DNA of 64,000 bases. Source: Betaproteobacteria bacterium. GTDB lineage: Bacteria > Pseudomonadota > Gammaproteobacteria > Burkholderiales > JACQAP01. Under the pieces are notes generated by a model. The model made no database searches. It was given only the letters and a program-made list of their open reading frames with translations, and was not told where the DNA came from. The position numbers and the translations under genes were made by a program. Location of the stretch: assembly GCA_016194905.1 (NCBI GenBank), contig JACQAP010000008.1:310001-374000 (forward strand), given 5' to 3'. Every line of letters starts with the position of its first letter. The stretch's first letter is position 1. Of this stretch, positions 1-64,000 are shown one piece after another.

Positions 1-2
1 TG

Positions 3-3000
3 CTGCGTCGGCTGCGTCCGCTAGCCGATGTCGGCCTCGAATACCTGCGGCTCGGCCAACCCGTGCCGACCTTGTCCGGCGGAGAAGCACAACGCCTGAA
101 ACTTGCGGGCCATTTGGTAGAGGCAGTTAGGCACCCCTCACCCTTTACTTCTATCCCCTCACCGAAACGCGGAACGCTGTTCCTGTTCGACGAACCGACC
201 ACCGGCCTGCATTTCGAAGACATTGCAAAATTGCTGCGCTCCTTCCGGCGCCTGGTTGAAGCCGGCAATTCTCTGCTGGTGATCGAACACAACCTCGACG
301 TGATCGCCGCGTGCGACTGGATCATCGACCTCGGCCCCGAAGGCGGCGAAGCCGGCGGCGCTATCGTGTTCATGGGTACGCCGGACCAGATCCGCCTCGA
401 TGAAAAATCCCATACCGGCGTTGCGCTGAAGGAATACGAGCGGGCCATAGAGAAGGGGGCATTCTCGCAGCAAGCGCTAGGTGGTTCTCGCCCCGTTCCC
501 GTTGAGCTCCATCCGTCCATAGAAATTCACAACGCGCGCGAACACAACCTGAAGAACATCGACCTCTCGCTGCCGCGCGGCAAGTTCACCGTGATCACCG
601 GCGTGTCGGGCAGCGGGAAATCCACGCTTGCATTCGACATCGTGTTCGGCGAAGGCCAGCGTCGGTATCTCGAGTCGCTGAACGCATACGCCCGGCAATT
701 CGTGCAGGTCGCTTCGCGCCCGGACGTGGATGCGATCTACGGTATCCCGCCGACGGTGGCGATCGAGCAGCGCACCAGCCGCGGCGGGCGCAAGAGCACC
801 GTGGGCACGCTGACCGAGATCCATCATTTCCTGCGCCTACTGTTCGTGAAGCTCGGCACGCAGCATTGCCCGGACTGCATGGCGCCGATCGAGCCGCAAA
901 GTCCGGACGCTATCGCGGCGCGCATCATGCGCGAGTACAAAGGTCAGCACATCGGTCTGCTGGCGCCGCTGGTGGTGAATCGCAAAGGCGTGTACACCGA
1001 TCTCGCCGAGTGGGCCAATAACAAGGGCTTTCCGACTTTGCGTGTCGATGGCGAATTTTTACCGACGCAGAAGTTTCCGCGCATCGACCGGTTCAAAGAA
1101 CATTCGATCGAATTGCCGGTCGCGGACCTGCACGTCAGTGCCGCGGATGAAAAAGTGTTGCGCGAAAGCTTGAAGCTGGCGCTGGAGCACGGCAAAGGCG
1201 TGGCGCACGTCATCGCGCCGCTTGACGGCTTGATGACCGGCAAGGGCAAGGTGTCCGAGACCGTGTTCTCGACCAAGCGCGCCTGCCCCTCGTGCGCGCG
1301 CAGCTTTCCGGAGCTCGATCCGCGCCTGTTTTCCTACAACTCCAAGCACGGCTGGTGCGCAAGCTGCTACGGCACCGGATTGCAAATCGACGAAGTGGGC
1401 TGGGACGAGGAGCGCTCGCGCACCGGCACCGAGGACAACGTGCTGGATTCCTGGATCGAATGGTTGCAAGTCGACGAGCCTTGCCCCGATTGCGAGGGCA
1501 AGCGGCTCAATCCCGAGGCGCTCGCCGTGTTGTGGCGCGATCGTTCGATTGCCGACTACGGCATGCTGCCGGTCGCGCAACTCGGCGAGCTGGTTTCCGG
1601 GCTGAGGCTCGCTGGCCGCGAGCTGGAGATTGCGCGCGACCTGGTGGCCGAACTGAAGAGCCGCTTGGGCTTTCTGTCGGAGGTCGGCCTCGGTTATCTG
1701 ACGCTGGACCGTTCCGCGCCGACGCTGTCCGGCGGCGAGGCGCAACGCATCCGGCTGGCTGCGCAACTTGGCTCCAATCTGCGCGGGGTGTGCTACATCT
1801 TGGACGAACCGACCATCGGTCTGCATCCGCGCGACAACCAGATTCTGCTGAATACGCTGGAGAAGCTGGAGAAGAAGGGCAACACGTTGCTGGTCGTGGA
1901 GCATGACGAAGACACCATCCGACGCGCACACCATGTTGTCGATCTCGGTCCGGGGGCGGGCCGTCTCGGCGGCGAAGTGATCGCAGAGGGGAATGTCGAG
2001 CAGTTGATGCGCTCGCCTGCGTCGCTGACCGGAAAGTTTCTATCGCATCCGCTACTGCATCCCCTGCAGCCCTGGCGTTCGACCGATGGCCGGTCACCGG
2101 CGATCCAGATGAACGGCGCGAAATTGCACAACCTGAAAAGCGTCGATGTGCGTTTCCCGCTGGCACGGCTGAGCGTGGTTACCGGCGTTTCCGGCAGCGG
2201 CAAGTCCACGCTCGCGCGCGACATCCTGCACGACAACCTGGCCGCGCTTGTGGGCGAGCGCAACAAGCGCAACAAAAACACGTTCGAGCCGGCCGGCTGC
2301 ACGGCGATCAAAGGTTGGGAACAAATCGACCGGGTGCTCGAAGTCGACCAGACACCGATCGGCAAAACGCCGCGCTCATGTCCGGCAACTTATGTGGGTT
2401 TCTGGGATGCGATCCGCAAGCTGTTTGCCGGCACGCAGGAAGCTCGCATGCGCGGCTTCGATTCGGGCCGCTTCTCCTTCAACACGGCAGGCGGCCGCTG
2501 CGATGCCTGCGAGGGGCAGGGCATGCAGAAGATCGAGATGAGTTTCCTGCCGGACGTGAAAGTGGCCTGCGATGTCTGCAACGGCGCGCGCTTCAACCCC
2601 GAAACCCTGGCGGTACACTACAAAGGCAAGTCGATCGGCGAGGTGTTGAAGATGAGCATCGACGAGGCGGTGGATTTCTTCTCCGCGCATACGGCGATTC
2701 ATCACGCGCTGCGGCTATTGCAGGACGTAGGTCTTGGTTATCTCACACTCGGCCAGCAAAGCCCAACGTTGTCTGGCGGCGAAGCGCAGCGGATCAAGCT
2801 GGTTACGGAACTGTCCAAAGTGAGGACCTCGGACGAGCCGCGACGCGGTGCGGGTGCCGGAGGGAAGCAGACGCTGTATGTGCTCGACGAACCGACGGTG
2901 GGATTGCACATGGCCGACGTGGAGAAACTCATTCGCGTATTGCACCGGCTGGTCGATGCCGGCAATACCGTTGTGGTCATCGAACACAATCTGGATGTAA

Positions 3001-3179
3001 TGGCGGACGCCGACTGGATCATCGACCTCGGGCCGGAAGGCGGCGAAGGCGGCGGAAGGCTCGTGGCGCAAGGCATGCCGGAACAGGTCGCGGCCGTGAA
3101 GTCTTCCCATACCGGGAAAGTGCTGGGGGCGTTCCTTGCCGAGCGGGGGCACAAGGTCCCCACCGCGATGGCGTCATGA
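3..3179 (+). CDS. uvrA: UvrA-type excinuclease ABC subunit A, tandem-fused (5' end outside window)
   Basis: DNA damage-recognition ATPase of nucleotide excision repair. The frame is open from the first bases, so the true start lies upstream. The window opens inside the C-terminal ABC module of one UvrA copy (LSGGEAQR near 72, DEPTTGLH near 190). A complete second UvrA follows in frame: P-loop GVSGSGKST near 600, zinc-type Cys pairs near 870 and 1290-1360, LSGGEAQR near 1728, DEPTIGLH near 1803, second P-loop near 2180, Cys-rich zinc module near 2500-2580, and final LSGGEAQR/DEPTVGLH near 2770-2890. UvrA is normally about 940 residues with two ABC modules, so this is the double-length four-module form seen in some betaproteobacteria. 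The family is certain; whether it replaces or supplements the normal UvrA cannot be judged here. Confidence 0.93.
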   Translation: MRRLRPLADVGLEYLRLGQPVPTLSGGEAQRLKLAGHLVEAVRHPSPFTSIPSPKRGTLFLFDEPTTGLHFEDIAKLLRSFRRLVEAGNSLLVIEHNLDVIAACDWIIDLGPEGGEAGGAIVFMGTPDQIRLDEKSHTGVALKEYERAIEKGAFSQQALGGSRPVPVELHPSIEIHNAREHNLKNIDLSLPRGKFTVITGVSGSGKSTLAFDIVFGEGQRRYLESLNAYARQFVQVASRPDVDAIYGIPPTVAIEQRTSRGGRKSTVGTLTEIHHFLRLLFVKLGTQHCPDCMAPIEPQSPDAIAARIMREYKGQHIGLLAPLVVNRKGVYTDLAEWANNKGFPTLRVDGEFLPTQKFPRIDRFKEHSIELPVADLHVSAADEKVLRESLKLALEHGKGVAHVIAPLDGLMTGKGKVSETVFSTKRACPSCARSFPELDPRLFSYNSKHGWCASCYGTGLQIDEVGWDEERSRTGTEDNVLDSWIEWLQVDEPCPDCEGKRLNPEALAVLWRDRSIADYGMLPVAQLGELVSGLRLAGRELEIARDLVAELKSRLGFLSEVGLGYLTLDRSAPTLSGGEAQRIRLAAQLGSNLRGVCYILDEPTIGLHPRDNQILLNTLEKLEKKGNTLLVVEHDEDTIRRAHHVVDLGPGAGRLGGEVIAEGNVEQLMRSPASLTGKFLSHPLLHPLQPWRSTDGRSPAIQMNGAKLHNLKSVDVRFPLARLSVVTGVSGSGKSTLARDILHDNLAALVGERNKRNKNTFEPAGCTAIKGWEQIDRVLEVDQTPIGKTPRSCPATYVGFWDAIRKLFAGTQEARMRGFDSGRFSFNTAGGRCDACEGQGMQKIEMSFLPDVKVACDVCNGARFNPETLAVHYKGKSIGEVLKMSIDEAVDFFSAHTAIHHALRLLQDVGLGYLTLGQQSPTLSGGEAQRIKLVTELSKVRTSDEPRRGAGAGGKQTLYVLDEPTVGLHMADVEKLIRVLHRLVDAGNTVVVIEHNLDVMADADWIIDLGPEGGEGGGRLVAQGMPEQVAAVKSSHTGKVLGAFLAERGHKVPTAMAS

Positions 3180-3200
3180 TGCTTTACGGCGTCTACACCC

Positions 3201-3246
3201 AACACAGAGGCACAGAGGGCACGGAGGGCGCAGAGGAAAGCGAAAA
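3201..3246. repeat. Single arm of the 9-bp-unit repeat family
   Basis: A short run of degenerate 9-bp units (cacagaggg / cacggaggg / cgcagagga) lies between uvrA and the DUF4238 gene. It matches the arms of the long palindromes found elsewhere in this window, for example at 43266 and 48099. No complementary second arm is visible before the next gene. Confidence 0.6.
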
Positions 3247-3289
3247 TCAAATTATAGTTGAGCGATTCTAGACGATCATCGCAGCAGAC

Positions 3290-4213
3290 ATGGCAACCCG
3301 AGCGCACACCGTACCTCGCTTCTATCTCAGCGGGTTCACAGATCCGGAATCCAATGGAACCCCTGACCCGTTCGTTTGGCTAGGGCTACTAACCACAGGC
3401 GAAGTAAAACGTCGCTCGCCGAAGAACATTTCGATTGTTCCCGGTTTATACGATGGGCCAGAAGGACTCGCCGACCCTAGCAAGTCGATTGAAGCTCATC
3501 TTTCGAAAATTGAAGCGGCAGCTTCATCCGCAATAAGAAAATTCGTTGCGACGGAGCCAATAGAAGGTAATGACCCGCCTCCTGAGATATGGCGATTTCT
3601 CGCGTGGCAAGCGGCACGGACGCCAGGTTGGATGGACTTGATGCAGCAGTGGGTAAATGATCCGCCACTCGGTCTGGAATCTGGCGTGGTGGAGCCTCCG
3701 CCAGAAGGATATCCAGAGTCCGGCGATCGGACGCGACCACTGCTTATCGAAGAACCAAAGACCGGCGAACGCCGCGAGGTGAATACCCTCGAGGAACTCG
3801 AGACGTATCGGCACCGTGGGTGGAAGTGGATACTTCAGCGTGATGACCATCTTGAATTTCTGCACCTTCAGGCGTGGCATTTCCAGGTTCAGCACTTTCC
3901 GCGCTTTTCTTGGGTGCGGTTGAATACGCCTGATGGCGAATGGTTCGTTACAAGCGATCGTGTGGTTACATGGCTGGCTGACGGTTTTGCGGATACGCCT
4001 CCCGCTGCTTTAAGGCATCCAACAACCGAAGTCGTCGCGCCTCTGACACGAAGGACTGCGCTCATCGGGAGGCACGAAACCCAAAGGCTTGAAGTCACAC
4101 CGCGCGAAGTGAATCGGTTCATTGCGTCAACGGCTTCCAGTTGGGTAGCTGGTCCGACAAGGAGTGTAGTCGAGCAGGCGCTTCAGGATCGCGCTGCAAC
4201 CTTAGCTCATTGA
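3290..4213 (+). CDS. DUF4238 domain protein
   Basis: A 307-residue soluble protein of unknown function. The N-terminus has the HTVPRFYLSGF pattern typical of DUF4238 (H-x-V-P-x-F-Y-L-x-x-F). A later segment near residues 200-240 (FVTSDRVV, then hydrophobic strands) also fits the family. No signal peptide or membrane segment is visible. It stands alone: the 110 bp upstream hold a repeat arm and the RNR gene follows after 78 bp. DUF4238 proteins are often scattered accessory genes; the molecular role is unknown. Confidence 0.75.
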   Translation: MATRAHTVPRFYLSGFTDPESNGTPDPFVWLGLLTTGEVKRRSPKNISIVPGLYDGPEGLADPSKSIEAHLSKIEAAASSAIRKFVATEPIEGNDPPPEIWRFLAWQAARTPGWMDLMQQWVNDPPLGLESGVVEPPPEGYPESGDRTRPLLIEEPKTGERREVNTLEELETYRHRGWKWILQRDDHLEFLHLQAWHFQVQHFPRFSWVRLNTPDGEWFVTSDRVVTWLADGFADTPPAALRHPTTEVVAPLTRRTALIGRHETQRLEVTPREVNRFIASTASSWVAGPTRSVVEQALQDRAATLAH

Positions 4214-4291
4214 TTAGCTCTTAACGGGAGCGCCACCCGGCGCGTTATCGCGGGTATCATTTGGACTGTTAAAACCTCGGGATCTCGATTT

Positions 4292-7135
4292 GTGAAAGCC
4301 AACGACACCAATCTTCTGCTCCCGCCACAGCAGGTCAGCATCGACGTGCTGCTGGAGAAGTACGCCAAAGGCGGCGAGCGCAGCATCGAGGATGTGCGCC
4401 GCCGCGTGGCGCGTGCGCTCGCTGCCGTGGAATCCGATCCGGGCAAATGGGAGCCGCTGTTTTTCGAAGCGCTCGAGAACGGCTTTATCCCGGGAGGACG
4501 CATCAATTCGGCGGCCGGCACGCAGTTGAGTGCGACGCTGATCAACTGTTTCGTACAACCGGTGGGCGATTCCGTTTCGGAAATGAGCGACGGCAAGCCG
4601 GGCATCTATGTCGCCCTTATGGAGGCCGCGGAAACCATGCGTCGTGGCGGCGGGGTCGGCTATGACTTCTCGTCGATTCGTCCGCACGGCGCGTTGGTGC
4701 GCGGCACGCAAAGCAGTGCGAGTGGACCGGTGTCCTATATGCGGGTGTTCGACCGCAGTTGCGAAACCGTGGAATCCGCCGGTTCGCGGCGCGGCGCGCA
4801 GATGGGCATCCTGCGCTGCGACCACCCAGATATCGAGGAATTTATCCACGCGAAGGACGGCGGTGATCTTCGCAATTTCAACATCAGCGTGGCGGTGACC
4901 GATGTATTCATGCGCGCGATGGAAGCGAACGGTGACTGGGACCTGGTGCATCCGGTGCGGCCGGGCAAGGAAATGGTTGGCGCACCCGAACGCCAGGCGG
5001 CCGACGGCCGCTGGATCTATCGCACGGTCAAAGCGCGCGATCTGTGGAAGCAGATCATGGAGTCGACCTACGACCACGCCGAGCCCGGCGTAATCTTCAT
5101 CGACCGCGTGAACGCCGAAAACAATCTGTCTTATTGCGAAACGGTCGAAGCCAGTAATCCTTGCGCCGAACAGATGTTGCCCGCCTACGGTTGCTGCTGC
5201 CTGGGAAGCATCGATCTAACGCCGTTCGTATCCCAGCCTTTTACCCCGAAGTCGCGGTTCGACTTCGAGGCGTTTGCGAAAGTAACGACGGTGGCGGTGC
5301 GCATGCTCGACAACGTGCTCGACGCCACCGTCTGGCCGCTGCCGCAGCAGGCCGAAGAGGCAAGAAACAAGCGCCGCATCGGGCTCGGCTTCACCGGCCT
5401 GGGCGATGCGCTGATCATGCTCGGCCTGCGCTACGACGGGGACGAGGCCCGCAAGATGGGTGCGAAAATCGCCGAGACGATGCGCGATGAAGCTTATGCG
5501 GCATCCGTGGAACTGGCGCGCGAGAAAGGCGCCTTTCCGCTGCTGGCCGCGGAACAGTATCTTGCCGCTCCGCGTTTTGCGTCGCGGCTGCCGGAGAATC
5601 TCAAACAGGACATCCGCGCGCACGGCCTGCGCAACAGTCATCTATTGTCGATCGCGCCGACCGGCACCATCTCGCTGGCGTTTGCCGACAATGCCGCCAA
5701 CGGCATCGAGCCGCCTTATTCCTGGACTTACCAGCGCAAGAAGCGCGAAGCGAACGGCTCGCACAAGGTTTACGACGTCGAAGACTATGCCTGGCGTCTG
5801 TACCGGCACATCGGCGGTGACGTAACCAAGCTGCCACCGCAATTCGTCACCGCGCTGGAGATCTCCGCGCTCGATCACATGCGCATGGTCGCGGCGGTCG
5901 CGCCGTTTGTCGATTCGGCGATCAGCAAGACGGTCAATGTTCCCGAGAATTATCCATTCGAAGAGTTCAGGGATCTTTATCTCGAAGCCTGGAAGTCCGG
6001 CCTGAAAGGTATCACCACCTACCGCCCGAACGGCGTACTGGGCTCCGTGCTGTCGGTTACCCCGCATTCCGAAGCACCCAACGATCTCGATACTTCCGAT
6101 GCCGACCGCCGCATTCGCCTCGACGTTGCGCCGATGCCGGCATTGTCCAGCTTGCGCTGGCCGAGCCGGCCGCAGCTTGCCGCCGGCAATCCGGCGTGGA
6201 CTTACATGGTCGAATCGCCGTTCGGGCAGTTCGCGATTTTCGTCGGCCACGTCGACAACGGCGACCCGCACGCCTTCGAAGTCTGGGTCAACGGCAACGA
6301 ACAGCCGCGCGGTCTCGGCGCAGTCGCGAAGACACTGTCGATGGACATGCGTGCGCAGGACCGCGCGTGGTTGCGCACGAAGCTCGACATCCTTTCGCGC
6401 ACCGCAGGAGACGATGCCTTCGATTGCCCGATGCCGCCGGACGGCGCGCTGGTGCGCATGCCGAGCACCGTGGCCGCATTCGCCCGCATCGTGAACTGGC
6501 GCGTGGAACAACTCGGCGGCCTGGCGCCGCGTGACCATCGCTCGCCGGTGCTGGACGCCTTGTTCGCAAAAAAGGAACCGAAGACCGGCACCGACGGCAC
6601 CATGTCGTGGTCGGTCGATGTCTATAACCCGAGTTCGGGCGACGATTTCGTGCTGATCCTGAAGGAGCTGGTGCTGCCGTCGGGGCAGCGCCGGCCTTAT
6701 TCGGTGTGGATGGCGGGCAGCTATCCGCGCTCGCTCGATGGCCTGTGCAAGCTGTTGTCGCTCGACATGCGCGTCATCGATCCGGCTTGGATCGGCATGA
6801 AGCTGCGCAAGCTGCTGAGCTACGCCGAACCGCTCGGCGACTTCATGGCCAAGGTGCCGGGCGAGGAGAAGCAACGCACCTGGCCGAGTACAGTGGCGTA
6901 TGTCGCGCAACTCATGATCCACCGTTACGCGATGCTGGGCGTACTCGACGGGCGCGGCTATCCGATCGATGAAATGGGCGTGCTGGAAATTCCGGAGGCG
7001 ACCCGCGACCGCGAAGCGCGCGATCTGCAGATCCTGCCCGGCAAGCGTTGCCTCGAGTGCGGCAACAGCGCCGTGATCAGGAAGGACGGTTGCGAGTTCT
7101 GCACGGCCTGCGGCGCAGTCGGCGCCTGCGGCTGA
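4292..7135 (+). CDS. nrdJ: Adenosylcobalamin-dependent (class II) ribonucleotide reductase
   Basis: Reduces ribonucleotides to deoxyribonucleotides using an adenosylcobalamin-generated thiyl radical. The 947-residue protein shows [12 protein letters not shown] near residue 90, [13 protein letters not shown] near 120, the conserved NPCAEQ active-site segment near 290 and a C-terminal tail with paired cysteines ([20 protein letters not shown]) suited to re-reduction of the active site. The start is GTG; an upstream ATG in this frame is not evident. No B12 riboswitch fits in the 78-bp leader. The segment at roughly residues 610-900 is typical of the long class II form. It ends 13 bp before the convergent phosphofructokinase gene with no terminator hairpin between. 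Confidence 0.93.
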
Positions 7136-7148
7136 AACTGCGCGGAAT

Positions 7149-8546
7149 TCAGGAAAAGGATCTGGGCTGTCCCGTGGCTTCGATCACCGACATCCACAGA
7201 TCGGCCGTCGTATCGACCCGCTTGCGATTGCGCGTGGCCAATGCCATCGGCACGTGGACGAAGCGGCCGTGCCAGCGTCCGATCAGCATTTCGGTATTCC
7301 CCGCCATTGCGGCGTGCGCCGCGTTGCGCGCCATGTTCCAGCAGTAGACGCTGTCCGACGGCGTGGCCGGTACGCTGCGAATCGTGTAGCTCGGATCGAT
7401 GTATTTGAGCGTTACTTCGCGGCTGGCACGCTGGTAATGCTCGGTGATGCGCTCGCGCAGGAATACGCCGATATCCTTGAGCTTCGCGTTGCCGCTCTTG
7501 TCCGTTCCACCCGCTGCGGCGTCATCATCCATCAGTTCCTGCGCCGCACCCTCCGCCACGACCACGACCGCATGACCTTTGCGCGCGAGCACGCGATCGA
7601 GATTGCCGAGCACGCCGCGTTCGCCTTCTAGGGTCGCCTCGATCTCGGGAATCAGCACCAGGTCCACGTCGGCGGACGCCAGCGCGGCCTGGCACGCCAC
7701 GAAGCCGGAATGACGGCCCATGAGCTTGACCAGCCCGATGCCGTTGCGTGCACCCATCGCCTCGACGCGCGCACTGCGCACGACGTCGACCGCCGCCGAA
7801 TAGGCGCTTTCGAAACCGAAGCTGCGGTCGATGAAGTGAATGTCGTTGTCGATGGTCTTGGGCACGCCGACCACGGCGATCTTCAGGCCACGGCGTTCGA
7901 TTTCGGCGCTGAACTGCATGGCTCCGCGAATGGTGCCGTCGCCGCCGATCACGAACAGGATGTTGATGCCGTTCGCCTCGAGATTGTCGATGACTTCACC
8001 AGGATCCTGCGATCCGCGCGAGGAACCGAGGATGGTGCCGCCCTGATGGTGGATGTGGGCCACCGACTCCGCGGTCAATGTTACCGGTTCATGGCCGAAG
8101 CGGGAGATCAGTCCTTCGTAGCCGTAGCGAAAGCCGAGGATGCGTTTGACGCCGTAACCGCGCGCGAGCTCGAGCACGAGGCCGCGCACGACGTTGTTGA
8201 TGCCGGGGCAAAGGCCGCCACAGGTGACGATGCCGCAGCCGACGGTGCGTGGATCGAAGAAAATCTTGTTGCGCGGCCCGGCCAGTTCGAAGGCGGGTAA
8301 CGTGGTCGCCTGGCTGGCGTGGGCGCGGATCACCGACATGCGGTCATCCACCAGCACCTTTTCGGCGGCGCCCACGAATACCACCGCACTTTCGCCAAGG
8401 TGGGCCACCACGGGGGACGGCAGCAGACATTTGCCGAGGTCCTTGACGGCGACGTCCGTCGCCGTGATGTGGCCGGCCAGCGCCGTCGAGCCGGACAGCC
8501 TGACCGCCGGCGCTACGGACTCGTTCGAAGCGACGACGGAACTCAT
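7149..8546 (-). CDS. pfkA: ATP-dependent 6-phosphofructokinase
   Basis: Phosphorylates fructose 6-phosphate in glycolysis. PFK-A family motifs are clear: CGGLCPGIN near residue 108, GGDGTIRGA near 205, PKTIDNDI near 232, GRHSGFVA near 280. The residue after GGD is Gly, which marks ATP rather than pyrophosphate as donor; the Lys in PKTIDND is the variant found in plant-like and 'group X' ATP-PFKs. I place the start at ATG 8546 because GAGG lies about 8 nt upstream; reading on to 8747 adds 67 residues with no family resemblance. At 465 residues it is longer than E. coli PfkA, in line with the plant-like subgroup. Confidence 0.88.
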   Translation of the reverse strand: MSSVVASNESVAPAVRLSGSTALAGHITATDVAVKDLGKCLLPSPVVAHLGESAVVFVGAAEKVLVDDRMSVIRAHASQATTLPAFELAGPRNKIFFDPRTVGCGIVTCGGLCPGINNVVRGLVLELARGYGVKRILGFRYGYEGLISRFGHEPVTLTAESVAHIHHQGGTILGSSRGSQDPGEVIDNLEANGINILFVIGGDGTIRGAMQFSAEIERRGLKIAVVGVPKTIDNDIHFIDRSFGFESAYSAAVDVVRSARVEAMGARNGIGLVKLMGRHSGFVACQAALASADVDLVLIPEIEATLEGERGVLGNLDRVLARKGHAVVVVAEGAAQELMDDDAAAGGTDKSGNAKLKDIGVFLRERITEHYQRASREVTLKYIDPSYTIRSVPATPSDSVYCWNMARNAAHAAMAGNTEMLIGRWHGRFVHVPMALATRNRKRVDTTADLWMSVIEATGQPRSFS

Positions 8547-8975
8547 CCCTGTTTCCTCAAATAGCAGCCCGACCGATGATGGTGCGTAGCGCACCAGCCC
8601 AGTGCCGGCACGGCGAATGCAGCGGACCGATCGCAGCGCTCCGGCAATTGCATCCAGTGCCCAGTTGTGCGCCGATACAGCCTCAACAACGGGTAGGATG
8701 TCATCCTGAAGGTGATCGTGCAGAAGTCTCTGCCGGTTTTGTTGCAAGGAACGTGCAAGCCGGCGCTCCGACCCGGTAAAAGTGCAGAAAAACCGCGACT
8801 TCGGACGCGAAAGCCGGTATGATCCGCCCCAAGGATTTTGTTTCGCGTCAATCGGTCCGCGTTTCAGCCCCTTCGTGGTAGTTCTGCTTCCCCGAAAAAT
8901 TTCAACTCTGTTCGATTCTGCCTGAACCGGTTCGGAATGCCCCTGGGCTTCTGCAGGCTGTTTCAGGAGATTTCC
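8547..8975. other. Intergenic leader between divergent pfk and rhlE
   Basis: About 430 bp between two divergent genes. The plus-strand reading frame stays open into rhlE but the encoded residues do not resemble the helicase family. I see no RNA gene and no convincing promoter. The stretch probably serves as a long 5' leader of rhlE, as is common for cold-regulated RNA helicases (inference). Confidence 0.4.
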
Positions 8976-10394
<1,419 letters not shown>

Positions 10395-10417
10395 TAGACA
10401 CTATAAAGGACACTTTA

Positions 10418-10681
10418 ATGAATATTTTCGTCGGCAACTTGTCGCAGGAAGTGACCGAAACCGACCTCGCGGAGTTGTTCAAGCAGTTCGGCCAGGTGAA
10501 GTCGACCGAAGTAAAGCGCGACCTTTTTTCGGGCGTAACCAAGGGCTTCGGTTTTGTCGAAATGCCCGGAAAAAATCACTCGCTGGCGGCGATCGCCAGC
10601 CTCGATGGCAAGGATTTCAAGGGACAGCCGCTACGCGTGAATGAAGCGCGGGAATTTCCAGCAAGAGGAAGAAGGCGGTAA
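10418..10681 (+). CDS. Small RRM-type RNA-binding protein
   Basis: An 87-residue single RNA-recognition-motif protein. RNP2 is IFVGNL at residues 3-8, RNP1 is KGFGFVEM at about 42-49, and the tail is Arg-rich (ARGRRR). Bacterial proteins of this size are typically cold-induced RNA chaperones. It sits 23 bp after rhlE and is followed by a strong terminator, so the pair most likely forms a two-gene RNA-remodelling operon. Confidence 0.87.
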   Translation: MNIFVGNLSQEVTETDLAELFKQFGQVKSTEVKRDLFSGVTKGFGFVEMPGKNHSLAAIASLDGKDFKGQPLRVNEAREFPARGRRR

Positions 10682-10712
10682 AGCAGGACTGAGTGAAAGA
10701 AAAAACAACCAA

Positions 10713-10738
10713 GGGCCGCTATGCGGCCCTTTTTTTTT
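10713..10738 (+). terminator. Rho-independent terminator after rhlE-RRM operon
   Basis: A perfect 7-bp GC stem (GGGCCGC / GCGGCCC) with a 3-nt loop is followed by nine T residues. It lies 31 bp after the stop of the RRM gene. Confidence 0.93.
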
Positions 10739-10792
10739 GGATCATCGGGGTTTTATACGGGTGTCGAAAGCGCCTCGATAAGCAAGACCATT

Positions 10793-10970
10793 TCACCACG
10801 AAGCCACGAAGAAAGACGAAGCGAGAAACTCGAAGCAATCATTGGTACTGCTTCAGTATTCGTATTCTCGCCTGAAGTCGGGGAACGCGGCGTTTTGGGA
10901 ATCGCCACTCCTCATTTTTCGATGCCTTTCTTCCTGCCGATTTTCTTCGTGTCTTCGTGCCTTCGTGGTG
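10793..10970. repeat. Long imperfect palindrome, CACGAAG-type units
   Basis: Left arm (10793-10826) has units ccacgaag / ccacgaaga / gacgaag; right arm (10941-10970) is the complement (cttcgtg units ending cttcgtggtg). The inner 115 bp are not repeated elsewhere in the window. The stretch from the terminator to eda (about 480 bp) holds this element and no gene I can support. Confidence 0.7.
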
Positions 10971-11221
10971 CATTGCCTCATTCAGGCGCTCAATTACCGG
11001 TTGCCGTTTCCCTGCTACCCACACGAATGTCTGTAGGACCTTTTATTGAGGCTTGCCCCGTTACCCGTCTCCTGGCATACGTGCCTGCGTTTGCCGAGTT
11101 TGTCGCTTGATAAATTATGATGGCAGACGACTCCGCCTGGTTCGCTACCCAGCACCGGGCTTTGCTTCTAGAATTCACCATCCGGCGCCGCTGCCCAAGG
11201 CCCACCCGATGCCATGATGAC

Positions 11222-11866
11222 ATGAAGAAAAGTGCCAATGTCCGCAAGTTGCTTGCGCTGCGGGTGATCCCGGTTCTCAGGCTTCGCTCCCGGCGGGATG
11301 CCGAAACCGCGATCGATTGCCTGATCGAAGCCGGTTTCCGAACCGTCGAGCTGACGCTGACGACCCCGGGCGCGATCGAGCTGATCGGGTCACTGCGCCG
11401 GAGCAGCAACGCGGATTTCCTGGTCGGTGCCGGGACGGTCCTCGACCTTGGCAGTGCCCAGGCCTGTCTCGACGCGGGCGCCGACTATCTCGTCTCGCCC
11501 TGCCTGGTGCCGGGGATGGCGGCGCTGGCCAATGACGCGGGACGCCTGGCGCTGACCGGCGGTTTCACGCCGGCCGAAGTGCTGGCCGCATGGCGCGAAG
11601 GCGCAACCGTCGTCAAAGTCTTTCCCGCTTCCACCGGCGGACCCTCCCACCTCGGCGCGTTGCACGCGGTTTATCCGGATATTCCCCTGTGTCCGACCGG
11701 CGGCGTGTCGTCTTCGAATATGCTCGACTATTTCAAGGCCGGAGCGGCGGTAGTCGGCATCGGCAACAATGTCATCGATCAGAAGGCGCTGGCGGCGGGC
11801 GATCGCAGCGGGGTCATCGCACACGCACGCGGATTTCTCGAAATCGCGGCGACGGCGCCCGTGTGA
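11222..11866 (+). CDS. eda: 2-dehydro-3-deoxyphosphogluconate (KDPG) aldolase
   Basis: Class I aldolase cleaving KDPG to pyruvate and glyceraldehyde 3-phosphate, the last step of the Entner-Doudoroff route. The 214-residue protein matches the family along its length: ELTLTTPG with the catalytic Glu at 43, VGAGTVLD near 68, the Schiff-base Lys at 132 in VVKVFPAS, and the phosphate-binding CPTGGVS. The start is the ATG at 11222; reading further upstream adds 35 residues with no family match. The stop overlaps the start of the kinase gene (GTGA), so the two are translationally coupled. Confidence 0.9.
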   Translation: MKKSANVRKLLALRVIPVLRLRSRRDAETAIDCLIEAGFRTVELTLTTPGAIELIGSLRRSSNADFLVGAGTVLDLGSAQACLDAGADYLVSPCLVPGMAALANDAGRLALTGGFTPAEVLAAWREGATVVKVFPASTGGPSHLGALHAVYPDIPLCPTGGVSSSNMLDYFKAGAAVVGIGNNVIDQKALAAGDRSGVIAHARGFLEIAATAPV

Positions 11867-12792
11867 CTGTGCCCGATATCGACGTCGTCTCGCTCGGCGA
11901 ACCGCTCTACGAGTTCAGCCAAATTCCGCAGGCTCCCGGCAGGTATCTGCAGGGTTTCGGCGGCGACACCATGAACTGCGCGATCGCGGCCACGCGCCTG
12001 GGCGCGCGCGTCGCGTATATCACCCGGCTCGGCGATGACGAGTTCGGCCGCCAGTTTCTCCGGCTTTGGCGCGACGAAGGACTCGACACTTCGGGTGTTG
12101 CAATCGATCCCGAAGCGCACACGGCGGTGTATTTCATTACGCACGGCGCGACGGGGCATGTGTTCAGCTATCTGCGCAAAGGTTCGGCGGCGAGCCGTCT
12201 GAGTGCGGCCGACCTGCCGCTCGAATTAATAGAGCGCGCGAGGTATTTCCATACTTCGGGGATCAGCCAGGCGATCAGCGAAAACGCGTGCGACGCGGTA
12301 TGCGCCGCGATCGAAGCCGCGAAAAGTGCGGGTGTGGCGTTCGTCTACGATTCCAATCTGAGGTTGCGGCTGTGGCCGCTCGCGCGAGCCAGGGAAGTGA
12401 TCACGGCTACGCTGGCGCAAGCCGATTACTTCCTGCTGAGCATGGAAGATGCCGAAGCGCTGTGCGGCCTGCGCGATGCCGATGCGATCGTCGACTGGTG
12501 CCATCGTGCGGGTGCGGGGGTCGTGACGCTCAAGCTCGGCGCGGGTGGCGTCATCGGCAGCGATTCGACGAGACGCGAGCGCATCGAGGGCTACAAGGTG
12601 GACTGTGTGGATGCGACCGGAGCCGGAGACTGTTTCGCCGGCGCACTGCTGGCGCGCATGTCTGCGGGGGATGATTTCTGGCAGGCACTGCGCTATGCCA
12701 ATGCAGCGGCAGCGCTGACGACGACGGGATACGGCGCCGTCGCACCCTTACCCAGGCCTGAGGCGGTGCGGCAACTGATGAATCGCGGCTGA
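11863..12792 (+). CDS. kdgK: 2-keto-3-deoxygluconate kinase (PfkB family)
   Basis: Sugar kinase making KDPG from KDG and so feeding the aldolase encoded just before it. The 309-residue protein has the PfkB fold signatures: GGDTMNCAIAATRLG near residue 33, a substrate loop near FSYLRKGSAA, and DATGAGDCFAGALLA near 247 with the catalytic Asp. The start is GTG 11863 in the overlap GTGA with the eda stop; the frame is open much further upstream but only antisense-like residues are encoded there. The KDG assignment rests mainly on the aldolase neighbour; another PfkB sugar cannot be excluded. Confidence 0.82.
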   Translation: MTVPDIDVVSLGEPLYEFSQIPQAPGRYLQGFGGDTMNCAIAATRLGARVAYITRLGDDEFGRQFLRLWRDEGLDTSGVAIDPEAHTAVYFITHGATGHVFSYLRKGSAASRLSAADLPLELIERARYFHTSGISQAISENACDAVCAAIEAAKSAGVAFVYDSNLRLRLWPLARAREVITATLAQADYFLLSMEDAEALCGLRDADAIVDWCHRAGAGVVTLKLGAGGVIGSDSTRRERIEGYKVDCVDATGAGDCFAGALLARMSAGDDFWQALRYANAAAALTTTGYGAVAPLPRPEAVRQLMNRG

Positions 12793-12832
12793 CGCCAGTC
12801 CGGGTTTGCCCGCGCTGAAGTCGGGCTTTCGT

Positions 12833-12910
12833 TCAGCGTTTCCTGCGTGCGACGATCAGCACGATCAGCAGCACCACACCGCTGACCATCATAATATCCA
12901 GCAACGACAT
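12833..12910 (-). CDS. 25-residue single-pass membrane microprotein (predicted)
   Basis: ATG at 12910 is preceded at six bases by GGGAGG, an excellent ribosome site. The 25 codons give a hydrophilic start (MSLLDIMM), a Val/Leu/Ile-rich segment long enough for one membrane helix, and an ARRKR tail, i.e. a positive-inside C-terminus. It faces the 3' end of kdgK. No family is recognised. The ribosome site, composition and topology argue for a real gene, but its size makes chance possible. Confidence 0.5.
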   Translation of the reverse strand: MSLLDIMMVSGVVLLIVLIVARRKR

Positions 12911-12998
12911 CCACGACCTCCCTTGTTGTCGAAACGTGTTGCGCCATGCCGGGATCGGACGTCTGGATTGTACCGGGAATAGAGCGGGGTGAAAGAGG

Positions 12999-13080
12999 AA
13001 GCTTCACAGGGGCGTTTACACCCATACCAAGCTTCGCAGGGGTGTTTACACCCGGACCAAGCTTCACAGGGGTATCACGG
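12999..13080. repeat. 30-bp tandem repeat, 2.7 copies
   Basis: Copies start at 12999, 13029 and 13059, each beginning aagcttc-cagggg and, in the first two, continuing with gtttacaccc. The third copy is cut after 22 bp. No spacer/repeat structure of a CRISPR is present. It lies just past the stop codon of the minus-strand monooxygenase gene. Confidence 0.75.
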
Positions 13081-13085
13081 TATTT

Positions 13086-13400
13086 CTAGTCCCGGTTCTT
13101 TTCCCCATCATTGGTATATTCGTATTGCACGACCTTCTTGTCTTTTACGTAGCGTTGCGAAGCCGTATTGAATTCCGCAAAATGGCGCGACTTCAGGTGG
13201 AAATCGAAGGCCGCCCGGTCCTTGTAGATTTCGTACAGCACGATGTGATCGGGCGCGCCTTTTTCGATCAGGACGTCGAAGCGATCGCAGCCGGGCTCCT
13301 CGTTGAGCGACTTGTGGGCGTTTTCCTTGATCAGGATGAGGAAGGGCTCGAGCGTGCCGGCATGCAGATAAAAATCAACGGTGATGACGAAGCGGGCCAT
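13086..13400 (-). CDS. Antibiotic-biosynthesis-monooxygenase (ABM) domain protein
   Basis: A 104-residue small ferredoxin-like-fold protein of the ABM/quinol monooxygenase type. Supporting features are the short beta-alpha-beta pattern, the central EPGCDRFDVL segment and the VLYEIYKDRAAFDFHLKSRHF helix, which closely follow the family pattern. Members act as small oxygenases or as autoinducer-degrading LsrG-like enzymes, so the substrate is open. It is separated from the arsenosugar-type operon by about 200 bp and is probably independent of it. Confidence 0.8.
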   Translation of the reverse strand: MARFVITVDFYLHAGTLEPFLILIKENAHKSLNEEPGCDRFDVLIEKGAPDHIVLYEIYKDRAAFDFHLKSRHFAEFNTASQRYVKDKKVVQYEYTNDGEKNRD

Positions 13401-13407
13401 GGATGCG

Positions 13408-13442
13408 GTGAACGGTGAATGATGAATGGCGAATGGTAAATC
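13408..13442. repeat. 7-bp tandem repeat (gtgaatg type), 5 units
   Basis: Five consecutive heptamers of the form gtgaacg / gtgaatg / atgaatg / gcgaatg / gtaaatc lie just upstream of the ABM gene. Similar heptamer arrays of different sequence occur at 16794, 17634, 35339 and 45413. The remaining 160 bp to 13606 show nothing else recognisable. Confidence 0.6.
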
Positions 13443-13606
13443 CTAAATCGCGTGCAGTGAAGACGGAACGAGTCAAACGCCGCGACTTTGCGTACGTGAC
13501 AGGAGCAGCGCGCGCTCTGTTTGCCGCTTATGACAGGCGCAACCACGAATAATATCAATAAGGTGGGCGGGCAGACCCATGGCCCGGGCGAAAGCCCGGC
13601 GCGGGA

Positions 13607-14728
13607 TCACTCGCGGATTTCATAGCGACGCATGAAGCGCCGGTCGATCCAGTTTTTCCATCGCCAGACCCAGTCGCCCTGCAGTGCCAGATCGCCGCGC
13701 GAGGCGATGGCATGGCGATCGCCGGTGGTGATCAAAGCCAATGCATGGCGCTGCGGCTGCCACGCGACGGGTGGCAGGTCTTGCAAGGCGCGTCGCAGGT
13801 TGTGCTCGAGCGGCGGTCCGGCGCGCACGGCGAATACGCCGGATTTTGGCCGCGGATGGTTTCTCATCGTGGCGATATCGCCGGCGGCAAACACGCCCGG
13901 ATGCGAGACCGACTGCAGCTCATCGTTCACCAGGATGAAGCCGCGGTCGTCGGTGGCCAGTCCGACCGAGCGGGGCCACAGCGATGGCGAGGCACCGGTG
14001 GCCCACGCGATCAGTTCGGTCGCAATCGCCGCACCGTCGTGCAATTGCAATCGCCCCCGATCCACGCGCTCGACCCAGCTGTTGAGCCGCAGTCTGACCC
14101 CGCGAGCTTCCAGCACGCGTTTCAGGATCGCGCGTGCAGACGCATTGTGGCCGGGGAGGAGATCGGGGCCGTCGCCGACGAGCTCGAATTCCGGCCGCAG
14201 GGTGGGCGCGATCTCGCGCAACCGATGTTGCATCGACAACAGCACTTCGGCTCCTGCAGCACCCGCGCCCACCATGGCGATATGGCGGGGCGCACGGCCG
14301 GCCGCCGCCATGCGGCAGACCTCCTCCCATTCCGCCATGAAGCGATCTATCGGTCTGACCGCCAGTGCGTGCTCGATCGCACCCGGCGTTTCCAGCGCGG
14401 GCGAGCGGTTGCCGATATCCACGGACACGAGGTCGAACGGCAGGGTCTGCCCGTTCTCGCAAAATACCAGGCGCGCGTCCGGATTGATGCCGTTGCAAGA
14501 CGTCTGCAACCAGCGGCAGCGGGCGAAGCGGGCCAGCCGCGCCAGGTCGATGTGACAATCGTTTCGCGTGTAGTGTCCGGCTATCCAGCCGGGCAACATG
14601 CCGGAATAAGGCGTATCCGGGTGCGGACTCACCAGGACGAGTTCCGCGCGCGCCGGCGGCTGCACGCCGAAGCGGCGCAACACTTCCACGTGAGCGTGTC
14701 CGCCGCCGATCAATACAAGGCGCTTCAT
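13607..14728 (-). CDS. NAD(P)/FAD-dependent oxidoreductase, SelD-N-terminal type
   Basis: A 373-residue two-dinucleotide-fold flavoprotein related to NDH-2 and to the domain fused N-terminally to some SelD proteins (the 'Nterm_to_SelD' family, TIGR03169 by memory). Visible features are IGGGHAHVEVLRRF at the N-terminus, the second nucleotide fold MVGAGAAGAEVLLS near residue 150, and GVFAAGDIATM near 285. The start overlaps the DUF3047 stop (ATGA), so it is the last gene of the nine-gene operon. The quinone- or disulfide-reducing partner is unknown. Its presence suggests a redox step in the organoarsenic or selenium-related pathway (inference). Confidence 0.78.
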   Translation of the reverse strand: MKRLVLIGGGHAHVEVLRRFGVQPPARAELVLVSPHPDTPYSGMLPGWIAGHYTRNDCHIDLARLARFARCRWLQTSCNGINPDARLVFCENGQTLPFDLVSVDIGNRSPALETPGAIEHALAVRPIDRFMAEWEEVCRMAAAGRAPRHIAMVGAGAAGAEVLLSMQHRLREIAPTLRPEFELVGDGPDLLPGHNASARAILKRVLEARGVRLRLNSWVERVDRGRLQLHDGAAIATELIAWATGASPSLWPRSVGLATDDRGFILVNDELQSVSHPGVFAAGDIATMRNHPRPKSGVFAVRAGPPLEHNLRRALQDLPPVAWQPQRHALALITTGDRHAIASRGDLALQGDWVWRWKNWIDRRFMRRYEIRE

Positions 14729-15468
14729 CGGTCTTCGACCGATTTCAGAAAACGGATATCGCCATAGAAGGCGACAGCGGACTCGCCGGTATTGTCGGTA
14801 TCGGTGGCCACGGCTACTCCGGTTACCTGAGGCGGATCTTCGCCGAAGGCGGCACGGAAATCGTCGACGATATTGCGCCTCACTGTGACCCACTGGTTCA
14901 GATGCGCTTCACCGCTTTCGGCAACGATGATCCGTACGCGGTCGGTGTAGGGACTCCACGTGGCCGCACCCTTGATGGACTTGCCGTCCCACACGTAGCA
15001 CAGCACCGCGAGCGGAACATCTTCGCCGAAGAGCGCGCGCGCGACCCGGATTTTCGCGCGCGTGGCAAACGGCAGCCGGGCGATGTCGTAATCGAATAGC
15101 ACGTAGAACCGTGCCGGGAAATCATCGCCGGCCTTGGTGGCGATGTTCGATTTTCGCAGCAAGTGGGCGATCTTCCAGCGCCATTCGACGACCGGATGGT
15201 CGCGCGGATCGAAATGCAGCGGGTGCATCACGCTCGCCATCGAGGCGTCGGCATCGGCGCGCAGCACGGTCTTGTCCGCGTCGAGCACCAGCGAGTAACG
15301 CGTCGGCTTCTTGATCTTCGCCAGCGTGACGAGCTTCCAGGGGGCCGGCAGCGGATCGCCGGATTTCGCGGAAGAGAAGCGCACGATCGCGGCTTGCTCG
15401 TTTGCCGCATCGACGCAAGTCAGGCTGCCCGCGACCGCGAGTACCACAACCGCGATGCGACGGCTCAA
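14725..15468 (-). CDS. DUF3047 exported protein
   Basis: A 247-residue protein of unknown function with an N-terminal signal-like segment (RRIAVVVLAVAGSL) and a DUF3047 body, recognised by VVEWRWKI, FYVLFDYD and VLCYVWDGK. The likely start is TTG 15468, inside TTGA shared with the stop of the preceding glycosyltransferase; no ATG or better start follows before the signal sequence. DUF3047 proteins are envelope proteins, so this would place part of the pathway in the periplasm. Confidence 0.78.
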   Translation of the reverse strand: MSRRIAVVVLAVAGSLTCVDAANEQAAIVRFSSAKSGDPLPAPWKLVTLAKIKKPTRYSLVLDADKTVLRADADASMASVMHPLHFDPRDHPVVEWRWKIAHLLRKSNIATKAGDDFPARFYVLFDYDIARLPFATRAKIRVARALFGEDVPLAVLCYVWDGKSIKGAATWSPYTDRVRIIVAESGEAHLNQWVTVRRNIVDDFRAAFGEDPPQVTGVAVATDTDNTGESAVAFYGDIRFLKSVEDR

Positions 15469-16115
15469 GATTGACCGCCCGGTTCTGCGTTCGCAATCCA
15501 GCCTTCGCGCACCAGCCGTTGATAGTCTTCCGGGCGATCCAGATCCCAGTGAGTCGGCAGTTCGTGCCAGCGCCAGCCGAGATTGCGCAGGCGTTGACGG
15601 GTCTCCTCCATGACGATGTCGGTCCCCCAGGTCATCGCGTCGAACAACGCCGGCATCGCGTGCGTCAGGCCGATCAGCGTGTAGCCGCCGTCCTCCGCCG
15701 GGCAGAACACGGCGTGGCGGCCATCGCGAAGCGCGCGCACGGCGGTCCACAGGTCCGCCGCGGTCAGGGAGGGGCAGTCGCTGCCCGTGAGTAGCACGTG
15801 CCGCGAACGGCCGAGCGCATTCTCGAAGGCATCGAGCATGCGCATGCCGAGATCGCCCTTGCATTGCGGATGCAGTTCGGCCTTGAAACGCTCGTGACAG
15901 GCGTGGAAGAAAGCATCGTCGGTCGAAGGCGTGCACCACAGTTCGACGGGACCGATTCCCGATTCATGAGCCACCGCCAGCGCGTGTTCTGTCAGCGCGC
16001 GGTGCAGCGCCGCCGCGCCGTGTGCGCCGAGCAGCGGGATCAGCCGAGTCTTGACATTGCCGGGAACCGGCGCGCGCGCGAATATCAGGAGGCTGCTTTC
16101 ATTTCTCGCGGCCAT
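15465..16115 (-). CDS. TIGR04282-family glycosyltransferase (arsenosugar type)
   Basis: A 216-residue CofC-like nucleotidyl/glycosyl transferase. Visible are FARAPVPGNVKTRL at the start (family signature), TGSDCPSL near residue 105 and PAEDGGYTLIGL near 138. The family is named by annotation pipelines as an arsenosugar biosynthesis glycosyltransferase because it travels with ArsS; the reaction itself has not been shown to my knowledge. Start ATG 16115 overlaps the end of the upstream transferase by 17 bp. The next gene begins in its stop codon (TTGA). Confidence 0.85.
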   Translation of the reverse strand: MAARNESSLLIFARAPVPGNVKTRLIPLLGAHGAAALHRALTEHALAVAHESGIGPVELWCTPSTDDAFFHACHERFKAELHPQCKGDLGMRMLDAFENALGRSRHVLLTGSDCPSLTAADLWTAVRALRDGRHAVFCPAEDGGYTLIGLTHAMPALFDAMTWGTDIVMEETRQRLRNLGWRWHELPTHWDLDRPEDYQRLVREGWIANAEPGGQS

Positions 16116-16827
16116 GGTAGCGTTCAGCAAGACGGCGGGGTTCGGATCCGAGGAAATAAGCGAGTCGCAGCCGCCACATCAATAGAATGGTGCGCCATAT
16201 CCCGTTCTTTTCCCATCGCCGGGATGAAGCGACCAGGGTGACCGAGAGACAAAGAGGCGGGCCGGATTTCCGGAGTTGCCCGCTGAACGCCACGTCTTCC
16301 ATCAGCTCGATTTCGGGAAAACCGCCGCTCTGCTCGAACACCGTACGTTCGACAAACAATGCCTGATCACCGGTGCAGATGCCCGTCAGGCGCGAACGCA
16401 GGTTCATTGCGCGTTCGACGACCCGCAGCATAATGGCCGCGCCGGAGAGCCGCACGTCGAAGCGGCCCCAGCGCCGCCGTGAAGAGGCGAGGCCGTTCAG
16501 GATCGAATGATCGGCATGTTCGGGAAGCGTGCAATCCGCATGCAGAAACAACAGGACGTCGCCAGCGCAAACGGCTGCGCCTGCATTCATCTGCGACGCA
16601 GGGCCGCGCCGGGCGGAAATGACCCGGTCCACCAGCGGGGTGGCCGCGGCCACGGTCCCGTCACGGCTGCCGCCGTCGGCGAGAATCAACTCGACCCCGC
16701 GCTCGCGCAGCCGCTGCAGCGGCTGGAGAAACGAAACAATGCCCGGCGCCTCGTTCAGCGTCGGTACGACGATGGAAAGGCTCGCCGGTTTGACCTCACG
16801 CCTCACGCCTTTCGCCTCACGCCTCAC
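16099..16827 (-). CDS. TIGR04283-family glycosyltransferase (arsenosugar type)
   Basis: A GT2-fold glycosyltransferase of about 242 residues. Motifs: LSIVVPTLNEAPGI, DGGSRDGTV, GPASQMNAGA, LFLHADC (DxD-like) and GGFPEIELMEDVAFS. TIGR04283 is a partner of TIGR04282 in ArsS clusters. The start is GTG 16827 in GTGA shared with the DUF547 stop. The first dozen codons are read from a 7-bp tandem repeat, so the N-terminus VRREAKGVRREV is repeat-derived; an alternative GTG at 16806 would remove half of it. Confidence 0.85.
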   Translation of the reverse strand: MRREAKGVRREVKPASLSIVVPTLNEAPGIVSFLQPLQRLRERGVELILADGGSRDGTVAAATPLVDRVISARRGPASQMNAGAAVCAGDVLLFLHADCTLPEHADHSILNGLASSRRRWGRFDVRLSGAAIMLRVVERAMNLRSRLTGICTGDQALFVERTVFEQSGGFPEIELMEDVAFSGQLRKSGPPLCLSVTLVASSRRWEKNGIWRTILLMWRLRLAYFLGSEPRRLAERYHGREK

Positions 16828-16828
16828 T
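16794..16828. repeat. 7-bp tandem repeat (cctcacg), 5 units, inside a gene start
   Basis: Units cctcacg, cctcacg, cctttcg, cctcacg, cctcact lie exactly at the DUF547 stop / TIGR04283 start. On the minus strand each unit supplies a GTG and the array is translated as the transferase N-terminus. Confidence 0.75.
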
Positions 16829-17621
16829 TCTTGTCGTTCAGCGCCCAGTCGTAATCCAGGAATTCGAGTTTGGCTTTCCGGTCGCGGATCGTCTGCTGGA
16901 CCTTCGGTTCGTCGGCGAGCTTGTCGGCGTACCGCGCCAACCAGGCCTCCACCGATCCCGACCGCGCCGCGAAATCCTTGCCGTACCAATCGAAAATCTT
17001 TGACATTTCGAGCCTGCCGCCCTGGTCGTTGAAACGGTTGCGTGAGCGGTCGGAGAGAAAACGCACGACGCTGTCTTCGAACTGCGCGTCCAGCTTGTCC
17101 GCGACGTAAGCCTCGTCGCGCAGCGCCGGGCAGCCGATCGAAGCGCAATTCAGCGCCATATGAATGCGGGCTTCGTCGAAGCTGCCTGGCGCGCGGATCA
17201 TGCCTTGCTCGATATCGTCGAGGCCGTGCTCCTTGCCGAGCAGGGTGAAGAACTTCTTCTTCCACGGACTTCTGATCAGCGAACCGAGATCCTTGATCGA
17301 TTTCACCTCCGGGTATCCGGTCAGGATAAGCTCGACGGTGAACGCGTTATAGGCGTTGATCAGGAAAGCGAGCTTCTGCGATTTGCTCCAGCCGTCGTAA
17401 TCCGCCTGGTTCACCGAGGAGACGCCGCCCAGATAGGCCTTGAGCGCCTGGCGATCGGCCTGAAAACCCTTGTAGTCGACCTGGGACGCATGCCCTCCGG
17501 GCAGCCAGACGACATGTTTTTTTGTCAGGGCGTCCCATTGCGCATGCGAGTGGTCGAATGCATGCGCAGGAAAAAAAGGAATCAGCGAAAGCAGCGTCAC
17601 GAATAGAAATTTGCGGATCAT
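16824..17621 (-). CDS. DUF547 exported protein
   Basis: A 265-residue protein with a clear signal peptide (FLFVTLLSLIPFFPAHA, cleavage near residue 21). DUF547 is recognised by SQKLAFLINAYNAF, the HMALNCASIGCPAL segment with two conserved cysteines, and a C-terminal AWLARYADKL. The domain resembles thiol-protease or transglutaminase-like folds but its function is unknown. DUF547 genes recur near ArsS-type radical SAM genes. It follows the flavoprotein-fusion gene after 56 bp, the only sizeable gap inside the operon, and that gap is filled by a heptamer repeat. Confidence 0.87.
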   Translation of the reverse strand: MIRKFLFVTLLSLIPFFPAHAFDHSHAQWDALTKKHVVWLPGGHASQVDYKGFQADRQALKAYLGGVSSVNQADYDGWSKSQKLAFLINAYNAFTVELILTGYPEVKSIKDLGSLIRSPWKKKFFTLLGKEHGLDDIEQGMIRAPGSFDEARIHMALNCASIGCPALRDEAYVADKLDAQFEDSVVRFLSDRSRNRFNDQGGRLEMSKIFDWYGKDFAARSGSVEAWLARYADKLADEPKVQQTIRDRKAKLEFLDYDWALNDKK

Positions 17622-17633
17622 GATTTAGTATTT

Positions 17634-17675
17634 TCCCTAGCCCCTAGCCCCTAGCCCCTAGCCCCTAGCCCCTCG
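17634..17675. repeat. 7-bp tandem repeat (cccctag), 6 units
   Basis: Six near-perfect heptamers fill the gap between two operon genes. The array ends in ccctcgcgc, the same end as the related array at 45413-45559. Confidence 0.9.
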
Positions 17676-17677
17676 CG

Positions 17678-19813
17678 CTATCCTCGCATCCAGGCATGAT
17701 AGCGCTCCACCCACTTCAGCAGCCCCTGCGGCGCGTGTGCGCGTTTCCAGTTGCCGGCGACGTACTTGTTGGCCTCGGCCATCGTCGGGTAGATATGGAT
17801 GGTGCCGAGCACTTTGTTCAGGCCGATGCCGTGGCGCATTGCCATGATGTATTCGGCAATCAGGTCGCCGGCATGTTCCCCGACGATGGTCACGCCCAGG
17901 ATCTTGTCCTTTCCCGGCACGGTCAACACTTTGACCAGCCCGTGCGCCTCCGAATCGGCGATCGCGCGATCCAGATCGTCGATGCCATAAGTCGTCACCT
18001 CGTAAGCGATGTTTTTCTCCCGCGCTTCGGTTTCGTTGAGACCGACGCGGGCGACTTCCGGTTCGGTGAAGGTCGCCCAGGGAATGACGCTGTAGTCGGC
18101 CCGGAATTTCCTTAAGCCTCCGAACAGCGCGTTGACTGCCGCATACCAAGCCTGATGTGACGCGGTATGGGTGAACTGATACGGCCCGGCCACGTCGCCG
18201 CAGGCATAGATGTTCGGATAAATGGTCTGCAGAAAATCGTTGGTTTCGACGGTGCGTTGTTTGGTGACGGGAATGCCGAGTTCTTCCAGGCCGTAGCCCG
18301 CGGTATTGGCGACACGGCCCACCGCGACCAGCACCGCGTCGAAGGCGATGCGAATCTCCCGGCCTTCGTGTTCGCAGACTAGGATTTTCTCGCCGTTCTC
18401 GACCAGGAATTGCCTGGCCTTGTGCTCGAGCTTCACGTCCACGCCTTCGGCGCGAAAGCGTGCCAATACCATTTCGGAAATCTCCGGGTCCTCGCGAATC
18501 ATGATCCGCGGCAGCATTTCCACTTGCGTGACTGTCGAGCCGAAGCGGGCGAACGCCTGCGTCAGTTCGCAGCCGATCGGCCCGCCGCCGAGAACCACCA
18601 GCCGGGCCGGGAGCCGGCGCAGATTCCATACGGTATCCGACGTGAAGTAGCCGGCCTGCTCGATGCCGGCGATGGGCGGCACGAACGGGCGCGCACCGGC
18701 GGCGATGACGATCGCCCGCGTGGTCAACACGTTTCCGTTTACCCGCACTTCCCACGGCGACAGGATTTTCGCTTCGCCCTGGATGCACTCCACGCCCAGG
18801 CCGGTATAGCGCTCCGCGGAATCGTGCGGTTCGACCTCGCCGATCACGCGCTGCACCCGCTCCATCACGTCGGCGAATTCGTAATCGGCCCTGGCCTCGC
18901 GCATGCCGAATTCCGCCGCGCGTTTGACGTGCGACAGGAATTTGGCCGATCGGATCAGTGCCTTCGACGGCACGCAGCCGGTATTCAGGCAATCGCCGCC
19001 CATGCGGTGCATCTCTATCAGGGTGACCTTGGCTTTCACCGCGGCCGCAATGTAGGAAGACACCAGGCCTGCGGATCCGGCGCCGATCACGATGACGTTG
19101 CAATCGAAGCGGCGCGGACGCCGGAAGCGTGCGTAAACCTTGCGCGCCTTCACGAGTTCGAGGACTTTCTTCGCGATCAGCGGAAAAAGGCCGAGCAGAG
19201 TAAAGGATGCGAGCAGGGTCGGCGACAGGATTCCTGAAAGGCGATCGATCTTGGCGATCTCGGTGCCGGCATTGACGTAGACAATGGTGCCCGCCAGCAT
19301 GCCGAGTTGGCTGATCCAGTAGAAGGTCGGGATCCGGATCGGCGTCAATCCCATGACCAGGTTGATGACGAAAAACGGGAAGGCCGGAACCAGCCGCAGC
19401 GTAAACAGGTAGAAGGCGCCGTCCTTCTCGATGCCGGCGTTGATCGCCCTGAGCTTGTCGCCGAATTTTGCCTGTACCGAATCCTTCAGCACAAAGCGCG
19501 AAGCCAGGAATGACAGCGTCGCGCCGATGCTGGAAGCGAAGGACACGATGATCGTGCCCCACAGCAGTCCGAATATGGCCCCCGCGGCGAGCGTCATGAT
19601 GGTGGCTCCGGGAAGGGACAGGCCGGTTACCGCCACGTAGACCAGAAAGAACGCCGCCACGGTTTGCAGTGGATTGCTCCCGTAATACGCGTCGATCGCG
19701 GCCTGCTGAGATTTAAGATAGCCCAGGCTGAAGTACTGCCCCAGGTCGAACACGAAATACGCGGCCACCAGCACCGCGATCAGCACGACTAACAGCCATC
19801 TGCCTTTAGTCAC
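17678..19813 (-). CDS. TVP38/TMEM64 membrane domain fused to mercuric-reductase-like flavoprotein
   Basis: A 711-residue fusion. Residues 1-235 form a polytopic TVP38/DedA-like (SNARE-associated) membrane domain (GATIMTLAAGAIFG, LRLVPAFPFFVINLVMG). Residues 240-711 are a class I pyridine-nucleotide disulfide oxidoreductase: GAGSAG near 245, redox-active pair C275/C280 in CLNTGCVPSK, NAD fold GGGPIGCE, FAD-binding YACGDVAG, and a dimerisation domain ending in IHIYPTMAE. There is no N-terminal metal-binding MerA domain. The start is GTG 19813, overlapping the phosphoesterase end by 8 bp. Within an arsenic cluster it could reduce a pentavalent arsenical or disulfide at the membrane (inference). 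Confidence 0.9.
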   Translation of the reverse strand: MTKGRWLLVVLIAVLVAAYFVFDLGQYFSLGYLKSQQAAIDAYYGSNPLQTVAAFFLVYVAVTGLSLPGATIMTLAAGAIFGLLWGTIIVSFASSIGATLSFLASRFVLKDSVQAKFGDKLRAINAGIEKDGAFYLFTLRLVPAFPFFVINLVMGLTPIRIPTFYWISQLGMLAGTIVYVNAGTEIAKIDRLSGILSPTLLASFTLLGLFPLIAKKVLELVKARKVYARFRRPRRFDCNVIVIGAGSAGLVSSYIAAAVKAKVTLIEMHRMGGDCLNTGCVPSKALIRSAKFLSHVKRAAEFGMREARADYEFADVMERVQRVIGEVEPHDSAERYTGLGVECIQGEAKILSPWEVRVNGNVLTTRAIVIAAGARPFVPPIAGIEQAGYFTSDTVWNLRRLPARLVVLGGGPIGCELTQAFARFGSTVTQVEMLPRIMIREDPEISEMVLARFRAEGVDVKLEHKARQFLVENGEKILVCEHEGREIRIAFDAVLVAVGRVANTAGYGLEELGIPVTKQRTVETNDFLQTIYPNIYACGDVAGPYQFTHTASHQAWYAAVNALFGGLRKFRADYSVIPWATFTEPEVARVGLNETEAREKNIAYEVTTYGIDDLDRAIADSEAHGLVKVLTVPGKDKILGVTIVGEHAGDLIAEYIMAMRHGIGLNKVLGTIHIYPTMAEANKYVAGNWKRAHAPQGLLKWVERYHAWMRG

Positions 19814-20810
19814 CGCAGGTCCTCCGTTGCCTGTTTCCGAGCGCTTGGTCGATCGTGAAGGCCGGACCTGACACGATTCGGCGGAAATAGGAAGAATGCG
19901 CCGGCGATCCCTCCGGCCAGTCGGCCAGAAAATTTCTCAACCACAGGGCGTGGTCGTAGTCGAGCCTCAGCGCATCGATGAATGCGCCGTCGATGCGGCT
20001 GCCGTAGAGCGTCCGTCCAGCCGGTGCCGGCGTGAGACCAATACGGGTGATGACGCCGTATTGCGCACCGGAAAAATTGGGCATGCCGGCCGCTCCATTG
20101 TTTATCACCGCTGCCGTCCCACCGGGAAGATCGAATTCGTGTAATGCCGGAAGACAGGTATGGCTGCAGGCGAAGACGCGCACGTTTGCGCGCCGGAACC
20201 AGTCGCCGAATTTCGAATGGTTGCGCTCGTCGGCAAGCGCGTCGTGGGCGAATCCCCAGCCGGCGAGCGACTCCGCGTCGCCGTGCACGACGCCAACGCT
20301 GATGCCGCCGACTTCCACCGTCATTTGCATTGGCAGTTGCAGCAGCCGTTCTGCGATGTCGGGAACATCCCGCGCCGTGCGCCGCAACCGTTCGATGATC
20401 CGATTGGAAAATTCGACTTCCGCGTCGGCGACGTCATCGGGGTAGGCGCAGCCGCAGCCGGCACCGGCATCGTCGCCGGCGATTTCGGTCTCGACGTTGC
20501 CGCGCAACGCAAGGTGTTCGAGCACGGTCTCGTTGATCTGCCGGAATCCGCCGGGGTCGACATTGAACCAGTTGAAATCGCCGTTGAACACGAACTGCGG
20601 CGACATGGACTCGCGGCTCGCAAGTGCCCGCAAGGCCGAGAGCGCCGGAAGGTTGCCGTACAGGCCGCCGATCACGTACAGGGTATCCGCGTGGATTACA
20701 GGCGCGCGGTCGAGCGCTTCCGGCGCATAGCGGTAGTGCAGCGGGCAACTGCGTCCCGGCGACAGGGTGCTCGCGGAGCGCGCCCCGGATTGGATATCAG
20801 CCGGATTCAT
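19806..20810 (-). CDS. Metallophosphoesterase family protein
   Basis: A 334-residue calcineurin-like phosphoesterase. Metal-site motifs are present in degenerate form: GGLYGNLPAL near residue 48, FNGDFNWF near 74, LRGNVE near 105, VVHGD near 173 and CSHTCLP near 212. The first motif lacks the usual D-x-H at its start (VIGGLYGN instead of a D-H-G-N type), so some ligands may differ. Start ATG overlaps the symporter stop (ATGA). A role in dephosphorylating a phospho-sugar or phosphoglycerol intermediate is a reasonable guess from context. Confidence 0.8.
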   Translation of the reverse strand: MNPADIQSGARSASTLSPGRSCPLHYRYAPEALDRAPVIHADTLYVIGGLYGNLPALSALRALASRESMSPQFVFNGDFNWFNVDPGGFRQINETVLEHLALRGNVETEIAGDDAGAGCGCAYPDDVADAEVEFSNRIIERLRRTARDVPDIAERLLQLPMQMTVEVGGISVGVVHGDAESLAGWGFAHDALADERNHSKFGDWFRRANVRVFACSHTCLPALHEFDLPGGTAAVINNGAAGMPNFSGAQYGVITRIGLTPAPAGRTLYGSRIDGAFIDALRLDYDHALWLRNFLADWPEGSPAHSSYFRRIVSGPAFTIDQALGNRQRRTCGD

Positions 20811-22198
20811 CCGGGGATGGCTGCGCGTTTACGCAGCCACAACGGCAGCAGGAAGCCGGCGAAACACAGGATCAGGCCGTAGAGATTGGTTCCCAGCAGC
20901 AGCGCGTACTTGCCGCCGCCGATGGCCCAGGAATTGGGTATCCAGCCCAGCGTAAACAGCACGCCGAGCACGATCCCGGTCCAGAACGACAGGTGAAAGG
21001 AAAGCGGCGAATAGCGGGTGAAGCCAGCCAGCAGGAACACCGGCGCGAGGCCCATGACCATGGTGCCGCTGACGGTCGTGGCCTTGAGGATGTCGGTGCC
21101 GGCGATCATGGGCAGGTTGCCGATGACCGCGAACACGACCATGGTCCATGCGCCGATGCGGACCACGTTCGCACCGGGCATGCGTCCGCGCAACATCGGT
21201 AGTTCCTGCGCCACCAGCTTGGACAGCGATGCGAACGTGGAATCCACGGTCGATCCGCCGGCAACGATCATCACCACGGTCATGACGAAAGTGGCGGCGA
21301 TACCGAAGCCCTGGGCGACCGCCGCCGGCACGTTGTCGGTGTGCGGCAGACCTTCGAGGCGCGCATGCACGCCGACCAGGCTGAAGGCGAGGATGCAGAG
21401 GAAGCCGATCGTGCCGGACCAGATGAAAGCCTTGAGCATCGGCTTTTCTTGCGTGATGAAGCCACGATCGGTGAGCACCGGGTCATGGAACGGATAGGAA
21501 AGCACTTGCAGGAGTGCGACCAGCAGCAGATCCACGCCCGCGTTCATGCGAAAGTCCCCATTCGAGAGCAAGGCGGACGGGCCGTGGCTGGGCAGCACGT
21601 AGAACAGGACGATGCCGAGAAACAGTATGAATACTGCGGATTGCAGCACGTCGGTGATGATCGAACTGCGCAATCCGCCCTTGACGGCGTAAAGCAGGGT
21701 GACCGCGGTAAACAGCAACGCGGAGCCGATGAACGCCGCGCTTCCCGGCGGCCCGAAGTAGCCGCCGACCACGGCGGTGTTGCTCCAGACTTCGTTGTAC
21801 AGGCGGATCAGAATTGCGAGCGTAAAGGCGATGGCGGCTGCGCGGCCATACTTGCCGACCAGAAAGGCGACCAGTCCGGTGGCACCGTGGTGTGTGCGCA
21901 GGCGGTAGATGACCCATCCGGCGAGCGGGATCGACAACCAGTAGGCGGCATAGGCCAGTCCGCCCACCACGCCGTACGCCGCGCCGAGGTTGGCCGCATT
22001 GGTGACCGACTTGGCGAATATCCAACTGATAAAAATGCTCGCGGTGAGCATCCACTGGGACGCGGCGCGCCCAGCGTTGTCGGTGCCGCGGAAAAAACTG
22101 GTGATGCCGACAGCGGTCGGTGTCATGGCGTACATGACTCCACCGTAAAGCAGCAGCACACCCCAGAAATAAATGCCGAAGTTCGCGTCGAGCGTCAT
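20807..22198 (-). CDS. Sodium:solute symporter family transporter
   Basis: A 463-residue membrane protein with about 13 hydrophobic segments. SSS-family features include WMLTASIFISWIFAKSV near residue 48, the RLYNEVWSNTAVVGGYFG segment near 137, and GGSTVDSTFASLSKLVA near 315, which carries the small-residue sodium-site pattern. It follows arsS by 24 bp and is coupled to the phosphoesterase by ATGA. The solute is unknown; the neighbourhood suggests an organoarsenical, a precursor or a pathway product. Confidence 0.85.
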   Translation of the reverse strand: MTLDANFGIYFWGVLLLYGGVMYAMTPTAVGITSFFRGTDNAGRAASQWMLTASIFISWIFAKSVTNAANLGAAYGVVGGLAYAAYWLSIPLAGWVIYRLRTHHGATGLVAFLVGKYGRAAAIAFTLAILIRLYNEVWSNTAVVGGYFGPPGSAAFIGSALLFTAVTLLYAVKGGLRSSIITDVLQSAVFILFLGIVLFYVLPSHGPSALLSNGDFRMNAGVDLLLVALLQVLSYPFHDPVLTDRGFITQEKPMLKAFIWSGTIGFLCILAFSLVGVHARLEGLPHTDNVPAAVAQGFGIAATFVMTVVMIVAGGSTVDSTFASLSKLVAQELPMLRGRMPGANVVRIGAWTMVVFAVIGNLPMIAGTDILKATTVSGTMVMGLAPVFLLAGFTRYSPLSFHLSFWTGIVLGVLFTLGWIPNSWAIGGGKYALLLGTNLYGLILCFAGFLLPLWLRKRAAIPG

Positions 22199-22222
22199 GA
22201 ACCTGGTCCCCGAATGCGTGAT

Positions 22223-23188
22223 TTATGAGTTCAGCGCGCCGCCGCAGGAGGAGCCCTGTCCCGCGGTGCAGCCGAAGCAATGGTCGCGCACGACGATCGG
22301 ATTGCCTTCGAGGTCCTTGCCGATGAGATCGGCGAGATGGACGCGCGGCTTGCCCGCCACGTGCAGGGGCAGGCCGAGCATCTGGTTGAAGTCGCAGTCG
22401 TAAACATAGCCTTTCCAGTCCACGGAAAGCAGGGAGCGGCACATGACGGCGTCGAGGTTTTCTGCCTGGTAGGCGTCCTTCAGCAGCCGCATATAGCCGT
22501 TGAACTGGCCCTTGGATATCAGCGTGCTGCCGAAGCGCTGGATCGGCATGTTGGTCAGCGTAAAAAGCCGGTTGAATTCGATCCCATAGCCGCCGCCCAG
22601 ATGGCGGCGGTATTCGATTTCCAGCTTCGCCTGCGAAGGTGGCAGCGACGGCCCCTGCGGGTTGTACACGAGGTCGAGCGTCATGCCGGTTTCCGGCTTG
22701 CCGTAGCCCAGGGCATTGAGGCGCCGCAAGGCGCGGATGCTGATTTCGAACACGCCGTCACCGCGCTGGCGGTCGACATTGTCTTCGAGATAACACGGCA
22801 TCGAAGCCACCACCTTGACCTCGTTCGAAGCGAGAAACCGGGCGAGATCCTCGAAGCCGGGTTCCTCGAGGATGGTCAGGTTGCAGCGGTCGATGACCTC
22901 GATCCCGAGCCGGCGGGCCTCCGTTACCAGAGTGCGGAAGTGCGGATTGAGTTCGGGTGCGCCGCCGGTGATGTCGAGCGTGCACGTGACGGAGCCGCTC
23001 AGGAAGCGGATCACGGTGTCCACGGTTTCCAGATCCATCATTTCGGTGCGCTTGGGGCCGGCATTCACGTGGCAATGCACGCAGCTCTGGTTGCATTTGT
23101 AACCGAGGTTGACCTGAAGCGTCTCCAGCCGCCTGCGATCAATGGCCGGAAATTGGAACTCGTTCATCAGGGGCAGCGTTGCGTGCAT
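22223..23188 (-). CDS. arsS: Arsenosugar biosynthesis radical SAM protein ArsS
   Basis: A 321-residue radical SAM enzyme of the ArsS family (TIGR04167), which in characterised cases joins the 5'-deoxyadenosyl group to dimethylarsenite in arsenosugar formation. The CxxxCxxC iron-sulfur motif is C32-NQS-C36-VH-C39, followed by TGGAPELNPHF. The family's Cys-rich C-terminus is intact (HCFGCTAGQGSSCGG near 302-316). Some relatives carry selenocysteine here; this one uses cysteines only and ends in TAA. ATG 23188 has GAGAGGA about 10 nt upstream. It is the first gene of the nine-gene operon running to 13607. No arsM lies in the window. Confidence 0.92.
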   Translation of the reverse strand: MHATLPLMNEFQFPAIDRRRLETLQVNLGYKCNQSCVHCHVNAGPKRTEMMDLETVDTVIRFLSGSVTCTLDITGGAPELNPHFRTLVTEARRLGIEVIDRCNLTILEEPGFEDLARFLASNEVKVVASMPCYLEDNVDRQRGDGVFEISIRALRRLNALGYGKPETGMTLDLVYNPQGPSLPPSQAKLEIEYRRHLGGGYGIEFNRLFTLTNMPIQRFGSTLISKGQFNGYMRLLKDAYQAENLDAVMCRSLLSVDWKGYVYDCDFNQMLGLPLHVAGKPRVHLADLIGKDLEGNPIVVRDHCFGCTAGQGSSCGGALNS

Positions 23189-23203
23189 GTCGGCAGGGTC
23201 CTC

Positions 23204-23222
23204 TCTTAAATATCCATTAAGA
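23204..23222. promoter_or_regulatory. Inverted repeat TCTTAA-N7-TTAAGA upstream of arsS
   Basis: Perfect 6-bp half-sites with a 7-bp AT-rich spacer lie 15 bp upstream of the arsS start, where a repressor would block transcription. The overall shape is that of a dimeric operator. No regulator gene is adjacent, so the assignment is by position only. Confidence 0.35.
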
Positions 23223-23660
23223 TCTATTCTTTTTGCTTCTGATCGGCGGGCAGCGGGCTCGGCCTGTATTCTGGCAGGCCCGGGCTGATTTTTATACGGA
23301 AAATTCCCTCTTTCGGATGCAATGGCAGGTTGCCGGCGGGGGCACTGGAACATGCATGCGCGCTGCAGCGTGGACGCCTCCATGAATTCCCCATCCGATT
23401 GGCGCAGCGTCCTCCGGACCATGCCACTGCACGAGCGTGTTGCGAGCAACGCACAAGGCCTCAAAGCTTAACCTGCATGAATTGAAAGGTGTATTCCCCG
23501 CAATCACGTCGGTTTTCTTGCTTTGCGGAACGATGCGATGATCGACCGCTCAAATCAGCGACAGACCGGCCCGCAAATCTTGCTAGGATAGTCCACCGCA
23601 CTCTTCGTGCCGCTGCGTCAAACGCGGCGGCACGCTGTTTCCGACCGAACGAGGTGATCA
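23223..23660. other. Intergenic region between divergent arsS and greB-like genes
   Basis: About 440 bp with no gene I can support; the minus-strand frames that stay open do not resemble proteins. It must contain the two divergent promoters. A TAGGAT hexamer near 23587 could be a -10 for the elongation factor but lacks a good -35. Confidence 0.35.
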
Positions 23661-24170
23661 ATGAGCCGTGCCTTCGTCAAGGAAGACAACGAGGCCCTCA
23701 CAGGCGAGGAGTTGCCGGAACGTCCGGTCAGTTCCGGGCCGAACTATGTGACCCAGGCCGGTTTCGAAGGTCTGCGCGCGCGAGTCGACCAGCTTCACGC
23801 CGAACACGCGCAGTTGAAGCGCGCCGCGGAGGACTTCGACCGTCCCAGGCTGACCCAGATCGACCGCGACCTGCGCTACTACCAGGCGAAACTGGAGTCT
23901 GCGATCCCCGTCGACCTTGCGGCACAGCCGCGCGATGAAGTGCGTTTCGGTGCCAGTGTGAAAGCCGAAGACGAAAATGGCGCCACGCATACTTTCACCA
24001 TCGTCGGAGAAGACGAGGCCGACGTCGTTCACGGCAAAGTCAGCTGGCAGTCGCCGCTCGCAACGGCGCTGACGGGTGCCAAAGTCGGCGATACGGTGAC
24101 CTGGGACCGGCCGGCTGGCGAAACCACGCTGGAAGTGCTCGACATCAGGTATCCAGATCGGAGGGAGTAG
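23661..24170 (+). CDS. GreA/GreB family transcription elongation factor
   Basis: A 169-residue RNA-polymerase-cleavage factor-like protein. It begins MSRAFVKE, as GreB-type proteins do, has a shortened coiled-coil segment (about residues 34-75) and a C-terminal FKBP-like domain (VRFGASVKAEDENG, WQSPLATALTGAKVGDTVTW). The coiled-coil tip keeps acidic residues (AEDFDRP), needed for transcript cleavage in the family. The ribosome site GAGGTGATCA sits directly before the ATG. It lies divergent from the arsS operon. Confidence 0.85.
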   Translation: MSRAFVKEDNEALTGEELPERPVSSGPNYVTQAGFEGLRARVDQLHAEHAQLKRAAEDFDRPRLTQIDRDLRYYQAKLESAIPVDLAAQPRDEVRFGASVKAEDENGATHTFTIVGEDEADVVHGKVSWQSPLATALTGAKVGDTVTWDRPAGETTLEVLDIRYPDRRE

Positions 24171-24237
24171 CGTCTGCGTTTTTTCGATCCGCCGAGCCGG
24201 GGCGGGACCGAGTCGGCGTGGAACAAAGGAGAAAAGC

Positions 24238-25557
24238 ATGAGTGAGTTTTCCCGTCGGGACGCCCTCAAGGTGATCGGTGCGACCGCGATTTCGACTGCC
24301 ACCGGGAGTCTGCTGAGCTCACCATCCGCGCAGGCTGCCGATCTAAGCTACAAACCTGAAGCAGGAGCGGAATTGCGCGTGTTGCGCTGGAAGCGCTTCG
24401 TGCAGGGCGACGAGGATCAGTGGGCGGCCAATACCCAGAAATTCACGCAACTGACCGGCGTGACTGTGCGAGTGGACGCCGAGAATTTCGAAGACATCCG
24501 TCCCAAGGCGGCGGTGGCCGCCAACATCGGCAGCGGGCCGGACATCGTGATCGGCTGGTACGACGATCCGCACCAGTACGCCGACAAGCTCCTCGATCTT
24601 TCGGAACTTGCGGCCTACCTCGACGGCAAATACGGCGGCTGGTACGACGTCGCCAAACGCTTCTGCATGCGCGACGGCAAGTGGATCGCCATCGGCCTGG
24701 GTTTCCTCGGCGGCTGCCTGGTCTATCGCGAAAGTGCGGTCAGGGCTGCCGGTTACGAGAAGGTACCCAATACCACCGACGGTTTCCTGAAGTTGTGCCA
24801 AGCCCTGAAGGCGAAGGGAACTCCGGTTGGCTTTGCGCTGGGCAATGCGGTCGGCGATGCCAACGCCTGGACCCACTGGGCGCTGTGGGCCCACGGCGGA
24901 AAGATGGTGAACGAAAACAATCGCGTCGTCATCAACTCGAAGGAAACGGCTGCCGCGCTGGAGTATGCGGTGGCGCTGTACCAGACCTTCATTCCCGGAA
25001 CGCTTTCATGGCTCGATCCGAACAACAACAAGGCCTTCCTGTCCGGCGACATCAGCCTGACGCTGAACGGGGTGTCGATCTATTACGCGGTGAAGACGTC
25101 GAAAGAACCCGGCGTGCAAAAGCTCCTTGCCGACATCCAACACGTGAACATGCCGATCGGACCGGTCGGCCATGCCGCCGAGCTCAATCCGTTCAGCCCG
25201 ATGTTCGTCTTCAAATATACGAAGTATCCGAATGCGGCGAAGGAGTACCTGCGTTTCATGATGGAACGCAGCCAGTACGAGGCCTGGCAGTCGGCCTCGC
25301 TCGGTTATGTCCAGCAGCCGCTCAAGGCCTACGCCGATACGCCGGTGTGGAAGAGCGATCCGAAACTGTTGCCGTTCCGCAATGTGCCGGGACTGACGCG
25401 CGACAACGGTTACGCGGGCAAGCTCGGTTCCGCATCGGCGGGTACGATGGCCGACTACATCGTGGTCAACATGTTCGCGCAGGCGGCATCCGGTGCTTCC
25501 AGCATAAAATCCGCAATGGAACAGGCGGAGAGCCGCGCGAAGCGCTACTACCGTTAA
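24238..25557 (+). CDS. Tat-exported extracellular solute-binding protein (ABC, family 1)
   Basis: A 439-residue periplasmic binding protein. The N-terminus carries a twin-arginine signal (SRRDALKVIG, then a hydrophobic stretch ending in AQA near residue 34). The mature part has the sugar-binding pattern: VLRWKRFVQGDEDQW, SGPDIVIGWYDDPHQY, GGCLVYRESAVRAAG and NAAKEYLRFMM. No permease or ATPase gene is near, so it is an orphan or works with a transporter encoded elsewhere. A good AAAGGAG-type site precedes the ATG. Confidence 0.88.
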   Translation: MSEFSRRDALKVIGATAISTATGSLLSSPSAQAADLSYKPEAGAELRVLRWKRFVQGDEDQWAANTQKFTQLTGVTVRVDAENFEDIRPKAAVAANIGSGPDIVIGWYDDPHQYADKLLDLSELAAYLDGKYGGWYDVAKRFCMRDGKWIAIGLGFLGGCLVYRESAVRAAGYEKVPNTTDGFLKLCQALKAKGTPVGFALGNAVGDANAWTHWALWAHGGKMVNENNRVVINSKETAAALEYAVALYQTFIPGTLSWLDPNNNKAFLSGDISLTLNGVSIYYAVKTSKEPGVQKLLADIQHVNMPIGPVGHAAELNPFSPMFVFKYTKYPNAAKEYLRFMMERSQYEAWQSASLGYVQQPLKAYADTPVWKSDPKLLPFRNVPGLTRDNGYAGKLGSASAGTMADYIVVNMFAQAASGASSIKSAMEQAESRAKRYYR

Positions 25558-25656
25558 ACTGAATAACAAGAAGCCGCAGCGCATTCAGCACGAAGGATTC
25601 GTGTTAACCGAGTTTGAAGGATTCCTGTCGTGGGCTGAAGGGAGAGCCGGAGAAAC

Positions 25657-27336
25657 ATGCACGATCTGGTCATAGAAAACGCAACGATTTACGACGGCCT
25701 GGGCAGTGCGCCGCGACGCGGCAGCGTGGCGATCAAAGGCGATCGCATCGCCGAAGTCGGCGAGGTGAAAGGCGAAGCGCGCGAGCGCATCGACGCCGGC
25801 GGCCTGGCATTGATGCCGGGCATCATCGATACGCATACCCACTACGACGCGCAGATCACCTGGGACCCGTTTGCCAGCCCGTCTCCCGCGCTCGGCGTCA
25901 CCACCGTGATCATGGGCAACTGCGGTTTTACCATCGCCCCTTGCCGTCCGGCGGACCGCGACCTGGTCATGCGCAATCTCACGCACGTCGAGGGCATGTC
26001 GCTCGATGCGCTGCGCACCGGCACCGACTGGGACTTCGAATCCTTCCCGCAATACCTCGACATGCTGGAGCGCAAAGGCGTCGGTCCGAATGCGGCGGTA
26101 TTCGTCGGCCATTCGTCGGTGCGTACCTGGGTAATGCGCGACAGCGCGACGAAACGGTCCGCAACCGACGACGAAATAGCGCAGATGCGCGGCATCGTCA
26201 AAGAGGCCATGCAGGCGGGCGCGGTGGGATTTTCCACGACGCGTTCCGGCCAGCACAACGGCGAAGCCGGCGTGCCGATGCCGTCGCGCCTGGCCGACGA
26301 AAAGGAATTGATGTCCTTGTCGACCGCGCTCAAGGACGCCGGGCGCGGCGTGCTGATGATGACCAAGGATTCCAGAGCGACCACTATGACCTCGATCGAG
26401 GCCATTGCGCGCGAGTCCGAACGTCCCTACATCGTGGCGGCGCTCCTGCACAGCAACGAAACCCCCGAGGCGACGTTCGAAGACCTGGAAGCGATCGGAC
26501 AGGCGCGCCGTCGCGGCGGCAGACTCTACGGCGCGGTGAGCCCGTGCCCGCTGAATTTCGAATTCACCATGCACGAGCCTTACGTATTCGAAGGTCTTGC
26601 ATCGTGGCGGCCGGTCATGGAAGCCAAGGAGGCGGATGTGCCGTGCATTCTCGCCAGCAGGGAATTGCGCGACAACGTGAAGAAGGAACTGGCGGTGCGC
26701 GCACGGCGCATGTTCAACGGCCACTGGCACCAGATGTATGTGGCGCAGACGGCGAAGCCGGAAAACCGCCACATGGAGAGCCGATCCGTGCAGGAACTCG
26801 CCGGAGAAGCCGGCAAGCATCCGTTCGACTTCGCGCTCGACCTCGCACTCGAAGAAAACCTCGACACGATGTTCACCGCCACGCTGCTCAATTCCGACGA
26901 CGACGCGGTCGGCCGCATGATGCTGGATCCGAACAGCCTGATCTCGCTGTCCGACGCTGGCGCCCATCTGACTTTCCTGTGCGATGCCGGCTTCGGCCTG
27001 CACCTGCTGGGCTACTGGGTGCGCGAGCGCAAGCTCATGCCGTTGCAGGAAGCGATACGCAAGATCACTTCCGAGCCGACGCAGATCTTTGGCATCAAGG
27101 AACGCGGTTCGATCAAGACGGGCATGCATGCCGACCTGTTCCTGTTCGATCCGCGGACGGTTGGACGCAAACGCGCGGAGCGCGTGTTCGACCTTCCCGC
27201 CGGTGCTTCGCGCCTCACCACGCCGGCCACCGGCGTGCACGGCGTCTGGATCAATGGCAGGAAAATCGCTGACGCGCAGGGCATTCGCGCCGACGCGCCG
27301 AAGGCTGGCAAAGTGCTTCGCGACTTCGCCTCGTAA
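25657..27336 (+). CDS. D-aminoacylase / N-acyl-D-amino-acid deacylase family amidohydrolase
   Basis: A 559-residue metal-dependent amidohydrolase. It has the N-terminal beta-sandwich strand VIENATIYDGLG, metal ligands in PGIIDTHTHYDAQ near residue 63, GNCGFTIAP near 90, GHSSVR near 148, a substrate region near 300, the metal Asp in SLSDAGAHLTF near 435 and a C-terminal sandwich strand (GVWINGRKI). This arrangement fits the D-aminoacylase branch that hydrolyses N-acyl-D-amino acids; the acyl group is not predictable. A remnant of a second copy's 3' end lies at 34264. Confidence 0.86.
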   Translation: MHDLVIENATIYDGLGSAPRRGSVAIKGDRIAEVGEVKGEARERIDAGGLALMPGIIDTHTHYDAQITWDPFASPSPALGVTTVIMGNCGFTIAPCRPADRDLVMRNLTHVEGMSLDALRTGTDWDFESFPQYLDMLERKGVGPNAAVFVGHSSVRTWVMRDSATKRSATDDEIAQMRGIVKEAMQAGAVGFSTTRSGQHNGEAGVPMPSRLADEKELMSLSTALKDAGRGVLMMTKDSRATTMTSIEAIARESERPYIVAALLHSNETPEATFEDLEAIGQARRRGGRLYGAVSPCPLNFEFTMHEPYVFEGLASWRPVMEAKEADVPCILASRELRDNVKKELAVRARRMFNGHWHQMYVAQTAKPENRHMESRSVQELAGEAGKHPFDFALDLALEENLDTMFTATLLNSDDDAVGRMMLDPNSLISLSDAGAHLTFLCDAGFGLHLLGYWVRERKLMPLQEAIRKITSEPTQIFGIKERGSIKTGMHADLFLFDPRTVGRKRAERVFDLPAGASRLTTPATGVHGVWINGRKIADAQGIRADAPKAGKVLRDFAS

Positions 27337-27355
27337 ATTTTCACCGCTTAACCCT

Positions 27356-27400
27356 TCACCGCAAAGGCGCAAAGGCGCAAAGGGAACGCAGAGAAGAACT
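27356..27400. repeat. Single arm of the 9-bp-unit repeat family (CGCAAAGG type)
   Basis: Units accgcaaag / gcgcaaag / gcgcaaaggg directly follow the amidohydrolase gene. The unit type is the same as in the palindrome at 41621. No second arm is visible. The rest of the 430-bp gap to 27767 holds the hairpin cluster below and no convincing gene. Confidence 0.6.
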
Positions 27401-27651
27401 CTGAATTTTGTGTCGAGGGGTTCGTGATGGTGTTCGAAGGGACGCAACAGCGAAAAGCAGCGTACCCAATCGACATAAGGCGGGTCGGCGCAGATACTAC
27501 GGCAATTGGCATCCAGCCGATCGCCCGGACGGTCCGCAAGCTTCGGGGGGGTTCCGGAAGGAACGGGAATCGATTCAGGGCGGCTGGCATAGACTCCGGG
27601 GATCGCGAAATGAACAACATCGGTGACTTGAATTACTCCTTATTTTTTATG

Positions 27652-27687
27652 CACCTTCCAGGTGTCTTTTTAGGCACCTCGGAGGTG
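27652..27687. repeat. Alternating CACCT/AGGTG arms, mutually exclusive hairpins
   Basis: Four arms follow each other: CACCT (27652), AGGTGTC (27660), GGCACCT (27673), AGGTG (27683). Arms 1-2 and 3-4 can pair as short hairpins with 3-nt loops, or arms 2-3 can form a longer hairpin with a T-rich loop. It lies about 80 bp upstream of the first gene of the cassette cluster. Confidence 0.5.
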
Positions 27688-27767
27688 TCGACTTCTAGTT
27701 CGGCGTACAGGAGGGAGAAGGCCACTGACAGCCAACGGTTTTGAAAGGCGCGAAGGGCCGGAGCCTA

Positions 27768-28478
27768 ATGGGGTGCCGCCGCTGGGCCTGGTCGGCTCTG
27801 CTGCGCTGTTTCGGGGCGGGCGCTCTGCTGCTGTTCCTGACAACGCGGGTAGCCGTCCCGGCGTTCGTCTCCGCTACCGGAGCGGAGACTGTCCTGATGT
27901 GGTTCTTGGCCGCAAGCATCGTCCTTTTTGGCCCTGTCCTCCTCGCCGCTGCCCTGCTGTTGCATCGAGAACGGGGTCCAGGAAGGCAGGGTTCGTTGGG
28001 GGCGCGGCTGTGGCTTCGCCCGATGAATGGCGGCGACTGGCTCTGGGCTGTCGGAGGGCTGGCTGCCATCGGCGTGCTGACCGGCGGCATCGGCGCCGTG
28101 CTCCGGATGCTGCAAGAGGAGAAGAATCTGCATCCTTCGTTCATGGTGTTCGAGCCGCTCGGTTCCGGCCGGTACTGGATTCTCGGCGCGTGGCTCCCGT
28201 TTTTTGTGCTGAACATCGTTGGGGAAGAGTTCGTCTGGCGGGGTGTCGCGCTGCCGCGGCAAGAGGTTGCCTTCGGGGGGCGGGCTTGGCTGGTCAACGG
28301 AATCCTGTGGTTGCTGTTCCACGCCGCCTTCCCCTGGCAGGTCCTGTTTACCCTGGTGCCGATCACGTTGATCCTGCCCTACGTTGTCCAGCGGCGGCGC
28401 AGCACATTGGCCGGGCTCGTTATCCACACCGGGTTCGGAGCGATGGGCTTCCTGGTCCTAGCATTCGGGCTCGCCTGA
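27768..28478 (+). CDS. CPBP family intramembrane glutamic endopeptidase
   Basis: A 236-residue polytopic membrane protein. The family's active-site motifs are complete: GEEFVWRG (EExxxR) near residue 150, LLFHAAFPW (FxxxH) near 182, and HTGFG near 222. Members process prenylated proteins, bacteriocins or toxins and are often accessory genes. ATG 27768 is chosen; a TTG at 27741 would add nine residues. It is followed 13 bp later by an attC-like site and is the first gene of the cassette cluster. Confidence 0.85.
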   Translation: MGCRRWAWSALLRCFGAGALLLFLTTRVAVPAFVSATGAETVLMWFLAASIVLFGPVLLAAALLLHRERGPGRQGSLGARLWLRPMNGGDWLWAVGGLAAIGVLTGGIGAVLRMLQEEKNLHPSFMVFEPLGSGRYWILGAWLPFFVLNIVGEEFVWRGVALPRQEVAFGGRAWLVNGILWLLFHAAFPWQVLFTLVPITLILPYVVQRRRSTLAGLVIHTGFGAMGFLVLAFGLA

Positions 28479-28491
28479 GAGTCCTCATAGC

Positions 28492-28587
28492 GCCGAACCA
28501 GGCGCTGCAGCAGACGGCGGGGCATGATTCGTTTCTGGGACCCACTGCTCACCGGTGCCCCGCTGCTGCTGAGCTTTATCGTTAGGA
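28492..28587 (+). repeat. attC-like recombination site A
   Basis: Outer boxes GCCGAAC (28492, one mismatch to RYYYAAC) and GTTAGGA (28581). Between them, arms near 28503-28522 (GCTGCAGCAGACGGCGGGG) and 28555-28576 (CCCCGCTGCTGCTGAGC) are complementary with bulges, as in integron attC hairpins. The caggcgctgcagc start is common in chromosomal attC sites. Confidence 0.75.
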
Positions 28588-28592
28588 GCCAC

Positions 28593-28997
28593 ATGAACAA
28601 GTGGGTTCTCACAGCAATGCTTGGAACATCAATGGCAGGTTGTTCGTCGCCAACGCAAAGGATCTGCGATGAGAATTGCGCCAAAGTAAAGCATGCTGTA
28701 GTTGTAATCGGAGCAACTATGATCGCGTGTGGCAAAGCATTTCCGAAGGATGAAGATAAATTTATTGACACCTTCTTTGATTGGCGTGTTACGAAGCTAC
28801 CAATCCCAGGTTTGAAGGAAGCGCTAGAACCCAATGGCACTGAGTTTAATCAAGCGATTCGAGAGGTCGGAAAGGACTTTCAAAAAAGTCCTCGCTTTGA
28901 GTGGGAAGTTCAGTGCGCCGGTTTGGCAAAACGCTTACAGCAACAAGACAAAATGTTACCCGCCGACCTGCTGGCACCATATGAAGGTCGCTCCTAA
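28593..28997 (+). CDS. Small putative lipoprotein (cassette gene)
   Basis: A 134-residue protein with a short lipoprotein-like signal (MNKWVLTAMLGTSMAGC, lipid Cys at 17) and several further cysteines (ICDENCAKV, ATMIACG, EVQCAG). ATG 28593 is chosen because AGGAG lies 4 bases upstream; it starts only 6 bp after the attC box. The stop codon TAA lies inside the first box of the next attC site, a usual cassette layout. No family is recognised; base composition is lower in GC than the flanking core genes. Confidence 0.7.
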   Translation: MNKWVLTAMLGTSMAGCSSPTQRICDENCAKVKHAVVVIGATMIACGKAFPKDEDKFIDTFFDWRVTKLPIPGLKEALEPNGTEFNQAIREVGKDFQKSPRFEWEVQCAGLAKRLQQQDKMLPADLLAPYEGRS

Positions 28998-29057
28998 CAA
29001 AACGCTGCCGCCGACTGGACAGCTGCGTAGCCCAGTGGCTGAGCGTTGACGTTGGGC
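28992..29057 (+). repeat. attC-like recombination site B
   Basis: A 66-bp site with outer boxes TCCTAAC (28992) and GTTGGGC (29051, perfect GTTRRRY). The inner arms (CGCTGCCGCCGACTGG and CCAGTGGCTGAGCG) pair over nearly their whole length with the unpaired bases typical of attC. Confidence 0.82.
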
Positions 29058-29069
29058 GTCGGGCAATCC

Positions 29070-29552
29070 ATGAAATCGCTAACGGATTTGGCCAAGTCCT
29101 CGACTGACCCGGGAGACCCTGAACTTTTTCTTTGGTGCCAGGGTATTTACCACGCCGCTGCAAGCTTGACCATGCCGGTCGAGAATCCCGCCGCAAAGCC
29201 ATTGTTTGCCGACGGCGACAAGACATACTCCTTCGCGGACATTCCAATAAACCGCGGCATGCTGGCTGTCATGAAGGAGTTACGGGAACGCGGTCTGACC
29301 GAAGAACAGAAAATGGCAATGAGTTGGCGCCTTATGCATTTCGGCGACATCTTCAAGCATCAGAATAAACTGCAAGCCTTCATCAAGAAGGGCCAAAACC
29401 CCGGAGAGCTGCAAGTCTCTGAGGCGCTTATTAAGGCATGCGCAACCGCACGAATCGTCACCTCAAAGAAGAAGGCCCGGTTTGACATCGACGATGTGGC
29501 ACGCATTGCTCAGGAGTTGACCGCTGCGGAGGAGGAAGGGAAATCGGCATGA
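29070..29552 (+). CDS. Unknown protein (cassette gene)
   Basis: A 160-residue soluble protein with no recognised family. The first half contains WCQGIYHAAASL and FADIPINRGML; the second is helical and charged (FDIDDVARIAQELTAAEEE). ATG 29070 starts 13 bp after attC site B; an in-frame ATG/GTG further upstream would fall inside the site. The stop is 7 bp before the box of attC site C, so it fits a single-gene cassette. Confidence 0.65.
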   Translation: MKSLTDLAKSSTDPGDPELFLWCQGIYHAAASLTMPVENPAAKPLFADGDKTYSFADIPINRGMLAVMKELRERGLTEEQKMAMSWRLMHFGDIFKHQNKLQAFIKKGQNPGELQVSEALIKACATARIVTSKKKARFDIDDVARIAQELTAAEEEGKSA

Positions 29553-29558
29553 ACCGCC

Positions 29559-29652
29559 GCCCAACGCTTTGGTGGAAAGGACGTGCCGAAGCGGTCGTCC
29601 CAATCGAAACTATCGCGCTGGCTCGCCTTTCACCACGACGTTGCGGTTTAGC
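29559..29652 (+). repeat. attC-like recombination site C (degenerate)
   Basis: First box GCCCAAC (29559) is a perfect RYYYAAC. The second box is less clear; GTTTAGC at 29646 is the best match. Pairing of the inner arms is weaker than in the other sites. The position between two small same-strand genes supports the call. Confidence 0.5.
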
Positions 29653-29673
29653 GAGACACTGGGCGCCAACGAA

Positions 29674-30087
29674 ATGCTGACATTGACCAGGGTGGAGATT
29701 GCAGAGCATCAGCTTGAACGAGCCCTCCAACTCTTTCTCGACGAAAAGGACTACGTTTGCGCAATAACCCTTGCAGGTGCAAGCGAGGAAATATTGGGGA
29801 AGCTCTTGGAAAAGGAGGGCAAGGAGCATGCTCTGGGAAGCTTCATCACAGCATGTGTCGCCACTGGAAAGGTTGTTTACAACGAAAATTGGTCGCAAAA
29901 ACTGTTCGCGGACATGGCGAATTCTTTTCGAAATGATCTCAAGCATTACACGAACGAAAGGTCAGTAACCATTCCGCGTGAAGCAGCGGTCGAGATTCTG
30001 GACAGAGCAATCGAAAATTTCTGGGCTCTTGCAAGTCGCGAAACCCCAAACATGCGTCGTTTCATGGAGGAGGCGCATGGCGTGTAA
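29674..30087 (+). CDS. Unknown alpha-helical protein (cassette gene)
   Basis: A 137-residue protein, predicted largely helical, with LERALQLFLDEKDYVCAITLAGASEE in the first third and a later RNDLKHYTNERSVTIPREAA segment. The pattern recalls HEPN-like helical bundles, but no catalytic RxxxxH is visible (RNDLKHY gives R-N-D-L-K-H, spacing R-x4-H). That RxxxxH could in fact be a HEPN motif; I note it without asserting the family. ATG 29674 is chosen; TAA ends 3 bp before attC site D. Confidence 0.6.
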   Translation: MLTLTRVEIAEHQLERALQLFLDEKDYVCAITLAGASEEILGKLLEKEGKEHALGSFITACVATGKVVYNENWSQKLFADMANSFRNDLKHYTNERSVTIPREAAVEILDRAIENFWALASRETPNMRRFMEEAHGV

Positions 30088-30089
30088 CC

Positions 30090-30177
30090 GCATAACCTGT
30101 GGCTGGTTCGGACGGGCCATCAGCGCCGTGCGGTTATCAAACGCCGCGCGGGCACGCCGCACAGCACGGCGTTATGC
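30090..30177 (+). repeat. attC-like recombination site D
   Basis: Outer boxes GCATAAC (30090) and GTTATGC (30171) are exact complements of each other. Inner arms (CTGGTTCGGACGGGCC and CACGCCGCACAGCACGGC regions) pair with bulges. It closely resembles site E in its first 30 bp, as expected for one cassette array. Confidence 0.82.
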
Positions 30178-30180
30178 CTC

Positions 30181-30654
30181 ATGATCATCCGCATGCAAGC
30201 ACTTGAACTCAAGATTCCACCGCCAGCGGTTACGGTCCTGATCGCAGGCGCCATGTGGGGAATCTCTTTGGTTGCCCCGGTGCTTGAAGTGCCCGCGTTC
30301 ATTCGTGTAGCCGCGGCGGTGACAATCGCTCTGGCTGGTGGTGGCTTCAGCCTCGCAGGTGTCATCTCGTTCCGGCGCGCGAGAACGACTGTCAACCCAA
30401 TGAAGCCGGAAACGACGTCTTCGTTAGTTTGCTCGGGCATTTACGGCGTTACTCGAAATCCCATGTACGTTGGTCTTCTCTTCATTCTCGTCGCATGGGC
30501 AGTATTTCTGTCTTCCGCCTGGGCGTTGCTTGGGCCGTTGGCTTTTGTGCTCTACATAAACCGGTTCCAAATCGCACCCGAAGAAAGAGTGCTTTCAGCC
30601 ATGTTCGCTACTGGCTACTCCGCCTACAAATCAAGCGTTCGCCGGTGGCTGTGA
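30181..30654 (+). CDS. Isoprenylcysteine carboxylmethyltransferase / PEMT-like membrane methyltransferase (cassette gene)
   Basis: A 157-residue membrane protein with four hydrophobic segments. The C-terminal half carries the family core: GIYGVTRNPMYVGLLF near residue 90, a long hydrophobic helix, and EERVLSAMFATGYSAYKSSVRRWL. These motifs bind S-adenosylmethionine in ICMT-like and phospholipid N-methyltransferase-like proteins. Bacterial members of this size have no settled substrate. The ATG begins 3 bp after the box of attC site D. Confidence 0.82.
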   Translation: MIIRMQALELKIPPPAVTVLIAGAMWGISLVAPVLEVPAFIRVAAAVTIALAGGGFSLAGVISFRRARTTVNPMKPETTSSLVCSGIYGVTRNPMYVGLLFILVAWAVFLSSAWALLGPLAFVLYINRFQIAPEERVLSAMFATGYSAYKSSVRRWL

Positions 30655-30655
30655 G

Positions 30656-30742
30656 GCATAACCCTTTGTTGCTGCGGACGGGCCGCCGGCATCGCGCCAG
30701 ATCAGCGGTCGTCGTGGCCCGCCACAGAACAACACGTTGAGC
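30656..30742 (+). repeat. attC-like recombination site E
   Basis: First box GCATAAC (30656), second box GTTGAGC (30736, perfect GTTRRRY). The arms TTTGTTGCTGCGGACGGGCC and GGCCCGCCACAGAACAAC pair over almost 20 bp with small bulges. A further GCATAAC at 30786 has no partner. Confidence 0.8.
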
Positions 30743-30794
30743 GCCATGTTCAGGCTCATCCATTTAGGCGTCATCGAGAGAGTCCGCATAACCT

Positions 30795-30995
30795 ATGCCA
30801 AAGAATAGAACGCTAAAGGTTGTCGCCGGCATCGTCGTTTCGTTTACTGGTCTCGTTGGCACGATTATTCTTCTGTTGGAAACGAAAACAATAAGCTTCG
30901 AGATGGCGATGCTAATGCTTGTTGCGTTGTTGGGGATGTACATCGGATTCGGAATTTTAATTGCAGTCTATCGCTTAATTGGTAAGCTGGAATGA
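30795..30995 (+). CDS. 66-residue membrane protein (cassette gene)
   Basis: Two hydrophobic helices (VAGIVVSFTGLVGTIILLL and MAMLMLVALLGMYIGFGILIAV) joined by a short polar loop, with a basic N-terminus (MPKNRTLK). It is the last gene of the cluster and no attC site is visible after it. Function unknown. Confidence 0.6.
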   Translation: MPKNRTLKVVAGIVVSFTGLVGTIILLLETKTISFEMAMLMLVALLGMYIGFGILIAVYRLIGKLE

Positions 30996-31032
30996 GCGTC
31001 CTACCGGCACCGCACGACCGAGCTGAAGCCCC

Positions 31033-31048
31033 CCAAAACCTGTTTTGG
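31033..31048. promoter_or_regulatory. 16-bp palindrome CCAAAAC-CT-GTTTTGG
   Basis: Perfect 7-bp arms with a 2-bp centre, 93 bp upstream of the EF-G-like start. It could be an operator or a short hairpin; no T tract follows, so it is not a terminator. Confidence 0.35.
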
Positions 31049-31140
31049 ACGTGGATTAAGCCGAGATGTAATTGACCGTGTAAAGTGAAGCCCTACCCCC
31101 TTTGATGTTCGTGCCACCACACTTTCATCTGGAGAAAAAA

Positions 31141-33189
31141 GTGGGTAAGTATCCGATCAAGAAAATCCGCACCTTGGCGCTGGTCGGCCAGGCGGGCAGC
31201 GGCAAGACCGCACTCGCCGACGCGCTGCTCGCGCGCGCTGCTTCCGTCTCGCCGAATGGCGGCAACGAGCACGGCAACAGCACCTGCGACTACCTGCCGA
31301 TCGAGAAGCGGCTCCACCACTCGCTCAAGCTCGCAGTGGCGAGCTTCGAGACGCAGGACACTCGCATCCATCTGCTCGATACCCCGGGTTACCCGGATTT
31401 CCTGGGCCATGCCCTGCCGGCGCTTGCGGCCGTCGAGACCGCCGCAATCGTCATCAATGCCCAGAACGGCATCGAACTGATGACCGCGCGCATGATGCAG
31501 TGGGCGGCACGCCAGGGTCTGGACCGCATCATCATCGTCAACAAGATCGACACCGAGAATGTCGACCTCGAAGGCCTGCTCAAGACCATCCAGTCCACGT
31601 TCGGCAAGCAGTGCCTGCCGATCAACCTGCCGGCCGATCATGCCACGCGCGTGTCGGACTGCTTTTTCGCGCCGGGCGGCGAATCGGATTTTTCCTCGGT
31701 TGAGCAGGCGCACCGCCAGCTGGTGGACCAGGTCGTCGAAGTGGACGAAAAGCTGATGGGGCTCTACCTGGATAAAGGCGAGGTCGCCCCGGAACAATTG
31801 CATGAGCCGCTTGAGCGCGCCCTGCGGGACGGCAGCCTGATTCCGGTGATGTTCACCTCGGCCAGAAGCGGCGCCGGTATCGCGGAGCTGGTCGATGTGA
31901 TCGTGAAACTCCTGCCCAACCCCACCGAGGGCAACCCGCCCGTCTACCTCAGCACCGCCACGGACCGGACGACAAGGGAAGTGATGGCGGTTCCGGACCC
32001 GGGCCGGCACGTTCTCGCCCACGTCTTCAAGATCGAGATTGATCCCTTTGTCGGACGTATCGCGGTGTTCCGCGTCCACCAGGGGCGCGTGACTCCCAAT
32101 ACCCTGTTGTATATCGGCGACGGCAGGAAGCCATTCAAGCCCGGGCATCTGTGGATCCTGCGCGGCAAGCGGCAGATCGCCACCGACGAGGCGGTCCCAG
32201 GGGACATCTGCGCGGTGTCGAAGATGGACGAAATCTGCTTCAACCACGTTCTGCACGACGCCGCAGAGGACGCCCATATCCATGCGCGGCCGCTCGATCT
32301 ACCGGCTTCTATTTTCGGACTCACGCTGCTGCCGAAAAAGCGCAGCGATGAACAAAAGCTTTCCGATGTACTGCACCGCTTCGTCGCCGAGGATCCCTGT
32401 TTTCGCGTCGAGCAAAACGCGCAGGCGAACGAAACGGTGATCCGCGGACTGGGCGAGATGCACTTGAAAACGCTGCTCGATCGCATGACCGAACAGCACA
32501 AGCTGGAGCTGGACACCAAACCGCCCAGCATCCCGTTCCGCGAGACCATTTCGAGCAAGGCGGAGGGGCACGCCCGGCACAAGAAGCAGACTGGCGGCGC
32601 GGGGCAGTTCGGCGAGGCGTTCCTGCGGGTGCAGCCGCTGCCGCGCGGCGCGGGATTCGAGTTCGTGAACGAAGTGAAGGGCGGCGTGATTCCCTCGGTC
32701 TACATCCCGGCCGTCGAGAACGGCGTGCGCATGGTGCTCGACTCGGGGTTCATTGCCGGCTTCCCGATGCAGGACCTGCGGGTGACCGTATATGACGGCA
32801 AGAGCCATTCGGTGGATTCGAAGGAAGTCGCGTTCGTCGCCGCCGGCCGCAAGGCTTTCCTCGACGCGCTCACCAAGGCCCGCCCGATCGTGCTCGAACC
32901 GATCGTCGACGTCGAGATCGTCACCCCCGAGGCGAACGTCGGCGATCTCACCGGGGATCTCAATTCCCGTCGCGCGCAAGTGCGCGGCACCGGATCACCC
33001 CGGCCCGGCGTGATATCGATCACCGCCCAGGCGCCGCTCTCCGAGATGGAAAGTTTTCCGTCGCGGTTGAAGTCGCTCACCGCCGGCCACGGCTCCTACA
33101 CGCTGGAATTCAGCCACTATGCTCCGGCGCCGGCTCAACTGCAGGAAAGGCTGGCTGCCGCACACAAGCCTCGGCAGGAGGACGCATGA
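31141..33189 (+). CDS. Elongation factor G-like translational GTPase
   Basis: A 682-residue paralogue of EF-G with the full five-domain length. G motifs are LVGQAGSGKT (G1), DTPGYPDFLG (G3) and NKID (G4); canonical EF-G has a His after the first Gly and DTPGHVDF, so this is a divergent subgroup. The C-terminal part keeps PVVDVEIVTPEANVGDL-like sequence (domain V). I place the start at GTG 31141, six bases after GGAG; an ATG at 31105 has no ribosome site. Such paralogues (EF-G2 / ribosome-protection relatives) act in recycling or stress; the exact role is open. It is monocistronic. Confidence 0.85.
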   Translation: MGKYPIKKIRTLALVGQAGSGKTALADALLARAASVSPNGGNEHGNSTCDYLPIEKRLHHSLKLAVASFETQDTRIHLLDTPGYPDFLGHALPALAAVETAAIVINAQNGIELMTARMMQWAARQGLDRIIIVNKIDTENVDLEGLLKTIQSTFGKQCLPINLPADHATRVSDCFFAPGGESDFSSVEQAHRQLVDQVVEVDEKLMGLYLDKGEVAPEQLHEPLERALRDGSLIPVMFTSARSGAGIAELVDVIVKLLPNPTEGNPPVYLSTATDRTTREVMAVPDPGRHVLAHVFKIEIDPFVGRIAVFRVHQGRVTPNTLLYIGDGRKPFKPGHLWILRGKRQIATDEAVPGDICAVSKMDEICFNHVLHDAAEDAHIHARPLDLPASIFGLTLLPKKRSDEQKLSDVLHRFVAEDPCFRVEQNAQANETVIRGLGEMHLKTLLDRMTEQHKLELDTKPPSIPFRETISSKAEGHARHKKQTGGAGQFGEAFLRVQPLPRGAGFEFVNEVKGGVIPSVYIPAVENGVRMVLDSGFIAGFPMQDLRVTVYDGKSHSVDSKEVAFVAAGRKAFLDALTKARPIVLEPIVDVEIVTPEANVGDLTGDLNSRRAQVRGTGSPRPGVISITAQAPLSEMESFPSRLKSLTAGHGSYTLEFSHYAPAPAQLQERLAAAHKPRQEDA

Positions 33190-33284
33190 ATCTCATGCCG
33201 GCGTGCGGTGACTGTTGCGAGGCCTCGAGCGGGATTCGCATTCGGGTTTTCTTTGCCCGGCCGCACTTGGAACTTCAGTATATG

Positions 33285-33349
33285 TTTGCCTCCTCCGCCC
33301 GCGCAATCAAACGACTGACGCGGGGACTGAGAGGCCTTGCTCCCTGGCG
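33285..33349 (-). pseudogene. Remnant of a transposase 3' end, copy 1
   Basis: 65 bp nearly identical to 34171-34236. On the minus strand it reads AREQGLSV and then loses frame through a 1-bp deletion relative to copy 2. The pattern LSVSRVSRLIARAEEA in copy 2 resembles the C-terminal helix-turn-helix end of REP-associated transposases. Confidence 0.5.
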
Positions 33350-33449
33350 CCGGCCCTCATTGTCACTTCACATTCCGTTTGCGCCCCTGACAGGGTGCGC
33401 GCGCGAGCGTCGCAGGCACTTGACCACCGCAAGTCTGCCCACTGTCTCG

Positions 33450-33622
33450 GAGGTGACGGGCAACAGTTGTTCGGAAAGAACAACGGGAAGAAACTTCGAG
33501 CTGGTATCGATCGTCTTGTAGCGGGCCATCTTGGCATCGACTCCCACAAATTCTCGATGCCACGACCTTGCGGCACATGCATGACAGGAGCAATATCACA
33601 GCTGCTTTTTCTACACCGTCGT
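33450..33622 (-). pseudogene. Remnant of an IS1182-type transposase 5' end
   Basis: The minus strand from ATG 33530 reads MARYKTIDTSSKFLPVVLSE and then diverges. The same start plus about 90 bp of upstream non-coding sequence occurs at 51293-51473, where the reading frame is longer. The match ends at cgttag in both places, probably near the original element's edge. Between 33190 and 33668 nothing else is supported. Confidence 0.65.
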
Positions 33623-33668
33623 TAGATGGCAGCCTGGAACCGCTGTGCCTGATTGAAGGTCACATGCG

Positions 33669-33902
33669 ATGCACTTCGAGATTGTCGGCGACATCACGCA
33701 CATCGAGACCTTCGCGGTCGGTTCCTCAATTCGAGAGATCGCCCGTCTGCGAAAGCTCTATGGCCGGGGCAGGTGGCGCAAGCGGAAGGGTCTTGCCCGG
33801 ATCAAGCTCGAAGACGGCACGGTTATTCTGGCCGAGGTACACTGGTACGAGGCGACCGGAATTGGTCGTCGCGAATTCAAGATCAAGCGCTACATCGACT
33901 GA
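33669..33902 (+). CDS. Small conserved hypothetical protein
   Basis: A 77-residue basic protein (MHFEIVGDITHIETF..., ending FKIKRYID) with no domain I can name. The order of residues, ARLRKLYGRGRWRKRKG followed by GTVILAEVHWYEATG, has the look of a conserved family seen next to mobile elements in proteobacteria. It begins 47 bp after the IS1182-type remnant and is followed 6 bp later by another small gene, so the two probably move or are expressed together. Confidence 0.6.
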   Translation: MHFEIVGDITHIETFAVGSSIREIARLRKLYGRGRWRKRKGLARIKLEDGTVILAEVHWYEATGIGRREFKIKRYID

Positions 33903-33908
33903 TACGCC

Positions 33909-34136
33909 ATGGCGACTACTGCGAAGAAGTTCGTGATTTGCCTGAAAAACAAGGGCTACGAAGCGTCGCTCGAGCCCCTGAAGATCTACCGGACCATCTC
34001 CGACCGAGTTGCTGAGAAGCACAAGCAGATTCGTGTCATCGACGAGTCTGGCGAAGACTATCTCTTCCCAGCTAGCTATTTCAAGTCGATTGAGCTTCCC
34101 CAGCCAATTCGCCGGGCAGTACTGGCAGCCATCTAA
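33909..34136 (+). CDS. Small conserved hypothetical protein
   Basis: A 75-residue protein: a first half with KKFVICLKNKGYEASLEPLKIY and a second half EDYLFPASYFKSIELP. No motif identifies a function. The 6-bp spacing to the preceding gene suggests a two-gene unit. The pair lies between two copies of a transposase-end remnant. Confidence 0.6.
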   Translation: MATTAKKFVICLKNKGYEASLEPLKIYRTISDRVAEKHKQIRVIDESGEDYLFPASYFKSIELPQPIRRAVLAAI

Positions 34137-34170
34137 CCCCGCAGGGAAGTCACATGGGTAGGCCTTGCAT

Positions 34171-34236
34171 TTTGCCTCCTCCGCCCGCGCAATCAAACGA
34201 CTGACGCGGGAGACCGAGAGGCCGGGTTCCCTGGCG
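34171..34236 (-). pseudogene. Remnant of a transposase 3' end, copy 2
   Basis: 66-bp direct repeat of 33285-33349 but with the frame intact: the minus strand reads AREPGLSVSRVSRLIARAEEA. It looks like the end of a Y1/REP-associated transposase. The two copies frame an 820-bp block with the IS1182 remnant and two small genes. Confidence 0.5.
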
Positions 34237-34263
34237 ATGGAATCAAAGGGACTCGATTGATTG

Positions 34264-34310
34264 TTCGCGCCGACGCGCCGAAGGCGGGGAAGGTATTGCG
34301 CGACTTCGCG
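34264..34310 (+). pseudogene. 3'-terminal remnant of a second amidohydrolase
   Basis: 47 bp match the last codons of the amidohydrolase at 25657-27336 (27284-27330) with about eight mismatches, giving the same RADAPKAGKVLRDFA peptide. Everything upstream of it is gone and the frame runs on into other sequence. Confidence 0.7.
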
Positions 34311-34316
34311 GCCCGA

Positions 34317-34721
34317 TCAGTGCCTGAGGCGCTTCGGATCCACGTCCTTGAAATGTCGGGGGTGGATTTTCTCCGGCGAGCAGATGCCGGTCTCGCGCAC
34401 CATTTCGTTCAGGACTTCGCCGTCGGCGCCGAGCTCATCGACTTCCATCGAGAGTTTGCCGTCCAGCCGGCCGATGACCACATGGTGACGCATGGTGGAG
34501 TCGCTGCTCCATTTGTGCAGGTAGACCGCATCGATGCTTTGCGCCGACACGGTTGCCGCATAGGCGTTGCCCGAGTCCCAGAGAATGTTGCGCGCCCCTT
34601 CCAGCGTCATCGCCCGTTTTAGCCCCGCCAGATTGCAATTGAACAACAGATCGGGATTGTCGTCGGCCGCGGCCGTATTCGCGCCGCACAACAGGATAAG
34701 CAGCGTGGCACGGAGCGGCAT
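34317..34721 (-). CDS. Small exported protein of unknown function
   Basis: A 134-residue protein with a signal peptide (MPLRATLLILLCGANTAAA). The mature part contains single conserved-looking segments such as LLFNCNLAGLKRAMTLEGARN and ETGICSPEKIHP, with two cysteines that could form a disulfide. ATG 34721 follows the peroxidase stop by 5 bp, so it is co-transcribed with it. No family recognised. Confidence 0.65.
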   Translation of the reverse strand: MPLRATLLILLCGANTAAADDNPDLLFNCNLAGLKRAMTLEGARNILWDSGNAYAATVSAQSIDAVYLHKWSSDSTMRHHVVIGRLDGKLSMEVDELGADGEVLNEMVRETGICSPEKIHPRHFKDVDPKRLRH

Positions 34722-34726
34722 CCCGG

Positions 34727-35278
34727 TCAGGGTTTCTCGGCGAGCAGCGTTTCGATCTGCTTCACGATCTCGCCGCTTTCCGGTTGCGTGCGCGCGCCGT
34801 AGCTGAAGGCACGCTTGCCGTCGCGCGCGATCAGGTACTTGTGGAAGTTCCACTCCGGTGCGTCGCCGGTCATTTTTTCCAGTTGGGCAAAAACCGGATT
34901 GGCTTTCCCCGGCGCGACGCTGGTTTTCTCGACCATCGGAAATTTCACGCCGTAAGTCAGCTCGCAGAAATCCTTGATCTCCTTGCTGCTACCCGGCTCC
35001 TGCGAGCCGAAATCGTTGGCCGGGAAGCCGACCACGACCAGGCCCTTGTCCTTGTATTTCTGATACAGGGCTTCGAGTCCATTGTACTGCGGGGTGTTGC
35101 CGCAATAGCTGGCTGTGTTGACGGCCAGCACGACCTTGCCGGAAAACTCGCACAGATCGAGCGGTTTGCCGTCGAGATTGTTCATCTGATGGTTGAGCAG
35201 ATCGGGACAGGCGGCCATGGAAACCTCGCTGATCAGGGTCAGGGAAAGCAGGGCGAGCAGGGCAGGAAAGCGTTTCAT
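34727..35278 (-). CDS. Glutathione peroxidase family protein, exported
   Basis: A thiol peroxidase of 183 residues with a signal peptide (FPALLALLSLTLISEVSMA), hence periplasmic. The peroxidatic Cys is in NTASYCGNTPQYNGLE; WNFHKYLI keeps the catalytic Trp and Asn. The usual Gln of FPCNQF is replaced: the protein has FPANDFGSQEPG. This Cys-type, altered-tetrad form is likely a thioredoxin-dependent peroxidase rather than a true glutathione enzyme (inference). ATG 35278 is chosen; ATG 35293 is also possible and would add five residues. Confidence 0.85.
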   Translation of the reverse strand: MKRFPALLALLSLTLISEVSMAACPDLLNHQMNNLDGKPLDLCEFSGKVVLAVNTASYCGNTPQYNGLEALYQKYKDKGLVVVGFPANDFGSQEPGSSKEIKDFCELTYGVKFPMVEKTSVAPGKANPVFAQLEKMTGDAPEWNFHKYLIARDGKRAFSYGARTQPESGEIVKQIETLLAEKP

Positions 35279-35338
35279 CGTGTCGATTCCCATGTTTGCG
35301 GAATTTTGCAGATAATATCGCGTCTGGCTGCCGATGGG

Positions 35339-35443
35339 CACTCAGCACTCAGTACTCAGCACTCAGCACTCAGCACTCAGCACTCAGCACTCAGCACTCA
35401 GCACTCAGCACTCAGCACTCAGCACTCAGCACTCAGCACTCAA
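35339..35443. repeat. 7-bp tandem repeat (cactcag), 15 units
   Basis: Fifteen uninterrupted heptamers, 14 of them cactcag or tactcag and the last cactcaa, end exactly at the ATG of the CoA-transferase. The array is open in the gene's frame, reading repeated ALSTQHS. Confidence 0.95.
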
Positions 35444-36631
35444 ATGGGACCCCTCTCCGACATCAAGGTTCTCGAACTCGGCACGCTGATTGCCGGGCCG
35501 TTCTGCTCGCGCATCCTGGCCGAATTCGGTGCGCAGGCGATCAAGGTCGAATCCCCCGACGGCGGCGATCCGCTGCGCCAGTGGCGCAAGCTGCACCATG
35601 GTACCTCGCTGTGGTGGTACGTGCAGGCACGCAACAAGAAGTCGGTGACCGTGAACATGCGCGAGCCGGACGGCCAGGAAATCGTCCGCGAGCTGGCCGG
35701 TCAAGCCGACATCGTCATCGAAAATTTCCGCCCCGGCGCGCTGGAGAAATGGGGTCTGGGCTGGGAGGAATTGTCGAAGCGCAATCCCGGGCTGGTCATG
35801 GTCAGGTTGTCGGGCTACGGCCAGACCGGCCCGTATCGGGAACGAGCCGGATTCGGCGCCATCGGCGAGGCGATGGGGGGATTGCGTTACGTCACCGGGT
35901 ATCCGGATCGGCCGCCGGTGCGGGTCGGCATCAGTCTCGGCGATGCGATAGCTTCGCTCTATGGCGTGATCGGCGCGCTGATGGCGTTGCGCCATCGCGA
36001 AGTCAACGGCGGCAAAGGCCAGGTCGTGGACGTGGCGTTGTACGAATCGGTGTTCAGCCTGATGGAGAGCCTGCTGCCGGAATACGACATGACCGGTTTC
36101 GTGCGCGAGCGCAGCGGGGCCTCGCTGCCGGGCATCGTGCCGTCGAACACTTACACGACGCGAGACGGCAAGTACGTGGTGATCGGCGCCAACGGCGACT
36201 CGATCTTCAGGCGCATGATGGCCGCGATCGACCGCACCGATCTCGCGGAGGATCCTGCGCTCGCGCGCAATGACGGCAGGGTGGCGCGTACCGACGAGCT
36301 GGACAAGGTCATCGGCGACTGGTGTGCGGCGCACGATCTGGATCACGTGCTGAAGGTGCTGGCGGACGCGCAGGTGCCGTCGGGAAAAATCTACGACATC
36401 GCCGATGTCGTCGGCGACCTGCAGTATCGCGCTCGTGGCATGATCGAGCAGGCACGGCTGCCGGACGGCAGGCAGATGAAAGTGCCGGGCGTGGTGCCGA
36501 AGCTCACGGCTACGCCCGGGGGGACGCGCTGGCTCGGGCCGAAGCTGGGCGAGCACACGCGTGAAGTGCTGGCCGAACTCGGCTACGATGAGGGCCGGAT
36601 CGCGGAGTTGAAATCCCGCGGCATCATTTAA
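35444..36631 (+). CDS. CaiB/BaiF family (family III) CoA transferase
   Basis: Moves CoA between acyl groups. The 395-residue protein has the family start (IKVLELGTLIAGPFCSRILAEFGA), the catalytic-Asp region IVIENFRPGALEKWGLGW near residue 92, SGYGQTGPYRERAG near 122 and the C-terminal GRQMKVPGVVPKL. The ATG is fixed by homology, but the bases before it are the heptamer array, so there is no Shine-Dalgarno sequence. It is followed after 36 bp by a CBS gene and then an MFS gene. The acyl substrate is unknown. Confidence 0.88.
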   Translation: MGPLSDIKVLELGTLIAGPFCSRILAEFGAQAIKVESPDGGDPLRQWRKLHHGTSLWWYVQARNKKSVTVNMREPDGQEIVRELAGQADIVIENFRPGALEKWGLGWEELSKRNPGLVMVRLSGYGQTGPYRERAGFGAIGEAMGGLRYVTGYPDRPPVRVGISLGDAIASLYGVIGALMALRHREVNGGKGQVVDVALYESVFSLMESLLPEYDMTGFVRERSGASLPGIVPSNTYTTRDGKYVVIGANGDSIFRRMMAAIDRTDLAEDPALARNDGRVARTDELDKVIGDWCAAHDLDHVLKVLADAQVPSGKIYDIADVVGDLQYRARGMIEQARLPDGRQMKVPGVVPKLTATPGGTRWLGPKLGEHTREVLAELGYDEGRIAELKSRGII

Positions 36632-36667
36632 GGGGCTCTCGGACGAGGGTGCCGGGGAGGAGCAGGC

Positions 36668-37114
36668 ATGCAGGTCAAGGACATTCTCAAGATCAAGGGC
36701 GGCCAGATATTCAGCATCGGGCCGGATGCGCTGCTGCCGCAGGCCGTGAGCCTGATGGTCGAGCACGACATCGGTTCGCTGGTGGTGATGGAGAAAGGGC
36801 AGATGACCGGGCTGCTGACGTTTCGCGAAGTGCTGGCCGCGGTGCATCGTTATCGCGGAGACATCCACGAAGTCAAGGTCAACCAGGTGATGGTGGGGAG
36901 TCCGATCTGCGGCAATCTCGACGACAGCGTCGATCAGATGCGCAGCGTGATGACCGACAACCATGTCCGCTACCTGCCGATCAAGGACAACGGCGCATTG
37001 ATCGGCGTGCTGTCCTTCCACGATGTCGCAAAAGCGTCGTTGCGCGCCGCCAGTTTCGAAAACAAACTCCTCAAACAGTACATCAAGAACTGGCCCGAGC
37101 AGGACAAGACCTGA
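36668..37114 (+). CDS. Two-CBS-domain protein
   Basis: A 148-residue adenylate-sensing type protein made only of two CBS repeats: the first about residues 12-65 (LLPQAVSLMVEHDIGSLVVM ... LTFREVL), the second about 78-130 (SVDQMRSVMTDNHVRYLPI ... LSFHDVA). GAGGAG about seven bases before the ATG is a good ribosome site. Stand-alone CBS pairs bind AMP/ATP and modulate a partner; the flanking CoA transferase and transporter are candidates. Confidence 0.88.
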   Translation: MQVKDILKIKGGQIFSIGPDALLPQAVSLMVEHDIGSLVVMEKGQMTGLLTFREVLAAVHRYRGDIHEVKVNQVMVGSPICGNLDDSVDQMRSVMTDNHVRYLPIKDNGALIGVLSFHDVAKASLRAASFENKLLKQYIKNWPEQDKT

Positions 37115-37133
37115 GCCTCGCCGATTCGAACCG

Positions 37134-38444
37134 GTGAGCGCCCCACCCTCCAGGCATCTGGCCGACGATGTCCGTCCCCGCGAAGTGTGGGGCTGGATGA
37201 TGTTCGACTTCGCCAACTCCGGCTATACCACCGTGGTCATTACCGCGGTATTCAACGCGTATTTCGTTGCCGTCGTCGCCGGCAAGGAAGTGTGGGCGAC
37301 TTTTGCGTGGACTTTCGCGTTATCGGTTTCCTATGCGCTCATCGTCGTCACCGCGCCGCTGATCGGCGCGTACGCCGATGCGCATGCGGCGAAGAAGCGC
37401 CTGCTGGCGATCACGACGATCGGTTGCGTCGCCGCCACCGCCGCGCTGGCCCTGGTCGGTCCGGGCGATCTGGCGCTGGGCATCGCGCTGCTGGTCGTTT
37501 CGAATTTTTTCTACGGCACCGGCGAAAACCTGATCGCCGCTTTCCTGCCGGAGCTGGCCAAAGGCGGCGCACTAGGCAAGGTGTCCGGCTGGGGCTGGGC
37601 GCTGGGCTATATTGGCGGACTGGTGAGCCTCGGCGCCTCGCTTGCCTACGTGACTTGGGCGCAGGCGCAGGGACAATCCTCCGCGCAGTTCGTGCCGGTC
37701 ACCATGCTGATCACCGCGCTGCTGTTCGCGGTTTCCTCGCTGCCGACTTTCCTTTATCTCAGGGAGCGCGCAGCGCCGCAGACTATGCCCGGCGGTGCGT
37801 ACGCCAGTGCGTTCACGCGCACCTGGGAAACCTTGCGCGACGCCGGCCGCTATCGCGACCTGATGCGCTTTCTCGTCTGCATCCTGTTCTACCAGGGCGG
37901 CGTGCAGGCGGTGATCACGCTGGCGGCGATCTATGCCGAGCAGGCGATGAAGTTCAACACGCAGCAGACCATCATGCTCATCCTGGTGGTCAATGTGACC
38001 GCCAGCATCGGTGCGCTAGCTTTCGGTCAATTACAGGACAAACTCGGGCACGTGCGCACGCTGGCGATCACGCTCGCCGGGTGGTGCGTGATGGTATTGC
38101 TGGCCTGGCTCGCCGATGGCCCGGCGATGTTCTGGATCGCGGCCAATCTTGCCGGCATCTGTCTCGGCGCCAGCCAGTCGGCGGGGCGCGCACTGGTGGG
38201 CTACATGAGTCCGCCGGACCGGCGCGCGGAATTCTTTGGGCTTTGGGGGTTGGCGGTGAAGCTGTCTTCGATCCTCGGCCCGATCACCTACGGCGTGGTC
38301 AGCTGGATGTCGGGAGGCGACCATCGTCTCGCGATCCTCATTACGGGCAGCTATTTCGTCGGCGGACTGGTGTTGCTGGCTGGCATCGATGCGCAGCGTG
38401 GACATCTCGCCGCGCTGCGCGACAAGGCCGCCGGTCCTTCCTGA
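37134..38444 (+). CDS. MFS transporter, UMF1 (Atg22-like) family
   Basis: A 436-residue protein with about 12 membrane helices. The UMF1 family start is plain: EVWGWMMFDFANSGYTTVVITAVFNAYFV, followed by GAYADAHAAKKR between helices 2 and 3 and GTGENLIAAFLPELA. The GTG at 37134 is the last suitable start before this homology, 19 bp after the CBS stop. The family includes efflux proteins of unknown substrate, possibly amino acids. Confidence 0.85.
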   Translation: MSAPPSRHLADDVRPREVWGWMMFDFANSGYTTVVITAVFNAYFVAVVAGKEVWATFAWTFALSVSYALIVVTAPLIGAYADAHAAKKRLLAITTIGCVAATAALALVGPGDLALGIALLVVSNFFYGTGENLIAAFLPELAKGGALGKVSGWGWALGYIGGLVSLGASLAYVTWAQAQGQSSAQFVPVTMLITALLFAVSSLPTFLYLRERAAPQTMPGGAYASAFTRTWETLRDAGRYRDLMRFLVCILFYQGGVQAVITLAAIYAEQAMKFNTQQTIMLILVVNVTASIGALAFGQLQDKLGHVRTLAITLAGWCVMVLLAWLADGPAMFWIAANLAGICLGASQSAGRALVGYMSPPDRRAEFFGLWGLAVKLSSILGPITYGVVSWMSGGDHRLAILITGSYFVGGLVLLAGIDAQRGHLAALRDKAAGPS

Positions 38445-38466
38445 ATCCCGGGTTTCCGAAATGACT

Positions 38467-38493
38467 TTGTTCGGATAAACAGCGCGTTATAAT
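38467..38493 (+). promoter_or_regulatory. Sigma-70-type promoter
   Basis: A perfect TATAAT (-10, 38488) and TTGTTC (-35, 38467) are 15 bp apart, slightly short. It lies 45 bp upstream of the first paralogous unknown gene, which has a GGGGCGG-type ribosome site. Confidence 0.55.
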
Positions 38494-38537
38494 CCCGCCC
38501 TGTCGGGTTTAACGTTTGTCCCCAAGGGGCGGTTCGC

Positions 38538-40085
38538 ATGTTGAAGTGGATCAAGGGTTCGAAGTCGGAACATCCGCTGGCCGACGAGAAGTCAGCGTGC
38601 GAGTTCATCGCCGAATTGCCGCCGCTCGATCCCTACAAGTCGCTTGAGGAGCTTTGTTACTGGCTCGACACGCTGGGTACCGCGGAAGATCTGAAGCCGC
38701 CGCGTGTTCTCGAGATCATCGATCTCATCGATCTCATCGACCAGGCCGCGAAGAACCATCAGCGCAAACTTTCGCAGGACTATCTCAGCGGCAGCGCGCG
38801 CCTGCAGAAATTCCAGGAAACCCGCATCTGGAACACCGTGTTCGCGTTCTGCAAGCAACTCGCCGATACCTATCAGATGTGCCTGACCCGCTTCCAGGCC
38901 GGTGCCGGCGGATGGGGTGCGCTGAAGGGACAAATGCCGATGGCGGTGGCGCGTGCGCTGCGCGCGTTGACGTTGCAACTGAAGTGGCAGTTGCTGCGCT
39001 ACGGACCCGTCGAGAAAAGGGTGTGGGTGCAGATGGGCGAGCTCTACGCCTATGCCGAGGAAAGGGGATATGCCACCACGCCGGTCCTCGTCTATCCGGG
39101 CAAGTTCAGCGAGTCCACGGTGCAGCGTGAGTTCCTCAAGAGCGTGATGCTGAGCATTTCCTCGACCGACAGCCTGCTGCCGGACAAGCTGGAAATCGCC
39201 GAGCGTATCGTCGCGCAGTTTTCCGAATTTTTCGTGATGAATCGCCAGCCCTCGAAAGGTTGCCATTACTACTTCGATCTGAATGAAGACAAGCTGCCCG
39301 CACGCGTGATGTCGCGCCTGCCGATGACGCCGGGCCTGCGTTTCTTCGGGCCGGGCAGCGCCGCGCAGGAACTGGAGAAACTGCTCGCCATCGTGCAAGC
39401 CGACGGCGTGGTGCCATCGAGCATCAATCTGGGCGGCACGTTCGATCCGGAGGTGGTGCTGGAAGCGCTGCGCCACCTCGCGCGCTACTGGGCACCGATT
39501 CCGCCGGCGCGCAGCGAGGAGAGGCGCAATGCCGTATCGCGCATGAGCGTGGTCCATGACTTCGACGAAATCGTGTCCACCATATCCGGGGAAACGCAGG
39601 ACTTGTCGTTCGACAGTTCGATCGAGGTCTGGACGGTCGAGAACGAGAGCGAAGGCGGTTATGGTGCGCTCATGCCGCAGGTCAGGAGCGACTGGCTGCG
39701 GGTGGGCACGCTGCTGGGTGTCAGGATCGAGGACGGTGCATCATGGGGCGTGGGCATCGTGCGCCGGATGTCGGCTTACGATCACAAGCAGCGCTACGTC
39801 GGCATCCAGGTGCTGACCAAGGACGCAACCGTGGTGAAGCTCGCGGCGATCAGCGCAGCGGGTGGTGCGGAACCGGAGAGCGCGCTCCTGCTGCCGTCGA
39901 ATGCGCACGACACCAATGGCGCGGCCGAAATGAATCTGCTGCTGAAGCCGGGGGCGTTTTCGCCGCAGAAAAGCATGGAGATGCGCGCCTACGAGCGCCG
40001 CTACCTGCTGGTGCCGCGCAGGCTGATGGAAGGCGGGCACGATTTCGACATGGCGCGCTTCCGCGTCATGCAGCGTGCTGCTTGA
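38538..40085 (+). CDS. Conserved hypothetical protein, paralogue 1
   Basis: A 515-residue soluble protein with no signal or membrane segment. The N-terminal two thirds are helical (repeated LKWQLLRYGPVEKRVW-type segments). The last 150 residues form a beta-rich domain with ENESEGGYGALMP, WGVGIVRRMSAYD and a final ERRYLLVPRRLMEGGHDFDMARF. The next gene encodes a clear paralogue. The C-terminal domain recalls PilZ-like barrels in its GIVRR strand pattern, but I do not see the RxxxR...DxSxxG c-di-GMP motif, so no function is assigned. It has its own promoter. Confidence 0.8.
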   Translation: MLKWIKGSKSEHPLADEKSACEFIAELPPLDPYKSLEELCYWLDTLGTAEDLKPPRVLEIIDLIDLIDQAAKNHQRKLSQDYLSGSARLQKFQETRIWNTVFAFCKQLADTYQMCLTRFQAGAGGWGALKGQMPMAVARALRALTLQLKWQLLRYGPVEKRVWVQMGELYAYAEERGYATTPVLVYPGKFSESTVQREFLKSVMLSISSTDSLLPDKLEIAERIVAQFSEFFVMNRQPSKGCHYYFDLNEDKLPARVMSRLPMTPGLRFFGPGSAAQELEKLLAIVQADGVVPSSINLGGTFDPEVVLEALRHLARYWAPIPPARSEERRNAVSRMSVVHDFDEIVSTISGETQDLSFDSSIEVWTVENESEGGYGALMPQVRSDWLRVGTLLGVRIEDGASWGVGIVRRMSAYDHKQRYVGIQVLTKDATVVKLAAISAAGGAEPESALLLPSNAHDTNGAAEMNLLLKPGAFSPQKSMEMRAYERRYLLVPRRLMEGGHDFDMARFRVMQRAA

Positions 40086-40168
40086 GTCCCGCCGGAGTCC
40101 GGGCGCGGGAATAACCATTCGCGTGACGATCCGCCGCCGCAGTTCACTCTGTACAAACTCTTCCGTTC

Positions 40169-41614
40169 ATGTCCACGCCCGATAGCGTCCAGCTGCTCGC
40201 CGAATTCGGTAGCCGGCTCGACGCCGTGCATTCGCAGTCCGACCTCAGGCTTGCCTTGCAGATCGAAATAGTCGACCTGGCGGACCGCGGTGCGCGCGAG
40301 TTTCTGGAGGAACTGGAGGCCCGCTATTTTGCAGGCGGCGGAAACGCCGAGTCGGAGGGGCAGTCGCGAGTCTGGGGTCCGGTATCGCTGTATTGCGCGC
40401 AACTCGAAGCGGCCTACATGCATCTGGTCCGGCAGTTTCAGACTTACAGTCAGGGCTGGGCGGAAGTCGGCGACAAGATTCCGATGGTGGTGGCGCGCGC
40501 CCTGCGCGCGACCTCGATGAGGTTGAAGTGGCAGCTCATGCGTTACCTGCCTGTCGAGAAGGATCTCTGGCAGACCCTGTCCCAGTTATGGACCTTCGCC
40601 GAGGACAAGGGCATGGAACAGGCACGGGTCGTGGTCTACGAGGACAAGTCGACGCTGCCTCGCGAATTTCTGAAACCCATGATGCTCGCCGTCTCGGCAG
40701 CCGACAGTCTGCCCGCCCTGGAAGTGGACATCGCCCACCGCGTCATCGATCACCTGTCGGACCGATTCGAACTGCAGCGCCATCCCGCGAAGACCTGCAA
40801 CTTCTTCGTCGACATCGATCGCTGGACGGCGCCGGAGCGCTACACGCCCGTCTCGGTGGTGCGCTCGGGCGCAAGATTTTTCGGTCCGGGCCGCGTCATG
40901 ACGCAGATCGACGAACTCGTTTCGCGGCTGGCCGGCGGCGAGATCGCGCCGAGGGAAATGAATCTGCACGGGATCAGCGACATGGGTGCGGTCGTCCACG
41001 TGCTGGAGCATCTTGGCCGCCACTGGTGGGAGCGGCGTCCGGAACGGCGGGCGGAGCGTCGTCGTTCTCTGTCGCAGATCGGCGTCTTGCACGGCTTCGA
41101 CGCAATCATGACCCGTCTTTCATCGGATGAGATCGTGGAACAGATGCGTCCTCCCGCGGAGACGTGGAGTGTGGAGAACGAGAGCGACGACGGTTACGGT
41201 GCCGTGCTCCCCATGGGCCATGGCGGGTGGCTGCATGTCGGCAAGGTGCTGGCCCTGAAGCCCGCCGATACCCGCATCTGGGCTGTCGGGATCGTGCGCC
41301 GCCTGGCCGCGCAGGAAGGGGGACAGCGCCATATCGGGATCGAGTTGCTGGCTCGCGGGGCCCGGCTCGTGACGCTGCATCGAAGAACCGACGCCCAGCA
41401 AACCTGGAAAGCCCTGCTGTTGCCGTCGCATTCCGGCGGCGACGCGAGCCTGGGTGAAGTGAGTCTCCTGCTGCCCGCGGGCAGCTTCCTGCCCGATTCC
41501 AACCTGGAGATGGAGGTCTACAGCACCAGTTACATCCTGGAGCCGCGCCTCCTGCTCGAGCACGAAAACGACTTCGAGATGGCGCGCTACCGCATCCTGC
41601 AGCGCGTCGGTTAG
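40169..41614 (+). CDS. Conserved hypothetical protein, paralogue 2
   Basis: A 481-residue relative of the preceding protein. Shared landmarks in order: LKWQLMRYLPVEKDLW, PREFLKPMMLAVSAADSLP (against REFLKSVMLSISSTDSLLP), FFVDI, ARFFGPGRV (against LRFFGPGSA), LHGFDAIMT, ENESDDGYGAVLP, WAVGIVRRLAA and the end NDFEMARYRILQRVG. It therefore arose by tandem duplication and has since diverged. The C-terminal ERR is replaced by YSTSY. The 83-bp gap holds no terminator, so both are probably co-transcribed. Confidence 0.8.
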   Translation: MSTPDSVQLLAEFGSRLDAVHSQSDLRLALQIEIVDLADRGAREFLEELEARYFAGGGNAESEGQSRVWGPVSLYCAQLEAAYMHLVRQFQTYSQGWAEVGDKIPMVVARALRATSMRLKWQLMRYLPVEKDLWQTLSQLWTFAEDKGMEQARVVVYEDKSTLPREFLKPMMLAVSAADSLPALEVDIAHRVIDHLSDRFELQRHPAKTCNFFVDIDRWTAPERYTPVSVVRSGARFFGPGRVMTQIDELVSRLAGGEIAPREMNLHGISDMGAVVHVLEHLGRHWWERRPERRAERRRSLSQIGVLHGFDAIMTRLSSDEIVEQMRPPAETWSVENESDDGYGAVLPMGHGGWLHVGKVLALKPADTRIWAVGIVRRLAAQEGGQRHIGIELLARGARLVTLHRRTDAQQTWKALLLPSHSGGDASLGEVSLLLPAGSFLPDSNLEMEVYSTSYILEPRLLLEHENDFEMARYRILQRVG

Positions 41615-41620
41615 ATCCGG

Positions 41621-41788
41621 TTAACCGCGAAGGCGCAAAGGAAGCGCGAAGAAACCCAAAGGGGAATTGAAAGCGGCAAACGAACCTATGGGGCGTCGAG
41701 AACCGGGTAGTGCCGAACCATTCGCCGAAATTTTTTTCTCGCCCTTCTTTGCGTTACCTTTGCGTCTTCGCGCCTTTGCGGTGAAGTG
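41621..41788. repeat. Long imperfect palindrome, CGCAAAGG-type units
   Basis: Left arm (aaccgcgaaggcgcaaagg...) and right arm (...cctttgcgtcttcgcgcctttgcgg) are complementary across about 40 bp; the interior is unique. It fills the space between two convergent genes. Confidence 0.8.
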
Positions 41789-41793
41789 TTGCT

Positions 41794-42459
41794 TTAGAGC
41801 AGTACCCGCGTAAGCCACGCGCTGATATCCTCGAGTTCCCCGGCGCAGACCGAGTGCGGCATCGGATACTGGTGCCAGTCGACGTCGTAACCGAGTTTCA
41901 GCAGTTGATCGCGCGATGCTATCCCCAGCGGCAACGGCACGATATTGTCGGCGATGCCGTGACCCAGGAAAATCGGCACGTCCTTGTTCGCCGCGTTGCG
42001 TTCTTTCTCGATCTTCGGCGTCAGCGGCAGATAAGCAGAAAGCGACATCACGCCGGCCAGCCGTTCGGGCTGCCGCAATCCGGTCTGCAGCGAAATCACG
42101 CCACCCTGTGAAAATCCCGCGATGACGATGCGGCCCATTGGCACGCCGCGCGATTCCTCCTTCGCGATCAGTTCCTCGATCATCTTCTGCGACTGCCGCA
42201 GGCCTTGTTCGTCTTCCTTCATGACCAGATCCTGATAGACGATGTCGTACCAGGCGCGCATCACGAAGCCGCCATTGATGGTCACCGGGCGCATCGGTGC
42301 ATGCGGGAATACGAAGCGAATGCCCAGCGGCGGCAGCGACAGCTCCTGGACGATCGGCACGAAGTCGTTGCCGTCGGCGCCCAGACCGTGCAGCCAGATG
42401 ACGCTGTGGCTCGGTTTCGGTTTGGTCTCGATCTCTATTACTTGCAGTTGTTCAGCCAT
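41794..42459 (-). CDS. Alpha/beta-hydrolase carboxylesterase (phospholipase/carboxylesterase family)
   Basis: A 221-residue serine esterase. The nucleophile elbow is GFSQGG near residue 114, the catalytic Asp lies in GHGIADNIVP and the His in MPHSVCAGE. IWLHGLGADGNDFVP near 22 forms the oxyanion loop, and the length matches the EstB/acyl-protein-thioesterase-like family. These cytosolic esterases hydrolyse short acyl esters; substrate unknown. It stands between two long palindromic repeats. Confidence 0.88.
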   Translation of the reverse strand: MAEQLQVIEIETKPKPSHSVIWLHGLGADGNDFVPIVQELSLPPLGIRFVFPHAPMRPVTINGGFVMRAWYDIVYQDLVMKEDEQGLRQSQKMIEELIAKEESRGVPMGRIVIAGFSQGGVISLQTGLRQPERLAGVMSLSAYLPLTPKIEKERNAANKDVPIFLGHGIADNIVPLPLGIASRDQLLKLGYDVDWHQYPMPHSVCAGELEDISAWLTRVLL

Positions 42460-42476
42460 GATTTAGGTCAAGATCG

Positions 42477-42650
42477 TGGGACACGGAGTTCACAGAGAGA
42501 AAAGAGAGAACGCAGAGGAAAAGAAACAAGAACGGTTCCTGAAAAGTTAAATTTTTGCAAGTTATACACTCCGACGCTAGCTGGGAGCTTCTTCTGATCA
42601 GTTATTGCCCTTCTCTGCGCCCTCTGTGTTTGCTGCGCCTCTGCGTTGGG
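42477..42650. repeat. Long imperfect palindrome, CACRGAG/CGCAGAGG-type units
   Basis: Left arm (acacggagttcacagaga...cgcagagg) pairs with the right arm (ctctgcgccctctgtg...cctctgcg). The interior is unique. It occupies the whole gap between the esterase and mog genes. Confidence 0.75.
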
Positions 42651-42658
42651 TGGAATCA

Positions 42659-43252
42659 TTAGGTTTTGGGGCGTATTGCGGACTTGGGACGGAAGGCTTT
42701 GCAGACGGCGTCGTCGGTTTCGATGTAAGGCCCGCCGATCAGGTCTATGCAGTAGGGGATCGCGGCAAAGATGCCATGCACGATTTGCTTGCCATCTGCG
42801 TCTTTCAGGCCTTCCAGCGTCTCGCGAATGGATTTCGGCTGGCCGGGCAGGTTGACGATCAGCGTCCTGCCGCGGATCACGCCGACCTGGCGCGACAGGA
42901 TGGCGGTCGGCACGAAATGCAGGCTGATCTGGCGCATCTGCTCGCCGAAGCCGGGCATCTCGCGATCGGCGATCGCGAGCGTGGCCTCCGGCGTCACGTC
43001 GCGCGGCGCGGGCCCGGTGCCGCCGGTGGTGAGCACGAGATGGCACCCCTCCTTGTCGCACAACTCCTTCAGGGTATGCGCGATGATCTCCTCCTCGTCC
43101 GGAATGAGGCGCTCGATCACGCGGCGGGAATTGCGAATCGCCCTGCCGAGCCACTCATCCAGCGCCGGCAGGCCTTCGTCCTTGTAAATTCCCTTGGACG
43201 CCCGATCGCTGATCGAGACCAAGCCGATGACCACTTGTTCGTTTTCGCTCAT
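42659..43252 (-). CDS. mog: Molybdopterin adenylyltransferase
   Basis: Adenylates molybdopterin before molybdenum insertion. The 197-residue MogA-type protein shows IGLVSISDRAS at the N-terminus, TTGGTGPAPRDVTPEAT near residue 74 (the MoCF signature), and IVNLPGQPKSIRETL near 143. No MoeA fusion is present. It lies between two repeat palindromes, apparently monocistronic. Confidence 0.92.
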   Translation of the reverse strand: MSENEQVVIGLVSISDRASKGIYKDEGLPALDEWLGRAIRNSRRVIERLIPDEEEIIAHTLKELCDKEGCHLVLTTGGTGPAPRDVTPEATLAIADREMPGFGEQMRQISLHFVPTAILSRQVGVIRGRTLIVNLPGQPKSIRETLEGLKDADGKQIVHGIFAAIPYCIDLIGGPYIETDDAVCKAFRPKSAIRPKT

Positions 43253-43265
43253 ATCAAGAAAATCT

Positions 43266-43430
43266 CAACGCAGAGGGCGCAGAGGGCGCAGAGGACGCAA
43301 AGGAAAGCGATCAAGTAGGAAACCTATTGGGCACACGTTAAGCGCCAAATTGGAAATGGACATGTGGATCGAATTGTTCATGATTTCCTTTGCGCGCTTT
43401 CTTGTTTTTCCTCTGCGCCCTCTGCGTCAA
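43266..43430. repeat. Long imperfect palindrome, CGCAGAGGG-type units
   Basis: Left arm has three consecutive gcagagggc units followed by gcaaaggaaagcg. Right arm is its complement (cctttgcgcgctttc ... cctctgcgccctctgcg). The right arm lies inside the 3' end of darP and supplies its last codons. Confidence 0.85.
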
Positions 43431-43932
43431 CGATTTTATGGGGGGCGGAATTCAGGGTTTCGCGAAGCACCTGGAACAGTTCGCGGAAGCTCTTCGGTGG
43501 TTTGCTGGCCTCGGCCTCGCGTTTGGCATTGCGCATCAGCGTGCGCAACTGCTGGATGTCGGCCCGGGGATAGTCGTTTATCAGTTCCTCGAGCGCCTTT
43601 TCGTCCTTCAGCAGTTTCACGCGCCAGCGTTCGATCAGGTGCAGACGGGCGGTTTCTTCGACCGATACGCCTTTCCATGCGTCAAGCCGGGCGCGAATCG
43701 TTTCAGCGTCGCCTTCCTCGCGCATCAGGCGTCCGATGTATTGCATCTGGCGCCGCAAAGCGCCGAACTTGGAGATGCCGCGGGCTTCCGCAATGGCGTC
43801 GCGCAGGCGCTCCGGCAGGTCGAGTTCGGCAAGCTTGTCTTCACCCACGGCCACCAGTTCCTCGCCCAGATCCTGCAGTGCCTGATCGTCTTGCTTGCGC
43901 TTTGTCCTGCTGGGCTGAACTTCTTCTTCCAC
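43378..43932 (-). CDS. darP: Ribosome biogenesis factor DarP/YjgA (DUF615)
   Basis: A 184-residue helical protein associated with late 50S assembly. Family landmarks: PSRTKRKQDDQALQDLG, LPERLRDAIAEARGI near residue 40, ALRRQMQYIGRLMR and LIERWRVKLL. The last 18 or so residues (EGAEEKQESAQRKS) are read from the palindromic repeat at 43266-43430. It is divergent from pmbA, an arrangement conserved in many proteobacteria. Confidence 0.9.
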   Translation of the reverse strand: MEEEVQPSRTKRKQDDQALQDLGEELVAVGEDKLAELDLPERLRDAIAEARGISKFGALRRQMQYIGRLMREEGDAETIRARLDAWKGVSVEETARLHLIERWRVKLLKDEKALEELINDYPRADIQQLRTLMRNAKREAEASKPPKSFRELFQVLRETLNSAPHKIVDAEGAEEKQESAQRKS

Positions 43933-44055
43933 TGGGTGAGACCTGGGGAGTCCTGAGTCGGCAAGCTGGTATCATAACCAAACATTTCCATCTGCGGCGT
44001 GCCGCCCGAGTTGTCCGGCAGCACGCCGCTTCAATTTTCAGGTTCAGAAGACATC

Positions 44056-45396
44056 GTGGCGAGCAGCGAATTCACCCATTCAGCCGATACCCTCAGACAG
44101 ATTGCCCGCGCCGTGCTCGACTACGCGCGCGAGCGCGGCGCCAGCGCCGCCGAAACCGAGGCGAGCGAAGGCTTCGGCCAGAACGTCACGGTTCGCCGCG
44201 GCGAGGTCGAGACCATCGAGTACAACCGCGACAAGGGCGTGGGTGTCAGCGTCTACATCGGCAAGCAACGTGGCCACGCCAGCACATCGGACTTTTCCGC
44301 GCAGGCCTTGCGCGACACCGTCGATGCCGCATTGTCGATCGCGCGGCTGACGGCATCGGATCAGTTTGCCGGACTGGCGGATGCCGATCTGCTGGCGACA
44401 CATACTCCCGAACTCGATCTCTATCATCCCTGGGCTATCGACGTGGAGCAGGCGATCGAGCTGGCGCGTTCCTGCGAGGACGCTGCGTTCGCCGCCGATT
44501 CGAAAGTCTCCAATTCCGAGGGTGCGTCGGTCTCGGTGCAGCAATCTCACTTCGCTTATGGCAATTCCAATGGTTTCCTGGAGGGGTATCCAAGCTCGCG
44601 CCACAGCATCGTCTGCGCGGTGATTGCCGGCAAGGACGACACCATGCAGCGCGACGACTGGTACACCATCGCCCGTTCGGCGACCGACCTGGATGCCGCA
44701 ACCGAGGTGGGCACGCGTGCCGGCAAGCGCGCGGCGCGCCGGGTCGGCGCGCGCAAAGTGGCCACCGCGCGCGTGCCGGTGCTGTTCGAAGCGCCGGTCG
44801 CATCCGGCCTGCTCGGTCATTTCGTCGCCGCGGTCAGTGGCGGCAGTCTGTATAGAAAGTCCTCCTTTCTGCTCGACAGCCTCGGCAATCCGGTGTTTTC
44901 GCCGAATGTGCAGATCCATGATCGGCCGCACATTCTCAAGGGGCTCGCCAGCAGTCCGTTCGACGACGAAGGCGTGGCCACCCGCGCCCGCGACGTCGTG
45001 CAAAACGGCGTGCTGCAGGGTTATTTCCTCGGCAGCTACTCCGCGCGCAAGCTTGGGCTTCGATCCACCGGCAACGCCGGCGGCAATCACAACCTCAGCA
45101 TGGATTCCACCGACGGCGATTTGTCCGCGTTGCTGAAAAAGATGGGAACCGGCCTGCTGGTCACCGACTTGCTGGGACAGGGTGTCAACATGGTGACGGG
45201 TGACTACTCGCGCGGTGCGGCCGGATTCTGGATAAAAAACGGCGAAATCTCCCATCCGGTGCAGGAAATCACCGTGGCCGGCAATCTCAGGGACATGTTC
45301 AGGAATATCGTTGCGATCGGCTCCGACGTGATCGTGCGCGGCTCGCGCCAGTGCGGCTCGGTGCTCGTCGAGGGGATGACGGTGGCGGGGGAATGA
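44056..45396 (+). CDS. pmbA: Metalloprotease PmbA (TldE)
   Basis: Partner subunit of the TldD/TldE peptidase that matures modified peptides and acts on CcdA-type antitoxins. With GTG 44056 as start the protein is 446 residues, close to E. coli PmbA (450). Visible family regions: FGQNVTVRRGEVETIEYNRD near residue 40, PVLFEAPVASGLLGHF near 240, FDDEGVATRARDVV near 305 and the C-terminal GRGAAGFWI-like YSRGAAGFWIKNGEI. An upstream GTG at 43999 is in frame but adds unrelated residues. Confidence 0.9.
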   Translation: MASSEFTHSADTLRQIARAVLDYARERGASAAETEASEGFGQNVTVRRGEVETIEYNRDKGVGVSVYIGKQRGHASTSDFSAQALRDTVDAALSIARLTASDQFAGLADADLLATHTPELDLYHPWAIDVEQAIELARSCEDAAFAADSKVSNSEGASVSVQQSHFAYGNSNGFLEGYPSSRHSIVCAVIAGKDDTMQRDDWYTIARSATDLDAATEVGTRAGKRAARRVGARKVATARVPVLFEAPVASGLLGHFVAAVSGGSLYRKSSFLLDSLGNPVFSPNVQIHDRPHILKGLASSPFDDEGVATRARDVVQNGVLQGYFLGSYSARKLGLRSTGNAGGNHNLSMDSTDGDLSALLKKMGTGLLVTDLLGQGVNMVTGDYSRGAAGFWIKNGEISHPVQEITVAGNLRDMFRNIVAIGSDVIVRGSRQCGSVLVEGMTVAGE

Positions 45397-45412
45397 CGGA
45401 AGTCATTCCCCA

Positions 45413-45559
45413 GGGGCTAGGGGAGAAGCAGGGACTAGGGGCTAGGGGAGAAGCAGGGGCTAGGGGAGAAGCAGGGACTAGGGGCTAGGGGAATGCAGGG
45501 GCTTGGGAGGTCGGATCGGGTTTACGAATTGACTCTAACCCCTAGCCCCTAGTCCCTCG
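45413..45559. repeat. ggggcta/gggacta repeat cluster with inverted cccctag tail
   Basis: Repeated ggggctaggggagaagca blocks alternate with gggacta heptamers up to about 45500. After unique sequence, the inverted form (cccctagcccctagtccctcgcgc) follows at 45535-45559. The last nine bases equal the end of the array at 17634-17675. It separates pmbA and the esterase gene. Confidence 0.8.
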
Positions 45560-45570
45560 CGCATGGACCC

Positions 45571-46206
45571 ATGAAGAGTCGAGATCAAACAACCGCACTG
45601 CTACTTCGAAGCCTGGTAGTCGCGCTTCTGCTGAGCGCGCTCGCCGCCTGCGGCGAGAAGCCGCCGCCGCTGCCGAAGCTCGGCAGCGATGATGTCATTC
45701 TCGCTTTCGGCGACAGCCTGACCTACGGCACCGGTGCCGGAACGGAAGAGGCTTATCCGAAAGTGTTGGCTAAGCTGATAGGCCGCCAGGTCGTTGGCGC
45801 CGGCGTGCCCGGAGAGACGACGGCCGATGGGCTGGAGCGCCTGCCCGCGGTGCTCGATGAGGTCAAGCCCAGGCTGGTGCTGCTATGCATGGGCGGCAAC
45901 GACATGCTGCGCAAGGTGGATTTCGCGAGCATCGAATCGAATCTGCGCGCGATGGTGCAACTGGCAAAGGCGCGCGGCATCGGCGTCGTGCTGATCGGCG
46001 TGCCGACGCCGGAACTGTTCGGCGGTCCGCCGGAGTTCTACGACAGGATTGCGAAGGAGCTCTCTCTGCCGCTGGAAAAGAAGGTATTGAACGACGTATT
46101 GTTCGACCGCAGCCTGAAGTCCGACCCGATTCATCCGAACGCCACGGGGTATCGCCACGTGGCGGAAGCGCTTGCCGGTCTGCTGCGCAAGGCGGGCGCA
46201 GTCTGA
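45571..46206 (+). CDS. SGNH/GDSL esterase, lipoprotein (TesA-like)
   Basis: A 211-residue hydrolase. The signal ends in LSALAAC, giving a lipid-attached Cys at 27. SGNH blocks are complete: GDSLTYG (Ser 49), GxGVPGETT, MGGNDML, and DPIHPNATGYRHVA with the Asp-His pair. This is the periplasmic arylesterase/thioesterase I type. It precedes a transporter gene set by 21 bp and may be its promoter-proximal gene. Confidence 0.87.
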   Translation: MKSRDQTTALLLRSLVVALLLSALAACGEKPPPLPKLGSDDVILAFGDSLTYGTGAGTEEAYPKVLAKLIGRQVVGAGVPGETTADGLERLPAVLDEVKPRLVLLCMGGNDMLRKVDFASIESNLRAMVQLAKARGIGVVLIGVPTPELFGGPPEFYDRIAKELSLPLEKKVLNDVLFDRSLKSDPIHPNATGYRHVAEALAGLLRKAGAV

Positions 46207-46227
46207 ACCTCACTCGCATGGCCTGGA

Positions 46228-47274
46228 ATGGTGATGATGGCACTACGTGAATGGCTGAAGACTGTGGCTCCGGCACTCGCGTGCGTTGTCGCTCTGTGCG
46301 CGAATACGACCGGCGCCGCCGTTCCGGAGAAAACGAAAGTCGTCCTGGCCGTGGGCGGCAAGACGACGCTGTATTACCTGCCGCTGACTCTTGCCGATCG
46401 CCTGGGCTACTTCGCGGACGAAGGCCTGGACGTGGAGATCAACGATTTCCCCGGCGGCTCGAGGGCATTGCAGGCACTGATCGGCCATAGCGCCGACGTC
46501 GTCTCCGGCGCCTACGAGCACACCATCGTGATGCAGACGCTCGCGCAGAAGGTGCAGGCTTTCGTACTGCAAGGCATGAATCCGGGACTTGAACTCGGCA
46601 TCCGCAAGGACAGGGCGGCGGAATACGCCTGGGCAAAAGATCTGAAGGGCATGAAAATCGGCGTGTCCGCGCCGGGATCGAGCACGCATATGCTGGTCAA
46701 TCATCTGCTGGCCTCGGTTGGACTCAAGCAGGATGACGTTTCGATCATCGGCGTCGGCACCGGTCCATCCGCAGTGGCGGCGATGCGCAGCGGGCAGATC
46801 GACGCTCTCTCCAGCGTCGAACCCGTGATGACGCTGCTCGAGCGCTCGGGCGATATGAAGATCGTGGTCGAAACCATCACCGAGAAAGGTGTGCGCGACG
46901 TATTCGGCGGCAGCATGCCGGCGGCGACGCTGTATGCGCGCGCTGACTTCATCGAACAGAATCCGCATACGGTGCAGGGGCTGACCAATGCGATCGTGCG
47001 CGCACTGTTGTGGCTGCAGCATAGTACAACCGAGGACGTGCTCAACACGGTGCCGCCGGAATATCTGCTCGGCGACAAGGCGCTCTATGCGGCGTCGTTC
47101 GAGCGCCTGCGGCCGACCTATTCGAAAGACGGCATGATTCCGAAGAAGGGCGTCGACAATTCCTACAAGGTATTGCTGGCGCACAACGCTGCCGTGCGGC
47201 GGGCGCCCGTGGTGTGGATCAACCAGACCTACACCAACGCCTTCGTCGAAAAAGCGCTGCAGAAGTACAAATAG
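46228..47274 (+). CDS. ABC transporter substrate-binding protein (nitrate/sulfonate/taurine type)
   Basis: A 348-residue NMT1/SsuA-like periplasmic protein with a signal peptide ending in TTGAA near residue 30. Typical strands: VVLAVGGKTTLYYLPLTLADRLGYFADEGLDV, DVVSGAYEHTIVM, LKGMKIGVSAPGSSTHMLV and MRSGQIDALSSVEP. The ATPase and permease of the same transporter follow. The start could also be ATG 46237. The solute could be a sulfonate, pyrimidine precursor or similar; nothing in the sequence decides. Confidence 0.85.
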   Translation: MVMMALREWLKTVAPALACVVALCANTTGAAVPEKTKVVLAVGGKTTLYYLPLTLADRLGYFADEGLDVEINDFPGGSRALQALIGHSADVVSGAYEHTIVMQTLAQKVQAFVLQGMNPGLELGIRKDRAAEYAWAKDLKGMKIGVSAPGSSTHMLVNHLLASVGLKQDDVSIIGVGTGPSAVAAMRSGQIDALSSVEPVMTLLERSGDMKIVVETITEKGVRDVFGGSMPAATLYARADFIEQNPHTVQGLTNAIVRALLWLQHSTTEDVLNTVPPEYLLGDKALYAASFERLRPTYSKDGMIPKKGVDNSYKVLLAHNAAVRRAPVVWINQTYTNAFVEKALQKYK

Positions 47275-47276
47275 GA

Positions 47277-48077
47277 ATGAAAAGTTCGCTGGGACTGGAA
47301 GGCGTGACCTGCACCTTTGCCGCGCGAGGGGGCAACGCCGGTTACACCGCCGTCGCAGATGTGAATCTCGCTGTGCTGGAAGGCGAGTTCGTGTCGGTGG
47401 TCGGCCCCACCGGCTGCGGCAAATCCACGCTGTTGAATGTGGCTGCCGGGCTGCTGACGCCCACGCGCGGAAGCGTGACCGTGTTCGGGGAGAAACTACA
47501 GGGCATCAACAGGCGGGCCGGTTATTTGTTCCAGAGCGAAGCGCTGATGCCCTGGCGTACGGCATTGCAGAACGTGACGGCCGGGCTGGAGTTCCGTGGC
47601 GGCGATGCGGAAGAGGCGCGCGCACGCGCGGCGCACTGGCTCAAGCGCGTCGGGCTCGCCGCCCACGGGCACAAGTATCCGCACGAACTCTCCGGCGGCA
47701 TGAGAAAGCGCGTCGCGCTGGCGCAGACGCTGATTCTCGATCCCAAGATCCTGCTGATGGACGAACCGTTCTCGGCCCTGGACGTGCAGACCCGCAGCCT
47801 GATGGAGAACGAATTGCTGAACTTATGGGCGCAGGACCGCAAGTCGGTGGTGTTCGTTACGCACGATCTCGAGGAGGCCATCTCGCTGTCCGATCGCGTC
47901 GTGGTGATGTCGGCGGGACCGGCCAGCCGGTTGATCGGCGAGTTCGCCATCGACCTGCCGCGTCCGCGCGACGTATCCGAAATAAGGCTGACCCCGCGCT
48001 TCGTCGAACTGCACAAGCTGATCTGGCAGGCCCTGCGCGACGAAGTGCAGAAAGCCTATGCGCATTCGCTGGATTGA
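47277..48077 (+). CDS. ABC transporter ATP-binding protein (SsuB/TauB type)
   Basis: A 266-residue ATPase. Walker A is GPTGCGKST near residue 43, the Q-loop FQSEALMPW, the signature LSGGMRKRVALAQ near 139, Walker B ILLMDEPFSALD and the H-loop VTHDLEEA. The start is ATG 47277, two bases after the binding-protein stop. The permease gene follows but is separated by a 200-bp palindromic repeat. Confidence 0.9.
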   Translation: MKSSLGLEGVTCTFAARGGNAGYTAVADVNLAVLEGEFVSVVGPTGCGKSTLLNVAAGLLTPTRGSVTVFGEKLQGINRRAGYLFQSEALMPWRTALQNVTAGLEFRGGDAEEARARAAHWLKRVGLAAHGHKYPHELSGGMRKRVALAQTLILDPKILLMDEPFSALDVQTRSLMENELLNLWAQDRKSVVFVTHDLEEAISLSDRVVVMSAGPASRLIGEFAIDLPRPRDVSEIRLTPRFVELHKLIWQALRDEVQKAYAHSLD

Positions 48078-48098
48078 AAAAGCAACTTCAAGTCCTGT

Positions 48099-48271
48099 AA
48101 CCACGGAGAACACGGAGAAATGAAAAAGGCAAAGGTAAACTTACTTAGTATGACCTGCAGGGAAATCGCGGCAACAACTGACTCCGACTCCGGGGAAGAA
48201 TCCACATCCAGTTTTCGACGCGTTGACTTATCCCGGGTTTCCTCCGTGCCCTCCGTGTCCTCCGTGGTTCA
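48099..48271. repeat. Long imperfect palindrome, CACGGAG-type units, within a transporter operon
   Basis: Left arm aaccacggagaacacggag; right arm cctccgtgccctccgtgtcctccgtggtt. The interior is unique. It ends 8 bp before the permease start, so it lies in the untranslated region between two subunit genes. Confidence 0.85.
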
Positions 48272-48279
48272 AGGTTGAT

Positions 48280-49053
48280 ATGAAACGTGGGACGCTTGTT
48301 GTCTGCCAGGTCGGGCTGCTGATCGGGTTGTTCGTGCTCTGGCACGTGCTGGCCGCGACGGAAACGCTGCCGAAATTCTTTTTCGGCGAACCGCTGGTCG
48401 TACTGGCGCGCGTGCGCGACTGGTTCATCAGCGGCAAGATCTATCCCCATCTCGGGGTAACGCTGATCGAGACTCTCCTCGCCTTCGTCATCGGCACCGC
48501 GCTCGGCCTGGTATTCGGCCTGTGGCTGGCGCTCTCCGACTTCGCGGCGAAATTGCTGAATCCGTATATCACCGCGCTCAATTCCATGCCGCGCGTGATT
48601 CTGGCGCCGATCTTTGCGGTCTGGTTCGGGCTGGACATCAAGTCCAAGGTCATGCTCGGGATCACGCTGGTGTTCTTCATCGTCTTCTTCAGCGTCTATA
48701 ACGGCGTGCGCGAAGTCAGCCCCACGATACTCGCGAACGCGCGCATGCTCGGCGCAAACGGCCGGCAGTTGCTGCGACATGTCTATCTGCCAAGCGCGAC
48801 AGCCTGGGTGTTCTCCAGCCTGCACGCCTCCGTCGGCATGGCCTTCGTCGGGGCCGTGGTCGGCGAATACCTCGGTTCCGCCCGCGGCGTCGGCTATCTG
48901 ATCCTGCAGGCGGAGGGCGTCTTCGACATCAATACGGTCTTCGCCGGGGTGCTGGTGCTGACCGCCTGCGCCCTGGTCCTCGACTACGCCGTCACCCTCG
49001 CCGAAAGACGCCTGCTGCGCTGGCGACCGGGCAGCGTCTCTTCCGCTTCCTGA
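48280..49053 (+). CDS. ABC transporter permease (SsuC/TauC type)
   Basis: A 257-residue inner-membrane subunit with six hydrophobic helices. The EAA loop is visible as VREVSPTILANARMLGANGRQLL near residue 145, and GYLILQAEGVF near 203 matches the family end. ATG 48280 is preceded by repeat sequence with only a weak AAGG as ribosome site. It completes the binding protein - ATPase - permease set. Confidence 0.88.
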   Translation: MKRGTLVVCQVGLLIGLFVLWHVLAATETLPKFFFGEPLVVLARVRDWFISGKIYPHLGVTLIETLLAFVIGTALGLVFGLWLALSDFAAKLLNPYITALNSMPRVILAPIFAVWFGLDIKSKVMLGITLVFFIVFFSVYNGVREVSPTILANARMLGANGRQLLRHVYLPSATAWVFSSLHASVGMAFVGAVVGEYLGSARGVGYLILQAEGVFDINTVFAGVLVLTACALVLDYAVTLAERRLLRWRPGSVSSAS

Positions 49054-49074
49054 TCTACGGCGAATTCCAGAATG

Positions 49075-49267
49075 AACCACGGAGAACACGGAGGACACGG
49101 AGGAAAATCACGAGAAAAGAAGGGCGCTGGGTTAAAAGCCGTGCATCTGTGGACGGCCCCCGTAGCGGAAGAAAGTTGACGGCACAGGTTCGCAAAGTAT
49201 CACTGCTGTTACCCCAATCCTGGTTTTCCTCTTTCTTGCATTTCCTCCGTGCCCTCCGTGGTTCACG
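49075..49267. repeat. Long imperfect palindrome, CACGGAGGA-type units
   Basis: Left arm aaccacggagaacacggaggacacggaggaaaa; right arm tttcctccgtgccctccgtggttcac. It uses the same unit as the neighbouring palindrome at 48099 but has a different interior. It lies between the permease and antiporter genes. Confidence 0.85.
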
Positions 49268-49341
49268 TTATTTGATTGTCTTGAGCGCAATGGCCAGTCC
49301 GTGCTAGAAACGGGTTCGGGCCTCTCAACAAGAAAACGCAC

Positions 49342-51063
49342 TTGGACTTTTCCAATCACGCCATCCTGATCGGCGCCGTAATGGTGCTGCTGAGCATCCT
49401 CGCCAGCACGCTTTCGGCGCGCACCGGTGCACCGCTCCTGTTCGTATTTCTCGGCATCGGCATGCTGGCCGGCGAGGATGGGCCGGGGCACATCCGCTTC
49501 GGCGACTATCAGGTCGCCTACCTGGTCGGCACCATGGCGCTGGCCGTCATCCTGTTCGACGGCGGCATGCGCACCCGCTACGAAACCTTCCGCGTCGGTT
49601 TGTGGCCGGCGGTGTCGCTCGCCACGGTGGGCGTGGTGCTGACGACGGCGATCGTGGGCTATGGCGCCTCCCGCATTCTCGGGCTCGGATTGATGGAAGG
49701 CATGTTGATCGGTGCCATCATCGGCTCGACCGATGCGGCGGCGGTGTTTTCGCTGTTGCACGCGGCGGGCATGCGGCTCAAGCAGCGGGTCGGCGCCACG
49801 CTCGAAATCGAGTCGGGCTGCAACGATCCGATGGCCGTGTTCCTGACCTTGTCGCTGATCCATATCGTCGGAGCCGATCAGCACGCACCCGGCTGGTCGC
49901 TGCTCTGGCACTTCGTCCAGCAGTTCGGGCTCGGCGCACTGACCGGAATCGGCGGCGGCAAGCTGCTGGTCTGGCTGCTCAATCGCGTGACGCTCGCGAG
50001 TGGACTCTATCCGCTTCTGGCCATGGCAGGCGGGTTGGCAATCTACGCCGGCACGACGGTCCTGGACGGCAGCGGCTTCCTTGCGATCTATCTCGCCGGA
50101 CTCGTTCTCGGCAACAGCCGCGTACACACCGCGGGGAACATCCTGCGCGTACACGACGGACTCGCCTGGCTGTCGCAGATCGCCCTGTTTCTGATGCTTG
50201 GGCTTCTGGTCTCGCCCGGCGCGCTGTTCGATATCGGTTTCGGCGCAATCGGGGTTGCGGCGGTGCTGATGTTCGTCGCGCGGCCGCTCGCGGTCGGGGT
50301 ATCGCTGCTTCCGTTCAGATTTCCGCTGCGCGAGCAGGTGTTCATCTCGTGGACCGGTTTGCGCGGCGCGGTGCCGATTGTGCTGGCGCTGTTTCCGGTC
50401 CTGGCCGGCCTGCCGCTGTCGTCGATCTATTTCAATGTCGCGTTCTTCGTGGTGCTGGCGTCGTTGCTGGTGCAAGGCTGGACCGTCGCACCGCTGGCGG
50501 ACCTGTTGCGATTGAAGCTGCCGAAGGAGCATGCGCCTTACTATTCTGAGTACGTCGAAGTGCCGGGGAGGGCGGGGCTGCAATTGCTCGGCTATCGTGT
50601 GAATGAGCTGAGCGCCGCAATCGGCCGGACAGTGATCCAGCTCGCGCTGCCCGCCGACGTCCGCGTGGTGGCCGCATTCCGTGACGGAAAATCACTCGAG
50701 TCCATCAGCCGGCTGGAAGTCGCCGCGGGAGATCTGGTGTACGTGATCACGCCGAGCGAGCACTTGACCGTACTCGATCTGCTGTTCGTGCCGGCCGACG
50801 ATCTGGAAGAATCCGAGCAGCAGCGATTCTTCGGCACGTTCACGCTGAACGGCGATGCGCCGCTGGGCGAAGTCGTAGAAATGTACGGCGGAGAGGTTCC
50901 GCAGGCGATCAGTTCCATGTCGCTCGCGCAGTACATCGACCGCCAGTTCCGCCGCCGCCCGGACGTGGGCGACTACGTGCGCTTCGGCAAGCTGAACCTG
51001 GTGGTGCGTGAGATGCGGGAAGGCCAGGTTTCCAAAGTCGGCATCATCGTCCGGGACAAATAA
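49342..51063 (+). CDS. Potassium/proton antiporter (CPA1, CvrA/NhaP2 type)
   Basis: A 573-residue antiporter. Residues 1-390 form the CPA1 membrane part with GIGMLAGEDGPG, VILFDGGMRT and the ion-site GSTDAAAVFSLL ... ESGCNDPMAVF. The C-terminal half contains a TrkA-C (RCK-C) domain (GRTVIQLALPADVRVVAAF ... VITPSEHL) and a CorC/HlyC-like end. The start is TTG 49342, giving the usual LDFSNHAILIGAVMVLLSILAS; no ATG precedes this homology. Confidence 0.88.
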   Translation: MDFSNHAILIGAVMVLLSILASTLSARTGAPLLFVFLGIGMLAGEDGPGHIRFGDYQVAYLVGTMALAVILFDGGMRTRYETFRVGLWPAVSLATVGVVLTTAIVGYGASRILGLGLMEGMLIGAIIGSTDAAAVFSLLHAAGMRLKQRVGATLEIESGCNDPMAVFLTLSLIHIVGADQHAPGWSLLWHFVQQFGLGALTGIGGGKLLVWLLNRVTLASGLYPLLAMAGGLAIYAGTTVLDGSGFLAIYLAGLVLGNSRVHTAGNILRVHDGLAWLSQIALFLMLGLLVSPGALFDIGFGAIGVAAVLMFVARPLAVGVSLLPFRFPLREQVFISWTGLRGAVPIVLALFPVLAGLPLSSIYFNVAFFVVLASLLVQGWTVAPLADLLRLKLPKEHAPYYSEYVEVPGRAGLQLLGYRVNELSAAIGRTVIQLALPADVRVVAAFRDGKSLESISRLEVAAGDLVYVITPSEHLTVLDLLFVPADDLEESEQQRFFGTFTLNGDAPLGEVVEMYGGEVPQAISSMSLAQYIDRQFRRRPDVGDYVRFGKLNLVVREMREGQVSKVGIIVRDK

Positions 51064-51065
51064 AA

Positions 51066-51474
51066 CCTGCCGACTACAACGCATCCTCGGACAAAGCCAT
51101 GAACATCACGTTCTCCCGGCAGGCTTGCTCGATCGGGCGGCTGCCCACCATGCCCCGGGAGTAGGCAAACAGGATCACCTTGAGCAGCACCGCTGGCGGG
51201 TAAGCGGGGGCGCCGGTCTCATCGTTGCAGAAGCGCTCATCGAAGCTGGACAAGTCGAGCTCGTGATCGAGCAGGTGATGGAGCGCATGTTCGAAGGTGC
51301 CGGGGAGTAACTGCCGGGAAAGATCAACGGGAAGAAACTTGGGACTCGTATCAATCGTCTTGTTGCGGGCCATAGTAGTGTCATTTCCCACAAAATCTCA
51401 ATGTCCCAATCTTGCAGCACGCTCATGACAGGAGCAAGATCGCGGTAGACTTTTTCTACAGCCTCGTTAGCTGC
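51066..51474 (-). mobile_element. 5'-terminal remnant of an IS1182-type insertion sequence
   Basis: Contains the truncated transposase start and about 100 bp of upstream element sequence that also occurs at 33450-33622. It abuts the antiporter stop codon. No terminal repeat or 3' part remains. Confidence 0.7.
51074..51373 (-). pseudogene. IS1182-family transposase, N-terminal fragment
   Basis: 99 residues starting at ATG 51373: MARNKTIDTSPKFLPVDLSR, then FEHALHHLLDHELDLSSFDERFCND and YPPAVLLKVILFAYSRGMVGSRPIE. This is the DUF772-type N-terminal domain of IS1182-like transposases, normally about 450 residues. Translation stops after MFMALSEDAL, where sequence not belonging to the element begins, so the DDE catalytic domain is absent. 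Confidence 0.8.
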
Positions 51475-51484
51475 AAGAACTCGG

Positions 51485-51647
51485 ATGATTGATTCCTCGC
51501 AAGCATCTGTCTTTTTCTCGAAATTAAGCGCTGCCGAGCAGTTGCGTTTTCTAGTCCTGTTCGCATACCACCTTACAGTCGCAGCTCGTGATACATATGC
51601 GGCCCAAGAAGAAGGTCTTACCGATCCCCATCGCATGCAAACCGAAG
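51485..51647 (+). pseudogene. 5' fragment of an unknown gene cut by the RAYT element
   Basis: From ATG 51485 the frame reads MIDSSQASVFFSKLSAAEQL and FLVLFAYHLTVAARDTYAAQ, which looks like a real small protein. It runs directly into the left inverted repeat of the transposase element at 51650, after which the residues are meaningless. The 3' part is not found on the other side. Confidence 0.45.
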
Positions 51648-51649
51648 GG

Positions 51650-52635
51650 GTCAGGCCTATACATTATAGGCGCGATCGCGTAGAGTTCTGCGATGGCCCG
51701 TCCGTTACGCTTGGAATTTGCTGGCGCCTGCTATCACCTGACTGCGCGCGGCGATCGTCAGGAACCCATCTTCGAAGACGACGAAGACCGGCTGGTTTTC
51801 CTCGACCGGCTCGCCAAGGAAGTCCTCCAGCAAGGCTGGCGGCTCTACGCATTCTGCCTGATGGGCAACCACTACCATTTGTTGCTCGACACCCCTGAAC
51901 CGAATTTGGTCCAGGGCATGCGCAGGTTGAACGGGGTCTATACCCAAGCCTTCAATCGTCGCCACGGCCGGGTAGGCCATGTGTTGCAGGGGCGCTACAA
52001 GTCGATCCTGGTCGACCGGCAATCCTATTTGCTGGAGCTGTGCCGCTATGTGGTCCTCAATCCGGTGCGCGCCGGGATGGTGGCTACGGTGAAGGACTGG
52101 CATTGGAGCAGTTATCTGCCGACGGCGGGGGCGATACCGTGTCCGCCCTGGCTCGCCGCCGAAGCCGTGCTCGACCTGTTTGGTCAAGGCGCGCCTGCCC
52201 GCAGAGCGTACGAGCGCTTTGTGGCGCAAGGTCTCAAGCAGCCCTCTCCCTGGGAGCAGCTCAAGGGGCAGATCTATCTGGGATCGGACGCTTTCCACGC
52301 CCGGATGCACAAGCGTTTGCCCGGGACCGCGCCGAAAGGCGTCTCGCGCCGCCAGCTCAACCCGAATCGCCCCGGCGCGCAGACGGTGCTCCGCGCGGTC
52401 GCCGACGCCTACGGCATCGCGCCGGCTGCGACGCTACAGCGCCAGAGCGGGCCTGCATTCAAGCAGGCGGTGTATCTGCTGCGCCGGCGGGCCAATCTGA
52501 GCCTGCGGGAAGTCGCGGCGATGGCCGGGTTGACCATTGGACGGATCGCGCAGATCCAGAGCGAGATCGAATCGCTGCCGGTTGATGAGACGCTGAATCA
52601 AATCGTCGCGAAGCTATAATGTATAGGCCTGACCC
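51650..52635 (+). mobile_element. RAYT element bounded by perfect 21-bp inverted repeats
   Basis: A 21-bp sequence (51650-51670, beginning GGGTCAGGCCTATAC) recurs perfectly inverted at 52615-52635. Between them lies one intact Y1 transposase. The right repeat overlaps the transposase stop codon. The element is 986 bp and looks recent because both ends match perfectly. Confidence 0.85.
51693..52619 (+). CDS. REP-associated tyrosine transposase (RAYT, Y1 HUH family)
   Basis: A single-strand-specific Y1 transposase-like nuclease of 308 residues. It begins ARPLRLEFAGACYHLTARGD, has the HUH metal motif in MGNHYHLLLDT near residue 56, and the nucleophile Tyr in YLLELCRYVVLNPVRAGM near 115. A DnaA-like/HTH C-terminus (SLREVAAMAGLTIGRIAQI) follows, as in RAYTs of the group that carry a DNA-binding tail. 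No inactivating change is visible. RAYTs mobilise short palindromic REP sequences. Confidence 0.9.
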   Translation: MARPLRLEFAGACYHLTARGDRQEPIFEDDEDRLVFLDRLAKEVLQQGWRLYAFCLMGNHYHLLLDTPEPNLVQGMRRLNGVYTQAFNRRHGRVGHVLQGRYKSILVDRQSYLLELCRYVVLNPVRAGMVATVKDWHWSSYLPTAGAIPCPPWLAAEAVLDLFGQGAPARRAYERFVAQGLKQPSPWEQLKGQIYLGSDAFHARMHKRLPGTAPKGVSRRQLNPNRPGAQTVLRAVADAYGIAPAATLQRQSGPAFKQAVYLLRRRANLSLREVAAMAGLTIGRIAQIQSEIESLPVDETLNQIVAKL

Positions 52636-52743
52636 TATTGCTCTATTGCTCCCTCGCCGCTGTCTCGGGCGCGTTATGCGGGACGTTATGCCGCAAAAAG
52701 GGATCGGTCTGCCTAGATGCCGACACCTTGATATGCTGACTAA

Positions 52744-52932
52744 ATGAAGGTCAGTGAAATACTGCGAATGCTCAACGAGGATGGGTAGGTTCTCGTGGCA
52801 ACACGCGGCAGCCACCGTCAGTTCAAGCATTCTGTGAAACCCGGCCGTGTCACGGTCCCTGGCAAACCTGCCGACGACTTGGCACCCGGCACGTTAAACA
52901 GTATTCTGAAACAGTCTGGTCTAAAGAAATGA
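52744..52932 (+). pseudogene. hicA: hicA toxin gene with an amber codon
   Basis: HicA-type mRNA interferase frame: MKVSEILRMLNEDG, then TAG at 52786-52788 where the family has Trp (TGG), then VLVATRGSHRQFKH and the end NSILKQSGLKK. The catalytic His region (RGSHRQFKH) is intact, and the length would be 62 residues. One G-to-A change therefore explains the loss. hicB follows 7 bp downstream. Confidence 0.85.
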
Positions 52933-52939
52933 GGGACTT

Positions 52940-53152
52940 ATGCGCTATGCGATCGTAATCGAAAAGGCCGAAGGCAATTTCTCAGCGTACGTTCCGGACC
53001 TGCCGGGGTGTGTAGCTACCGGCGCCAGCGTTGAGGAAGTCGAATCCAAAATTCGCGAAGCAATTGAGTTTCATCTTGAGGGTATGCGTGAAGATGGCAC
53101 TCCCATTCCGCCACCCGCGAGCCGCGTCGAATACGTCGATATTGCAGCATAA
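52940..53152 (+). CDS. hicB: HicB-family antitoxin
   Basis: A 70-residue HicB: MRYAIVIEKAEGNFSAYVPDLPGCVATG matches the family N-terminal domain, followed by EEVESKIREAIEFHLEGM. This short version lacks the extra DNA-binding domain of longer HicBs. It neutralises HicA in working systems; here the toxin gene in front is interrupted. The stop codon lies within the first box of an attC-like site. Confidence 0.88.
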   Translation: MRYAIVIEKAEGNFSAYVPDLPGCVATGASVEEVESKIREAIEFHLEGMREDGTPIPPPASRVEYVDIAA

Positions 53153-53222
53153 CAACGCGTTCGAAACCGGACGCACAGAAGCTTCGCTTCTTCTCGCCGT
53201 TCAACGCGGGAATCGGTTGCAG
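53147..53222 (+). repeat. attC-like site F after hicB (degenerate 3' box)
   Basis: The first box GCATAAC (53147) holds the hicB stop. Inner arms CGCGTTCGAAACCGG and CCGTTCAACGCG pair well, with an AGAAGCTTCGCTTCT loop hairpin. The far box is unclear (GTTGCAG at 53216). Two GTTATGC boxes lie upstream of hicA at 52673 and 52685, as left by a preceding attC site. Confidence 0.55.
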
Positions 53223-53431
53223 TCGACTATCCCGCATCTGTTGTGAGCCTCTGAGGGCTCGTGCCGACATGGAATCTGCGCACGGGTAGCCACACGCTCA
53301 GAGCGATCAAGCCTCGATCAGCAGAGTTATCGGCTTTGTCCCGTGCCGGTCCGACCGTCGTTGCCATGATGGACGCGGTTTGCCTTACGCAAGCCGTGGA
53401 AAGGTTTCCTGCCTGTTCTCTGGCGGCCACG
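53223..53431. other. Intergenic sequence before gcvP
   Basis: About 210 bp with no supported gene. Open frames here either antisense gcvP or encode no recognisable protein. Confidence 0.3.
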
Positions 53432-56383
53432 CTAAGCCTCATCGCGGCTGAGCGGCGGGCAGGAACAGAACAGGTTGCGGTCGCCCCAGACGTTGTCCAC
53501 CCTGCCCACGGGTGACCAGTATTTGGTCTTGCGCAACGCCGCCATCGGATAGGCGGCTTCTTCGCGCGAGTAGGCATGCGGCCAATCGCTCTTGAGCAAG
53601 GCTTCCGCCGTGTGCGGTGCGTTCTTCAGCGGGTTGTCGGCCTGCGGCCATTGGCCGGCCTCGACCTTGGCGATTTCGGCGCGGATGGCAATCATGGCGT
53701 CGCAAAAACGGTCCAGCTCCTCCAGCGATTCGCTCTCGGTGGGTTCGACCATCAGCGTGCCGGCCACCGGGAAGCTCAGTGTCGGCGCGTGGAAGCCGTA
53801 GTCGATCAGGCGTTTGGCCACGTCTTCGGCGCTGATGCCGTGGGCCCCGCCGGTGTTGTCCTTCAAGGGACGCAGATCGAGGATGCACTCGTGCGCCACG
53901 CCGCCGCCCTTGATGCCGGCGATGTTGCCGCTGTAGTGCACCTCGTAGTGGTCAGCCAGACGCGCGGCGATGTAGTTCGCCGACAGGATCGCGGTCTCGG
54001 TGGCCGCCCGTAATCCCTCGGCGCCCATCATGCGCATGTACATCCAACTGATCGGCAGCACTGCGGCGTTGCCGAGCGGGGCGGCGCTGACGGCGCCCAC
54101 CTGCTTGTCAGTGCCCGGGCCGGCGCTGCGATGTGCCGGCAGGAAAGGCACCAGGTCCGCCACCACGCACACCGGGCCGACACCCGGGCCGCCGCCGCCG
54201 TGCGGAATGCAGAAGGTCTTGTGCAAATTGAGGTGGCTCACATCGCCGCCGAACTCGCCGGGTGCCGCCAATCCCACCAGCGCGTTTAGGTTCGCGCCAT
54301 CGACATAGACACGGCCGCCATGGCGGTGGACCAACGCGCACAGTTCCTTCACATGCGTGTCGAACACGCCATAGGTAGATGGGTAGGTGATCATCACTGC
54401 GCCGAGCCGCTCACTGTGCTGCTCGCACTTGGCCTTCAGGTCCGCCAGATCGACGTTGCCCTCGGCATCGCACTTCGTTACCACCACCTGCATGCCCGCC
54501 ATGTGTGCACTTGCCGGGTTGGTGCCATGCGCCGACTCCGGAATCAGGCAGATGTTGCGTTGTCCTTCACCACGCGCCTCGTGGCAGGCCTTGATGATCA
54601 GCAGGCCGGCGTATTCACCTTGCGAGCCGGCGTTGGGTTGCAGGCTGACGCCACTGTAGCCGGTGGCCTGGCACAGCCAGGCTTCGAGCTGCTCGCGCAG
54701 CGTGTCGTAGCCGGCCAGTTGGTCGCGCGGCGCGAAGGGGTGCAGGTTGGCGAACTCCGGCCAGGTCATCGGAATCATCTCGCTGGTGGCGTTGAGCTTC
54801 ATCGTGCACGAGCCCAACGGGATCATCGTGCGGTCCAGCGCCAGGTCCTTGTCGGCCAGGCTGCGGATGTAGCGCAGCATGTCGGTCTCGCTGTGGTGGC
54901 GGTTGAACACCGGGTGCGTGAGGAAGGCGCTGGTGCGCGCCAGCGACGGCGGGATCAGCGAGGCAATGCCTTTTTCGAACCGGTCGAAACCGGGCAAGGT
55001 CTGGTGACCGGCAAACAGCGTCCACAGCGCCGAGATGTCCTCGCGCGTCGTCGTCTCGTCGAGCGTGATGCCCACGCTCGTCGCCGAATCGCGGCGCAGG
55101 TTGTAGCCCGCATCGCGCGCCGCCTGCATCACGGCGTCAGTGTTGGCGCCGGTGTCGATTTGCACCGTGTCGAAGGCGCTGGAATTCAGCAGCGTGCAGC
55201 CGAGCTGCCACAAGCCCGACGCCAGCACTGCCGCGTAGCCGGCCACGCGGCGTGCGATTCGCTTCAGGCCTTCGGGGCCGTGATAGACCGCGTACATGCT
55301 GGCCACCACCGCGGGAAGCACTTGTGCCGTGCAGATGTTGCTGGTGGCTTTCTCGCGGCGGATGTGCTGCTCGCGCGTCTGCAGCGCCAGGCGGTAGGCC
55401 GGCGCACCATGCACGTCGACGCTCACGCCCACGAGCCGGCCCGGCATGGAGCGCTTGAACTCGTCCCTGGTGGCCAGGTAGGCCGCATGCGGCCCGCCGT
55501 TGCCCATGGGCATGCCGAAACGCTGCGCGTTACCCACTGCGATGTCCGCGCCCATTTCGCCGGGTGAGGTGATCAGCGTCAGCGCCAGCAGATCGGCGGC
55601 GACGATGACCATGCCACCGCGCGCATGCACCGCGTCGCTGATCGGCTTCAGGTCGCGCACCACGCCATTGACACCGGGGTATTGCAGCAGCACCGCGAAT
55701 GCCTCGGTGTCGCCTGCAGCGCCGGCGGCGCCCGTGACCACCGAAATACCCAGCGGCCTGGCGCGGGTCCGCACCACTTCCAGCGTTTGCGGCAGCACAT
55801 CGTCGGCAACGAAGAAGGTCGTCGATTTGCTCTTGCCCACCCGCATCGCCAGCGTCATGGCTTCGGCGGCCGCCGTGGCCTCGTCGAGCATCGACGCGCC
55901 GGCGATGGCCATGCCGGTCAGGTCGCACACCATGGTCTGGAAGTTGACCAGCGCTTCCATGCGGCCCTGGGAAATCTCCGCCTGATAAGGCGTGTAGGCG
56001 GTGTACCACGCCGGGTTTTCGAGCACGTTGCGCAAGATGACAGCGGGCGTGTGCGTGCCGTGGTACCCCTGACCGATACAGCTTCTGAGCACCTTGTTCT
56101 GCGCGGCGATGCGTTTCAATTCGGCCAACGCCCGCGCCTCGGACAGCACTGCCGGCAACGCCATGGGCCGGCTGCGCGCAATGCCGCGGGGGACGATGGC
56201 CTCGATCAGCGCGCGCCTCGATGCGGCGCCGATGACCGACAGCATGTGGCGTTCACCGTCTGACTGAACGCCGATGTGGCGGGCAATGAATTCGGCGGCG
56301 TTTTCAAGCTCGAAGAGCGGCTTTTGGGCGGGCATCGACATGGGCGCTTCCCGCAGTGGAACTTCTCGACGAGGCGTGGTCAC
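53432..56383 (-). CDS. gcvP: Glycine dehydrogenase (decarboxylating), P protein
   Basis: PLP enzyme of the glycine cleavage system; decarboxylates glycine and passes aminomethyl to GcvH. The 983-residue protein is the single-chain form: N-terminal GcvP half (FIARHIGV ... [21 protein letters not shown]), then the catalytic half with the PLP Lys in [17 protein letters not shown] near residue 740. The start is GTG 56383 in GTGA shared with the gcvH stop; an ATG at 56341 would lose 14 residues with little conservation. It is the last gene of gcvT-H-P. Confidence 0.95.
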
Positions 56384-56754
56384 GCGTTTTTCACGAGCAG
56401 GTCATAGGCTGGCCCGTCCATCAGTTGTTCGAACTCGCCCATGTCGGCCACATGAACCTTGAAGAACCAGCCGTGACCCATTGGATCGGTGTTGGCCAGG
56501 GACGGATCGGCGCGCAACGCTTCGTTGACCTCGACGACTTCGCCGCTCAGCGGCATGTACAGGTCCGAAGCCGCTTTCACCGACTCGACCACTCCGGCCA
56601 CATCGCCCTTCTTGAAGCGGCTGCCGATCGCCGGCAGATCGACGAACACCACATCGCCCAACGCGTCCTGCGCGTGGTGCGTGATGCCGACGGTGGCGGC
56701 CTCATGGTCCTCGATGTTGATCCATTCGTGATCGGGCGTGTACTTCGTCGTCAT
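56380..56754 (-). CDS. gcvH: Glycine cleavage system H protein
   Basis: Lipoyl carrier of the glycine cleavage system, 124 residues. The lipoylation site is Lys 60 in [21 protein letters not shown] at the start and the final [13 protein letters not shown] are family-typical. It is 74 bp after gcvT and overlaps gcvP by four bases. Confidence 0.95.
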
Positions 56755-56828
56755 GGGTTCTCCTCAGGTTGTCGAATGTCCTTGGCCGCTTCGGCAATGA
56801 CAAGCGAGAGTGATGGTGGATGGCGCCG

Positions 56829-57947
56829 TCAGCCGCGGAAATAGCGGTGAGGTGTAAAGGGCATGGCGCTGACACGCATGGGCTGGTTCTTGCCGCGCAC
56901 TTGCGCGTACACCTCGTGGTTGGGCAAGGCGTGGTTGGCGGCGAGGTAGGCCATCGCGATCGGGTGGTTGACAGTGGGCGCCAGCGTGCCGCTGGTCACG
57001 TGGCCGAGCCTATGGCCCTGCGCATCGACGATCAACGCACCTTCACGCACCGGCACACGCTCCAGCCCGACCATTCCGACGCGCTTGGTGCTGACACCAA
57101 GCGCCAACTGCCCGTCGATCACGTTCGCACCGGGGTAACCGCCGGCGCGCGCACCCCCCGCGCGGCGCACTTTCTGGATGGCCCAGGTCAGGCCCGCTTC
57201 CACCGGCGTTGTGACGTTGTTGATGTCGTGCCCGTACAGGCACAACCCGGCTTCGAGGCGCAACGTATCGCGCGCGCCCAAGCCGGCCGGCTGGACCTCG
57301 GTCGACGCGAGCAGCGCGCGCGCCAGCGCCTCGGCTTGAGAGGCAGGCACTGAAATCTCGAAGCCGTCTTCACCGGTGTAGCCGGACCGGGCGACAAAAC
57401 AATCCGTGCCCGCCAGCGTGGCGCTCATGCCGGTCATGAAGGTAAGTTTTGCCAGCGCCGGGTTGAGCCGCGACAACGCAGTGACCGCCCTGGGCCCTTG
57501 CAAGGCCAGCAACGCCCGGTCGGGCAGGGGCTGCACCGTGCAGCGATGGCCGATGTGCGTCACCAGGTGCTTGATGTCGGCGTCCTTGCAGGCCGCGTTG
57601 ACGATGACGAACAGGTCACCCTCGCGCCGCGTGATCATCAGATCGTCCAGGATCCCGCCGCTGGCGTTGGTGAAGAAACCGTAGCGCTGCTTGCCCACTG
57701 CCAGGTCGACCACATCCACCGGGACCAGTGACTCCAAGGCCTTTGCTGCGTTGTCACCCAGCAAGCGCAACTGCCCCATGTGCGACACATCGAACAGCGC
57801 CGCCGATGCGCGGCAATGCCGGTGTTCGGCCAGAATGCCCGCGGGGTAGCTCACCGGCATGTCGTAACCGGCGAACGGCACCATCTTCGCGCCCAGTTCA
57901 AGGTGTAAAGCATGCAGCGGGGTCTTTTGCAAAACGGTGGCGGACAT
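56829..57947 (-). CDS. gcvT: Glycine cleavage system T protein (aminomethyltransferase)
   Basis: Tetrahydrofolate-dependent transferase of the system, 372 residues. Motifs: GAKMVPFAGYDMPVSYP near residue 20, LFDVSHMGQ near 51, RSGYTGEDGFEI near 186, and GARDTLRLEAGLCLYGHDI near 223. ATG 57947 follows a GGAG at suitable distance; reading to 57998 adds 17 unrelated residues. It is directly downstream of the tandem glycine riboswitch. Confidence 0.95.
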   Translation of the reverse strand: MSATVLQKTPLHALHLELGAKMVPFAGYDMPVSYPAGILAEHRHCRASAALFDVSHMGQLRLLGDNAAKALESLVPVDVVDLAVGKQRYGFFTNASGGILDDLMITRREGDLFVIVNAACKDADIKHLVTHIGHRCTVQPLPDRALLALQGPRAVTALSRLNPALAKLTFMTGMSATLAGTDCFVARSGYTGEDGFEISVPASQAEALARALLASTEVQPAGLGARDTLRLEAGLCLYGHDINNVTTPVEAGLTWAIQKVRRAGGARAGGYPGANVIDGQLALGVSTKRVGMVGLERVPVREGALIVDAQGHRLGHVTSGTLAPTVNHPIAMAYLAANHALPNHEVYAQVRGKNQPMRVSAMPFTPHRYFRG

Positions 57948-58006
57948 GGCTCCAGCGCTGGCGAGGGCAGTCTTCGAACCAGTGCGGCCCAGCCGCACCG
58001 GGGATG

Positions 58007-58218
58007 CCCTCTCTGTCCGCTTTACCTGAGAGATTGGCGGCCTGCGTTCGACGGCGGGCCGCTTGCCCCTTCGGTGGGCCCACTCGATGCGGGCCTCTCT
58101 CCAGCGAGGAACGCTTCGACGGAAGCGTTTGTCAGTCCTTTAGCCTGAGCGTTCGTGCTCCCGCTACCAGCGGGCGCTGCGCCTTCGGCGGCTTCACGTG
58201 GAAGCGCTCTCCTGACGG
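58007..58218 (-). ncRNA. Tandem glycine riboswitch
   Basis: Two consecutive aptamers on the minus strand. Aptamer I runs 58218 to about 58125 with CAGGAGAG, CCGAAGGCGCA and CTCAGGCTAAAGGACTG. Aptamer II runs 58104 to 58007 with CTGGAGAG, CCGAAGGGGCAA and CTCTCAGGTAAAGCGGAC. A 20-nt linker joins them. It precedes gcvT by 60 bp and by analogy with known cases turns the operon on when glycine is abundant. Confidence 0.95.
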
Positions 58219-58223
58219 CGTCA

Positions 58224-58253
58224 AGTGTAGCAGCGACCGATGCCTTGCGTCGA
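58224..58253 (-). promoter_or_regulatory. Putative promoter of the gcv operon
   Basis: On the minus strand TACACT (-10, 58229-58224) and TCGACG (-35, 58253-58248) are 18 bp apart, and the expected start falls at the first base of aptamer I. The -35 is a poor match. Confidence 0.4.
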
Positions 58254-58710
58254 GACGGTGGGTACAGGGAAAACAAACGCCGCTTTTTGCCGGGCGGGGC
58301 TGTATCGACCGCATGGTGAGCGGTCAATCGCACGGGTCTTTGCCGAGCACAGGCGGTTTCGCGGGGATACTTCGCGCCAACCATCGGCTGGAGGTGGCTG
58401 ATCTCCACCCCTTTTACCCGCTCGCGCGAGTGCAAGATTGCGCAGTTCACGCCTGTGGCGAATCAGGCATTTCGCGATGCAGGGCTTCAATCCCTGTCAT
58501 TGGCGGGAATGCCGATTGATTCTCACGTTATCCGGTTGAGTCACCGCATCGCCGCGGTGTTTTTGTCAGAGCTGCGCGAATCGCGCGCGGGGCAAGGCGC
58601 CGGGAAAATGATCAGTGCGGTGGATCGATCCCCGCGTGGATAACGATCCTGTCGATGGCGTCTTGGAGTGCTTCCATCTCGATCATAGGTTGTGCTCCCT
58701 TGGTGCCAGA
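58254..58710. other. Intergenic region upstream of the gcv promoter
   Basis: About 450 bp between the gcv promoter and the next minus-strand gene. Several short frames are open on both strands; none has a ribosome site together with a protein-like sequence. I see no RNA gene or repeat. Confidence 0.3.
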
Positions 58711-58977
58711 TCAGTCTTGCGATACTTGAGGTAATGTCCGTTTCCACCGTGTCCCCTTCGCCGGGCGGCCTCTCCCTTCGCCCGGGCAAACATTGTGCTG
58801 AAGGTCGGAAAAGATCATCCAGTGGTGCTCGATGTTCGGATACAGGAACGGACCAGCCACCTGCATCCGTGCGTTGCAGCAGCAGTCTTCGCTCTTCAAG
58901 CTGCGGGGCGCGTAGCGGTCGGCGTTTGCCCAGTCAGCCGAGAGAAACAACGACAGGGCCAGAATCAGCCGGCGCAT
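58711..58977 (-). CDS. Small exported Cys-containing protein
   Basis: An 88-residue protein with a signal peptide (MRRLILALSLFLSADWANA). The mature part holds SEDCCCNARMQVAGPFLYP and IEHHWMIF. AAAGGAA precedes the ATG at good distance. It follows a gene for a HExxH protein on the same strand by 80 bp. No family recognised. Confidence 0.55.
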   Translation of the reverse strand: MRRLILALSLFLSADWANADRYAPRSLKSEDCCCNARMQVAGPFLYPNIEHHWMIFSDLQHNVCPGEGRGRPAKGTRWKRTLPQVSQD

Positions 58978-59057
58978 AGGGGGTTCCTTTCGAGAAGAAG
59001 TGATCGCTCATCCGCCCCGGTTGCGTGAAGCGCTTTGCGGCGTGCCGGCAAGACTGC

Positions 59058-59486
59058 TTACGACCAGCCTCCCCCGCACTGGTGAAACGGGTTGATCGGA
59101 AAGGCGTGGTGTCCGTCGCGCATGCTGGCAAGATAGCGGTTCTGGATCTCGTAGGCGTCCGATTCCTTGAAACTGTTTTGGGCACACTTGTTCGCGATCG
59201 TGTCGAATTTTCGACTTACGTTCTGCGCGTGATGAACCAGTTCGTGCAAAAGGATCGAGCGCGCGAAGATATCGGACTTGACGTCCAGGCTGTCGTCGAT
59301 GAACACGCCTTGTGCCGGGTCGTAGAATGCCCTGACCCGACATGGGCCGGCGCAAAAACGCTGCTCGATTTCCTCATGTGGAACCGCGTGGATCTCGGGC
59401 AGCACCTTCGGTGCCGGGTATCCGGCGAGCAACTGGATGCTGGTAAAAAGCTCTACGACAAGCGACGAGACGGTAGATGATTCCAT
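59058..59486 (-). CDS. Putative small zinc metallopeptidase (HExxH)
   Basis: A 142-residue protein with a zinc-peptidase motif HELVHHAQ near residue 81 and acidic residues ESDAYE about 27 residues later that could give the third ligand, as in gluzincin-type enzymes. Four cysteines (CAGPC, NKC, QC) are present. AAAGGA precedes the ATG by five bases. No signal peptide is obvious. It is preceded by a terminator-like hairpin in its own leader. Family not identified. Confidence 0.65.
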   Translation of the reverse strand: MESSTVSSLVVELFTSIQLLAGYPAPKVLPEIHAVPHEEIEQRFCAGPCRVRAFYDPAQGVFIDDSLDVKSDIFARSILLHELVHHAQNVSRKFDTIANKCAQNSFKESDAYEIQNRYLASMRDGHHAFPINPFHQCGGGWS

Positions 59487-60143
59487 TGCGATCCTTTGCC
59501 AGATCGATCAGGCCTTTGTTATACGGAGTGTGATTTTCTTTGCTCCTCAAAAAAAATCCGACTGGGCGGAAGGGGACCCGCCCAGTCGGTAAACAAACAA
59601 TCGACGCAGCCGGGCTGACGTACGATCGTTCGGGAGGAGCTTTAATCAACTATCGGCATCCACGCACCAAATTCATCTTCCTCCGCTCTGTTACCGCCGA
59701 ATGCGCATCGAAGCGTGACCAGAATAGACAGATACGGCTCCCGCTTGGCTCACGGATCGAAGAAAACCCGGGATGAGGGGCAACCGGAGAGGGTGGGTGG
59801 GGGCGGCAATTACGCGCCGAACATGTCCTATGTCCGGCAACCAAGAGGCCGAAAAAATCCGCTTTTCGGCGAAGGCACGTTCGCAGTCCTGTTCAGCGAT
59901 CGATTTTCCTCACTGCAAGCCCACAGATGGCCCACCGATTGGGGGGCTGTCTGGCCAGTCGCACCTTGCCAATTCCAGGAGCGCGGGGAACTGGAGCGAA
60001 CGGCGATCCGAACCCATTTTCGAAGTCCCGATGCGAGTCCTCGGACCTTCCCGTGCGGCAGGGTGTTTGGGCGTACCATAGAGACGTTCTCTACTTGCCC
60101 CCTAGGCTCACCGTTCGCGGTCCCCCCGCGTGGAGCGCCTGTC
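59487..60143. other. Intergenic region between divergent metallopeptidase and regulator genes
   Basis: Contains the minus-strand terminator hairpin and a possible eight-codon leader frame at 59650-59676. The plus frame of the regulator is open from 59715, but residues before 60144 do not look like protein. No repeat of the families seen elsewhere is present. Confidence 0.35.
59549..59589 (-). terminator. Rho-independent terminator-like hairpin in a leader
   Basis: Read on the minus strand: a perfect 12-bp stem (CCGACTGGGCGG and its complement) with an 8-nt loop, one A, then eight T. No minus-strand gene lies upstream for over 4 kb, so the hairpin is 60 bp in front of the metallopeptidase gene. 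It may be an attenuator or the end of a small RNA. Confidence 0.8.
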
Positions 60144-63100
60144 ATGGCGAAGGCATCTAATGCTCTGGCCAAACCGTCCAGTGCCCTAGCTAAATTAAGC
60201 CGGCCGAAACTATTTGGTGCGCTGCCGCGCCAGCGGCTGTTCGATCTGCTGGATCAGTGCCGCGCCCATCCGCTGGTCTGGGTGGCCGGTCCTCCGGGAG
60301 CGGGCAAGACCACGCTGATAGCAAGCTACCTCGAAGCCAGGCAGCTTCCAGGGCTGTGGTACCAGGTGGACGCTGGGGACGTGGACCCCGCCACCTTCTT
60401 CTACTACCTGGGCTTGGCCGCGTCAGAGTTAACGGGCGACCACCAAACACTGCCCCTGCTGACCCCGGAATATCTTCCGGATCTGCCGGGGTTCAGCCGC
60501 CGTTTCTTCCGTGAGTTGTACGCGCGGCTACCCCGCCCTGCGGTCGTGGTCCTGAACAACTACGAGGAAGTGCTGGGCGAAGTGGCGTTCCATTCCCTGC
60601 TGGCGGACTCGGTGCAAGAGATTCCCGAGGGCGTCAATGTCATCGTCGCGGGCCGCAGCGAGCCTCCCGCGCGTTTTGCAAGGCTCGTCGCCAACAAGAC
60701 GGTAGGGATCGTGGGCTGGGAGGATCTGCGCTTGACGCCGGAGGAAACGCGCGGCATTGCCTGCGCGACCCATCCCATGGACGAGGCTTTGCTTGCCACA
60801 CTCTATCAACAATCCGGCGGATGGGCCGCTGGACTGACGCTCATGCTCGAACGCATCCGGCGTAACGGCATTGCCCCGGAGCATGTGCTGGCCGAAACCC
60901 GCGAGGCGGCGTTCAATTACTTTGCCGGCGAGATCTTCGACAAGGCGCCGCCCGAGGATCAGCAGATCCTGATTTCCACCGCCTTTCTGCCCCGGGTCAC
61001 GGCGGCCCTCGCCGAGCAATTGAGCGGGAGCTCCAATGCCGGGAAACTTTTGAACGACCTCTACCGGCATCAATTGTTCATCGATCGGCGCGCCGGTACG
61101 GAAGTCACCTATCAATATCACGACCTGTTCCGCGACTTCCTGCTGGCGCGGGCGCGAGAGTTCCATTCGCCCGTCGAGTTCACTCAATTGGCACGGCGTG
61201 CTGCGCAGTTGCTGGAAGCCAATGGCCAGTTCGAAGACGCGGTCGGCCTTTACACCGGCGCCGATGATTGGAACGCCGCCGCCGAACTGATCCTGAAGCA
61301 GGCGCCCGGCCTGCTTGCCCAGGGCCGCGGGCAAACGCTGCGCGAGTGGATCAGCGCCCTGCCGGCAGAGCGGGTGAAAGCGATGCCATGGCTTGCGTAC
61401 TGGCACGGGAGGTCCTTGATCCAGGTCGATCACCCGCGGGCGCGCCAGATCCTCGAGCAGGTGTTTGCGGACTTCAAAGAGCGCGGCGACGAGATCGGCC
61501 AGATGGTCACGGCGTCCGGGATTATCGAGACCCATCACTTTGAATGGGCATACATCAAGCCCATGGATCGCTGGATCGACGCGCTGGACGAGCTTTTGTC
61601 GCGCAATCCTGCCTTCCCCTCCGCAGAGGTCGAACTGCGGGTTTACTCGGGGCTGCTGATGGCGCTGCTGCGGCGCAGGCCGGAGCATCCTCTCCTTCCC
61701 GTCTGCGTCCAGCGGGTCATGACTCTCGCGGTCACCGACCTGGATGCGAACCTTCGAGTCAGCGCCGTCACCGTCGTGCTGGTGCTGTATTGGTTCAACG
61801 CGGACTGGGAGCGTGCCCGCGAAGCCAGGCAACTGATCGAATCCCTGCTTCGCCATCCGGACGTGGCGCCACTGGCCCGCGTGTATTCGCTGGTCCGTTA
61901 CGTCCACCGCCTGTGGCTGGAACTGCATTACGCAGAAGCCGCTGCCGCTCTGGACCAGGCCTTCGAGATTGCCGAACGTCATGGCCTGACAGGCGTGCGG
62001 GCCGAATTGCTGCATGCCCGAAATCTGCTGGCGCTCGCCCAGGGCGACCGGGCGACCATGGCGTCCACGCTTCAGGCCTTGAACGCCGTGGTCAATCCCC
62101 AGCAGCGCCTCGATCTCAGCCTGATGCATCGTTCGCGAGCCAATTACGCAATGCTTCTGGGTAATACAGCCGGCGCGGTCGAACACGCGCGGGCGGCGAT
62201 GGCGCTGATGGACGAAGTCGGCGTGAAGCCCAACCAGTCGCTGTTCCGGTTCTACCTGGCGGCTGCGTTGGCGGCCGACGGCAAAGACGAGGAAGCCCTG
62301 CAATATCTGGAGGAGGCGCGGGGTCTGATACGGGGAAGCATCCTGGAGCAGTCGCTGCGCGACCATGATCTGATCGAAGCTTGTATCGCGCTCAAGCGCG
62401 GCAACCGGGAACGTTGCCACGCGCTGTTGTCCGATGCATTCGACCCGGCCCGGTACAGCGGAACGGCGTCCTTCGCGTTCAGCTTCTATCCAGCGTTCAT
62501 GGCTCAGCTCTGTGCCGAAGCGCTGCGGGCGGGAATTCATACGCAATACGTCAACAGCCTGATCCGGCAATACGGCCTCGTGCCCGAGGCGCGCGACATC
62601 GAAGAGTGGCCCTGGCCGATCAAGATCCATACCCTGGGGCGATTCCTGGTGTTGAAGGACGATGTCGAGATCCGCTTCGCGCGCAAGACGCAAAGACGGC
62701 CGCTGGATCTGTTGCAGGCCCTGATCGCCCTGGGCGGCAGCGACGTTGCGGTGAGCGCGCTGACCGAAGCACTGTGGCCGGATGCGGAAGGCGATGCCGC
62801 CTATCACGCGTTTGAGAACACGCTGTATCGGCTGCGCCAGTTGCTGGGCTCCGCCAACAGCCTCAGTCTGGCGAGCGGCAAGCTGAGTCTCGATTCCAGG
62901 CGCTGCTGGGTGGATGTGTGGGCACTCGAGCGCCGACTGGAAAGTGCTCGCGACGGCGGCGCGGTCTCCGCACAAGGCCTCGACATCGTGATGCAACTAT
63001 ATCGTGGCCATTTCCTGGGCCAGGAAGCGCCACAACCATGGATTCTCCCGGCCCGCGAGCGGCTGCGCGACAAATTCCTGCGCTATGTGGAGAGTGTGGC

Positions 63101-63341
63101 CCAGTCATGCGAACGAGACCAGCAGTGGGCGCAGGCCGCCGCCATTTATCAGCGCGGCATCGAGCTGGACCATCTGGCCGAGAGCCTTTACCGCGGCCTC
63201 ATGATTTGCTACCGCGAGCTCGGCAACCATGCCGAGGCGCTGAAGGTCTACCGGCGCTGTCGCGACCTGCTGTCGGTTGTGCTTGGGGTTCAGCCAACCG
63301 CTGATACCCAGGCGATCTACCAAAGTCTCAAGCAGACTTGA
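60144..63341 (+). CDS. Large MalT-type ATPase regulator with C-terminal BTAD domain
   Basis: A 1065-residue signal-transducing transcription factor. The N-terminal NTPase resembles MalT/STAND ATPases: P-loop GPPGAGKT at about residues 49-56, then VVVLNNYEEV as Walker B and AGRSEPPARFARL as sensor. TPR-like helices fill about residues 400-820. The C-terminus has an OmpR/SARP-type winged helix (IHTLGRFLVLKDD ... RRPLDLLQALIALGG, then ENTLYRLRQLL) and a BTAD domain (GHFLGQEAPQPWILPARERLRD ... LGNHAEALKVYRRC). The start is ATG 60144; earlier in-frame starts add non-homologous sequence. Target genes are unknown. Confidence 0.85.
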   Translation: MAKASNALAKPSSALAKLSRPKLFGALPRQRLFDLLDQCRAHPLVWVAGPPGAGKTTLIASYLEARQLPGLWYQVDAGDVDPATFFYYLGLAASELTGDHQTLPLLTPEYLPDLPGFSRRFFRELYARLPRPAVVVLNNYEEVLGEVAFHSLLADSVQEIPEGVNVIVAGRSEPPARFARLVANKTVGIVGWEDLRLTPEETRGIACATHPMDEALLATLYQQSGGWAAGLTLMLERIRRNGIAPEHVLAETREAAFNYFAGEIFDKAPPEDQQILISTAFLPRVTAALAEQLSGSSNAGKLLNDLYRHQLFIDRRAGTEVTYQYHDLFRDFLLARAREFHSPVEFTQLARRAAQLLEANGQFEDAVGLYTGADDWNAAAELILKQAPGLLAQGRGQTLREWISALPAERVKAMPWLAYWHGRSLIQVDHPRARQILEQVFADFKERGDEIGQMVTASGIIETHHFEWAYIKPMDRWIDALDELLSRNPAFPSAEVELRVYSGLLMALLRRRPEHPLLPVCVQRVMTLAVTDLDANLRVSAVTVVLVLYWFNADWERAREARQLIESLLRHPDVAPLARVYSLVRYVHRLWLELHYAEAAAALDQAFEIAERHGLTGVRAELLHARNLLALAQGDRATMASTLQALNAVVNPQQRLDLSLMHRSRANYAMLLGNTAGAVEHARAAMALMDEVGVKPNQSLFRFYLAAALAADGKDEEALQYLEEARGLIRGSILEQSLRDHDLIEACIALKRGNRERCHALLSDAFDPARYSGTASFAFSFYPAFMAQLCAEALRAGIHTQYVNSLIRQYGLVPEARDIEEWPWPIKIHTLGRFLVLKDDVEIRFARKTQRRPLDLLQALIALGGSDVAVSALTEALWPDAEGDAAYHAFENTLYRLRQLLGSANSLSLASGKLSLDSRRCWVDVWALERRLESARDGGAVSAQGLDIVMQLYRGHFLGQEAPQPWILPARERLRDKFLRYVESVAQSCERDQQWAQAAAIYQRGIELDHLAESLYRGLMICYRELGNHAEALKVYRRCRDLLSVVLGVQPTADTQAIYQSLKQT

Positions 63342-63432
63342 GCGGTACGCGGTAACACGGGCTCCGGTCAAGTAACTAAAAGCGCATTTTCGGGCACCAA
63401 GTACACGCTCTAGGGATCGCTTTCGGCGGCCG

Positions 63433-63978
63433 ATGAGCGTCAATATTAATTTTCCACGTTTCGGGGCCGAGTCCATGCCGCTAGTTGACCAATTACTGTT
63501 CCCCGTGACGTTCTTCGCCGCGCTTGGCTGCGGGCTGATGGCTGGCCTCTTCTTTGCCTTCTCGAACTTCGTGATGAAGGCCCTCGCCCGGCTCCGTCCG
63601 GACAGCGGTATCGCAGCCATGCAGTCCATCAACGTTGCGGTTCTCAATCCGTTGTTCCTTGGCCTCTTCCTTGGAACCACCGTGGTTTGCCTGCTCCTGG
63701 TCATCTATTCGCTTGTGCACTGGCAGCATCCGGGTACCGTCTGGTTGTTGACGGGTGGCGCGCTCTATCTCATCGGCAACTTTGTGGTGACGGCGGCCTT
63801 CAACGTGCCGCGAAACGACGTCCTGGCGCGCGTCGACGCGTCGAACTCCGAGGCCGTCCGCGCCTGGCGCGACTACGCCGCCGGTTGGACGAGATGGAAC
63901 CACGTGCGGACAATCACGGCGCTCGCGGCGGCGGCATCATTCACGATTGCGCTTTGTCACTTACAGCCCGGCGCTTAA
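63433..63978 (+). CDS. DUF1772 (anthrone oxygenase-like) membrane protein
   Basis: A membrane protein of up to 181 residues with four hydrophobic helices. The DUF1772 core is visible: GLMAGLFFAFSNFVMKAL near residue 33, MQSINVAVLNPLFLGLFLGT near 62, and FNVPRNDVLARVD near 124 followed by WRDYAAGWTRWNHVRT. ATG 63475 (167 residues) may be the true start, since homology begins there; neither start has a strong ribosome site. Function unknown in bacteria. Confidence 0.78.
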   Translation: MSVNINFPRFGAESMPLVDQLLFPVTFFAALGCGLMAGLFFAFSNFVMKALARLRPDSGIAAMQSINVAVLNPLFLGLFLGTTVVCLLLVIYSLVHWQHPGTVWLLTGGALYLIGNFVVTAAFNVPRNDVLARVDASNSEAVRAWRDYAAGWTRWNHVRTITALAAAASFTIALCHLQPGA

Positions 63979-64000
63979 GTCGTCCGAATGAGAGCGCCAG

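Follow-up and report, generated by a model that had tools for sequence, protein, structure and literature searches.

The window, a stretch of 64,000 nucleotides from a Betaproteobacteria bacterium, contains nine genes between positions 13607 and 23188, all on the minus strand. They encode the radical SAM enzyme ArsS, a distant relative of sodium:solute symporters, a protein with a metallophosphoesterase (MPE) fold, a fused VTT/flavoprotein, a DUF547 protein, a TIGR04283 transferase, a TIGR04282 protein, a DUF3047 protein and a SelD-N-terminal-type flavoprotein (SelD-N). Six of the eight junctions are overlaps and two are short gaps. arsS is separated from the symporter gene by 24 bp, and the VTT/flavoprotein gene from the DUF547 gene by 56 bp. 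Overlaps of 4 bp join the symporter and MPE-fold genes (ATGA), the TIGR04282 and DUF3047 genes (TTGA) and the DUF3047 and SelD-N genes (ATGA); the MPE-fold and VTT/flavoprotein genes overlap by 8 bp, and the TIGR04283 and TIGR04282 genes by 17 bp. The DUF547-TIGR04283 junction is a 4 bp GTGA overlap provided that the TIGR04283 gene starts at GTG 16827; an alternative start at GTG 16806 is possible. The re-derived coordinates bore out the common strand and the six overlaps listed in an earlier reading made from the DNA letters (the sequence-only reading), and its family names were upheld by NCBIfam scores above the cut-offs and by the Pfam models DUF3641, DUF547, DUF2064, DUF3047, VTT and Pyr_redox_2. 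The rest of the window had no match to any of the nine operon probes at E 1e-6. Scanning for promoters and terminators gave one promoter-like site, against 2.6 in shuffled sequence, and 12 terminator-like sites, against 8.8, and did not support particular transcript limits.

The arsS gene (22223..23188) codes for a protein of 321 aa, which scored 458.9 bits against TIGR04167 (curated cut-off 300). The CxxxCxxC cluster cysteines (C32, C36 and C39) and the C-terminal cysteines C250, C265, C304, C307 and C315 are invariant among 14 aligned ArsS sequences. By family score and cysteines the protein is a TIGR04167 ArsS, with adenosyl transfer as its predicted reaction. The TIGR04283 transferase (16099..16827; GT-A type, 242 aa, or 235 aa from GTG 16806) scored 259.2 bits (cut-off 182), and the TIGR04282/DUF2064 protein (15465..16115; 216 aa, CofC-like nucleotidyltransferase fold) 202.9 bits (cut-off 134). 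These two NCBIfam arsenosugar transferase families, whose reactions are predicted, adjoin each other in the window and are linked to arsS both here and in relatives. Three of the nine genes are already named for arsenosugar synthesis in NCBIfam. Among 14 control genomes, only Synechococcus elongatus had a TIGR04283 match over the cut-off. A named TIGR04282 gene also occurs in an Aromatoleum island, according to the accessible text of PMC8801600.

The product of the second gene (20807..22198; 463 aa) is only weakly SSS-like. It scored 30.8 bits against TIGR00813 (cut-off 184; E 1.5e-7), matched Pfam SSF weakly (E 0.016) and SGLT1 chains with E 6e-4, and it looks like a distant relative of the SSS/SLC5 group. 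The gene was found in nine of 80 genomes and directly adjoins arsS in all nine; it was present in 9 of 44 genomes with arsS, a set that included known carriers on purpose, and in none of the 36 without arsS. At locus L260 the symporter gene lies 4.1 kb downstream of arsS and does not adjoin it.

Metallophosphoesterases usually carry the metal and catalytic motifs DxH, GNH and GHxH. In the third protein (19806..20810; 334 aa) these are degenerate and read GGLYGN, GNVE and SHTC; the first motif is GGxYGN in 23 of 23 aligned homologues. Residues D78, N105, H176 and H217 are retained and invariant in the same alignment, and the protein has four invariant cysteines (C22, C119, C121 and C219). No Pfam model was matched even at E 10, and the calcineurin-like metallophosphoesterase fold was recovered by structure prediction (PDB 3qfm_B: Z 20.7, rmsd 3.1, 237 aligned residues). 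The fold is common to SapH-type metallophosphoesterases (PDB 3qfm, 2gju, 3rqz), from which the window protein differs in its first motif, in a V for the GNH histidine, in SHTC for GHTH and in the added cysteines. From these residues, the protein is perhaps not an ordinary phosphoesterase. The sequence-only reading had taken the symporter, this "phosphoesterase" and the two redox enzymes as pathway steps awaiting assignment. The genes do belong to a conserved, arsenic-linked set, as described below; a phosphoester-cleaving step is doubtful because several of the expected metal and catalytic residues are absent.

The VTT/flavoprotein (17678..19813; 711 aa, GTG start) is a fusion of a TVP38/DedA-type VTT membrane domain with a disulfide-oxidoreductase flavoprotein of the Pyr_redox_2 type (motifs CLNTGC and HIYPTMAE), in which the C-X4-C disulfide and the His-Glu pair are conserved. 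The DUF547 protein (16824..17621; 265 aa, NCASIGCP motif) has a hydrophobic, signal peptide-like N-terminus. That of the DUF3047 protein (14725..15468; 247 aa, TTG start) also resembles a signal peptide, and its fold was predicted to be mostly beta. The last gene (13607..14728; 373 aa) encodes the SelD-N flavoprotein, which scored 444.4 bits against TIGR03169 (cut-off 310).

The membrane VTT domain and the two signal-like N-termini would suit a product that is not soluble but an arsenosugar lipid or glycoconjugate linked to the envelope, with membrane or periplasmic roles for the VTT domain and the DUF547 and DUF3047 proteins. Carbohydrate-binding modules are among the weaker matches of the DUF3047 model, and arsenolipids are mentioned as phosphate-sparing lipids in the accessible part of PMC5552862. 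On the other hand, none of the nine genes was recognised as coding for a lipid-handling enzyme. The structural matches of DUF3047 are also weak: among those listed, the TM-score by query length does not exceed 0.48, and ciliary proteins and a glucuronyl epimerase come first. We regard such a product as unlikely; it is compatible with the explanation that we favour below.

Conservation was examined in relatives. Of 399 genomes in the order, 112 had both arsS and TIGR04283, seven had arsS only, ten had TIGR04283 only and 270 had neither (naive Fisher P 1.9e-77, kinship ignored). Neighbourhoods were drawn from the better arsS matches, with a tilt to close relatives; of 160 loci, 24 were dropped for having less than 8 kb downstream, and the remaining 136, one duplicate pair (L292 = L130) counted among the neighbourhoods, were compared. 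At least one of the eight partner genes was present in 120 of them: TIGR04283 in 95, the VTT-flavoprotein in 93, TIGR04282 in 90, the MPE-fold gene in 42, DUF547 in 38, DUF3047 in 35, SelD-N in 31 and the symporter in 15. None of the 136 had the full nine-gene set, and 11 had eight genes. The 16 neighbourhoods with no partner included nine of the 12 phylum-level loci, four of which carry arsM. In seven genomes (L171-L177) arsS lies on another contig, and the VTT-flavoprotein, TIGR04283 and TIGR04282 genes are still together, mostly accompanied by DUF547, DUF3047 or SelD-N. The search of genome contigs covered the best 80 of 593 stretches and is not a census. The genome co-occurrence counts and the lack of probe matches elsewhere in the window rule out a chance array: the nine genes belong to a conserved, arsenic-linked set. 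Rare co-occurrence, named in the sequence-only reading as an observation that would speak against it, was not found.

The sequence-only reading had noted that the operon contains no arsM. This proved correct and extends to the genome, which is 99.78% complete: with ArsM defined by at least three of the four arsenic-binding cysteines (following the accessible text of PMC5552862), none of the 18 matches to the ArsM model had the full cysteine motifs, although this search would miss an ArsM that does not resemble the model. The best candidate (G000:C5:301150-301758) reached 219.5 bits (cut-off 263). It reads GVG and SNG where ArsM has GCG and SNC, and keeps the third cysteine (LWAACIGGA); an SNC-type motif was found in none of the 17 other matches. 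The best candidate, the ArsM-like methyltransferase L002, was rejected as the missing ArsM, two arsenic-binding cysteines being replaced.

In relatives, arsM genes of three sequence types lie at most 11 kb from arsS in 34 of 160 loci, which supports the arsenic link of the gene set. arsS was present in 18 of 24 genomes with L110-type arsM and in 101 of 375 without. L110-type ArsM is thus absent from 101 of the 119 arsS genomes. A genome-level census of 80 of these 119, picked for completeness, found a recognisable ArsM in only 24; the arsenosugar ArsM model was run in 40 genomes, all with arsS, and L213-type ArsM may be missed in the rest. The symporter too is absent from 35 of the 44 arsS genomes searched, so that uptake by it cannot be the general answer to the missing ArsM. 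Both scarcities would be accounted for if ArsS of arsM-less genomes worked straight on inorganic or monomethyl arsenic. The product would then be a new arsenoribose that lacks the dimethyl group, and no outside methyl donor would be required. However, the window ArsS has the invariant columns of the alignment, in which arsM-linked ArsS (L110, L115, L119, L137) are represented, and ArsM types unlike the models could have escaped. We consider direct use distinctly improbable.

Acr3, the gene sought as a sign of arsenic handling outside the operon, had no match in the genome, so none was seen there. This absence, the SelD-N-type flavoprotein within the operon and the presence of SelD in the genome could suggest that the operon serves another element such as selenium, the arsenic name being inherited annotation. 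Against this, SelD adjoins a gene that we take to be a tRNA 2-selenouridine synthase, an ordinary use, and in relatives arsM accompanies arsS and the same transferases. A selenium function is very improbable.

The input side of the pathway may vary. Neither the symporter nor the MPE-fold gene was found in any of the 34 arsM loci, and PiT transporters were found in ten of 160 loci, every one an arsM locus. The exclusion between arsM and the MPE-fold/symporter genes was not significant in a relatedness-aware test (median P 0.5, 8 independent pairs). Across 49 genomes the separation was incomplete: the MPE-fold gene was at the arsS locus in 3 of the 17 that have ArsM and in 18 of the 32 that lack it. 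Likewise, two symporter genomes (G751 and G696) encode ArsM elsewhere. It is conceivable, and we propose it tentatively, that arsS operons carry interchangeable inputs with a division of labour, either PiT plus ArsM or the SSS-like symporter plus the cysteine-bearing MPE-fold protein, the window having the second. If so, the first module would take up arsenate and then methylate it, and the second would import and retain an arsenical that other organisms had methylated.

The closest known system is the cyanobacterial ArsM-ArsS pathway of Synechocystis (accessible text of PMC12159101 and PMC8552651), which shares a TIGR04167 ArsS with the radical SAM cysteines; the window differs in having no recognised ArsM and in having the symporter, the MPE-fold protein and further linked genes. 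The arsinothricin cluster arsQML, as far as the accessible part of PMC8552651 describes it, is alike in that a few arsenic genes stand together, among them one for a transporter and one for a radical SAM enzyme with the predicted task of making a C-As bond. It differs in the group that ArsL is predicted to transfer (3-amino-3-carboxypropyl), in having ArsM and in its transporter ArsQ, which is an efflux permease. The openly accessible literature, a scope that leaves out most subscription papers, yielded no description of the wider set of genes.

Taken together, the locus is probably an ArsS-centred operon for an arsenosugar-type organoarsenical, a variant without ArsM and with a dedicated transporter and a cysteine-bearing MPE-fold protein. 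The methylated arsenic may come from outside. Other organisms would make a methylated arsenical, which would enter the cell, possibly through the SSS-like symporter; the membrane VTT/flavoprotein would reduce it to the trivalent form, and the MPE-fold protein would perhaps hold it through the invariant cysteines. ArsS would then move a 5′-deoxyadenosyl group to arsenic, a reaction shown for other ArsS proteins according to the accessible text of PMC12159101. Adenine would be stripped by an unlinked nucleosidase or phosphorylase, there being no gene for this step among the nine. Judging from fold and name, the TIGR04282 protein and the TIGR04283 transferase would activate the arsenoribose and attach it to an acceptor. 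At the cell envelope, the product may be completed or handled by the second flavoprotein together with the DUF547 and DUF3047 proteins, both probably exported. The operon had been read as a probable complete pathway; with neither a methylation gene nor an adenine-removal gene, and with a "phosphoesterase" that is short of several expected residues, that description is not supported.

For the arsenosugar steps after ArsS in proteobacteria, the operon narrows the candidate enzymes to a defined and conserved set. It also bears on where bacteria with arsS and no recognised arsM obtain their methylated arsenic, and leads to the testable idea that methylated arsenic may be a traded intermediate, imported by a dedicated transporter.

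Nine genes occupy the minus strand between 13607 and 23188, and six of their eight junctions overlap, exactly as the sequence-only reading had listed; arsS and the symporter gene are separated by a 24 bp gap, the VTT-flavoprotein and DUF547 genes by a 56 bp gap. Family searches agreed with the gene names of that reading, less well for two of them: the symporter is a distant relative of the sodium:solute symporter family, and the 'phosphoesterase' (here the MPE-fold protein) had no match in the Pfam search. Elsewhere in the window two adjoining glycine riboswitch aptamers lie at 58003-58224, minus strand. NCBIfam gives arsenosugar synthesis names to three of the nine genes. Excerpts of published work already describe ArsS chemistry and the ArsM-ArsS start of the pathway (PMC12159101, PMC8552651), and mention a TIGR04282 gene (PMC8801600) and 'arsenosugar biosynthesis glycosyltransferase' genes (PMC13077682). 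In the open-access literature searched we found no description of the broader gene set, a symporter tied to arsS, an MPE-fold protein bearing cysteines, or the arsM-less pattern.

The comparison of gene neighbourhoods proposed in the sequence-only reading showed that the operon genes are a real conserved set. We collected 160 arsS neighbourhoods, 80 from genomes (60 from the order, 8 from the class, 12 from the phylum) and the best 80 of 593 contig stretches; partners up to 11 kb from arsS were counted in the 136 whose downstream sequence reached 8 kb or more. One or more of the eight were present in 120/136: TIGR04283 in 95, VTT-flavoprotein in 93, TIGR04282 in 90, MPE-fold in 42, DUF547 in 38, DUF3047 in 35, SelD-N in 31 and symporter in 15. 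Eight genes were found in 11 of the 136 and the full nine in none. Gene order and short overlaps recur in relatives (e.g. L087, L135). In a single draw of 399 genomes from the order, 119 had arsS (E <= 1e-50) and 122 a TIGR04283 gene scoring over the cut-off; 112 had both, 7 arsS alone, 10 TIGR04283 alone and 270 neither (P = 1.9e-77, relatedness ignored). Partners were absent at nine of the 12 phylum-level loci, which makes the set largely a class-level feature among the loci sampled. Three loci (L123, L124, L125) encode a divergent ArsS, 51-54% identical to that of the window, and lack all eight partners in the vicinity; in their genomes the transferase block sits on a contig other than that of arsS.

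A non-arsenic role of the set is unlikely, because 34/160 loci have an arsM, of one of three sequence types, no more than 11 kb from arsS, and arsM also accompanies TIGR04283 in genomes without arsS. In six loci of five such genomes (L164-L169) a divergent TIGR04283 gene adjoins arsM and a different radical SAM gene, which follows arsM in all six; VTT-flavoprotein is present in four. The radical SAM protein (321 aa; L168:11512-12477, plus strand; same place in the other five) is 70-74% identical between loci. It scored 48 bits with the ArsS model and 93 with that of the Rv1681 family, passed the cut-off of none of the 25 models listed, and had no match at E 1e-20 across the 160 arsS loci. It may replace ArsS. 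The window's genome gave no match to Acr3. It encodes SelD outside the operon beside what is presumably a tRNA 2-selenouridine synthase gene, an ordinary explanation for selenium use.

The window's genome is 99.78% complete. Its best match to the ArsM model (L002, G000:C5:301150-301758) scored 219.5 bits, below the cut-off of 263, and was rejected as the missing ArsM, having GVG and SNG in place of GCG and SNC; none of the other 17 matches had an SNC-type motif. Published work accepted a sequence as ArsM only when it had three or more of the four arsenic-binding cysteines (PMC5552862). ArsM-like methyltransferases with the same GVG and SNG, which replace two of these cysteines, occur in relatives (L191, L193, L194). 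Among 80 of the 119 arsS genomes, picked by completeness, 24 had a recognisable ArsM: seven had one over the NF008823 cut-off and 17 an L110-type protein, a single genome counting in both groups, and one had the L213 type. By these tests 56/80 had none.

The symporter or MPE-fold gene was present in 0/28 arsM neighbourhoods versus 43/108 others (P 6e-6, naive), and in 0/34 arsM loci when all 160 were counted. Ten of the 160 loci, all with arsM (L102, L105, L114, L116, L117, L119, L121, L227, L234, L276), carry a transporter gene that we take to be a PiT-family phosphate transporter, and lack both the symporter and the MPE-fold gene. Three observations count against a strict exchange of arsM for these two genes: the exclusion was not significant when tested with independent pairs taken from a FastTree tree of ArsS; of 49 genomes, the MPE-fold gene accompanies arsS at its locus in 3/17 with ArsM versus 18/32 without (P 0.015, not corrected for relatedness); and two symporter genomes (G751, G696) have ArsM elsewhere.

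The predicted structure of the MPE-fold protein (mean pLDDT 90.7) resembles SapH-type metallophosphoesterases (Z 20.7). The usual first motif of metallophosphoesterases is GDxHGN. In 23 homologues it is GGxYGN, the GNH histidine is replaced by V, D78, N105, H176 and H217 are retained, and cysteines 22, 119, 121 and 219 are invariant; the window protein has SHTC at the counterpart of GHTH. One metal site may survive, and the invariant thiols point to a soft metal, or to trivalent arsenic, as putative ligand. DUF3047 is predicted to be mostly beta (mean pLDDT 90.6); its best Foldseek matches were ciliary proteins and glucuronyl epimerase, then carbohydrate-binding modules, with TM-scores by query length below 0.5 for all matches listed. 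Among 56 VTT-flavoprotein homologues of at least 500 aa, CxxxxC was present in 56, HxxPTxxE in 54 and a C-terminal CC pair in none.

Within the set, the symporter and MPE-fold genes appear linked to arsS, and the remaining genes to the transferases. This division is based on three observations. In seven genomes with arsS on a separate contig (L171-L177), VTT-flavoprotein, TIGR04283 and TIGR04282 are still clustered, with DUF547 in 4/7, DUF3047 in 2/7 and SelD-N in 4/7. The MPE-fold gene was absent from all 20 loci of one fetched TIGR04283 set. A symporter search (E <= 1e-60) of 80 genomes, known carriers being deliberately included among the 44 with arsS, found it in nine, 9/44 with arsS and 0/36 without; every copy in these nine directly adjoins arsS, and an additional contig (L260) has the symporter gene 4.1 kb downstream of arsS.
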